Below are positions 1-34,495 of a stretch of DNA of 34,495 nucleotides, one piece after another. This DNA comes from Candidatus Gastranaerophilales bacterium (GTDB lineage: Bacteria; Cyanobacteriota; Vampirovibrionia; Gastranaerophilales; Gastranaerophilaceae). A model generated the notes under the pieces. The model was not told the DNA's origin and searched no databases. It saw nothing but the letters and a program-made list of their open reading frames with translations. A program made the position numbers and the translations under genes. The first letter of the stretch is position 1. Each line of letters begins with the position of its first letter. Where the stretch lies: NCBI GenBank assembly GCA_944324315.1, contig CALUVW010000019.1:1-34495 (forward strand), read 5' to 3'.

Positions 1-1377
1 TTAATTCTATTTTTTATATTTACTGTTATTATTTTATTTTTACATTCCCCGAATGTTTTTTTGCATAAAAGTTTATGGGCGGAAGATGGCAGTATATTTT
101 TTACGGAAGCTGCAAAATATGGTTATTTTTCTCTATTTCGCACTCATGCTGGATATTATCATGCAATCCCGCGTTTTGTTGCGATTTTCTCATTTCTATT
201 TCCAACTTTGATAATTCCTTATATTTATTTGATATATGTAATTTTAGTAGAATTTACCGCTGTTGCTGCTACTTATCAAGTTTTTAAATTAGATAGAATA
301 AAATACGGTTTTCTTATTGCCTTTATTCCGATAATTGTTCCGGTAGTCGCTACTGTTTATGACAATTTAACAAATATGCAATGGATATTGGCGTATTTAT
401 TTTTGCTTTTGATTACCCAGAATTGGTCAAAGTTTAATAAGTTATTTTTAATATTATCTGTGTTATTACTATCTTTAACCGGTCCTTTTTCTATTCTTGT
501 CTTACCTGTTATGATTGTAAGAATAATAATTTTTAAAGATTTTAAAGAAAAATTTCCTGTTTATTTTGCCTATGGTATAGGTTTTGTGTGTCAAAGTTTA
601 AGCGTTATAAATTCATCAAGAGTCAGTGGAAACAGTCAAATTTTCAGTAATATTTTTGATTATTGTTTGAATTTTGTAACTTGTCTTTCTTCGTATAAAT
701 TTATTGCCTTAGTAATATTTTTATTGGCAGTTGTTGCATTATTAAAATGTAGTAAAAATTATAAGGAAAACTTTATTACGTTATCTTTATTTTACTTTGG
801 CTTTATAACGTTGGGAGTATCTTTATTAACTGTAATAAAAGCAAATGCTTCTCCTGTTGGTTTTATAGAGGATCGTTATTATTATTTATACGTGCTTTCT
901 GTTTTGTTAATGATAATATTTGCATTTAAAAACAAATATATAACTTTATTTCTTATTTTTGCGTCATTACTCTCTTTTTCAAGGCGTGATTTATATAATA
1001 TTAATTGGGATCAGTATGTAAAACTGTCAAAATTTCAAGATATTGTTTATGTTCCTATACCTCCGACATTTGAATGGTATGCCGAAATTAGAAACCCCGA
1101 GCCTTTAAAAAGATCTCCTGATGCTGCAGTTACTTCCTTAACTTATTTTACTCCTCAAAATATATGCAAGGGTGATTATATCGCTTTAACAGCATTTAGT
1201 GATAAACTTTTTAGACCTGCTATTGTTTCAAGGGATTTAGACTTTTTTACAAATGTTGTTTCTATTAAAACAGATGATTTTAAATACAAATTCAATTATG
1301 TTTTACCATTAGACAATAAAGAGTATAAAATAATTGCACCTCTTGATTTAAAAATAAATTGTTATTGTCTTGATTAA
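1..1377 (+). CDS. Polytopic membrane protein, possible GT-C-like glycosyltransferase, 5' end outside window
   Basis: The reading frame is open from the first base: codons before position 61 encode a hydrophobic run (LILFFIFTVIILFL), so the gene starts upstream of the window and the TTG at 61 is probably not the start. The visible part has about ten hydrophobic segments. A loop after the first segment carries W-A-E-D-G-S-I-F-F, an acidic motif placed like the Asp/Glu motif in the first external loop of GT-C lipid-sugar glycosyltransferases. The soluble C-terminal tail (from about residue 320) is short. Function is inferred from topology and this one motif; no specific family is recognised. The next gene begins 21 bp downstream on the same strand and may be co-transcribed. 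Confidence 0.6.
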   Translation, partial: LILFFIFTVIILFLHSPNVFLHKSLWAEDGSIFFTEAAKYGYFSLFRTHAGYYHAIPRFVAIFSFLFPTLIIPYIYLIYVILVEFTAVAATYQVFKLDRIKYGFLIAFIPIIVPVVATVYDNLTNMQWILAYLFLLLITQNWSKFNKLFLILSVLLLSLTGPFSILVLPVMIVRIIIFKDFKEKFPVYFAYGIGFVCQSLSVINSSRVSGNSQIFSNIFDYCLNFVTCLSSYKFIALVIFLLAVVALLKCSKNYKENFITLSLFYFGFITLGVSLLTVIKANASPVGFIEDRYYYLYVLSVLLMIIFAFKNKYITLFLIFASLLSFSRRDLYNINWDQYVKLSKFQDIVYVPIPPTFEWYAEIRNPEPLKRSPDAAVTSLTYFTPQNICKGDYIALTAFSDKLFRPAIVSRDLDFFTNVVSIKTDDFKYKFNYVLPLDNKEYKIIAPLDLKINCYCLD

Positions 1378-1398
1378 TGTTGTGATAAAATAAGTTTT

Positions 1399-2301
1399 AT
1401 GGAAGATAAAAAAGAAATTTATTATAAGTATTTTGAAGAAAAAATATTGCCATTGGTTTTGCCCCTGGAAAAAATGAGAAAAAAAACGGTTTTAAAAACT
1501 GCATTTTTATCTCTGTTATTTTTAATTTTGGGAATTGCATTCACTTTTTTATTTATTGTTATTATGTTTTACGACAGGTTTATTTATATACTTTCTCCGA
1601 TAGTACTATTTTTGATGTATGTTTGCTTTATTAAAAGCATAATAGTGCTTATTGTCGCTGGAAAAGATTTTCAAGACAAACTACAACAAAGAGTTTTGCC
1701 TTTATTTTTTGAGCCTGTTGCGCATTTTACGGAATGGCCTAAAGATAGAAATTTAGAAAATATTATTGAATCTTTGCTATTTTATAATTTTGATACTCAG
1801 GAAGAAAATTTCAGTTTTTTTGGCTTGTATAATAATACTAATATTATTATTTCTGATACAAAATTGACAATGCCTGTAAAAGGGGCTGTTAAACCAGATT
1901 TATTCAAGGGTATTATTATACAATTAGAATTTGATAAATCAATCAATAATCATGTAATTTTGATGTCTAAAAATGAGAAAAAAGCCAATCCTTATCACGC
2001 TTTTAAATCGGATATACCTGAATTAAATCGTTATTTGGATTTATTTCAAAAAAAGGCAGGTAATATTAATTTTATAACTCCCGATTTTTGGAATGCAATA
2101 AAAAAACTCGGGGAGGCTTATACTGCAAAGGGCTTTGATTTTTCATACAGAAATAATGTTATAGTTATTGCTCTCAGACAAAAAAGACCATTGAGATTTG
2201 GCTTTTTGTTTAAATCGTTACTGAAAGTAAAAAATTACGATGAACTTATTGAAAGATTCATCGTAATTTATGACTTAATTGATATTTTAAATAATAATTA
2301 A
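1399..2301 (+). CDS. DUF3137-like two-TM membrane protein
   Basis: The protein is 300 residues. It has a charged N-terminus (MEDKKEIYYKYFEEKILPLV), two adjacent hydrophobic helices at about residues 33-57 and 60-87, then a long soluble domain. The N-terminal pattern (K-x-L-P-x-lE-x-x-R before a TM pair) and overall plan resemble DUF3137 proteins, whose function is unknown. No Shine-Dalgarno is obvious before the ATG. The stop codon overlaps the stop of the convergent GT5-like gene by 4 bp with no hairpin between them, so read-through antisense transcripts are possible. The family call is by resemblance only. Confidence 0.6.
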   Translation: MEDKKEIYYKYFEEKILPLVLPLEKMRKKTVLKTAFLSLLFLILGIAFTFLFIVIMFYDRFIYILSPIVLFLMYVCFIKSIIVLIVAGKDFQDKLQQRVLPLFFEPVAHFTEWPKDRNLENIIESLLFYNFDTQEENFSFFGLYNNTNIIISDTKLTMPVKGAVKPDLFKGIIIQLEFDKSINNHVILMSKNEKKANPYHAFKSDIPELNRYLDLFQKKAGNINFITPDFWNAIKKLGEAYTAKGFDFSYRNNVIVIALRQKRPLRFGFLFKSLLKVKNYDELIERFIVIYDLIDILNNN

Positions 2302-5051
2302 GCAGCTTTATTCACAGTTTTATCCGGTTCTTGAGGTTTAGTTCCTGCTGTATTTGGAGCATTGTTTTTCTTATGCATATAAGCATAAGCAGCAGTCCCT
2401 GCTGCAATTACTGCAACTGCGCTTCCTATAAGAATTTTACTCCATTTATTTCCAGTTTGTTTTGTCGTATCAGAAAGTTTAACAGTTACATCCTTAACCG
2501 TATCTGCAGTTTTTTGAGCTTTTTCTATTACTACACGTTTAAGTTTTTCAATCTTTCCGTTAAATTCACCAACAAGACGTGTTAGAGGTTTTTGATTTCT
2601 AGCTTCCATGCCTTTTGGAATTTCAAAAGCATCTTCGGTATAAAGCTGTATTGTAGATCTTCCGTTGTTTAAAGCGTTGTTATTATGCCAGTCGAATTTA
2701 GACCGACCTCCATTCACAGCCATTGTTTTGTAAACTTCTGGATTATTATGATATGTCATAGCCATTTTAGCAAACATATCTGCAACTTCATCAGATGCTG
2801 CTTCAATACGCATTGCATCAATTTGATCTCCTGAAAGTTTTGTTAAATCTGTATCTTTTGGCCATGGTAAATTTTTAACATCTACCATAAAAGGATCTCT
2901 TGTTAAAAAGCCGTTTGCTTTTTCTGCGTCTTTTGCAGTTGTAATAACCATTTCTCCAGCACCGCCTGTGTTCAAAGAACCTGCCGGTGTTGCACTTTGT
3001 AAACATTCAGGAGCTGACAGACCTTGCGGTTCACCTCTTGATGTAAATATTCCGTATGTACAGCATGTTATTAGTCTGTTCGGGAAAAATCCGTTTACAT
3101 AGCAGGCATTTTGTTTATATTTACCTCCATCAAGAGTTTGAATTTTGTACAGCAGATCTTTTATCAAATGGAAGTCACCGCAGCCGCCATCATCCATTTT
3201 CCATGGATCCGGTCCGCTGCCCAATATAAGTTTTGAGTGTAATCTGATTTCTTCCGGAATTGATTTGTTTTGTAGAAACTTTAAAAAGCCTTCCAGAGTA
3301 ATTGGGTATCCCTTTTGGGCATCAGAACGTCCCCATCCTGCCCATAGAATATCTTTTTCATCAAATTTAGATAATCCGCCGAGTACATATTTTTTCTTTT
3401 CAATTAGGTCTTTAGCAAAGAATAAATTATTTAAAGCATCGTCTGTACTTGCATTTGTATAATTATGTATATCATTAAGTCTTTTTTCTGTTGCTTCTCC
3501 CACCATATCAAGAAAAGCTTTTGTATTTGCACGTTTTGCTTTTACAATTTTTTCACCGCTATCTTTTGCCGGATCATACGGAGTATACCAGCTCATATCG
3601 GCAGATAGTCCGTTACCAGATCCCATTGTTGCTTTCGGATCATTAATTTTCATAAATTCGATGTTACATCCGTTTGGAATACCTCTGATTTTATCTCCTT
3701 CTTTATCAGCCTCTCTGAATAAAGTTGTTAGACCTCTAGCCATATCTTGATATTTAATAACTTCATCCGCGAATGTATGTGAAACGTGATTTGCAAATAC
3801 ATTATACGGGTTTGCTTTTCTAGCAATCAGCGGAGCTATTGACTGGTTAAAGTTGCCGTTGTCGTCAATATAATGCTGCAAGAACGGTTTAATAACTTTG
3901 TCAACAATTTTTTGTTCGTCAGCTGATAATTGTTTGTGTTCTAATCTGTGCTTGTCTATTTCCAACAACTCAGGGAATTCCTGTAAGGCTGCAAGTTTTT
4001 TATAATCATCAGGAGTTGCTTTATATCTGAGAAATTCCAGAGCATCTCCGACTGTTCCCTGATAATTTGACATTGGGTTGTGGAAAATATCCACAATTTT
4101 CATCCCTCTGTAGTAAGGGTCATCTACAGAACGGTTAATAACAGCTTCTGTTATAGGAAAAGCGGTTCTACAGTGACCAATTATGTTTGCCGGAGCAAAG
4201 TTCCCCTGGCTTTTAGTATTTAATTTGGGAAGCATGTCCGCAGTTGCTTCTTGAAAGTCTCTTGTGTATAAATTTACATGCGGATGATCTTTCATATCCG
4301 GTGAATATGTGTATACTTTCTGGAATTTTGCTAGATCTCCAACATGTACACAATATACAATATCTTTTTTGTTTTTATCTGGCAAAATCATCTGATAGAC
4401 TTTATAAGGAATTGATTTTAAACTTCCAAGATTATTTTCATCAATTCTTTGTATAACACCGGAAGCTTCTGTCGGAATCAATTCTCTGTATGCAGATATT
4501 CTCATATTTTGAACTTTAACATCACCTGCTTTTGGTAATTCCGGTGTATCCTGAACTACAAATTTAATTCTGTCCAAGTCTGAATTTGGTATGTTAAGTC
4601 TTTTAGCAATAGATTCTTTAGTATCGTTTATAGAAGCTTTTATAAACAAATTTTCAGGCATTCTGTTCTTTTTGAGTGCTTCTTTATATTCATCTCCTTT
4701 AGGTACTATAAGGACTTTAATCCCGCCTTCCGGATTGTTATATGAAACATACGGAACAACATGCCTAAAGTCAAAACCAGCTTTATTTAGAGCGTTCGGT
4801 AACTGATCAGCGACCTGCCCTGCTCCTCCTGCTTTATACATTCCAAGTCCGATGTAGCTGTCTTCAACCGAGACAGAAAGCCCTTGTTTTATATTTTTAT
4901 CTGCATTTCCGCTGAAGGTTATTAAATAGCTTTGCATATCGCGGGGGGGGGGCGTTATTGAAGGCTTAGCCTGATACGTTGATGACGTATCTTTAATTCT
5001 TGTTTGGGCACTGTTTGATTGAATTTTTGGCATTACTGAATAAACACGCAT
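2298..5051 (-). CDS. Large membrane-anchored starch/glycogen synthase-like (GT5) protein with in-frame C10 tract
   Basis: The protein is 917 residues, nearly twice a bacterial GlgA (about 480). GT5 landmarks appear in order: KAGGAGQVADQLPNAL at 73-88 (ADP-sugar loop, normally KtGGLaDV), HNPMSNYQG at 324-332, VSHTFADEV at 423-431, IPNGCN at 458-463, GRSDAQKG at 574-581 (RLtxQKG), and SRGEPQGL at 671-678 followed by TGGAGE at 695-700 (catalytic-Glu loop, SRFEPCGL in GlgA). A helix at about 874-894 near the C-terminus suggests a tail anchor. Residues 34-36 (PPP) come from a C10 tract; losing or gaining one base would abolish expression. The start at 5051 has a GGAT-type RBS and is supported by an N-terminal peptide shared with the gene at 17202-17705. 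Large insertions separate the motifs, so the sugar donor and product are unknown. Confidence 0.75.
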   Translation of the reverse strand: MRVYSVMPKIQSNSAQTRIKDTSSTYQAKPSITPPPRDMQSYLITFSGNADKNIKQGLSVSVEDSYIGLGMYKAGGAGQVADQLPNALNKAGFDFRHVVPYVSYNNPEGGIKVLIVPKGDEYKEALKKNRMPENLFIKASINDTKESIAKRLNIPNSDLDRIKFVVQDTPELPKAGDVKVQNMRISAYRELIPTEASGVIQRIDENNLGSLKSIPYKVYQMILPDKNKKDIVYCVHVGDLAKFQKVYTYSPDMKDHPHVNLYTRDFQEATADMLPKLNTKSQGNFAPANIIGHCRTAFPITEAVINRSVDDPYYRGMKIVDIFHNPMSNYQGTVGDALEFLRYKATPDDYKKLAALQEFPELLEIDKHRLEHKQLSADEQKIVDKVIKPFLQHYIDDNGNFNQSIAPLIARKANPYNVFANHVSHTFADEVIKYQDMARGLTTLFREADKEGDKIRGIPNGCNIEFMKINDPKATMGSGNGLSADMSWYTPYDPAKDSGEKIVKAKRANTKAFLDMVGEATEKRLNDIHNYTNASTDDALNNLFFAKDLIEKKKYVLGGLSKFDEKDILWAGWGRSDAQKGYPITLEGFLKFLQNKSIPEEIRLHSKLILGSGPDPWKMDDGGCGDFHLIKDLLYKIQTLDGGKYKQNACYVNGFFPNRLITCCTYGIFTSRGEPQGLSAPECLQSATPAGSLNTGGAGEMVITTAKDAEKANGFLTRDPFMVDVKNLPWPKDTDLTKLSGDQIDAMRIEAASDEVADMFAKMAMTYHNNPEVYKTMAVNGGRSKFDWHNNNALNNGRSTIQLYTEDAFEIPKGMEARNQKPLTRLVGEFNGKIEKLKRVVIEKAQKTADTVKDVTVKLSDTTKQTGNKWSKILIGSAVAVIAAGTAAYAYMHKKNNAPNTAGTKPQEPDKTVNKAA
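4943..4952. repeat. G10/C10 homopolymer inside the GT5-like gene
   Basis: Ten consecutive G on the plus strand, read as C10 in the coding strand within codons 33-37 of the GT5-like protein. At this length the long frame is open. It has the same length and G-C10-G context as the tracts at 24563, 28425 and 34407. Confidence 0.9.
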
Positions 5052-5267
5052 ATTTCACATCCTATCCGTTTAACTATATAACACTACACTTTTAACTCTT
5101 TAGCAGAAAATTTTTCCCCGCCTTATATAATAAAGCGTAAGCATATTTTTTTTCAATAGTTTTGTTCTTAAATATTAAGAAATATTAAGTAAAGTTTTTT
5201 TTAATAATTAAAGTTTTTTAGATTATTTTTAAGTAAAATTGAATAAAAAGTATTAAAAGGGTTAAAT

Positions 5268-6548
5268 ATGGATAGATTTTTTGGATTTTTTGGGATTATT
5301 TTGATATTCGGAATAGCATTTTTGATGTCCAATAATCGTAAAGCAATTAATTATAAAACAGTCGGCACCGGTTTTTTATTACAGGTTTTGCTTGCAGTTT
5401 TTATATTCAAAGTTCCTATAGGGAGGGCTATATTTTTTAATATAGGTTTGTTTATTCAAAAAATTCTTGAATTTGCAAAGGAAGGCGGTTCCTTTGTTTT
5501 TGGACCTTTAATGACTGAACATAAAATAACAGCAGTGTTTGGAGAAGGTGCACAGGTATTTGCACTGCAGCTTGTAGCGTCATTGATTTTTATGATGATA
5601 CTGGTAAATATACTTTACTATTACGGAATTATGCAACGGGTTGTTCCTCTTTTCGGAAAAGCCATGAATAAATTAATGAGCGTGAGCGGGGCAGAAGCAT
5701 TATCAAATGTTGCGAGTGCTTTTGTCGGGCAGATTGCAGCGCAGATAATGATAAGACCGTATCTTGCAAAACTCACACGTTCTGAACTCCTTGCATCAAT
5801 GGCAGGAAGTATGGCATGTATTTCAGGTGCTACCATGCCGATTTATATAGGTATGGGGATTCCTGCTCAATATCTTCTTGCTGCATCTATCATGGCTGCC
5901 CCCGGAGCTCTTGTTATTTCAAAAATTGTTTACCCCGAAACCGGTGTCCCCGAGACTAGTGAAGATATTAAGATTACTTACAGTAAAAGGAAAAAACCGT
6001 ATATAAACGTTTTTGATGCAATTTCTGCAGGAGCATCTGAGGGCATGAAAGTTGCAATTAATGTTGTTGCCATGATTTTAGCGCTTGTGGCTCTCGTTGC
6101 TATGATTGACTGGTTTTTAGGATGTGCGGGAAATTTAATAGTTAAATACCTTCATATAAATTTTGTATCTTTTGATTTAACTCATCTTTCTTTAAAACTT
6201 ATTTTAGGTAAAATATTCGCTGTATTTGCTTACTTTATGGGAGTCCCGTTGCATGAAGCAACTACTGTCGGCTCTCTTATGGGAACAAAGCTTGTTTTAA
6301 ATGAAATGGTTGCTTATTTTGATTTAACCACTTTACCTCAAGCACTGTCTGATAAAAGCTTTTTAATTGCTAGCTTTGCTCTGTGCAGTTTTGGAAACTT
6401 TGGCTCAATTGCTATTCAATTAGGCGGTATCGGAGAACTCGCGCCAAACCAGCGTAAAAATCTTGCAAGGCTTGGGGTTAGAGCGTTAATATGCGGGACC
6501 TTAACATGCTATATGTCGGCAGCTATAGCAGGTATCTTGTTTAATTAA
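5268..6548 (+). CDS. nupC: Concentrative nucleoside transporter (CNT/NupC family)
   Basis: The protein is 426 residues with about ten hydrophobic segments, the expected size for a bacterial CNT (about 400). It imports nucleosides across the inner membrane with H+ or Na+. CNT signatures include an N-terminal gate region (KVPIGRAIFFNIG), the first core repeat with SGAEALSNVASAFVGQ, then IRPYLAKLTRSELLASMAGSMACISG, and the second repeat with GVPLHEATTVGSLMGTKLVLNEMVAY. The N-x-x-A-x-x-F-V-G-Q and N-E-M/F-V-A-Y elements form the nucleoside site in the family. The start follows AAAAGGG with good spacing. Its stop overlaps the convergent Xre gene by 8 bp. It is transcribed divergently from the GT5-like gene across a 216-bp AT-rich spacer. 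Substrate preference cannot be read from sequence. Confidence 0.93.
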   Translation: MDRFFGFFGIILIFGIAFLMSNNRKAINYKTVGTGFLLQVLLAVFIFKVPIGRAIFFNIGLFIQKILEFAKEGGSFVFGPLMTEHKITAVFGEGAQVFALQLVASLIFMMILVNILYYYGIMQRVVPLFGKAMNKLMSVSGAEALSNVASAFVGQIAAQIMIRPYLAKLTRSELLASMAGSMACISGATMPIYIGMGIPAQYLLAASIMAAPGALVISKIVYPETGVPETSEDIKITYSKRKKPYINVFDAISAGASEGMKVAINVVAMILALVALVAMIDWFLGCAGNLIVKYLHINFVSFDLTHLSLKLILGKIFAVFAYFMGVPLHEATTVGSLMGTKLVLNEMVAYFDLTTLPQALSDKSFLIASFALCSFGNFGSIAIQLGGIGELAPNQRKNLARLGVRALICGTLTCYMSAAIAGILFN

Positions 6549-6765
6549 TTTTTTGTTCTTTAAAAAGATCAATAAATTCAATTTCGAAAAAATTTGCAAT
6601 CGCTATTAGTTTATCTAGAGGTGGAATTATTCTTCCATTTTCAACTTTGCTTATATAAGAGGAATCGCATCCGAGAAGTTCTGACAATTGTTTACATGAG
6701 CAGCCGTATCTTTTGCGGAGTCTTTTAAGATTATTGAGAAATATATTAATGGTTTTGTCGTTCAT
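6541..6765 (-). CDS. Small Xre/Cro-CI family HTH regulator
   Basis: The protein is 74 residues and is essentially one HTH_3 domain: LKRLRKRYGCSCKQLSELLGCDSSYISKVENGRIIPPLDKLIAIANFFEI spans residues 13-62 (listed here as helices: RLRKRYG, CKQLSELLG, SSYISKVENG, LDKLIAIANFF). The S-S-Y-I-S-K-V-E-N-G recognition helix is typical. It has no partner or sensor domain. Only 79 bp separate its ATG from the divergent prepilin ATG, and that spacer holds two inverted repeats that could be its operator. No clear Shine-Dalgarno precedes the ATG, so translation may be weak or leaderless. I infer control of itself and/or the prepilin at 6845. Confidence 0.85.
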   Translation of the reverse strand: MNDKTINIFLNNLKRLRKRYGCSCKQLSELLGCDSSYISKVENGRIIPPLDKLIAIANFFEIEFIDLFKEQKIN

Positions 6766-6819
6766 GTAACAATAATCCTATATAATTTGTTACAAAATGG
6801 ATTTAAAATCCATTTTGTA
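6766..6819. promoter_or_regulatory. Divergent control region: two inverted repeats around a TATAAT box
   Basis: The half-sites GTAACAA (6766-6772) and TTGTTAC (6787-6793) form a perfect inverted repeat flanking TATAAT at 6781-6786. Immediately after is a perfect 14-bp inverted repeat (6791-6804 and 6806-6819) around a single A. The elements lie between the Xre gene and the prepilin and are good operator candidates. The longer palindrome could also form an RNA hairpin upstream of the prepilin RBS (AAGGAGG). Confidence 0.65.
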
Positions 6820-6844
6820 TTATATTTAGGTAAGGAGGTCTATT

Positions 6845-7286
6845 ATGAACAAAGCATTTACATTATCAGAAGTGTTAATTACATTAGGTATCATAGGTGT
6901 TGTTGCGGCAATTACCTTGCCGTCAGTAATTGTAAATTATCAGAAAAAGCAAACATCCGTAAAAGTAAAGCAAACTTATGCAATTCTCCAGCAGGCCACT
7001 AAGATGGCAGAAATTGACAACGACCCTGTTTCTGATTGGGATTATTCTCTTGAGAATGAGGAACATTATGAGCGTTATATAAAACCTTATTTTAAAATAA
7101 TTAAAGAATACGATTCATCCTCTTTCCCTTCTGATTACCATTCATATTGTAAAGATACTAAAACGAATTGTGATAATTATGGTAGTATTACAGCTTCTAA
7201 CGTAAAGAAAATTATAATTGAAAATGGAGCTTTATTAAATTATGATGCTTGACGGATGGGAAATTACTGATGAATATAAATGGTAA
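6845..7286 (+). pseudogene. Type IV prepilin-like gene, decayed (internal deletion/frameshift)
   Basis: The first frame (6845-7252, 135 residues) begins MNKA then FTLSEVLITLGIIGVVAAITLPSV, a class III-like prepilin N-terminus with a very short leader and Glu at +5. A strong AAGGAGG lies 6 nt upstream. It ends early with LLNYDA. In the +1 frame, 7245-7286 encodes MLDGWEITDEYKW and a stop, which matches the C-terminal end of the intact prepilin at 23687 (IMFDGWQIKDDY). The +1 frame is closed by TAA at 7236-7238, so a single-base slip cannot rejoin the two. An out-of-frame internal deletion is the simpler explanation. The product may still be made as a truncated pilin. Other prepilins in this window run to about 275-304 residues when reconstructed. 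Confidence 0.75.
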
Positions 7287-7288
7287 AC

Positions 7289-7594
7289 TTATTTAGGTAA
7301 ATGTTTCTGCCAGTCGCCTTCAAGACTTTGGATAAATCTGTGTGCATCTATAACATCATCATAGTTAATCGGTTCTGGACCTTCCTGAACTTCGAGCGGC
7401 TCATAGTTTTTTACATCAATATCAGTAAATCCGACAAATGCTATACCGAAATTTTTGCCGCAATGTTTACATTCAAGGCTTATAACAGTTAAACCTTCTT
7501 CCTCTCTTTTTACGGTTACTGAATTTTCATCAAAGCTGTTTTTACATTGTGAACAGCAAAGGTTATTAAATAATTTTTCTATTTTCTTTTTCAT
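7289..7594 (-). CDS. Small zinc-ribbon protein, function unknown
   Basis: The protein is 101 residues with two CxxC knuckles: C-C-S-Q-C at about 13-17 and C-K-H-C at about 42-45. They are spaced as in a zinc ribbon, with beta-strand-like sequence between them (TVKREEEGLTVISLEC). The acidic C-terminal half (EVQEGPEPINYDDVIDAHRFIQSLEGDWQKHL) has no recognised motif. The RBS is weak (GAGG upstream of the ATG). It converges on the decayed prepilin. The zinc-ribbon call is from the Cys pattern; the biological role is unknown. Confidence 0.75.
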   Translation of the reverse strand: MKKKIEKLFNNLCCSQCKNSFDENSVTVKREEEGLTVISLECKHCGKNFGIAFVGFTDIDVKNYEPLEVQEGPEPINYDDVIDAHRFIQSLEGDWQKHLPK

Positions 7595-7659
7595 ATAATC
7601 CTCATTAATATTATATTTTAAATTTTATTAAAAAATGTTACTTTTTTATAGGGCATGGG

Positions 7660-7665
7660 TATAAT
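7660..7665 (+). promoter_or_regulatory. Candidate -10 box for the 31-residue ORF
   Basis: A perfect TATAAT lies 64 bp upstream of the small ORF at 7730. A poor -35 (TGTTAC at 7636-7641) sits 18 bp upstream of it. It is called mainly on the -10 hexamer. Confidence 0.4.
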
Positions 7666-7729
7666 ATAAATGTAGCGAGTTACATTTTGTCGTTTAAATT
7701 CGCTAAAGCTTAACAGATAGGAGTTTATC

Positions 7730-7825
7730 ATGGAAGCTATTAACTTAATTCTATTCGGATTTATTGTTTACACTGCGTTAATCGTAGTACCAAGTATCTG
7801 GGAAGAATTAACAACAGAAGGGTAA
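7730..7825 (+). CDS. 31-residue single-TM peptide
   Basis: The short frame encodes MEAINLILFGFIVYTALIVV followed by PSIWEELTTEG and a stop. It is one hydrophobic helix with an acidic cytosolic or periplasmic tail. A well-placed AGATAGGAG precedes the ATG, a TATAAT box lies upstream, and an inverted repeat follows the stop, so it has its own expression signals. It is too short for family assignment. It resembles in size the small membrane subunits of cyanobacterial photosynthetic complexes, but I do not see a convincing match. It could also be a small toxin-like or regulatory membrane peptide. Confidence 0.55.
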   Translation: MEAINLILFGFIVYTALIVVPSIWEELTTEG

Positions 7826-7833
7826 ATCCTTTT

Positions 7834-7888
7834 AAAATTTTAGACGAAGTATTTGATTGAGAGTTCCTTTTTTCGTCGTAAAAATTTT
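7834..7888. terminator. Imperfect 15-bp inverted repeat between convergent genes
   Basis: AAAATTTTAGACGAA (7834-7848) pairs with the arm at 7872-7888 (TTCGTC, a bulged G, then TAAAAATTTT). The loop is about 23 nt. It lies between the 31-residue ORF and the 3' end of bioA and may terminate both strands. The long loop makes an intrinsic terminator less certain. Confidence 0.45.
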
Positions 7889-7947
7889 GCCAAGTGTGTG
7901 AGTATCCGGTTTTAAAAGTGTATGATATACGTTAATTCTTTAACGCA

Positions 7948-9300
7948 TTATTTTGTCATTGGTAAAATTTCATTAAGACATTTGAGGGAAATGTCAGTTA
8001 CTAGATCCATGTCTTTTCTTTCCATAATAAGAGGCGGATTAAAATATATGACATCCCCGAGCGGTCTAAGTATAACTCCCTCCTTCAAAGCCTTTTTGTA
8101 TATTTGGTATCCTGTCCTGAGGCTGCCGTCAAAAGGCTTTTTACTTTGTTTGTCCTCAACAAGTTCTATTGCATTTATAAGGCTGATATGGCGAACTTCG
8201 CCGACATTCGGGTGAGAAAGGAATTTTTCTTTTATTATTTCATTAAAATAAACGGCATTTTCTTGAGCTTGTTTTAGTACAGTCCCATCTTCAAGTATAT
8301 CAAGAACAGCATTAGCACAAGAGCATGCCAGAGGATTGCCGCTGTAAGTATGACTGTGCAGAAATGCTTTTCCGGTATTGTAATCATCATAAAATGCATC
8401 ATATATTTTTTGAGTTGTGGCAAATATTGCCATCGGCATGTAACCGCCGGTTAAACCTTTAGAAAGGCACATTATATCAGGTGAAACACCGGCATGGTCA
8501 AAGGCGAACATTTTTCCTGTTCTGCCAAAGCCTGTGGCGATTTCATCGGCAATTAGGTGTACGTTATATTTGTCGCATAGCGCACGAAGTTTTTTCAGGT
8601 ATAGAGGCGGATAAATTTTCATTCCGGCAGACCCTTGCAGCAGCGGCTCTACAAGCATTGCTGCAGTTTCTTGTCCGTGCTTCGCAAAAGTTTTTTCGGC
8701 ATGTTCAAAGCATTCGCAAGTGCAGTTGCCGCGATTTTTCCCGTAAGGACATCTGAAACAGTCAGGCCCCTGAACTCTTATTATATCCATTAAAATCGGC
8801 TTATATAGCTTTGTATACAAGTCACAATCCCCGACAGAAAGCGCGCCGATTGTTTCTCCATGGTAAGCTTCTGTAAGCGCCATAAATTTAGTTTTCTGAG
8901 GATTGCCTGTCTGTCTGTGGTATTGAAAACTTACCTTCATGGCTGCTTCTATTGCTGATGAGCCGTTGTCCGTAAAATTGAATTTACACAATCCTTCCGG
9001 CAAAATTCGAGTTAATCTTTCACAAAGTCTTATTGCCTGTTCATGGGTAAAGTTTGCAAATATCACATGTTCAAGTTTGTCAGCCTGTTTTTTCAAGGTA
9101 CTGCTAATATGTGGATTGCAGTGTCCGAGAAGGTTACACCACCATGAACTTATCACATCATAATATTTTTTCCCGTCAGTATCATAAAGATAAATTCCTT
9201 CTCCTCTGTCTATTACAATCGGGGGTAGTGTTTCGTAATCCTTCATCTGTGAGCACGGGTGCCAGATGTATTTTAAATCTTTTTCAGCCCAGTTGTTCAT
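7948..9300 (-). CDS. bioA: Adenosylmethionine-8-amino-7-oxononanoate aminotransferase
   Basis: BioA transfers an amino group from S-adenosylmethionine to KAPA, giving DAPA in biotin synthesis. It is 450 residues, a full-length class III PLP aminotransferase. Motifs include YIWHPCSQMKDY at the N-terminus (BioA-type), SSWWCNLLGHCNPHI, NGSSAIEAAMK for phosphate binding, YHGETIGALSVG, DEIATGFGRTGKMFAFDHAG (PLP Asp), and SKGLTGGYMPMA containing the Schiff-base lysine. HSHTYSGNPLAC follows. The ATG abuts the bioD stop (TAAATG) and the RBS (AAAGAGG) lies within the end of bioD, so the two are translationally coupled. A Cys-rich insertion (CFRCPYGKNRGNCTCECF, about 177-195) occurs in many BioA of anaerobes. 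No other bio genes are in the window. Confidence 0.95.
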   Translation of the reverse strand: MNNWAEKDLKYIWHPCSQMKDYETLPPIVIDRGEGIYLYDTDGKKYYDVISSWWCNLLGHCNPHISSTLKKQADKLEHVIFANFTHEQAIRLCERLTRILPEGLCKFNFTDNGSSAIEAAMKVSFQYHRQTGNPQKTKFMALTEAYHGETIGALSVGDCDLYTKLYKPILMDIIRVQGPDCFRCPYGKNRGNCTCECFEHAEKTFAKHGQETAAMLVEPLLQGSAGMKIYPPLYLKKLRALCDKYNVHLIADEIATGFGRTGKMFAFDHAGVSPDIMCLSKGLTGGYMPMAIFATTQKIYDAFYDDYNTGKAFLHSHTYSGNPLACSCANAVLDILEDGTVLKQAQENAVYFNEIIKEKFLSHPNVGEVRHISLINAIELVEDKQSKKPFDGSLRTGYQIYKKALKEGVILRPLGDVIYFNPPLIMERKDMDLVTDISLKCLNEILPMTK

Positions 9301-9972
9301 TTATACCTCTTTAAATAATTCTGACATATCGTCAATATTTTCTGCGTTATTTGAAACTGTTGACACAACTTTAATTCCGGTTAAAACTTCAATCTGTTTT
9401 TTATTGTCTTTATGCATAAAATCATTTTCATCATAGTTGTTAAGGATTATTCCTTTTACATTTATACCGTGATTTTTTGCATATTCGACTGTCAATAATG
9501 TTGAATTTATAGTCCCAAGTGCAGCTGAAGCGACAATAATAATATCTAAATTCAGCGCTTTAATAATATCCGGCAGCATAAGTTTTTCTTTAATATTAAA
9601 AGGACAGCAAATCCCTCCTGCCCCTTCTACAACAAGATAGTCAAATTCTTTTTTTATCCTGTTAAAATCAGATAAGATTTTATCAAGTTTTACGGGATTG
9701 TTTTCTATTTCTGCTGCAAGGTGGGGAGATACAGCTTCTTTATAAATGTATGACACATAATTCAGCGGATTTAGAGGAATTCCTGCGTGTTTAAAGACAT
9801 AGCTGCAATCTCCCGGAACAATTTTATTATCAACTATTTCAGCTCCGCTCAACGCCGGTTTAAAGTAGCCGCAGTTAAGTCCGCACTCTCGCAGTTTTTT
9901 TACAATTAAGCCTGAAATGTAGGTTTTACCGATATCTGTCCCTGTTGCTGTTATAAATATCCCTTTAGTCAA
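9301..9972 (-). CDS. bioD: Dethiobiotin synthetase
   Basis: BioD closes the ureido ring of dethiobiotin using ATP, CO2 and DAPA, the step after BioA. The P-loop is TATGTDIGKT near the N-terminus. VVEGAGGICCPF is the typical VEGAGG motif, and LGTINSTLLTVEYAK follows the family. I chose TTG at 9972 as the start because AGGAGG lies 6 nt upstream and the family begins just before KGIFITATGTD; this gives 223 residues, the usual size. The frame extends upstream to an ATG at 10005, but those 11 codons come from the terminal repeat of a palindromic element (9988-10080). bioA follows directly. Confidence 0.93.
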   Translation of the reverse strand: MTKGIFITATGTDIGKTYISGLIVKKLRECGLNCGYFKPALSGAEIVDNKIVPGDCSYVFKHAGIPLNPLNYVSYIYKEAVSPHLAAEIENNPVKLDKILSDFNRIKKEFDYLVVEGAGGICCPFNIKEKLMLPDIIKALNLDIIIVASAALGTINSTLLTVEYAKNHGINVKGIILNNYDENDFMHKDNKKQIEVLTGIKVVSTVSNNAENIDDMSELFKEV

Positions 9973-9987
9973 GTTCTGCCTCCTATT

Positions 9988-10080
9988 ATATTGCCATTTT
10001 GTCATACTGAATTTAGTTCAGTATCTTAAACAGATCCTGAAACAAGTTCAGGATGACTGTGAACGACAAAATGGCAATAT
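9988..10080. repeat. 93-bp palindromic MITE-like element
   Basis: Perfect 16-bp terminal inverted repeats (ATATTGCCATTTTGTC at 9988-10003 and its complement at 10065-10080) enclose two internal stem-loops. The first is ATACTGAA/TTCAGTAT (10004-10011/10017-10024) and the second is ATCCTGAA/TTCAGGAT (10034-10041/10047-10054). The architecture is that of a non-autonomous miniature element or extragenic palindromic repeat. It fills the space between bioD and the TpsB-like gene. No transposase is nearby. Confidence 0.8.
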
Positions 10081-10098
10081 GTCAAATAAAATATTTAA

Positions 10099-12087
10099 TT
10101 ACAGCGATCCGCCGCCGCCGTCACGGAAGTAGTCATAGTGTCTTATGTCATCGTAGTTGTTAACATATTCAGCTTCGACATTCTTCTGGAACTGCGTTTT
10201 TGGAGCTGTACTTCTTGTAGCAAGCAATGCATCAATATTTGGTGCTAGTGTAAGTTCAAAATGGAATCTTCCCATTTTTCTGTCAGGTTCCCAGTGGTTG
10301 CTGACTAAAGGATAGCCCCAATATAATCTTGCACTCAAGTCTCCGGGAAGTTGTACCCTTAACCCCATACCTACAGATGCTGCAAAGTAGCTTCCACCGT
10401 AAATATCTTCGCTAGCTGTCGGGAAAATACCGGCTGTATCTGCAAATATTGCGCCTTTTACGTATTTACCGATAAATGGAATTTTTTCACCTGATCTCGG
10501 ACTTGTAATTTCTCGCGGTAATAATGGAAACATAAGTTCACCGCTGATGAAGTAACCGTTTTTACCAATCATCATACCTTCCGAGTATCCTCTGACCGTT
10601 GCCAAACCACCTGTTTGCATTTGATCCAGATAAGGTATTCTTTTGTCTCCCGGGACAATTTGATAATTACTTCTTAATTGTCCAATTATGCCGTGAGAAA
10701 AATCATGCAATCTTACAACGCTGCCGCTGTATTTAAAATAATTGTTATCTCTGTCGCTGTTGAATATCGGGAATGAATAATATGCGTCCTGATTTAAGTA
10801 CCAAATACCATATTTAGTATCTTTTCTTAACATCAAAGCTATTTCAGCAGAAGTTATATTATCAGTGCTGTCAATAGCATCTCTCAGCGCAGAATCCCAA
10901 TATGCACTGCCTGTCCTGATGTCGGTAAATGTTCTTGCTCTTTTGTAGTTTAATCCGCCGTATGCTTTCAATTCAAAACCAGGTTTTCTGATAAGCGGCT
11001 GTGTATAATATAATGAATATTGATATGCATTACTGCCTAATTTTAGATCTGTAAGAGGACCATATTTAACATCTGCAAATGTAGATGAGAACATAAATCC
11101 TACACGTCCGTCTTTTTTATTTACTGGAAAATTGTAATCAAAGAACGGGCTCTGTGCGCCTCTGGAAAAATACGAACCTAAAGAAACTCTGTCTCTGTGT
11201 CCGAATAAGCTGTCGGCATAAATCATTGCTCCGCCTCTGATACTGCCGGTATTGTATCGGCCTGCGTTATCCATAATACCCATTATATGAAACGGGAATC
11301 TTTCATCTGCAACCAGTTCAATATCAGTTGTTCCCGGTTTTTGACCAGCTTTAAGGTTTGCAGATAATTTTACGCCTTCATTGTATCTGTTGAAATCTAA
11401 TACGTCTTTTTCTAATTCAACGATATCAAACAATTCCCCTTCTTTTTGAGGTAATCTGCTTGTTATGTATCCGTCTTTTGTCCATCTGTTTTCTGATACC
11501 GTGATGCTTCCGATTTTACTTTCTGTCAGAGCTATATAAATATTTCCATTTTCAACAGTTTGTTCCGGCAGAAATGCTCTAGCTGTAACAAAGCCTTTTT
11601 CAGCGTATAAATTGTTAATGCTGTCAATTACTTTTTGAATATCTTCAATAAAGACATTTTTACCGACTATAGGCTGAACAAGATTGTTAATTTCTTCCTT
11701 TGTCAAAATTTCAGATGGAGCAACTTCTACAGAATTAACAAACACACCTTTAGTATTCAGCTCTTCAACTGTTGCTTGTTGAATTGAACCGCCATTATAA
11801 TTCTGTATAATTTGATTTCCCGCATTGGGATCCTTCTCTATTTTCTTTCGTTCCTGATAATAGTTATAGTCTTCATTTCTGTAATTGTCTTGATATCTTT
11901 CTCTGAGATAGTTTGAGTCGTGCATCTGATTCAGTCCGCCCTGAGCTCCGACTTCCTGTATCATTTGAGGAGAAATTGTTGCACCACCCAGAGGATCTGC
12001 TTTAGCCGGGGTTAATGATGCAGAAACTACCAATGCAAAACACAGCATTGTTTTTAAAATATATTTACTCGAGTTAATCTTTTTCAT
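10099..12087 (-). CDS. ShlB/FhaC/HecB-type outer-membrane transporter (TpsB, Omp85 superfamily)
   Basis: The protein is 662 residues. A signal peptide is clear (MKKINSSKYILKTMLCFALV, cleavage probably after PAKA). A Q/N-rich linker follows, then a POTRA domain (about 115-190: VFVNSVEVAPSEILTKEEIN to TARAFLPEQTVENGNIYI) and a second POTRA-like segment (IGSITVSENRWTKDGYITSR). A ShlB-type beta barrel begins at about 265 (HIMGIMDNAGRYNTGSIRGG). The LQTGGLATVRGY-like loop (MQTGGLATVRGYSEG) is the conserved VRGY motif of Omp85 pores. The barrel seems to end near MGRFHFELTLAPNI, leaving about 45 further residues and a glycine-rich end. TpsB proteins export large beta-helical exoproteins; no such partner is in the window. 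RBS is GAAAGGTG. Confidence 0.88.
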   Translation of the reverse strand: MKKINSSKYILKTMLCFALVVSASLTPAKADPLGGATISPQMIQEVGAQGGLNQMHDSNYLRERYQDNYRNEDYNYYQERKKIEKDPNAGNQIIQNYNGGSIQQATVEELNTKGVFVNSVEVAPSEILTKEEINNLVQPIVGKNVFIEDIQKVIDSINNLYAEKGFVTARAFLPEQTVENGNIYIALTESKIGSITVSENRWTKDGYITSRLPQKEGELFDIVELEKDVLDFNRYNEGVKLSANLKAGQKPGTTDIELVADERFPFHIMGIMDNAGRYNTGSIRGGAMIYADSLFGHRDRVSLGSYFSRGAQSPFFDYNFPVNKKDGRVGFMFSSTFADVKYGPLTDLKLGSNAYQYSLYYTQPLIRKPGFELKAYGGLNYKRARTFTDIRTGSAYWDSALRDAIDSTDNITSAEIALMLRKDTKYGIWYLNQDAYYSFPIFNSDRDNNYFKYSGSVVRLHDFSHGIIGQLRSNYQIVPGDKRIPYLDQMQTGGLATVRGYSEGMMIGKNGYFISGELMFPLLPREITSPRSGEKIPFIGKYVKGAIFADTAGIFPTASEDIYGGSYFAASVGMGLRVQLPGDLSARLYWGYPLVSNHWEPDRKMGRFHFELTLAPNIDALLATRSTAPKTQFQKNVEAEYVNNYDDIRHYDYFRDGGGGSL

Positions 12088-12342
12088 TTATTCACCTTTC
12101 GGATTTAATATATATATTAAGTTTGACCGATTTTATTTTTGCGCATATTTATAAAAATAGATACAAATCTTTAATTTTTATTACAATATAGTAACAAAAA
12201 TTAATTTATTCGCATATATTCTTTTTACCTGTTATTATTATATAAAATATAAGTGTGCTTGTAAAGGTGTTATTAAAAATTTCAATACTTTAATGTAGCA
12301 AGTATCAAAAATATAGTACTGTAAGTGTATAAGGGAGAAAAT

Positions 12343-12804
12343 ATGAAAAGAACAATGAAATTTTTTACAGTTGGAGTTTTAACTTTTGCGGCTGGTTTAG
12401 CATTAGGTAATTTCGCTTTGTCAGATGTGCCATCCAAAATAGCTGTAGTTGATGTTCCGCAGGTTGTAAATTCTTCATCTCAAGTTCAGGCTTTAAAGAA
12501 AGAGCAGCAGGCTAAAACAAAAGAAATTGTTTCTTTTGTAGAAAAAGCAAGAAAAGATGTTGCAGCGACAACTGATGTTAAGAAAAAGAAAGCTCTAGAA
12601 GAAAAATATACAAAAGAACTTAATAACAAAAGAACAGCAATGGAAAAAAATTATGCTAATAAATTGTCAGCTATAGATAAAACAATTTCTGCCAAAATTA
12701 CAGAACAGGCAAAAGCAGGAGGATATGATATTGTCCTTGCTAAAGGTGTAGTTCTTTATGGCGGTACTGATATTACTGATGCAGTTAAAAAAGCTGTTAA
12801 GTAA
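12343..12804 (+). CDS. OmpH/Skp-family periplasmic chaperone-like protein
   Basis: The protein is 153 residues from the ATG at 12343, which has GGGAG at proper spacing; an upstream GTG at 12325 lacks one. A signal anchor or cleavable signal (MKRTMKFFTVGVLTFAAGLA) precedes KIAVVDVPQVVNSSSQVQAL, the OmpH opening strand and helix. A long charged coiled-coil follows (about 55-115), and the C-terminal strand YDIVLAKGVVLYGGTDITDAV ends as OmpH proteins do. Skp/OmpH holds unfolded outer-membrane proteins in the periplasm, which fits the divergent neighbour encoding an outer-membrane barrel. A strong terminator follows. The 237-bp divergent spacer is AT-rich and I cannot assign its promoters with confidence. 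Confidence 0.88.
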   Translation: MKRTMKFFTVGVLTFAAGLALGNFALSDVPSKIAVVDVPQVVNSSSQVQALKKEQQAKTKEIVSFVEKARKDVAATTDVKKKKALEEKYTKELNNKRTAMEKNYANKLSAIDKTISAKITEQAKAGGYDIVLAKGVVLYGGTDITDAVKKAVK

Positions 12805-12814
12805 AAATTTTTTA

Positions 12815-12857
12815 ATAAAAAAATCCTGCCTTTTTTGTAGAGGCAGGATTTTTTTAT
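12815..12857. terminator. Bidirectional intrinsic terminator
   Basis: ATCCTGCC (12823-12830) pairs with GGCAGGAT (12842-12849), with an A-run before and a T-run after. It lies between the convergent ompH-like and hydA genes and works in both directions. Confidence 0.9.
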
Positions 12858-12905
12858 TAAAATTTATCTAATAGTGCTTATTCTGAGCATGTTTCAGAAT
12901 AGTAG

Positions 12906-14657
12906 TTATACATCTTTATAAGAGCCTGTGAACCTGTTTGTATACATAGTGTGCAATAATTCATGTGCTTTATGTGAGTTCGGTTCTTCAAGGTATTCGT
13001 TATAAAGTTTTCTGATTGAAGGATTAAAGTGTGATTTTCTGTAAGGAAGTGAAGCATCTTCTTTGTAAAGACCTTCTGCACGTTCCGCTTTAATTTTTGA
13101 ATCATCACAGCTTCTCGGCTGCCCGCCGCCGTTAATGCAGCCGCCGGGGCAGGCCATAACTTCAAGCATCTGGAATTGAGCTTTGCCTTCTTTTATTTCT
13201 CTTAAAGATTTTTCGGCTTCTTTGAGCGTTGAAACAACTCTTACGACAAGTTTTGTTCCTTTCAAATCAAGTTCAATATCACGGCATCTGTTTGTTGTTC
13301 CGCGCATTTGCTTGATATCAACGTCGTTAAGTGGTTCTGAAGTCGCAAATTCATAAGCGGTTCTAACAGCAGCTTCAGCAACACCGCCTGATGCACCAAA
13401 GATTGTACCTGCGCCTGTATATTCCCCGAACGGAGAATCCGGAGCTTCAGGTTCAAGAATATTGAAGTTAATTCCAGCTTCTTTAATCATACGACCGAGT
13501 TCCTGAGTTGTTAATACATAATCCGTATCTGGATGACCTTCATGACTTAGTTCTGGCCGTTTGCATTCATATTTTTTAGCGGTACAAGGCATAATTGCAA
13601 CAACCACAAGATTTTCTTTAGGTATATTAAAATGTTCCGGAACTAGTGTTTTTAAAACAGGCGAGAGCATGCTCATCGGTGATTTACAGCTGGATAAATG
13701 ATTTAGCATGTCAGGGTGTTCTGTTTCCAGATATTTAATCCATGCAGGGCAGCAGGAAGTAAACATAGGAAGATTTTCTCCGCTTTTTAAGCGTGATAAA
13801 AATTCTGTTGCTTCTTCCATAATTGTCAAATCAGCTCCGAAATTCGTATCGAATATCAAATCAAATCCGATTTTACGGAGTGCTGCATTCATTTTTCCTA
13901 TAGAATTTTCACCCGGTTCAAGTCCGAACATTTCACCGATTGCAACACGGGTTGCAGGTGCCATTTGAACAACTACTTTTTTCTCAGGGTTAGTAATTTC
14001 TGACCACACCTGCTCAACATCGGATTTTATTGTCAAAGCACCTGTCGGGCATACTGCAGCACATTGTCCGCAGTTTACACAGTCAACTTGCCCGAGCGGT
14101 CTGCCGTTCATAGGCTGAACAACGGTTTTTGAGCCTCTGTTTGCAAAACCTAAAACCGAGTGTCCCTGAAATTCCGTGCACGCTCTAACGCATGCGCCGC
14201 ATAAAATACATTTATTCGGGTCTCTTACAATAGAGGGACTTGATGCGTCTATCAAATGGTATTCGTCAAGTTCTTTATCCGGATAACGTATAGTTCTTAT
14301 ACCATATTCTTCTGCATACTGCTGCAGTTCGCAATTGCCTGATTTTTCACATGTTAAGCAGTTTCTGTCGTGGTTTGCAAGAAGCAGTTCCAGAACAGTT
14401 TTTCTGATTCTTCGTGTTTTTTCTGTGTTTAAGTGAATTTTTAAACCGTTTTCAGGCGGCATTGTGCAGGATGATTGAATACCTCTGCCTTCAACTTCCA
14501 CAACGCACATTCTGCAGGCTCCGAATGATGTTAAATCCGGACGATAGCAAAATGTTGGAACGTTCATTCCTGCCTTTCTTATTACTTCAAGAAGGTTGGG
14601 TTCATCTGTAAATTCAACTTCTTTTCCGTCTATAAATAGTGTTTTTTTATCTGTCAT
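12906..14657 (-). CDS. hydA: [FeFe] hydrogenase catalytic subunit of a trimeric NAD/ferredoxin-linked enzyme
   Basis: The protein is 583 residues. An N-terminal [2Fe-2S] domain has Cys37, 48, 51 and 64. A His-Cys [4Fe-4S] site reads HDRNCLTCEKSGNC (96-109). Two ferredoxin clusters lie at 150-160 (CILCGACVRAC) and 193-203 (CVNCGQCAAVC). The H-cluster domain follows with all three signatures: L1 TSCCPAW (300-306, including the proton-transfer Cys), L2 MPCTAKK (356-362) and L3 MACPGGC (501-507). The maximal modular set matches HydA/HndD of electron-bifurcating hydrogenases, which reversibly couple H2 to NADH plus reduced ferredoxin. It is third in the hydC-hydB-hydA operon, 68 bp after hydB with a hairpin between. 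The maturases HydEFG are not in the window. Confidence 0.97.
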   Translation of the reverse strand: MTDKKTLFIDGKEVEFTDEPNLLEVIRKAGMNVPTFCYRPDLTSFGACRMCVVEVEGRGIQSSCTMPPENGLKIHLNTEKTRRIRKTVLELLLANHDRNCLTCEKSGNCELQQYAEEYGIRTIRYPDKELDEYHLIDASSPSIVRDPNKCILCGACVRACTEFQGHSVLGFANRGSKTVVQPMNGRPLGQVDCVNCGQCAAVCPTGALTIKSDVEQVWSEITNPEKKVVVQMAPATRVAIGEMFGLEPGENSIGKMNAALRKIGFDLIFDTNFGADLTIMEEATEFLSRLKSGENLPMFTSCCPAWIKYLETEHPDMLNHLSSCKSPMSMLSPVLKTLVPEHFNIPKENLVVVAIMPCTAKKYECKRPELSHEGHPDTDYVLTTQELGRMIKEAGINFNILEPEAPDSPFGEYTGAGTIFGASGGVAEAAVRTAYEFATSEPLNDVDIKQMRGTTNRCRDIELDLKGTKLVVRVVSTLKEAEKSLREIKEGKAQFQMLEVMACPGGCINGGGQPRSCDDSKIKAERAEGLYKEDASLPYRKSHFNPSIRKLYNEYLEEPNSHKAHELLHTMYTNRFTGSYKDV

Positions 14658-14701
14658 TTTGTTATTCCTTTATTTATCGTAAAGTGTGAAGATTGATGAA
14701 T

Positions 14702-14724
14702 GAAGTGAAAATTCGTTTCACTTC
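14702..14724 (-). other. Intercistronic hairpin between hydB and hydA
   Basis: A perfect 9-bp inverted repeat (GAAGTGAAA / TTTCACTTC) with a 5-nt loop lies directly after the hydB stop. There is no T-run, so it is more likely an RNA-processing or stability element than a terminator. Confidence 0.6.
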
Positions 14725-14725
14725 T

Positions 14726-16588
14726 TCACTCCAATACTATTGCCTTGAACGGGCAGTTTTGCATACATGCTTCACATTTAATACATTTGTCCTGATTAAT
14801 GTGGTGTGGATGTTTGATTGTTCCTTCAATTGCGCCGACAGGACAAATTCGGGCGCATTTTGTACATCCTCTGCAGGCTGATTCATTGATTACCAGCTTT
14901 TTCATTGCAGTACAAACGCCTGCAGGACATTTTTTATCTTTAATGTGCGCAATATATTCATCTCTGAAGTATTTTAGAGTTGAAAGAACCGGATTTGGCG
15001 CTGTTTTACCGAGCCCGCAAAGGGAGCCGTCTTTAACGGCTTGTGCAAGTTCTTCAAGAGTTTCCAAATCCTTCATTTCACCTTTACCGGCAACAATTTT
15101 TTCAAGGATTTTCAACATATTTTTAGTACCTTCACGGCATGGAACGCATTTGCCGCAGCTTTCGTGCTGGGTGAAGTTCATAAAAAATCTTGCAACTTCG
15201 ACAATACATGTTTTGTCGCTCATTACAACCAAACCGCCAGAACCTACCATTGCACCGGCTTTTATAAGGTTGTCATAATCCATCGGGATATCAAGATGTT
15301 CTTCTGTTAAACATCCGCCTGATGGACCTCCGATTTGTACGGCTTTAAATTTTTTGCCGTCCCTCATTCCGCCGCCGATATCGAAAACAATTTCTCTTAA
15401 CGTTGTTCCCATAGGAACTTCAATAAGACCAGTATTGTTGACTTCACCGGTTAGAGCGAATGTTTTTGTGCCTTTAGAAGTTTCTGTTCCCATAGAGGCA
15501 AACCAATCAGCGCCTTTCAAGATGATTAAAGGAACATTGGCAAGCGTTTCGACGTTATTAATCAAAGTCGGTCTGCCAAATAGCCCTTTATTAGCCGGAA
15601 ATGGAGGTTTAGGTCTAGGCATTCCGCGTTCACCTTCGATAGATGCAATAAGGGCTGTTTCTTCCCCGCAGACAAATGCTCCTGCGCCTTCTTTAATATG
15701 AATTTCCAGTGAAAAATTGCTGCCCATAATGTTTTTTCCTAAGAAGTTTCTTTCTTCGGCATCTTTTATGGCTTTTCTTAATCGTTTAATAGCAAGCGGA
15801 TATTCAGCTCTTACATATATATAGCCTTCATCGGCGCCGATTGCAAAGGCAGCGATTGCCATACCTTCAAGAAGTTTATGCGGATCCCCTTCCATTACGG
15901 ATCTATCCATAAATGCGCCCGGATCACCTTCGTCGCCGTTGCAGACAATGTAAGATTTACCTCCTTTATTGGCTGCTGTAAATCTCCATTTGCGCCCTGT
16001 GGGGAAACCGCCGCCGCCTCTTCCTCTTAAACCGGACTTTTCAATAGTATCAATGACTGCATCAGGATTGTTTTCTTCAAGAACTTTTGAAAGAGCTTCA
16101 TAACCTCTCACAGCTATTGCTTCATCTATACTTTCTGCGTTAATGTTTCCGCAGTTAGCAAGGGCTGTTCTTGTCTGCTTTGCGTAAAAATTAATATGTT
16201 CATCATTTAACACACGTTCTTTAGTTTTCGGATCAATGTATAAAAGTCTTTCTACCGGTTTGTCATTTTTGATGTGACTTTCATAGATTTCTTCTACATC
16301 TTTTTCTTTAACTTTAACGTAGGTTACATGTTTGTCAGGAATTGCAACAAGAACTCCCTGTTCGCAAAAACCATGGCAGCCTGTCGGAACGATTGTCATT
16401 TTATCATAATCCGTCATAGTTGAAACATCTGCTCCGAGTTCTTTAAATTTTTCTATAACTTTCAATGCACCGTTTGCAACGCATCCTGTTCCTGCGCATA
16501 CAAGAACTCTTAGCCCTTGATTAGTTATAAGTCCCTGGGCTTTTTTCTGTTCTTCCTGAATATTTATATTTAATGCCGTTTTTTCCAT
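14726..16588 (-). CDS. hydB: NuoF-like flavoprotein subunit of trimeric [FeFe] hydrogenase
   Basis: The protein is 620 residues. An N-terminal thioredoxin-like [2Fe-2S] domain has Cys31, 36, 71 and 75. The NuoF-type core follows: GRGGGGFPTGRKW (189-201) for FMN/NADH, then NGDEGDPGAFMDRSVMEGDP, an SLBB region, and ESCGKCVPCREGTKNM with the [4Fe-4S] cysteines. The C-terminus adds two ferredoxin clusters (CRGCTKCARICP and CIKCEACMQNCP). This fusion of [2Fe-2S], NuoF core and 2x[4Fe-4S] is diagnostic of HydB/HndC, where NADH oxidation and bifurcation take place. The ATG overlaps the hydC stop by one base (TAATG), giving translational coupling. Confidence 0.96.
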   Translation of the reverse strand: MEKTALNINIQEEQKKAQGLITNQGLRVLVCAGTGCVANGALKVIEKFKELGADVSTMTDYDKMTIVPTGCHGFCEQGVLVAIPDKHVTYVKVKEKDVEEIYESHIKNDKPVERLLYIDPKTKERVLNDEHINFYAKQTRTALANCGNINAESIDEAIAVRGYEALSKVLEENNPDAVIDTIEKSGLRGRGGGGFPTGRKWRFTAANKGGKSYIVCNGDEGDPGAFMDRSVMEGDPHKLLEGMAIAAFAIGADEGYIYVRAEYPLAIKRLRKAIKDAEERNFLGKNIMGSNFSLEIHIKEGAGAFVCGEETALIASIEGERGMPRPKPPFPANKGLFGRPTLINNVETLANVPLIILKGADWFASMGTETSKGTKTFALTGEVNNTGLIEVPMGTTLREIVFDIGGGMRDGKKFKAVQIGGPSGGCLTEEHLDIPMDYDNLIKAGAMVGSGGLVVMSDKTCIVEVARFFMNFTQHESCGKCVPCREGTKNMLKILEKIVAGKGEMKDLETLEELAQAVKDGSLCGLGKTAPNPVLSTLKYFRDEYIAHIKDKKCPAGVCTAMKKLVINESACRGCTKCARICPVGAIEGTIKHPHHINQDKCIKCEACMQNCPFKAIVLE

Positions 16589-17082
16589 TAGTTTTCCTCC
16601 TTCACAATTGTATCCAATACTATTGTTATAGCATCAGAGGTCATTTGAGGATAAACTTTGTCGTTTATTACAACAACCGGCGCAAGTCCGCATGCTCCAA
16701 GGCAGCTAACTGTTTCTAACGAGAACAGTCCATTTTCGCTAGTGAGTTGTCCTGCTGGTATATTTAATTTAGCTCTTATTGCATTAAGAACCGGCATTGA
16801 ACCTCTAACGTGGCAAGCTGTACCATCGCAAACTTTTATTTCATACTTACCTTTCGGTTCCAGTGAAAATTGTGCGTAAAATGTTGCTACACCAAAAACT
16901 GTTGCAGGGGATAACCCTTCAATTTTTGTTCCGATATAAATCATTGCATCTTCTGGAAGATATCGGAATACTTCCTGAACTTTTTGTAAAATCGCTATCA
17001 GGTTAGATTTTTTATAGTCATAAGAAGCCATAATTTCGTCTAACTTTTTAGTATCGATTTTATGAGGGTTTTCTACACTCAT
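16588..17082 (-). CDS. hydC: NuoE-like [2Fe-2S] subunit of trimeric [FeFe] hydrogenase
   Basis: The protein is 164 residues, the normal NuoE/HydC size. A helical N-terminus is followed by a thioredoxin-like domain with four cluster cysteines in the NuoE pattern: C-x4-C (CDGTAC, followed by HVRGS) and C-x3-C (CLGACG). It relays electrons with HydB. It is the first gene of the operon. Start: ATG with AGGAG about 8 nt upstream. The promoter region upstream contains a 9-bp inverted repeat (17120-17163). Confidence 0.95.
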   Translation of the reverse strand: MSVENPHKIDTKKLDEIMASYDYKKSNLIAILQKVQEVFRYLPEDAMIYIGTKIEGLSPATVFGVATFYAQFSLEPKGKYEIKVCDGTACHVRGSMPVLNAIRAKLNIPAGQLTSENGLFSLETVSCLGACGLAPVVVINDKVYPQMTSDAITIVLDTIVKEEN

Positions 17083-17119
17083 TTCGAACTCCTATGTATT
17101 CAACTGTCTGACTAACCCC

Positions 17120-17163
17120 GATTGTATAAATATAGAAAAGGATAATGTGTAAAGTATACAATC
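17120..17163 (-). promoter_or_regulatory. Inverted repeat flanking the probable hyd promoter
   Basis: GATTGTATA (17120-17128) and its exact complement TATACAATC (17155-17163) are separated by 26 bp. On the minus strand the interval contains TTTACA followed 18 bp later by TTATAC, a plausible -35/-10 pair. The repeat is placed like an operator pair for the hydrogenase operon; the regulator is unknown. Confidence 0.5.
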
Positions 17164-17201
17164 TTAACAGAATTATGACACAAGGAGCTTTTAAAATCAA
17201 G

Positions 17202-17705
17202 TTATTTCCTGTTGCGTGCGGTTACTTCTTTGGTTAATTCTTCAATATTTCTGTACAAATTGCGGAGGAAACTATCTTCTGTAGTGCTTCGTGCAGATCT
17301 GCCGATTTCAAGGCCATCCTGCGGTATCGGCATTAATACTTGTTTCTCTGCAACTTTCGGATAGCTCATATCCGTTCTTGCCGATACAATTTTTGACTTG
17401 GATTTACCGTTTACGAGATTTGTAACAATTACATGAAGCTTATCGACAAGGCTTTCCTTTAATTGAGGATTAACATATATCGTATCTTCAAATACTTTTT
17501 GGCCATCATAAATATCAATTGAAACACCTTTTTCTTTTGCAAAATTCGCAAGTATTTTCCTTGCATCATACATTTGAGCAAATGAATCGCCGTATGTGTC
17601 AACATCATGAATTTTTATGTATTTGTCAATTAATGCATCTTGTTTATTTATTTTTCTTTGAGCTACGTTTGATTGAATTTTATTAAAAATTTTTGAAATT
17701 TTCAT
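17202..17705 (-). CDS. Unknown 167-residue protein with KIQSNxAQ N-terminal tag
   Basis: There is no recognised domain. The protein is charged and mixed alpha/beta in appearance, without signal peptide or TM helix. Residues 9-16 read KIQSNVAQ, the same octapeptide pattern (KIQSNSAQ) and the same residue positions as in the 917-residue GT5-like protein; the underlying DNA is also similar. The RBS is AAGGAGAT. It lies 73 bp downstream of nth and may be part of the same transcription unit. The body (FEDTIYVNPQLKESLVDKLH) suggests a small globular fold. No function is assigned. Confidence 0.75.
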   Translation of the reverse strand: MKISKIFNKIQSNVAQRKINKQDALIDKYIKIHDVDTYGDSFAQMYDARKILANFAKEKGVSIDIYDGQKVFEDTIYVNPQLKESLVDKLHVIVTNLVNGKSKSKIVSARTDMSYPKVAEKQVLMPIPQDGLEIGRSARSTTEDSFLRNLYRNIEELTKEVTARNRK

Positions 17706-17778
17706 ATTATTTATCTCCTTTGTGCCTGTATAAATACTGTGAATAAATAAAGTTGCTATTATGTGAACAAATATTAAT

Positions 17779-18423
17779 TTAGATTAATTTTTTGCAGTAA
17801 TCTTTTATAGGACATTCATCACATTTTGGTTTTATAGGTTTGCAAATATTTTGTCCGTGAGTTACTAGTAGCGTATTTATATCAAGCCAGTATTTTTTCG
17901 GTAATTTTTCTCTCAGGGCAAATTCGGTTTCTTCCGGATTCTTGGTTTTTACATAACCTAAGCGGTTGCAAATTCTATGGACATGGACATCCACACATAT
18001 TGCCGGAATATTAAATCCTTTTGCAAGGACGAGGTTAGCTGTTTTTCTGCCGACACCGTTAAATTTTATTAATTCTTCTATCGTATCCGGGACTTTATTA
18101 TTAAGCTGTTCAACAATTATTTTTGATAGTTCAATAATCTGGCGTGCTTTGTTCTGATAAAATCCAACCGGATAAATTGCTTTTGACAATCTGTCAACAT
18201 TACAATATGCAAAGTCTTTTGGTTCTCTCCCGATTTCAAGCATTCTTAGTGTCGCGGGATATGTTGTCAAATCATTTGTTCTTAAACTCAAAATGCAGGC
18301 AATAAGTACCAGATAAGGATCTTTAAATTCTTCCATAAGCTGTACAAATTCACGGCGCGGCTGTTTGGCCTTTACTAAGGCTTCGACTATTTTGTCAATA
18401 TTTATATCAGTTTTTTGACTCAT
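17779..18423 (-). CDS. nth: Endonuclease III (DNA glycosylase/AP lyase)
   Basis: The protein is 214 residues, the expected length. The helix-hairpin-helix FNGVGRKTANLVLAKGF includes the catalytic lysine of bifunctional glycosylases, and VDVHVHRICNRLG carries the catalytic Asp (VDTHVxR in E. coli). The C-terminus has the C-x6-C-x2-C-x5-C [4Fe-4S] site (CKPIKPKCDECPIKDYC). It removes oxidised pyrimidines in base excision repair. The E. coli SAQATD motif is replaced by SLRTND, as in many deep-branching Nth, so damage preference may differ. The ATG lies inside the 3' end of lpxK (17-bp overlap), with AAGGA upstream. Confidence 0.93.
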   Translation of the reverse strand: MSQKTDINIDKIVEALVKAKQPRREFVQLMEEFKDPYLVLIACILSLRTNDLTTYPATLRMLEIGREPKDFAYCNVDRLSKAIYPVGFYQNKARQIIELSKIIVEQLNNKVPDTIEELIKFNGVGRKTANLVLAKGFNIPAICVDVHVHRICNRLGYVKTKNPEETEFALREKLPKKYWLDINTLLVTHGQNICKPIKPKCDECPIKDYCKKLI

Positions 18424-19441
18424 TTAAAATTCCTTCAACATCAATATTGGTTTTTAATTTTAGTGCATAAATATCTGAACGGTTAAAGTTTAGCATTTTT
18501 ACCGCATCTTTTTCGGTTGTTATAATTATGCCTTTGGGGAGTTCTTCTTCTGTATAAATGTGATGATCATCAAATACAATTTTTTCTTTTATATTATAAT
18601 TTTTAAGGAAATTGAAAAATTGTTCCGGTTGACCAATAGCGCAAAGTGCAGTTATTTCAACGTCTGCCGGTAAATGTTGGTGAGTTTTTATGTTGTACAC
18701 ATAATCAGGTTCTGTATAGCAGACCTGCGTTGAAACTTTCATTTTTTTTGACATTATTTTAACCAGTTTTGCAGCCCTTGTGTGGTCAATATTTTTGCTT
18801 ACAACAACCAGTCTGTTGATTCTTTTAAAAGCTTCCATACCTTCTCGTAGTGGCCCTGCCGGAAGAAGTTTTTCGTTGCCGAAACCTTTGTCGCTGTCCA
18901 TTAAAACAATATCTAAATCGCGATGCAGTTTTCTATGCTGAAATCCGTCATCGAGTATAATTTTTGTAACCCCGAATTTTTCAAGAGCATATTTTGCAGC
19001 TTTATATCTGTTTTTTGAAGTTATAACAATTGCACCTTTAGTATTTTCTGCAAGCCAAAAAGGTTCGTCCCCCGCAAGTATTGCATTATAGAAAATATTT
19101 TTACCGTCAGATATTACGTTAATATTTTTATTGGAAAGTTTTCCGCCATAGCCTCTTGAAATTATTGCCGTTATTTCTCCTTTCGAGATAAAATATTTTG
19201 CAATCTCAGATACTACAGGAGTTTTACCGACACCGCCGGTTGTAATATTTCCGACAGAAATTACAAAAGCATCAACTTTTTGGGGCTGCAGAATATTTTT
19301 ATCATAAAGCAGGTTCTTTAATCCGCTTCCAATTCCATAAAATAGTGATGCAAATTCCAGCAGTTTTACAATAAAACCTTTTGAATCTTTATTATAGTGA
19401 ATTTTTGTAATTTCAGTTTTTATATTCAAATTACCCCTCAT
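18407..19441 (-). CDS. lpxK: Tetraacyldisaccharide 4'-kinase (lipid A biosynthesis)
   Basis: LpxK phosphorylates the 4' position of the lipid A disaccharide at the inner membrane, so this cell makes lipid A. The P-loop region SVGNITTGGVGKTP, SRGYGGK, DEPFWLAE and LDDGFQHRKLHRDLDIVLMD (family signature DDGfQh) are all present. An amphipathic N-terminal helix (FIVKLLEFASLFYGIGSGL) fits membrane association. The start is uncertain: an ATG at 19441 is used here, a TTG at 19429 has GAGGGG upstream, and the frame runs to a TTG at 19468. All candidate N-termini overlap a GC-richer repeat at 19433-19478, so the native start may have been disturbed. The mlaD-like gene is immediately upstream. Confidence 0.93.
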   Translation of the reverse strand: MRGNLNIKTEITKIHYNKDSKGFIVKLLEFASLFYGIGSGLKNLLYDKNILQPQKVDAFVISVGNITTGGVGKTPVVSEIAKYFISKGEITAIISRGYGGKLSNKNINVISDGKNIFYNAILAGDEPFWLAENTKGAIVITSKNRYKAAKYALEKFGVTKIILDDGFQHRKLHRDLDIVLMDSDKGFGNEKLLPAGPLREGMEAFKRINRLVVVSKNIDHTRAAKLVKIMSKKMKVSTQVCYTEPDYVYNIKTHQHLPADVEITALCAIGQPEQFFNFLKNYNIKEKIVFDDHHIYTEEELPKGIIITTEKDAVKMLNFNRSDIYALKLKTNIDVEGILNESKN

Positions 19442-19478
19442 CCGCCTTTTAGGCACCTTCTCCCACAAGGGGCGAAGG
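19433..19478. repeat. Short GC-richer stem-loop repeat at the lpxK 5' end
   Basis: CCCCT (19434-19438) pairs with AGGGG (19468-19472), and GCCT/AGGC (19444-19447/19451-19454) forms an inner stem. Its base composition differs from the surrounding AT-rich DNA. It resembles the widespread 'CCCCTCATCCGCC...CTTCTCCCACAAGGGG' type of dispersed bacterial repeat, by memory only. Confidence 0.55.
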
Positions 19479-19489
19479 ATAAAGAATTT

Positions 19490-20851
19490 TTAGAACATCA
19501 ATCTCCAGAGTAAAAATCTCTTATTTAATTTTTCAGAGAATTTTCTGAGGTTGCAGGTTGTAACTCTTGTATTTTCGACAATTGACTGCAATTCGGATTT
19601 ATTTTCAGGTGTCAATTTATTAACTGTTTCAAGAGTTGTTGAAATATCAACCATTGCTGTATTTACATTTGCAACCGCTCTGTTGATGTCTTTTTTCAAC
19701 TGGTCATCTTTTGTCAGAGAATTTACATATCCGCTGATTTCATTAACATTGTGAGTTATGGCACGTAAATCTTCAGCCATTTTTTGAGCCTCTTCTTCGT
19801 TTCCTATAATCTTGTTAAGATTTTGTGCAAGTTTGTCTACGGAATTTGCAGTGGACATCATTGTAGTTTTAAATTGAGGATCTCCAATAATATTATTTAT
19901 ATTATAAGAAAGCATATTGAAATCAGTTGTAGCTTTGTCCATCATTATCATTAGTTGTCTCAAGTCGCTGCTTGAATCGTCAATGAGATTGTTAAGTTTA
20001 GTCATAGTTACACTTGTCTGACTCGTTAGAGAATTGATATTTTGTACGGACATTTTAAGTTCAGCAATGACCTGATCAGACAACAAATCATTAATTTTTT
20101 TGTTTGTTTCGGTTAGAGATTCTGCTGCCCTGTATTGCCAATCCATAAAGTCTGCAATTCTCATAGGTTCTATTATTGTGTAAGGACTGGTTTGCTGAGG
20201 GTAAGGAAGTGTAATATCATCGAGAGTTGATATAAGGAGTTTATTTTGACCTTTATCTTTTACAACTTTACCTTTTAAAAATTCTGGCAGAATAAGTCCC
20301 GGTAAATTTACAACATAATCAATTTTGTAAGCATAATTTGTTTTAATTCTGTCTTTTACATTATATGGAACGACATCTTTTGAAACAACTTCTATATTTT
20401 TAATTTTACCGACATCATAAAATTTTTCGTCCAGTTTCATCTGAACATCATCATCTTTATACAGAATATCTTTATTTATCATCGGAATATAGACGGTTCT
20501 TGTTTTAGGCGGAGTAATTTCCAAAAATAATTCTCCGATAAGCCCTGATTGTTGAATAGAAAAGAATGATGCTTTAGGAATTTCAACAGAAGGATCTGTT
20601 ATTACAAACTTAACTTTAACATAGCTGTTTTCACCATCAATAACAGGTGTAATTTCTTCAACCTGCCCGACACGAAGCCCCATCATTTGTACTCCGGCTC
20701 CTGGGCGCATGCCGTTTACGTCTTTAAATTTTATTTCTACTCTGTCTGCCGAGGAGAATGTTCGCCCCTTAACTTTAAAGACAACTCCGATTAAAAGCAC
20801 TAATGCGATTAATGTTAAAAGCCCTACTTTAAATGATGATGAAAATTTCAT
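19490..20851 (-). CDS. MlaD/MCE-domain lipid-transport protein
   Basis: The protein is 453 residues. One N-terminal TM helix (VGLLTLIALVLLIGVVF, about 9-25) is followed by an MCE domain (about 38-120: RVEIKFKDVNGMRPGAGVQM, then GLRVGQVEEI, ending near GLIGELFLEITP). A long helical C-terminal region (about 240-440) consists of Asn/Ser/Thr-rich heptad-like sequence, as in MCE proteins that form tunnels for phospholipids across the periplasm. The partner ABC permease and ATPase (MlaEF) are not in the window. It is probably transcribed with lpxK and nth. This supports an asymmetric, lipid A-containing outer membrane. Confidence 0.9.
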   Translation of the reverse strand: MKFSSSFKVGLLTLIALVLLIGVVFKVKGRTFSSADRVEIKFKDVNGMRPGAGVQMMGLRVGQVEEITPVIDGENSYVKVKFVITDPSVEIPKASFFSIQQSGLIGELFLEITPPKTRTVYIPMINKDILYKDDDVQMKLDEKFYDVGKIKNIEVVSKDVVPYNVKDRIKTNYAYKIDYVVNLPGLILPEFLKGKVVKDKGQNKLLISTLDDITLPYPQQTSPYTIIEPMRIADFMDWQYRAAESLTETNKKINDLLSDQVIAELKMSVQNINSLTSQTSVTMTKLNNLIDDSSSDLRQLMIMMDKATTDFNMLSYNINNIIGDPQFKTTMMSTANSVDKLAQNLNKIIGNEEEAQKMAEDLRAITHNVNEISGYVNSLTKDDQLKKDINRAVANVNTAMVDISTTLETVNKLTPENKSELQSIVENTRVTTCNLRKFSEKLNKRFLLWRLMF

Positions 20852-20978
20852 TTGCTGCCTTTCCTAATTTTATATTTATTGTAGCAAAAACAACAAATTA
20901 ATGCAAAATATCAGGAAATTGATGTATATAGAAGCATTGAAAAAGGTTTTATAGTATGAATTATAGATGTATCCTTGG

Positions 20979-21686
20979 TTATAGATAATTAGCAAGAATA
21001 TTTCTTACATAATTTTGAGTTTCTTTATAAGGTGGAACTCCGTCATATTTATCGACAGCTCCCGGTCCGGCGTTGTATGCAGCAAGTGCCAGAATAACAT
21101 TTCCGTTATATTTATTTAACATTGATTTGAGATATTTTACGCCGCCTTCAACATTTTGAACAATGTTGTAAGGATCTTGAACTCCTAAATTTTTGGCTGT
21201 TGACGGCATAAGCTGCATCAATCCCATTGCGCCTGCTTTGGATTTTGCTTTCGGATTAAATCCTGATTCCTGCTTAATGAGTGCCTGTACTAATTTTTCA
21301 TCTACTCCATGTTTCTCTGCAATTTGATTTACTACATTCAGTATTTGGGATTTTGTTGCATTTTGAGTATTAGACTGTATGGCGGCAGCTTCTTGAAGAG
21401 CACTTGTTAGATTAATTTGGGGTGAAGTGCTTATTATATCCGCATTGACCTGCTTTAAGCGTGGATCTAAAAGTAGGGTACCAAAATTTGATTTTGTAGT
21501 TGATTGTAAAACTTTTTCAAAAGAAGGGCTGTTTATATTTTTGTTATTCGGATAAATCGTATCAAGCGGATTGGGGGTATTCGCTGCAGTCAAATTATTT
21601 ACTTTGTTTGTTATTTGGGCATAACGCTGCATGGCTTGAGCTTGTCCGCCTGTATTTAATAAACCTTGAATAAATTCTGAGAACAT
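20979..21686 (-). CDS. SLT-type lytic transglycosylase
   Basis: The protein is 235 residues. The C-terminal half is a complete soluble lytic transglycosylase domain: VDEKLVQALIKQESGFNPKA with catalytic Glu140, SKAGAMGLMQLMPSTA (GLMQLMP signature), DPYNIVQNVEGGVKYL, and ALAAYNAGPGAV. It cleaves the glycan strand of peptidoglycan and forms 1,6-anhydromuramic ends. The N-terminal 110 residues are low-complexity, Asn/Gln/Thr-rich, without a clear Sec signal peptide. That suggests export by another route or assembly with a flagellar/pilus/secretion machine. It is separated from the mlaD-like gene by 127 bp. Confidence 0.92.
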   Translation of the reverse strand: MFSEFIQGLLNTGGQAQAMQRYAQITNKVNNLTAANTPNPLDTIYPNNKNINSPSFEKVLQSTTKSNFGTLLLDPRLKQVNADIISTSPQINLTSALQEAAAIQSNTQNATKSQILNVVNQIAEKHGVDEKLVQALIKQESGFNPKAKSKAGAMGLMQLMPSTAKNLGVQDPYNIVQNVEGGVKYLKSMLNKYNGNVILALAAYNAGPGAVDKYDGVPPYKETQNYVRNILANYL

Positions 21687-21803
21687 CTTTTCTACCCTTT
21701 AGATAAAACCTTCCTCCGATTTTATTTTACATATAATCGGATTTTTTCGTATCCTCTATTTGAATTAATGATTTTTATAAATTTGTCAAATCCAGGATTT
21801 AAT

Positions 21804-22589
21804 TTAGGAAACTTTAGAATATATGTTATTATTCACATAATTTACAAGTGCTTTAAATACAAACGGATGTAATTTCCCTTCTTTTACGTCCTGATATATT
21901 ATAGTAAGCGCCTGAGTTTTATCTATCGGTTTTTTGTAAACTCTTTCTTCTGTAAGGGCTGAATATTTATCAGCTGCAGTAAGTATTTGCAGATTTATAT
22001 CTGCTTTAAAGTCATTACTAACCCAGGGGTATCCGCTTTTTTGAGCATTTTGATGGTGATTGCGGACTAAATTTAAAGTAATTTTATCAAGGTTTGTTTT
22101 TTTTAGCATTTCATAACCTAGTTCCGAATGTTTGTGCATAATGCGGGTTTCAGTTTCATTAAGTTTCCCGTTTTTGTTGAGGATTTCTTTAGGTATTAAA
22201 ACTTTGCCTATGTCATGTAAATAGGCAGCTTGATCAATGGCTTTTGTATCAACTTTATATCTTAATGAAAACGGTAAATTGTCAGTTATGCCTTTTGCAA
22301 TTTGTTGAGTATCTTTAGAGTGTCCGTTCAGCAATTTGTCTAATTCTTCAAGATTTAACTTTAGTTCAGGGTTGAAATCTCTGGTTATTTTTTTTATTTC
22401 AGGATTATCAAGAAGCATTTTGTTAATTGCAGCTTCTGTCGTAAAGTTTTTGACGGAAGTTTTTTCAAATGTATCTCCGTTTGAAGATGTCCCGAAATAT
22501 AGAGGTAAATTGTTCCGGTTTACGTAAATATTAGGTTGTATTGCGCCCACACTAAGCGTTTTTTGAATTTCCAATCCCATTATTTCCAC
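21804..22589 (-). CDS. HD-GYP-like phosphodiesterase domain protein
   Basis: The protein is 261 residues. The HD-GYP core spans about 115-255: AAYLHDIGKVLIPKEIL with the HD pair, MHKHSELGYEML, RNHHQNAQKSGYPW (variant of HHE-x-x-D-G-x-GYP), and LTAADKYSALTEERVY (conserved Asp). Canonical family members hydrolyse cyclic di-GMP. Here the Glu after the HH pair is Gln and the DG is KS, so activity or specificity may be altered. There is no sensor domain, only a roughly 70-residue N-terminus with NLPLYFGTSSNGDTFEKTS, a tag-like segment. It is transcribed away from the ketopantoate reductase-like gene. Confidence 0.85.
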   Translation of the reverse strand: MEIMGLEIQKTLSVGAIQPNIYVNRNNLPLYFGTSSNGDTFEKTSVKNFTTEAAINKMLLDNPEIKKITRDFNPELKLNLEELDKLLNGHSKDTQQIAKGITDNLPFSLRYKVDTKAIDQAAYLHDIGKVLIPKEILNKNGKLNETETRIMHKHSELGYEMLKKTNLDKITLNLVRNHHQNAQKSGYPWVSNDFKADINLQILTAADKYSALTEERVYKKPIDKTQALTIIYQDVKEGKLHPFVFKALVNYVNNNIYSKVS

Positions 22590-22736
22590 TACTAAAACTA
22601 CACTACTTATATATAAAGTATTTTTATTTTTGAAAATTGCAGAAAATATTGCCTATGTGTCTAATTTTTAACATATTTACATTAAATATATATTAAGAAA
22701 TAAAAAAGATATTTGTACACGTGATAAAATAAAATT

Positions 22737-23681
22737 ATGAAAGATATAAGTAAAGTTTTAATTTGTGGTATAGGAGCAATCGGTAGTATTTATGCCGATA
22801 AAATCCAACGCTTTTCTCCTGATAATTTAAGGATTCTTGTAGACAGAGAGCGTTTAATAAAATATGAGAACAACCCGACTATTTTCAACGACAGGGTTCT
22901 TAATTTTAATTATGTTCTGCCTGATGAAACAAATTTTAAAGCTGATTTGATAATAATTGCAACAAAATTTGAAGGTTTGAATAATGCAATTGTAAATATC
23001 AAAAATTTTGTCGATGAAGATACTGTAATTCTTTCATTACTAAACGGAGTTACGAGTGAAAAACTGATAGCTGCCGTGTATGGCCGTGAAAAACTCCTTT
23101 ATTCATATTTTATAGGGCACAGTGCAGTGAGAGAAGGTCGAAATATCACTCATGATGATGTAAACACTATTGTTTACGGTTCTGAAAATTCCGCAGATTT
23201 TGAAAACGTTGAACGTGTAAAAGAGTATTTTGAAAGATCAGGAATAAATTATAAAATTCCTGATGACATTATACGCTCAATGTGGCTGAAATATATGCTG
23301 AATGTTTCAGCAAATCAAACAACAGCTGTTTTAAGGTTAACATTTGGTGAAATGTTGAGTAATACAAAATGTATGGATTTCGCAGTAAATATAATGAAAG
23401 AAGTTCAAGCTGTTGCAAAGGCAGAAGGTGTAAAAAATACCGAAACAATGATAGAGGATACTATAAGTCATCTTAATACAATGATTCCGGAGGGAAAGAC
23501 TTCTATGCTTCAAGATGTTGAAGCAGGAAGAAAAACAGAAGTTGATATGTTTGCGGGTACTATGATAAAATTAGGGCTTGAACATAATATCCCGACACCT
23601 TATAACAACATTTTGAAAGAAATGATTGATATAATTTATGAAAATCAGAGGCTAAATACTCAATCTGCAGTTTTGTTGTAA
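22737..23681 (+). CDS. Ketopantoate reductase (ApbA/PanE) family oxidoreductase
   Basis: The protein is 314 residues, the normal family length. The N-terminal Rossmann fold starts VLICGIGAIGSIYADKI (GxGxxG), then DLIIIATKF and SLLNGVTSEKLI with the family NG. The C-terminal helical domain contains MWLKYMLNVSANQTTAVLR (catalytic Lys/Asn region of PanE) and TSMLQDVEAGRKTEVDMFAGTMI (the S-M-x-x-D-x-x-x-x-x-x-E-x-D pattern). PanE reduces 2-dehydropantoate to pantoate with NADPH in pantothenate/CoA synthesis. Paralogues with other substrates are common, so panE itself is not certain. No Shine-Dalgarno is visible. It converges on a prepilin with a 5-bp gap. Confidence 0.88.
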   Translation: MKDISKVLICGIGAIGSIYADKIQRFSPDNLRILVDRERLIKYENNPTIFNDRVLNFNYVLPDETNFKADLIIIATKFEGLNNAIVNIKNFVDEDTVILSLLNGVTSEKLIAAVYGREKLLYSYFIGHSAVREGRNITHDDVNTIVYGSENSADFENVERVKEYFERSGINYKIPDDIIRSMWLKYMLNVSANQTTAVLRLTFGEMLSNTKCMDFAVNIMKEVQAVAKAEGVKNTETMIEDTISHLNTMIPEGKTSMLQDVEAGRKTEVDMFAGTMIKLGLEHNIPTPYNNILKEMIDIIYENQRLNTQSAVLL

Positions 23682-23686
23682 AATTT

Positions 23687-24600
23687 TTACAATCTAACCG
23701 GATAATCGTCTTTAATCTGCCATCCGTCAAACATGATAAGAAGAGCACAACTGTTAATGCTGTAATTTTCATTACTTTCGTCTTGCTTGCATCCTTTAAT
23801 CATTTTGTCTCTGTCGCCGTAAATATATCCTTCTGTATAATCACCATCTTCATTGTCATACATAGTAAATCCGGCCGGATAAAAATATCCCATGCGCATA
23901 CCGCCTTGCCTGCTTGTTTTATAGTCAAGAAAGAAATAAAAGAGATCTACTCCCTGTTTATTAGGCCCTTTAATTCCGTTTATATCGCAGGTAACATGTA
24001 TTTGTTTCCAGGGATTAAAGAAACATATTGTACCATCACTCATAGTAAGTTTTGTATAAGATGTTTCATCATTATAGTTAGCAAGCGGGTAGTCAAAATG
24101 TGCAGGAAATTCTGCCCCGTTTAAGTATGGAATAAGTGCAGACTGCATCCATTTTTCCATTTCTGTCTTGTCACCTCCACTGGGTGTTATAGCCTGAACA
24201 GACGGTTCCGTCCAAGTATCGTGAGCTATCGAAAGTGTAACTGCCTGATTCATGACAGTATAAAGTTTTTTCAATCTGGCTTCAATCTGAGATTTTCTGT
24301 AATTAGTCATGACCGTCGGAATAGTCATCGCTGCAACAACGCCAATAATGCCGAGAGTGATAAGAACTTCTGCAAGAGTAAAAGCTGGGCGCCGAATATT
24401 GCCAGAGGTGTCTACATGCATACCATCCTCCCTTATTCGGGAGGAGCGGGGTGGGTATTGAGCATCACCCATCCTCTTATCCTTCCCTGCCAGGGAAAGG
24501 ATGATATTACCCCGAGAATAATTTTTAAAATTCCTGAAAAGTGCGTCTATGTTTGACTTTTCGGGGGGGGGGCAGTCCTGAAAGCATCTTCTCTATTCAT
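23687..24600 (-). CDS. Type IV prepilin-like protein, out of frame with its start at a C10 tract (phase-OFF)
   Basis: From the ATG at 24600 (AAAGGAGTTTGAAA upstream), nine codons lead into a C10 tract at 24563-24572, and translation then stops at TAG within five codons. With 11 C (or 8) the frame runs through without a stop to 23687, giving about 304 residues. The body has NIRRPA then FTLAEVLITLGIIGVVAAMTIP, a prepilin N-terminal helix with Glu at +5, cleaved probably A|F. A C-terminal globular domain follows with Cys residues and an end (CALLIMFDGWQIKDDY) shared with the decayed prepilin at 6845. The ON form has an unusually long leader (about 75 residues), partly encoded by stem-loop repeat DNA at 24426-24502. 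An internal ATG at 24472 could give a shorter product without the tract. Confidence 0.85.
24426..24502. repeat. Two GC-richer stem-loops inside the prepilin leader region
   Basis: TCCTCCC/GGGAGGA (24426-24432/24439-24445) and the ATCCTTCCCT / AGGGAAAGGAT pair (24479-24488/24492-24502, one bulge) bracket a GC-richer segment. It looks like an inserted dispersed repeat that has become part of the prepilin reading frame. Confidence 0.55.
24563..24572. repeat. C10 switch tract in prepilin leader
   Basis: Ten G on plus (C10 in the coding strand), codon 10 onward of the prepilin. At this length the start is one base short of being in frame with the pilin body. Confidence 0.9.
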
Positions 24601-24631
24601 TTTCAAACTCCTTTTCTTCTTATCTAAATTC

Positions 24632-24660
24632 ATTATTTACTATTTTTCAGGATTTGTCAA
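24632..24660 (-). promoter_or_regulatory. Prepilin promoter, TTGACA-17-AATAAT
   Basis: On the minus strand, TTGACA (24655-24660) lies 17 bp before AATAAT (24632-24637), 31 bp upstream of the ATG at 24600. The identical arrangement occurs before the prepilin at 28461. Confidence 0.8.
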
Positions 24661-24747
24661 GAGTAATAATCGGGGAGTTATATCGAAGTTTACACTAAAA
24701 ATATCTAAAATCGTCTCTTAAAAATTATAAATAAAAATTTTTGCTAT

Positions 24748-25737
24748 TTATTTAAGAAATATTTCTGTTAATTTTGGAAGAATGTCAAATGCGTCTCCAA
24801 CTATTCCGCAGTCACAATGCTGAAAAATAGGAGCTTTTTCGTCTATATTTATTGCAATAATCTTGTCACTGTCCTGCATTCCGACGATGTGCTGAATTGC
24901 TCCTGAAATCCCGCAGGCTATATATAATTTAGGCGTAACGGTTTTCCCTGTCTGCCCTATTTGTATATCTGCCGGAGCAAGTCCCATATCTACCGCGCCT
25001 CTGCTTGCTGCAACGCAGGCTCCAATGCTTTCTGCAAAATTTTTTAATAATTCAAATCCTGCTTCGTTTTTTAAACCTTTTCCGCCCGCTACAATAATAT
25101 TTGCACTGTCAAGTTCATTTATTGATGTATTTAATCCTTTTACAAATTCTATAAAGTCAACTTTTTTTTCAATATTGTCAATTTCAGGTTTTATATATAT
25201 AAATTTTGTGTCTTTTATTATATTCTCGGCTGCCGGTTTAAAAACTTTAGGTCTTACTGTCGCCATCTGAGGCAATGTTTTGCACAAAATTGTTGCCATT
25301 AATTTGCCGCCAAATGTAGGTCTTGTCGCCGCGAGTTTGCCTTGTTCATTAATATCAAGTCCGATACAATCTGCTGTTAAACCGGTATGAAGAGATGAAG
25401 AAATCCTCGGTGCAAGATCTCTGCCTTGAGTTGTTGCGCCAATTAAAATAATATCGGGTTTTACATCATTTATAATATCCACAGCTATTTTTGAATAAAG
25501 TTCTGTTGAATAGTGCGTTAATCTGTTATTTTCTGCAATATATACATAATCAAAACCGGAATTAATAAAAGCTTCTTTGAAATTTTCAGCCAAGCCCGTT
25601 TTACAAATCAAAAGAGCTGAAACTGAGGCGTTATCTAATTTTTTTGAAAGTTCAACTGCTTTATTTGCAAGTTCAAATAAAACAGTGTGAAGGTAATTTT
25701 CTTTTGTAACTTCTGCATACAACATAATATTACTCAT
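24748..25737 (-). CDS. etfA: Electron transfer flavoprotein alpha subunit
   Basis: The protein is 329 residues, full length. The N-terminal Rossmann-like domain contains DIILIGATTQGRDLAPRISS. The C-terminal FAD-binding domain has the EtfA signature: AGGKGLKNEAGF, GACVAASRGAVDMGLAPADIQIGQTGKTVTPKLYIACGISGAIQH (in order GAxxAxSR, QIGQTGKTV, GISGAIQH), then DEKAPIFQHCDCGIVGD and a final L-P-x-L. It pairs with EtfB to carry electrons between dehydrogenases and acceptors, or to bifurcate them in anaerobes. It overlaps etfB by 8 bp (ATGAGTAA-type coupling). It is last in the nfnA-orf60-etfB-etfA operon; no clear terminator was seen after it. Confidence 0.96.
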   Translation of the reverse strand: MSNIMLYAEVTKENYLHTVLFELANKAVELSKKLDNASVSALLICKTGLAENFKEAFINSGFDYVYIAENNRLTHYSTELYSKIAVDIINDVKPDIILIGATTQGRDLAPRISSSLHTGLTADCIGLDINEQGKLAATRPTFGGKLMATILCKTLPQMATVRPKVFKPAAENIIKDTKFIYIKPEIDNIEKKVDFIEFVKGLNTSINELDSANIIVAGGKGLKNEAGFELLKNFAESIGACVAASRGAVDMGLAPADIQIGQTGKTVTPKLYIACGISGAIQHIVGMQDSDKIIAINIDEKAPIFQHCDCGIVGDAFDILPKLTEIFLK

Positions 25738-26515
25738 TGGAAATTCCTCCGAATTCTTTTATTTTATCTGCAAGAGTGTCACAATTATTGCAAAATTCAC
25801 AATTATCTCTTGTTGTTTGCGGCCGGAAAGCTTTACTTACAAAGGTTGGCGACCCTTTAATTCCTGTTTGTTCGGGTGATAAACCTATATCTTCCATATT
25901 ATAGACCGTAATTTTTGTATTTTTTGCTTTTATAATTCCGTTAATTTTTGCTCTTGTCGGCTCATAATTATTTTTTAAAACACATATCAAAGCAGGAAAT
26001 TTTACTCTTACGGTCTCAATTCCTTCTTCAATTTCTCTGACCGCATAAATACATTCGCCGTCACATCTGTTGAGTTCTTTAACGTAAGTTACCTGTGGAA
26101 TTTCAAGCTGGTTTGCAATACTCGGACCTGTTTGAGCAGTGTCACCGTCAACAGCGAATTGACCGCATAAAATTAAATCAAAATCATTTAATTTATTTTT
26201 AATTGCCGCGGCTATTGTTTTTCCTGTTGCATAAGTATCTGCACCGGCGAATTTTTTATCAGAGATTAATATACCTTTATCGCATCCGACAGCAATCGCT
26301 TTTTTAAGCATTTCTTCAGCCTGAAAAGGTCCCATAGTTAATACGGTTATTTCTGTATCCGGAATAGTGTTTTTTAATTTCAGTGCTTCTTCAATAGCAT
26401 AAACATCAAATGGATTAATAACACTTTCAACTCCTTCCCGTTGAATCGTATTATTTTCAGTCCATTTTATATCGGTTGTGTCCGGAACCTGTTTGATACA
26501 AACAAGTATTTTCAT
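25730..26515 (-). CDS. etfB: Electron transfer flavoprotein beta subunit with C-terminal CxxCxxC
   Basis: The protein is 261 residues. KILVCIKQVPDTTDIKW starts the family fold; NPFDVYAIEEALKLK, CGQFAVDGDTAQTGP (AMP/FAD phosphate loop) and VRVKFPALICVLKN are conserved. The DGDTAQ loop is the form seen in anaerobic, including bifurcating, ETFs. The tail is unusual: DNCEFCNNCDTLADKI has Cys239, 242 and 245 in a CxxCxxC array not typical of EtfB, which could bind a metal or cluster. It lies 11 bp after the 60-residue Cys protein gene. The type of ETF (bifurcating or not) cannot be decided from the window. Confidence 0.95.
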   Translation of the reverse strand: MKILVCIKQVPDTTDIKWTENNTIQREGVESVINPFDVYAIEEALKLKNTIPDTEITVLTMGPFQAEEMLKKAIAVGCDKGILISDKKFAGADTYATGKTIAAAIKNKLNDFDLILCGQFAVDGDTAQTGPSIANQLEIPQVTYVKELNRCDGECIYAVREIEEGIETVRVKFPALICVLKNNYEPTRAKINGIIKAKNTKITVYNMEDIGLSPEQTGIKGSPTFVSKAFRPQTTRDNCEFCNNCDTLADKIKEFGGISNE

Positions 26516-26526
26516 ATAAACCCCGT

Positions 26527-26709
26527 TTATCTGTGTTGTTGTGCGGCTTTTTGTCTTGCATTTGTCTCGAGTAATGCATTATATGCTAACATATATAATG
26601 CACATTTTCTTACGCTCGGTACATACCATGCACAGCTGTCAAGCGTACAAACTTTATCTATGTCTGAACCTGCGCTCATTAACGGACAATACGGAATATC
26701 TTTTGCCAT
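26527..26709 (-). CDS. 60-residue four-Cys protein within the etf operon
   Basis: The four cysteines are at residues 8, 21, 26 and 36 (YCPLMSAG, KVCTLDSCAW, KCALYML), followed by a helical tail ending KAAQQHR. The arrangement suggests a small metal or Fe-S binding fold. It is tightly packed between nfnA-like (13 bp) and etfB (11 bp), and GGAGAA precedes the ATG, so it is a genuine gene that probably works with the flavoproteins. No known family is recognised. Confidence 0.75.
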   Translation of the reverse strand: MAKDIPYCPLMSAGSDIDKVCTLDSCAWYVPSVRKCALYMLAYNALLETNARQKAAQQHR

Positions 26710-26722
26710 TGTTGTTTTCTCC

Positions 26723-27574
26723 TTACTTATTAGATATTTGCTCTGCTTGTTTTAACAAGTTGCAGTTTTCATCTCGTTTTCTTTCCTGATCTTTATATAT
26801 TTTTGTTCTGTTAATAACTTCGTCAAAATCTATTTTATGTGCATCAAAATCAGGACCGTCAACACATGCAAATTTTGTCTCTCCGCCGACTGTGATACGG
26901 CATGCACCGCACATTCCGGTTCCGTCAACCATTATCGGGTTCATGCTGGCTTCAGTATAAATCTCTTTATCACGGGTTAAATCCGCCACTGCTCGCATCA
27001 TTGGCATAGGTCCGACGGCTATTGCGTAATCAACTTTTTCCTGAGCAATTATGCGTTCAAGAACCTGAGTTACAAATCCTTTTTCTCCTAAAGAACCGTC
27101 ATCTGTTGTTATAAATAATTCGGTGCAGGCATCTTTCATTTTATCCTGCCAGAAAATTAAATCTTTTGTTCGGGCTCCCATAATCATATATACTTTATTT
27201 CTGGCTTCTTTAAAAGCTTTTGCAATCAAATAACAAGGAGCTGCGCCGTAACCTCCAGCAAGGCAGACTACTGTTCCGTATTTTTTTATATGTGTAGGCT
27301 GTCCGAGGGGCCCTACTATGTCGTGAATTTCATCTCCCTGATTTAATGCTGCGAGTTGTTTTGTTGAATAACCAACAGCCATAAAAACAAGAGTTAATTC
27401 TCCTTTCTCTTTATTAACATCGGCAATAGTCAGCGGAACTCTTTCACTATCTGCGTTTGCTCTGAATATAATAAATTGTCCTGCTTTTGCATTTCTTACA
27501 ACATAAGGTGCTTCAACAGTTATTTCATACTGGTTGGGACAAAGTTCTTTTTTTGATAAAATTTTGTATCCCAT
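26723..27574 (-). CDS. NfnA-like FAD/NAD/[2Fe-2S] oxidoreductase subunit
   Basis: The protein is 283 residues. An FNR-like FAD domain comes first (residues about 1-95: GQFIIFRANADSERVPLTIA with the RxPL/T flavin motif). A nucleotide domain follows (VVCLAGGYGAAPCYLIAKAF; YAIAVGPMPMMRAV), then the C-terminal [2Fe-2S] segment DGTGMCGACRITVGGETKFACVDGPDFDAHKIDF. The whole pattern matches the small subunit of NADH-dependent ferredoxin:NADP+ oxidoreductase (NfnA/NfnS, once named sulfide dehydrogenase beta or glutamate synthase-associated), related to PyrK. The large subunit NfnB is not adjacent; the operon instead continues with orf60, etfB and etfA. PyrK is less likely because of the NfnA-type C-terminus. 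Confidence 0.85.
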   Translation of the reverse strand: MGYKILSKKELCPNQYEITVEAPYVVRNAKAGQFIIFRANADSERVPLTIADVNKEKGELTLVFMAVGYSTKQLAALNQGDEIHDIVGPLGQPTHIKKYGTVVCLAGGYGAAPCYLIAKAFKEARNKVYMIMGARTKDLIFWQDKMKDACTELFITTDDGSLGEKGFVTQVLERIIAQEKVDYAIAVGPMPMMRAVADLTRDKEIYTEASMNPIMVDGTGMCGACRITVGGETKFACVDGPDFDAHKIDFDEVINRTKIYKDQERKRDENCNLLKQAEQISNK

Positions 27575-27591
27575 AATTTTCTCCTTCTTAT

Positions 27592-27621
27592 ATGCATTAT
27601 TGTACTATAAAAAATGCATTA
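27592..27621 (-). promoter_or_regulatory. Direct repeats TAATGCAT around the nfnA-etf promoter
   Basis: ATGCATTA occurs at 27592-27599 and again at 27614-27621, a 22-bp period (about two helical turns). On the minus strand the segment between holds TATAGT and TACAAT, possible -10 boxes. It is a candidate operator for the electron-transfer operon. Confidence 0.45.
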
Positions 27622-27634
27622 CGGCAAGGAGTTT

Positions 27635-28461
27635 TTACGGCAGGCATTCAAAATAGCGTCTGGATTTATCATAAGGACATTTATCCATTAAGGCATAATA
27701 CGCACATCCTATACCGTTTCCTTTTCTTTTGGTCGTTAGGTTGCAGGGATTTCCCGCGCGCTGCTGCTGCCATTCACTCGGGTATGCTCCGTTTTCAATC
27801 CCTTCTAGAATTTCTTCTTCTGAAATGTTTTCATCTGGAACAAGACCGGATATAAAATCTTTATTGTTAAGAGTGAATATGAAAATATCATGGCCTAACT
27901 TATTCGGCGCTTTTTTCCCATTTGTATCTACCACAAACCATAGAGTATACTCACGAATTTCAAAACTGATAAAACTTCCGTCATTCATAGCTCTTGTTCC
28001 GAATAAGGCATTTCCAGATGCTGCAAGAGCGGACTTAGTAGTAATTTCATTATTGTACGTATATATTTTTTCAGAAAGTCTGTCTATAATCTGACCATTA
28101 CCCAAAAATTTGTTTAAACTGTTTGAACATTCTATTTCATTAATATATACACCTGCATTATATTGAGTACAATATTGAAAAAGATTATCAACTCCAAGAT
28201 CATTTTTTGCAAACATGACTACTTGAGAAATAACGGATAATGCCTTTTTGTAACCGCTTTCAAGAGCTTTTTTTCTGTGATCTTGAATAAGTGAGGGTAA
28301 AGTTAAAGCCGCTACTACACCGATGATACCTAAAGTAATTAAAACTTCCGCAAGAGTAAAACCTTTTGAATGCTTATAAAAATTTTTAATTTCCTTATTT
28401 TCCCTTGCTAAACGGTAGTTTTGCGGGGGGGGGGCAGTCTCAAAGCATCATTTCTATTCAT
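27635..28461 (-). CDS. Type IV prepilin-like protein, out of frame with its start at a C10 tract (phase-OFF)
   Basis: The ATG at 28461 follows AAAGGAGTTATAAA. After nine codons (MNRNDALRL) a C10 tract at 28425-28434 leads to a stop (TAG) five codons later. With 11 C the frame is open for about 275 residues to the stop at 27635: KHSKG, then FTLAEVLITLGIIGVVAALTLP (cleavage G|F, Glu at +5), then a globular domain with four or more cysteines (QYCTQYN, IECSN, NPCNL, YFECLP). The longest frame that avoids the tract starts at an internal ATG at 28216, which lacks the pilin helix, so the tract controls the functional product. The gene is flanked by a terminator at 28523-28556 and its own promoter. 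Confidence 0.87.
28425..28434. repeat. C10 switch tract in prepilin leader
   Basis: Ten G on plus (C10 in the coding strand) directly after codon 9. The length is one base short of the in-frame state, as at 24563. Confidence 0.9.
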
Positions 28462-28491
28462 TTTATAACTCCTTTCTTCTTAACTAAATTC

Positions 28492-28520
28492 ATTATTTAC
28501 GATTTTTTTTAATTTGTCAA
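28492..28520 (-). promoter_or_regulatory. Prepilin promoter, TTGACA-17-AATAAT
   Basis: TTGACA (28515-28520) and AATAAT (28492-28497) on the minus strand, 17 bp apart, 30 bp upstream of the ATG. Nearly identical to 24632-24660. Confidence 0.8.
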
Positions 28521-28522
28521 GA

Positions 28523-28556
28523 AAAAAACACTATTTTGTGAAAAATAGTGTTTTTT
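28523..28556. terminator. Intrinsic terminator after the UDG gene
   Basis: A perfect 15-bp stem (28523-28537 with 28542-28556) has a 4-nt loop (GTGA) and A/T-run edges. It lies just downstream of the uracil-DNA glycosylase and just upstream of the prepilin promoter, insulating the two. Confidence 0.88.
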
Positions 28557-28576
28557 GTATAAAATTAAATTTATTT

Positions 28577-29236
28577 TTACACTACTGCCAGTTCTTTGGG
28601 TTCCATAAACTCAACGTTAATTGTATCGTTGAAGTGATCTACATCAGCAAGAACAGTATCTTTAATATTTTTTAAATCAGCTTGCATCAATCTCCTCGGA
28701 GAACCTTCATCCATTGAACGATTTCTTAAAAGATATGACGGATGGAATATTGTTATAGCTTTGTAATCTTTTCCGTCAACATTTATAGTCATCCACTGGC
28801 CTCTGACTTTAGAGATTGTCTGTTTTTTATCGAGCTGAACAAATGTTTTTAAAGCTGTAGCACCGCAAAGTACAATTGCTCTTGGGTTTATAATATCTAT
28901 TTGAGCATTTAAAAATTTGCGGCAAGCTGCTTGTTCATCTTCTGTAGGAACTCTGTTTTCCGGAGGTCTGCATTTAACTGTATTAATAATATAAATATCT
29001 TCTTCTCTTGATATACCTGCTTCTGCAAGAAATTCATTTAAAAGCTGTCCGGCACGACCTACAAATGGTCTGCCTGTTTCATCTTCCATTTCACCGGGTG
29101 CTTCACCTATAAATACAATTTTTGCAGTTGAAGGATTGCCATCTGAAAAAACAACATTTTTACGACTTTTGGCAAGTGCACATCCTGTGCAGTTTTCACA
29201 CTTTGATCTTACTATCTCCAGACAATCTTTTTTCAT
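28577..29236 (-). CDS. Family 4 uracil-DNA glycosylase ([4Fe-4S])
   Basis: The protein is 219 residues. N-terminal CENCTGCALAKSR supplies the cluster cysteines typical of type 4/5 UDGs. The motif-1 loop is GEAPGEMEDETGRPFVGRAG, and the motif-2 loop HPSYLLRN is near the C-terminus (FHPSYLLR). NTVKCRPPENRVPTEDE is the conserved insertion with the third and fourth cluster regions (ACRKFL). The enzyme excises uracil from DNA. The ATG overlaps the 3' end of the upstream symporter gene by 41 bp, so the two are probably co-transcribed. A strong terminator follows. Confidence 0.94.
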   Translation of the reverse strand: MKKDCLEIVRSKCENCTGCALAKSRKNVVFSDGNPSTAKIVFIGEAPGEMEDETGRPFVGRAGQLLNEFLAEAGISREEDIYIINTVKCRPPENRVPTEDEQAACRKFLNAQIDIINPRAIVLCGATALKTFVQLDKKQTISKVRGQWMTINVDGKDYKAITIFHPSYLLRNRSMDEGSPRRLMQADLKNIKDTVLADVDHFNDTINVEFMEPKELAVV

Positions 29237-30707
29237 TTTCGTCTCTCTCCTCTTTAAATAATCCTACATTATATTTTTTACAGTATCTTTTTAATTCTTT
29301 CATGATTACATCGGATAACATGAATACTGCTATTAAGTTTGGCACAGCCAAGAATAAAGTAAATGCATCAGATAGATTAATTATACTTTTAAAGTTCATG
29401 GCAGAACCTATAATAATGAATATACAATATATAACCTGAAAAGCCCGTGTTGTCAATTTTGTATCACCAAATAAATAATTCCACGCCTTAATTCCGTAGT
29501 ATGAGCCGCAAAGCATTGTAGAGAGCACAAAACAGCTTGCCATAATTGTTAACAAAATCGGGAAAAACGGACAAACTGTGCCAAAAGCTTTTGAAGTTAA
29601 TTCAATCCCCGCAATCCCTGTTGTATGAAGATATTCCCCTGATACAACAATAACAAAAGCTGTTGCTGAACCGACTATAACAGTATCTACAAACGGCTGA
29701 AGCATGGCAATAAAGGCTTGAGCTACCGGATTGTTTGTTTTAACAGCAGAAAACGCGATAGGTGCTGTGCCAAGCCCTGCTTCGTTTGCGAACATCGCAC
29801 GACGAAATCCCCAGAGCATGCACATTATCCATCCGCCTGCTAATGCTTTTGGATGAAACGCTTCTTTTAAAATTACGCTAAATGTATGAGGGACATGTCC
29901 GATGTTATAAATACAAACTGCAAATGCAGTTAGAACATATAGTGTACACATAACCGGCGTAACTTTTGACGTAAATTTCCCGATAGCTTTTATTCCGCCG
30001 ATTATTGTAAAGAAAGTTATAATTGCAACGATAAGTCCTAAAAGCCAGCTTTGGTGTGCAAAAAAACTGTTTTCGCCTCCTGTAACTTCTGTTATTTGAG
30101 TTGTCATTGCATTTATCTGAAATAAATTCCACCCGCCTATCATCGCAAAAATGCAGCATACAGCGTAAATTTTTGACAGGTGCGGTGCAAATTTGCCTAT
30201 ATACTTGTTATTTTTGAGTGCTCCTTCTATATAATACATAGGCCCGCCGGCTATTGTTCCGTCAGGATTAACTTTTCTGAATTTTAGTCCCAGTAAAACT
30301 TCTGCAAATTTTAATGCCATAGAGAAAAATCCAGCCATAATCATCCAAAAAATTACGCCGGGACCTCCGATAGATACAGCTGCAGCAGAACCTGCGACAT
30401 TGCCTATTCCTGCAGATGCTGAAATTGTTGCAGTAAGTGCCTGAAAAGATGAAACTTCTCCTTTTTTCTTTTTTATACGTATTTCTTTGTGTTCGTAGTT
30501 TTTGGTAATAAGTTTTAAAGCGTGTTTAAATCCCCAGATACCGATAAAACGTGTTCTAATCGTAAAATAAAACGCAGCAATCATTAAAAGGGCAACCAAA
30601 AATTCAATTCTGACCCCGTGAATAGTGACTGAACTGAATATAATCCCTGAAATTTTATCGGCTATTGGTGATAAAAATGTATCTATGGCTGTGTCTAAAT
30701 TCATCAA
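29196..30707 (-). CDS. Sodium:alanine symporter (AGCS family)
   Basis: The protein is 503 residues with about 11 TM helices, the usual AGCS layout. Signatures include TATISASAGIGNVAGSAAAVSIGGPG (conserved G-N-[I/V]-A-G-x-A), FWMIMAGFFSMALKFAEVLLG, NPDGTIAGGPMYYIEGAL (family GGPMYYI), and RRAMFANEAGLGTAPIAFSAVKTNNPVAQAF with the F-[S/A]-N-E-A-G-x-G motif. It imports alanine, glycine or similar amino acids with Na+ at the inner membrane. A charged cytosolic tail (KEERDENEKRLSGDSKIKV) ends it. The UDG gene overlaps its 3' end. Confidence 0.95.
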   Translation of the reverse strand: MMNLDTAIDTFLSPIADKISGIIFSSVTIHGVRIEFLVALLMIAAFYFTIRTRFIGIWGFKHALKLITKNYEHKEIRIKKKKGEVSSFQALTATISASAGIGNVAGSAAAVSIGGPGVIFWMIMAGFFSMALKFAEVLLGLKFRKVNPDGTIAGGPMYYIEGALKNNKYIGKFAPHLSKIYAVCCIFAMIGGWNLFQINAMTTQITEVTGGENSFFAHQSWLLGLIVAIITFFTIIGGIKAIGKFTSKVTPVMCTLYVLTAFAVCIYNIGHVPHTFSVILKEAFHPKALAGGWIMCMLWGFRRAMFANEAGLGTAPIAFSAVKTNNPVAQAFIAMLQPFVDTVIVGSATAFVIVVSGEYLHTTGIAGIELTSKAFGTVCPFFPILLTIMASCFVLSTMLCGSYYGIKAWNYLFGDTKLTTRAFQVIYCIFIIIGSAMNFKSIINLSDAFTLFLAVPNLIAVFMLSDVIMKELKRYCKKYNVGLFKEERDENEKRLSGDSKIKV

Positions 30708-30763
30708 TAAAATTATACAACAAACAAAGTTTGCAAGAGAACTAACAGTATTAAATATTATTT

Positions 30764-33700
30764 TTAAACAGTAGCTGCTTCATCTGCATCGTTTGTATCC
30801 ATTGATCGGACATCTATTTTGAGCCTATGAGGAAATTGTTTTTCCAGTTGATTAACAAGTTCATTTGTACTTTGTACCCAGAAAATTGAAGCTGTTAATA
30901 TTTTCACATCTTCGTCAAAATCTTTAAGTTTAAACATGACAGGATCAGACCCAGAATGTTGGCATAATATATTTTTCAACAACACAACTTCTTCAAATTT
31001 AAAATCATCTGTTAAGGTAATTGTAAAAATATTAGAGTTATCAACTGTTTTAACCGTTTCTATAATAATTGAAGGCGGTTCATCATCCGATCTTCTGTTT
31101 ACTTTACCTGATATAATTACGCGTTGTTCACTCTGTAAAATATCTCCGTATTCCGCAATTTTTCCGTTAAAGGCAATTACTTCGATTTTTCCTGACAAAT
31201 CTTCAATTGTTAAAAATCTTATAAATTTTGTCGGGTCTTTTTTAGTCGGAATTTGTCTCATTGTTGTTACAAGACCGCAGATTGTTACAATTTTGTCATT
31301 AGGTAATTCCGGAATTTCAGAAATTTTATGAGTCATTAAGAAAGGTAATTTATCCCTGATAGTAGATAATGGATGGCTTGTTACATAAAATCCCAGAAAT
31401 TCTTTTTCGAAATTTTGAAGTGTTCTCGCATCATATTCTTCATCAGAGCCGGCAAGTTTAAATTTTGCATCATCAATTTCCGCGGTATCTCCTAACATGT
31501 CAAATAAGCTGCCCTGACCGGATTCTTTTGCCTTTGATTCTTTAGAAGCTGTTGCGGTAATATATTCAATATTATCCCAGAGTTGTTTGCGGCTTTTTTC
31601 AATTGATGCAAATGCGCCTGCTTTAATTAACCCTTCAAGAGTTTTTTTATTTGAGCATTTTGTATCCAGACGTTTTATATAATCATAAATTGATTTATAT
31701 TCGCCGTTTTCTTCCCGTTCTTTTATAATTTCTTCAATAACGCCTTCACCGACCTGTTTTATTGAAGCAAGTCCGAAGCGAATATTGTGTCCGTCAGGTG
31801 CGTATTCAAGATAGGATTTATTGATATCCGGAGGAAGCACTTTTATTCCGTATTTTAAGGCTTCTTCAATATAGGCTTGAGTCTTATCCTGATCTCCTGC
31901 AACGCTTGATAAAAGTGCTGATAAATATTCAACAGGATAGTGGCATTTTAAATAAGCAGTCTGGTAAGCTACAAATGCATAAGCAGATGAATGGGCACGG
32001 TTAAAGCAGTATTGCGCAAAGTTTTCTATTTTTTCAAACAGATCTTCTGCTTCTTCTTTTTTCATTCCGTATTTTGCTGAACCCTCAACCAGTTTCCCTT
32101 TTTGAGCAGCCATCGCAACCGGATCTTTGTGCCCCATCATACGGCGTACCTGGTCAGCTTGACCAAGTGAGTAGTCAGCCATTACCTGAAAGATTTGCAT
32201 AATCTGTTCCTGATATACCATTGTTCCGTAGGTATCTTTCAGAATAGGTTCAAGTCTCGGGTGAGCGTATGTGATAGCCTGGCGTCCGTGTTTTCTTTCT
32301 ACAAAGTCATCAACCATTCCGGAACCTAAAGGCCCTGGTCTGAACAGTGCAACTAAAGCGCCTAAATCTTCAAATACGTCGGGTTTTAATTTCTTAACCA
32401 GACTTGTCATGCCTGAAGATTCTAGCTGGAATACTCCGACTGTTTCTCCGCGTACAAGCATGTCATAGGTCGGTTTATCATCAAGCGGAATATGGTTAAT
32501 ATCAACGTCAATACCCTGACATCTTTTAACAAGTTTTACTGTTTTGTGAATCATTGTGAGGTTTCGAAGCCCGAGAAAGTCCATTTTCAGAAGCTTCATT
32601 TTCTCTAAGATTTCTCTGTGATACTGGGTTATGATAATTCCGTCTTTTGACGGCTGTACAGGTACAATCTGGTCAAGCGGTTTATACGAAATAATAACCC
32701 CTGCTGCGTGCATGCCGATACCGCATTTTATACCTTCAACGCATTTTGCAGTATCTATTACGCGTTTAATTTCAGGGTCAGTGTCGTATAGATTTTTAAG
32801 CTCAGAGCCTTCAATCATTGAGCCTTCAATTGTGTCTTCAATTAATGAGGCTGTTCTATTGCTTTTTGCGTATTCCATGCCAAATACCCTTGCAACACTT
32901 TTGAATGCATTTCGAGCTGCAAGTGTGTTAAATGTAATAATCTGGCAAACCTTGTCTTCCCCGTATTTTTTTACAACGTAGTCAATAACTTCTCCACGTT
33001 TTTCAATACAAAAGTCTGTATCAATATCAGGCATGCTGAAACGTTCGGGGTTTAAGAACCTTTCAAACAACAGATGGTGGCGTATGGGGTCAAGATCTGT
33101 AATATCCAGTGCATAAGCGACAACAGAACCCGCTGCAGAACCTCTTCCGGGACCTACAGGGATATCATGGGTTTTAGCATAGTGTATAAAGTCCCATGTT
33201 ATAAGAAAATATGCTGAGAACCCCATTTTTTCAATAATGCTTAATTCATATTGAACACGTTCTTTGAGTTCAGGGGTAATATTTTCTTCGCCGTATTTCC
33301 TTTTTAAACCCTGTTGAACAAGTTCTTCAAGGTAAGAATCTGTTGTATGATTAGGCGGCACCGGAAAATCAGGCAGCGGAGCTTCCCATTTAATTGTTAC
33401 GTGGCATTGTTCTGCAATATCAACAGTATTTTTAATACACTCGTCAAATGTTTCTGAATCTAGCCATTTAAAGGCGTCGCGCATCTCAGAAACTGTTTTG
33501 ACGTAAAATTCGTTATTCGGGAAATGAAAGCGGTTTTCTTCATCTTTCATAGATTGAGTTTGCATGCATAAAAGTGTGTCATGCCAGTCGGCGTCTTCTT
33601 TTCTCAAATAGTGAGAATCGTTTGTGATAATCATTTTTATCCCGAGTTCTTTCGCAATTTTGATTAAATCGGGGTTAGTTCTTTTTTGATCTTCAAGCCC

Positions 33701-34237
33701 GTGATCCTGAAGTTCAATATAATAATCATCTCCAAACAAATCTTTATAGCGTTTTGCAACAGCTTTTGCTTCTTCATAATCTCCCTTTAAAAGGTTTTGA
33801 AGAACTTCTCCGCCTAAACAGGCTGAACAGCATATAATTCCTTCATGATGTTCTTTCAAAAGCTCAAAATTTATTCTCGGCTTCATGTAAAAACCTTTGC
33901 ATGCAGCATCAGATGCAAGCTTTACAAGATTCATGTAGCCTTCGTTATTTTTTGCAAGAAGTATTAAGTGATAGCGCGGATTGTTGTTCGGGTCGTGTTC
34001 TGAAATATCTCCGTTATGAACATAGAATTCGCAGCCTATTATAGGTTTAATCCCCGCTTCTTTTGCTTCAAGATACAAATCCAATGCCCCGTACATAACA
34101 CCGTGATCAGTTATTGCAACAGCAGGCATGTTGTGTTCTTTTGCAAATTCACAAAGGTCTTTTAATTTTATTGCTCCGTCAAGCAGTGAGAATTCACTGT
34201 GCAGGTGAAGCGGTACAAATTGAGTATCCTTGTCCAT
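30764..34237 (-). CDS. dnaE: DNA polymerase III alpha subunit
   Basis: DnaE is the replicative polymerase. The 1157-residue length matches DnaE1. The N-terminal PHP domain starts [18 protein letters not shown] with TDHGVMYG. The polymerase core includes [23 protein letters not shown] and [19 protein letters not shown], carrying the catalytic Asp triplet region (PDIDxDF). A helix-hairpin-helix-like region follows (about 830-860). An OB domain lies near 990-1070 ([31 protein letters not shown]). It has no PolC-type exonuclease insertion, so it is DnaE, not PolC. No clear RBS precedes the ATG. The 146-bp upstream spacer separates it from the divergent prepilin start at 34384. Confidence 0.97.
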   Translation of the reverse strand: [1157 protein letters not shown]

Positions 34238-34320
34238 AGTAAAATTTTAACACAGTCATTTTTCAAAAAGTTTGAATGTTAAAGAATGTTATTTTTATAT
34301 ATTGCTAATCGCAAGTAATA

Positions 34321-34349
34321 TTGAAAAAATCTGTTAAATATATTATAAT
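34321..34349 (+). promoter_or_regulatory. Promoter TTGAAA-17-TATAAT for the right-edge prepilin
   Basis: TTGAAA (34321-34326) and a perfect TATAAT (34344-34349) are 17 bp apart and 34 bp before the ATG at 34384. Confidence 0.75.
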
Positions 34350-34383
34350 AATAAATGATATTAATAAGAAAGTAGTTAAAGTT

Positions 34384-34495
34384 ATGAAAAGCATTACGAG
34401 TTTATCGGGGGGGGGGCGCATCTAGGCTCAAACTCCTTATTTTCAAAATTTTGTGCTACGCACGTAGCCTACTCTCAAAATATTCGTCGGGCAGC
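34384..34495 (+). CDS. Start of a prepilin-like gene, out of frame at a G10 tract, cut by window edge
   Basis: The ATG at 34384 begins MKSITSLS, then G10 (34407-34416) leads to TAG at 34423-34425. With 11 G (or 8) the frame is open to the window end and reads GGGAHLGSNSLFSK, CATHVAYSQ, NIRRA. The last part matches the leader just before the pilin helix at 24472 (MHVDTSGNIRRPA followed by FTLAEV). This is therefore most likely the leader of another prepilin whose FTLAEV helix lies just beyond the window. A perfect 6-bp inverted repeat (GCTACG-CA-CGTAGC) is in the leader. The RBS is weak. The identity of the gene is inferred because the body is not visible. Confidence 0.65.
34407..34416. repeat. 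G10 switch tract near the right edge
   Basis: Ten G on the coding (plus) strand after codon 7 of the right-edge ORF. One more G would open the frame to the end of the window. Confidence 0.9.

Follow-up and report, generated by a model that had tools for sequence, protein, structure and literature searches.

The closest described systems are the phase-variable loci of Campylobacter and the sortase-pilus switch of Bifidobacterium breve. In Campylobacter, poly-G/C tracts are most often 9 nt (53%) or 10 nt (26%) long (PMC6321876). At the pilus locus bbr_1889 of B. breve, G10 accounts for 93.4% and G9 for 6.5%, and the length of the G tract sets the ON or OFF state (PMC9187656). The tracts described here, from a Gastranaerophilales genome and its genus, resemble those of Campylobacter in being G/C homopolymers of ~9-10 nt in coding starts with a frame-defined ON length, in lying in surface and glycan genes, and in belonging to a small AT-rich genome. 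However, the Campylobacter lengths are spread over 9 and 10, whereas ~86% of the tracts here are exactly 10, and they lie mainly in pilin genes with one shared ON register. As in B. breve, the bacterium is a gut commensal, the pilus genes are mostly OFF and one slip from ON, and a G10-11 tract lies between a secretion-signal ORF and the pilin body. B. breve has two such loci in each genome and builds sortase pili; here the type IV prepilin-like (FTLAE) genes number tens to >100 in a genome. The tight length, the ON register common to most pilins, the opposite register of a GT5-like gene and the locking of the tracts to one replication strand are new. A literature search found no paper tying Gastranaerophilales to phase variation, and its sole Melainabacteria match was a flagellin survey.

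The window is the whole stretch of 34,495 nt that was analysed from the genome under study (G000). G/C runs of at least 9 nt give 8 nested 9-mer matches in it, forming 4 tracts, versus 0.01 expected from 100 dinucleotide shuffles, which rules out a chance origin of the tracts. The features of the window are as follows:

2298..5051, minus strand: starch/glycogen-synthase-fold protein (GT5-like, GT-B) of 917 aa, with residues 1-49 disordered and a hydrophobic C-terminal helix at 869-894
4943..4952, minus strand (G10 on plus): C10 tract of the GT5-like gene, in frame at 10 nt; it gives the codons of Pro34-36 and the first base of Arg37
4953..4965, minus strand: GCCTTCAATAACG, the 5' flank of the GT5-like C tract on the C strand, similar to the core common to pilin tracts
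24563..24572, minus strand: C10 in the leader of a pilin-type gene (ATG 24600, downstream ORF 24472..23687); in frame with +1 nt
28425..28434, minus strand: C10 in the leader of a pilin-type gene (ATG 28461, downstream ORF 28216..27635); +1 nt needed
34407..34416, plus strand: G10 at a gene start (ATG 34384), with a leader like a pilin leader at L042:7892, in another part of the genome; the gene runs past the window end

Translation of the minus-strand ORF 5051..2298 reads SIT-PPP-RDM around the tract, and the loss or gain of one base in the tract ends the product at 42 or 51 residues. The gene shows two features expected of slipped-strand phase variation: a G/C homopolymer of at least 8 nt, beyond chance, in the 5' part of the coding region, and a product abolished by a one-base change. 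The sequence-only reading of this DNA had described an in-frame C10 at 4943-4952 encoding PPP at residues 34-36 of a 917-residue protein, had expected length changes to truncate that protein, and had taken the tract to be of the same kind as in pilins. Translation confirms the first two points, and the third agrees with the three other window tracts (24563, 28425 and 34407), which lie in starts of pilin-type genes.

We put the probability at about 0.7 that the C10 tract mediates slipped-strand phase variation, with the enzyme ON by default, the pilins OFF by default and G10 on the leading strand. A genus-wide contingency tract prone to replication slippage would sit in a dispensable, disordered N-terminal tail of the GT5-like enzyme. 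Its length would settle at 10 nt, and the frame of each gene would set the meaning of 10. The GT5-like gene, in frame at 10, would be ON until a slip of +1 or -1 left a stub of 42-51 residues, and the pilin-type genes, in frame at 11 (or 8), would be OFF, each turning ON once its own tract gained a base. We infer that slippage takes place at the GT5-like locus itself and is frequent enough to mix phenotypes. If this reading is true, any one cell would display only a few pilins, drawn at random from a large repertoire, with the glucan synthase usually on, which would be a testable route for a commensal to evade immunity or phage.

The GT5-like protein reaches 26.8 bits against Pfam Glyco_transf_5 (GT5), above the cut-off of 22.7, over a short stretch only. 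A search of the PDB with the family profile retrieves starch and glycogen synthases at 3.6e-13. In Foldseek, the AlphaFold model (mean pLDDT 81) has granule-bound starch synthase 6gnf as a match (TMt 0.79, E value 5.7e-18), and the Pfam and Foldseek results together place the protein in the GT5 / GT-B starch-synthase fold. With GlgA and granule-bound starch synthase (PDB 6gnf, 2qzs; GT5) it shares this fold, an E-x7-E-type motif (EPQGLSAPE) and a KxGG-like motif. Its length of 917 aa, against about 480, its hydrophobic C-terminal helix and its disordered N-terminal tail set it apart from these enzymes, and its 22.8 bits are far below the GlgA (TIGR02095) cut-off of 328. The tract appears from the model to lie in a tolerant tail ahead of the entire enzyme, since residues 1-49 are disordered. 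No signal peptide was apparent on inspection of the sequence, and the helix at 869-894 suggests at most a tail anchor. While the earlier label "GT5-like" is backed by the profile and fold matches, "surface/anchored" is not, and the enzyme has the fold of intracellular starch/glycogen synthases. The proposal that envelope polysaccharide and pilus variation are coupled is likewise unsupported, because each tract should slip alone and the envelope need not be where the enzyme acts; independent slippage would not by itself couple them, and at length 10 the GT5-like gene and the pilins are in opposite registers.

For the pilin-type genes, each tract was translated from the nearest RBS-ATG with one base removed, as is, and with one base added, in three genomes. 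Among ten-base tracts, 120/123 need +1 to join the RBS-ATG leader to the pilin and 0/123 need -1. Of the 3 scored in frame, one (L049:2293) fits the +1 design as well when read from its usual ATG. The need for +1 holds for C-sense and G-sense pilin genes and for all three codon phases. Genus-wide, 16/16 G-flanked 11-nt copies are in frame, and 9-nt copies are out of frame in 17/17, with 16/17 offset as expected for an ON length of 11 (or 8). Changes in length are seen directly in four orthologous pilin pairs of two close species, G015 and G007, which differ by exactly one tract base at 88-91% DNA identity over 1.0-1.4 kb; these pairs were picked where the G015 tract is not 10, and show that change occurs, not its rate. 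We note that the pilin-type genes at 23687-24600, 27635-28461 and 34384-34495 have their true starts upstream of the tract; as the assembled tract lacks one base, ORF callers start them downstream or omit the leader. Most such pilins are missed or truncated by gene callers and in proteomes of these common uncultured gut cyanobacterial relatives, since the length present in the assembly is the OFF one.

In 420 kb of G000, G/C runs become rarer with length, as expected, up to 6 nt, and then peak at 10: runs of 6, 7, 8, 9, 10 and 11 nt number 8, 0, 1, 1, 58 and 4, respectively. The whole genome has 118 ten-base pattern matches, and its exact tracts comprise 97 10-mers, 9 11-mers and 9 9-mers (about 115 of 9-11 nt). 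Across 31 genus genomes (G002 and G006 left out), the totals for exact 9-, 10- and 11-nt tracts are 137/1595/132, so that about 86% are 10 nt and about 7% each are 9 and 11. The genus tracts are usually G-flanked. By pattern counts, tens to >100 tracts are present in most of the genus's species, and other genera of the order have 0-6 matches. Four genomes, G000, G007, G018 and G002, were sampled in stretches picked near tracts, and proportions outside these stretches rest on pattern counts. Undercalling of homopolymers in long reads is unlikely as a source of the peak: AATCG-C10-GAG is carried by named Gastranaerophilales records, which place the genus in this order and look short-read (NODE/k141 contig names), and undercalling is also at odds with G002 tracts of up to 16 nt and with the consistent frames of the 9-, 10- and 11-nt copies. 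Loss of mismatch repair was rejected as the cause, as MutS domains are found in 33/33 genomes. G002 is an outlier, with tracts of 8-16 nt in both orientations; its pilin tracts are 12-16 nt long and, in 11/11 cases with a long frame, out of frame, mostly needing -1.

Compared with Campylobacter, the peak at exactly 10 is narrower and could reflect something other than free slippage. Tentatively, and with considerable doubt, we entertain that length ten, with G10 on the leading strand and inside a DNA core, is actively maintained, by a dedicated replication-linked mechanism or programmed +1 recoding, and thereby sets the expression of pilins by the dozen together with that of a few glycan enzymes, with opposite defaults. 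In a related and likewise unlikely reading, selection would keep the tract at 10 because RNA polymerase slippage, adding one base to part of the transcripts, or -1 ribosomal frameshifting yields the out-of-frame pilins at a set level; for the GT5-like gene, the unslipped majority would be the productive one. The frame relation alone is compatible with programmed transcriptional slippage, and the same +1 nt shift is found in all six sense-by-phase classes. Tracts of 9 and 11 nt are about equally rare, and some genomes (G007, G016) have no clear in-frame 11-nt pilin copy. However, the 9- and 11-nt copies, ~7% each, follow the same design and differ between orthologs, and the 12-16 nt pilin tracts of G002 mostly need the opposite shift (-1). 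Slippage at the RNA level also leaves unexplained the leading-strand bias of G10 and the flank core shared by tracts of opposite sense (both described below). Slipped-strand phase variation would account for the frames, the +1 and -1 variants, the differences between orthologs and where the tracts lie.

Homologues of the GT5-like gene are present in 31/33 genus genomes. Against the possibility raised beforehand that they start downstream of the tract, they share a conserved MR[VI] start upstream of it, which rules out a downstream start codon. The C10 tract is carried by 11/31 species (G000, G003, G004, G012, G016, G017, G019, G040, G041, G042 and G047), of which G004 and G042 are near-identical at the locus and are not independent counts. 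The comparison of tract length in relatives suggested by the sequence-only reading gives exactly 10, in frame, in 11/11 carriers, and no length variant was seen at this locus among the assembled genomes of the 11 carrier species. An intact tract was not seen in 20 homologue-bearing species (among them G039, which was not read). Two homologues carry apparent decayed tracts: G010 (CCCCCACCCC) keeps PPPR with an interruption, and G022 (CCCCCCCTCC) keeps APPP. The other possibility raised beforehand, a non-homopolymeric proline stretch of constant length, holds in part. The length is constant and G010 has PPPR with an interrupted tract, but the carriers keep the homopolymer.

The constant length in 11 species, the loss in many, the lack of any variant among the carriers and the PPPR and APPP left by interrupted tracts could all be expected of a mere proline linker or a hitchhiking repeat without switching. 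We consider this explanation improbable. Compared carriers are only 35-52% identical at 4-fold sites, so that synonymous sites are saturated, and CCC makes up 9.5% of Pro codons, yet the third codon positions of the tract remain C. Together these numbers indicate that the homopolymer itself is kept, not merely PPP, and ten C's would not persist as a by-product of PPP conservation. The tracts of the carriers start at several positions, 99-127 nt from the ATG, and in two codon phases, so that the tract arose at least twice. Moreover, the prolines lie in a disordered tail, and many homologues have the tail without prolines.

The orientation of the tracts follows replication. All tracts sampled in G007 carry G on the strand whose 4-fold GC skew is positive (the leading strand), and G018 and G000 agree save in stretches with weak or noisy skew; disagreeing tracts total 16/161. 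The raw GC skew of the window is slightly negative, and its 4-fold sites make plus the leading strand, in agreement with G10 on plus. Gene direction was rejected as the cause of the orientation, as it often disagrees locally where the skew agrees. On the C strand, a core, AGCYnnRRAWYG-C10-GA, is common to the tracts whether their gene reads them as C or as G. The flank GCCTTCAATAACG of the GT5-like tract reaches a C-sense pilin PWM score attained by 0.4% of random genomic sites, a score difference that is not a p-value, because the families are related. The near-strict leading-strand orientation, the exact length and the shared core might also mark a polar DNA element (a recombination hotspot, a KOPS- or Chi-like sequence or a protein site) with a secondary frame effect, but we consider this very improbable, as such an element would not require nearly all tracts to fall in the opening codons of genes and to keep a fixed relation to the frame, and the ten-base tract is absent from G013, G023, G039 and G045. 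These four genomes, which lack any exact ten-base tract in the genus pattern count, are useful controls for what maintains the tracts. With their strand lock and tight length, the tracts are a natural system in which to study how homopolymer length is determined.

Genes other than pilins also carry tracts in the stretches of G000 that were sampled. GT2 glycosyltransferases are in frame at 10 (L041, L048) or need +1 (L058), a sugar epimerase has an in-frame C8, an unknown protein of 433 aa is in frame, and an EF-hand-like ORF needs +1. The extension from pilins to glycan genes anticipated by the earlier reading is supported by the three GT2 genes and the epimerase besides the GT5-like gene.

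Several further observations were made. A polysaccharide-type cluster of G002 (L189-L190, G002:C4:48000-82000) carries G/C tracts of 9-15 nt in both orientations and mixed frames; it resembles classical phase-variable capsule loci, and G002 tracts are longer than those of its relatives. G009 (L225-L229) has a family of nine-base tracts, C9-GACGGGATTTT, none of which was seen with a long frame that has a ribosome-binding start. In G000:C2 (L042:3037-18925), two tract loci are duplicated identically ~11 kb apart, which may be a direct duplication or an assembly artefact. Many pilin leaders (L043, L045, L049, L054 and others) contain a repeated coding segment, VILNLFQDLVFRCKDAKRHRC and its variants, which looks like an in-frame repeat element between the tract and the prepilin motif.
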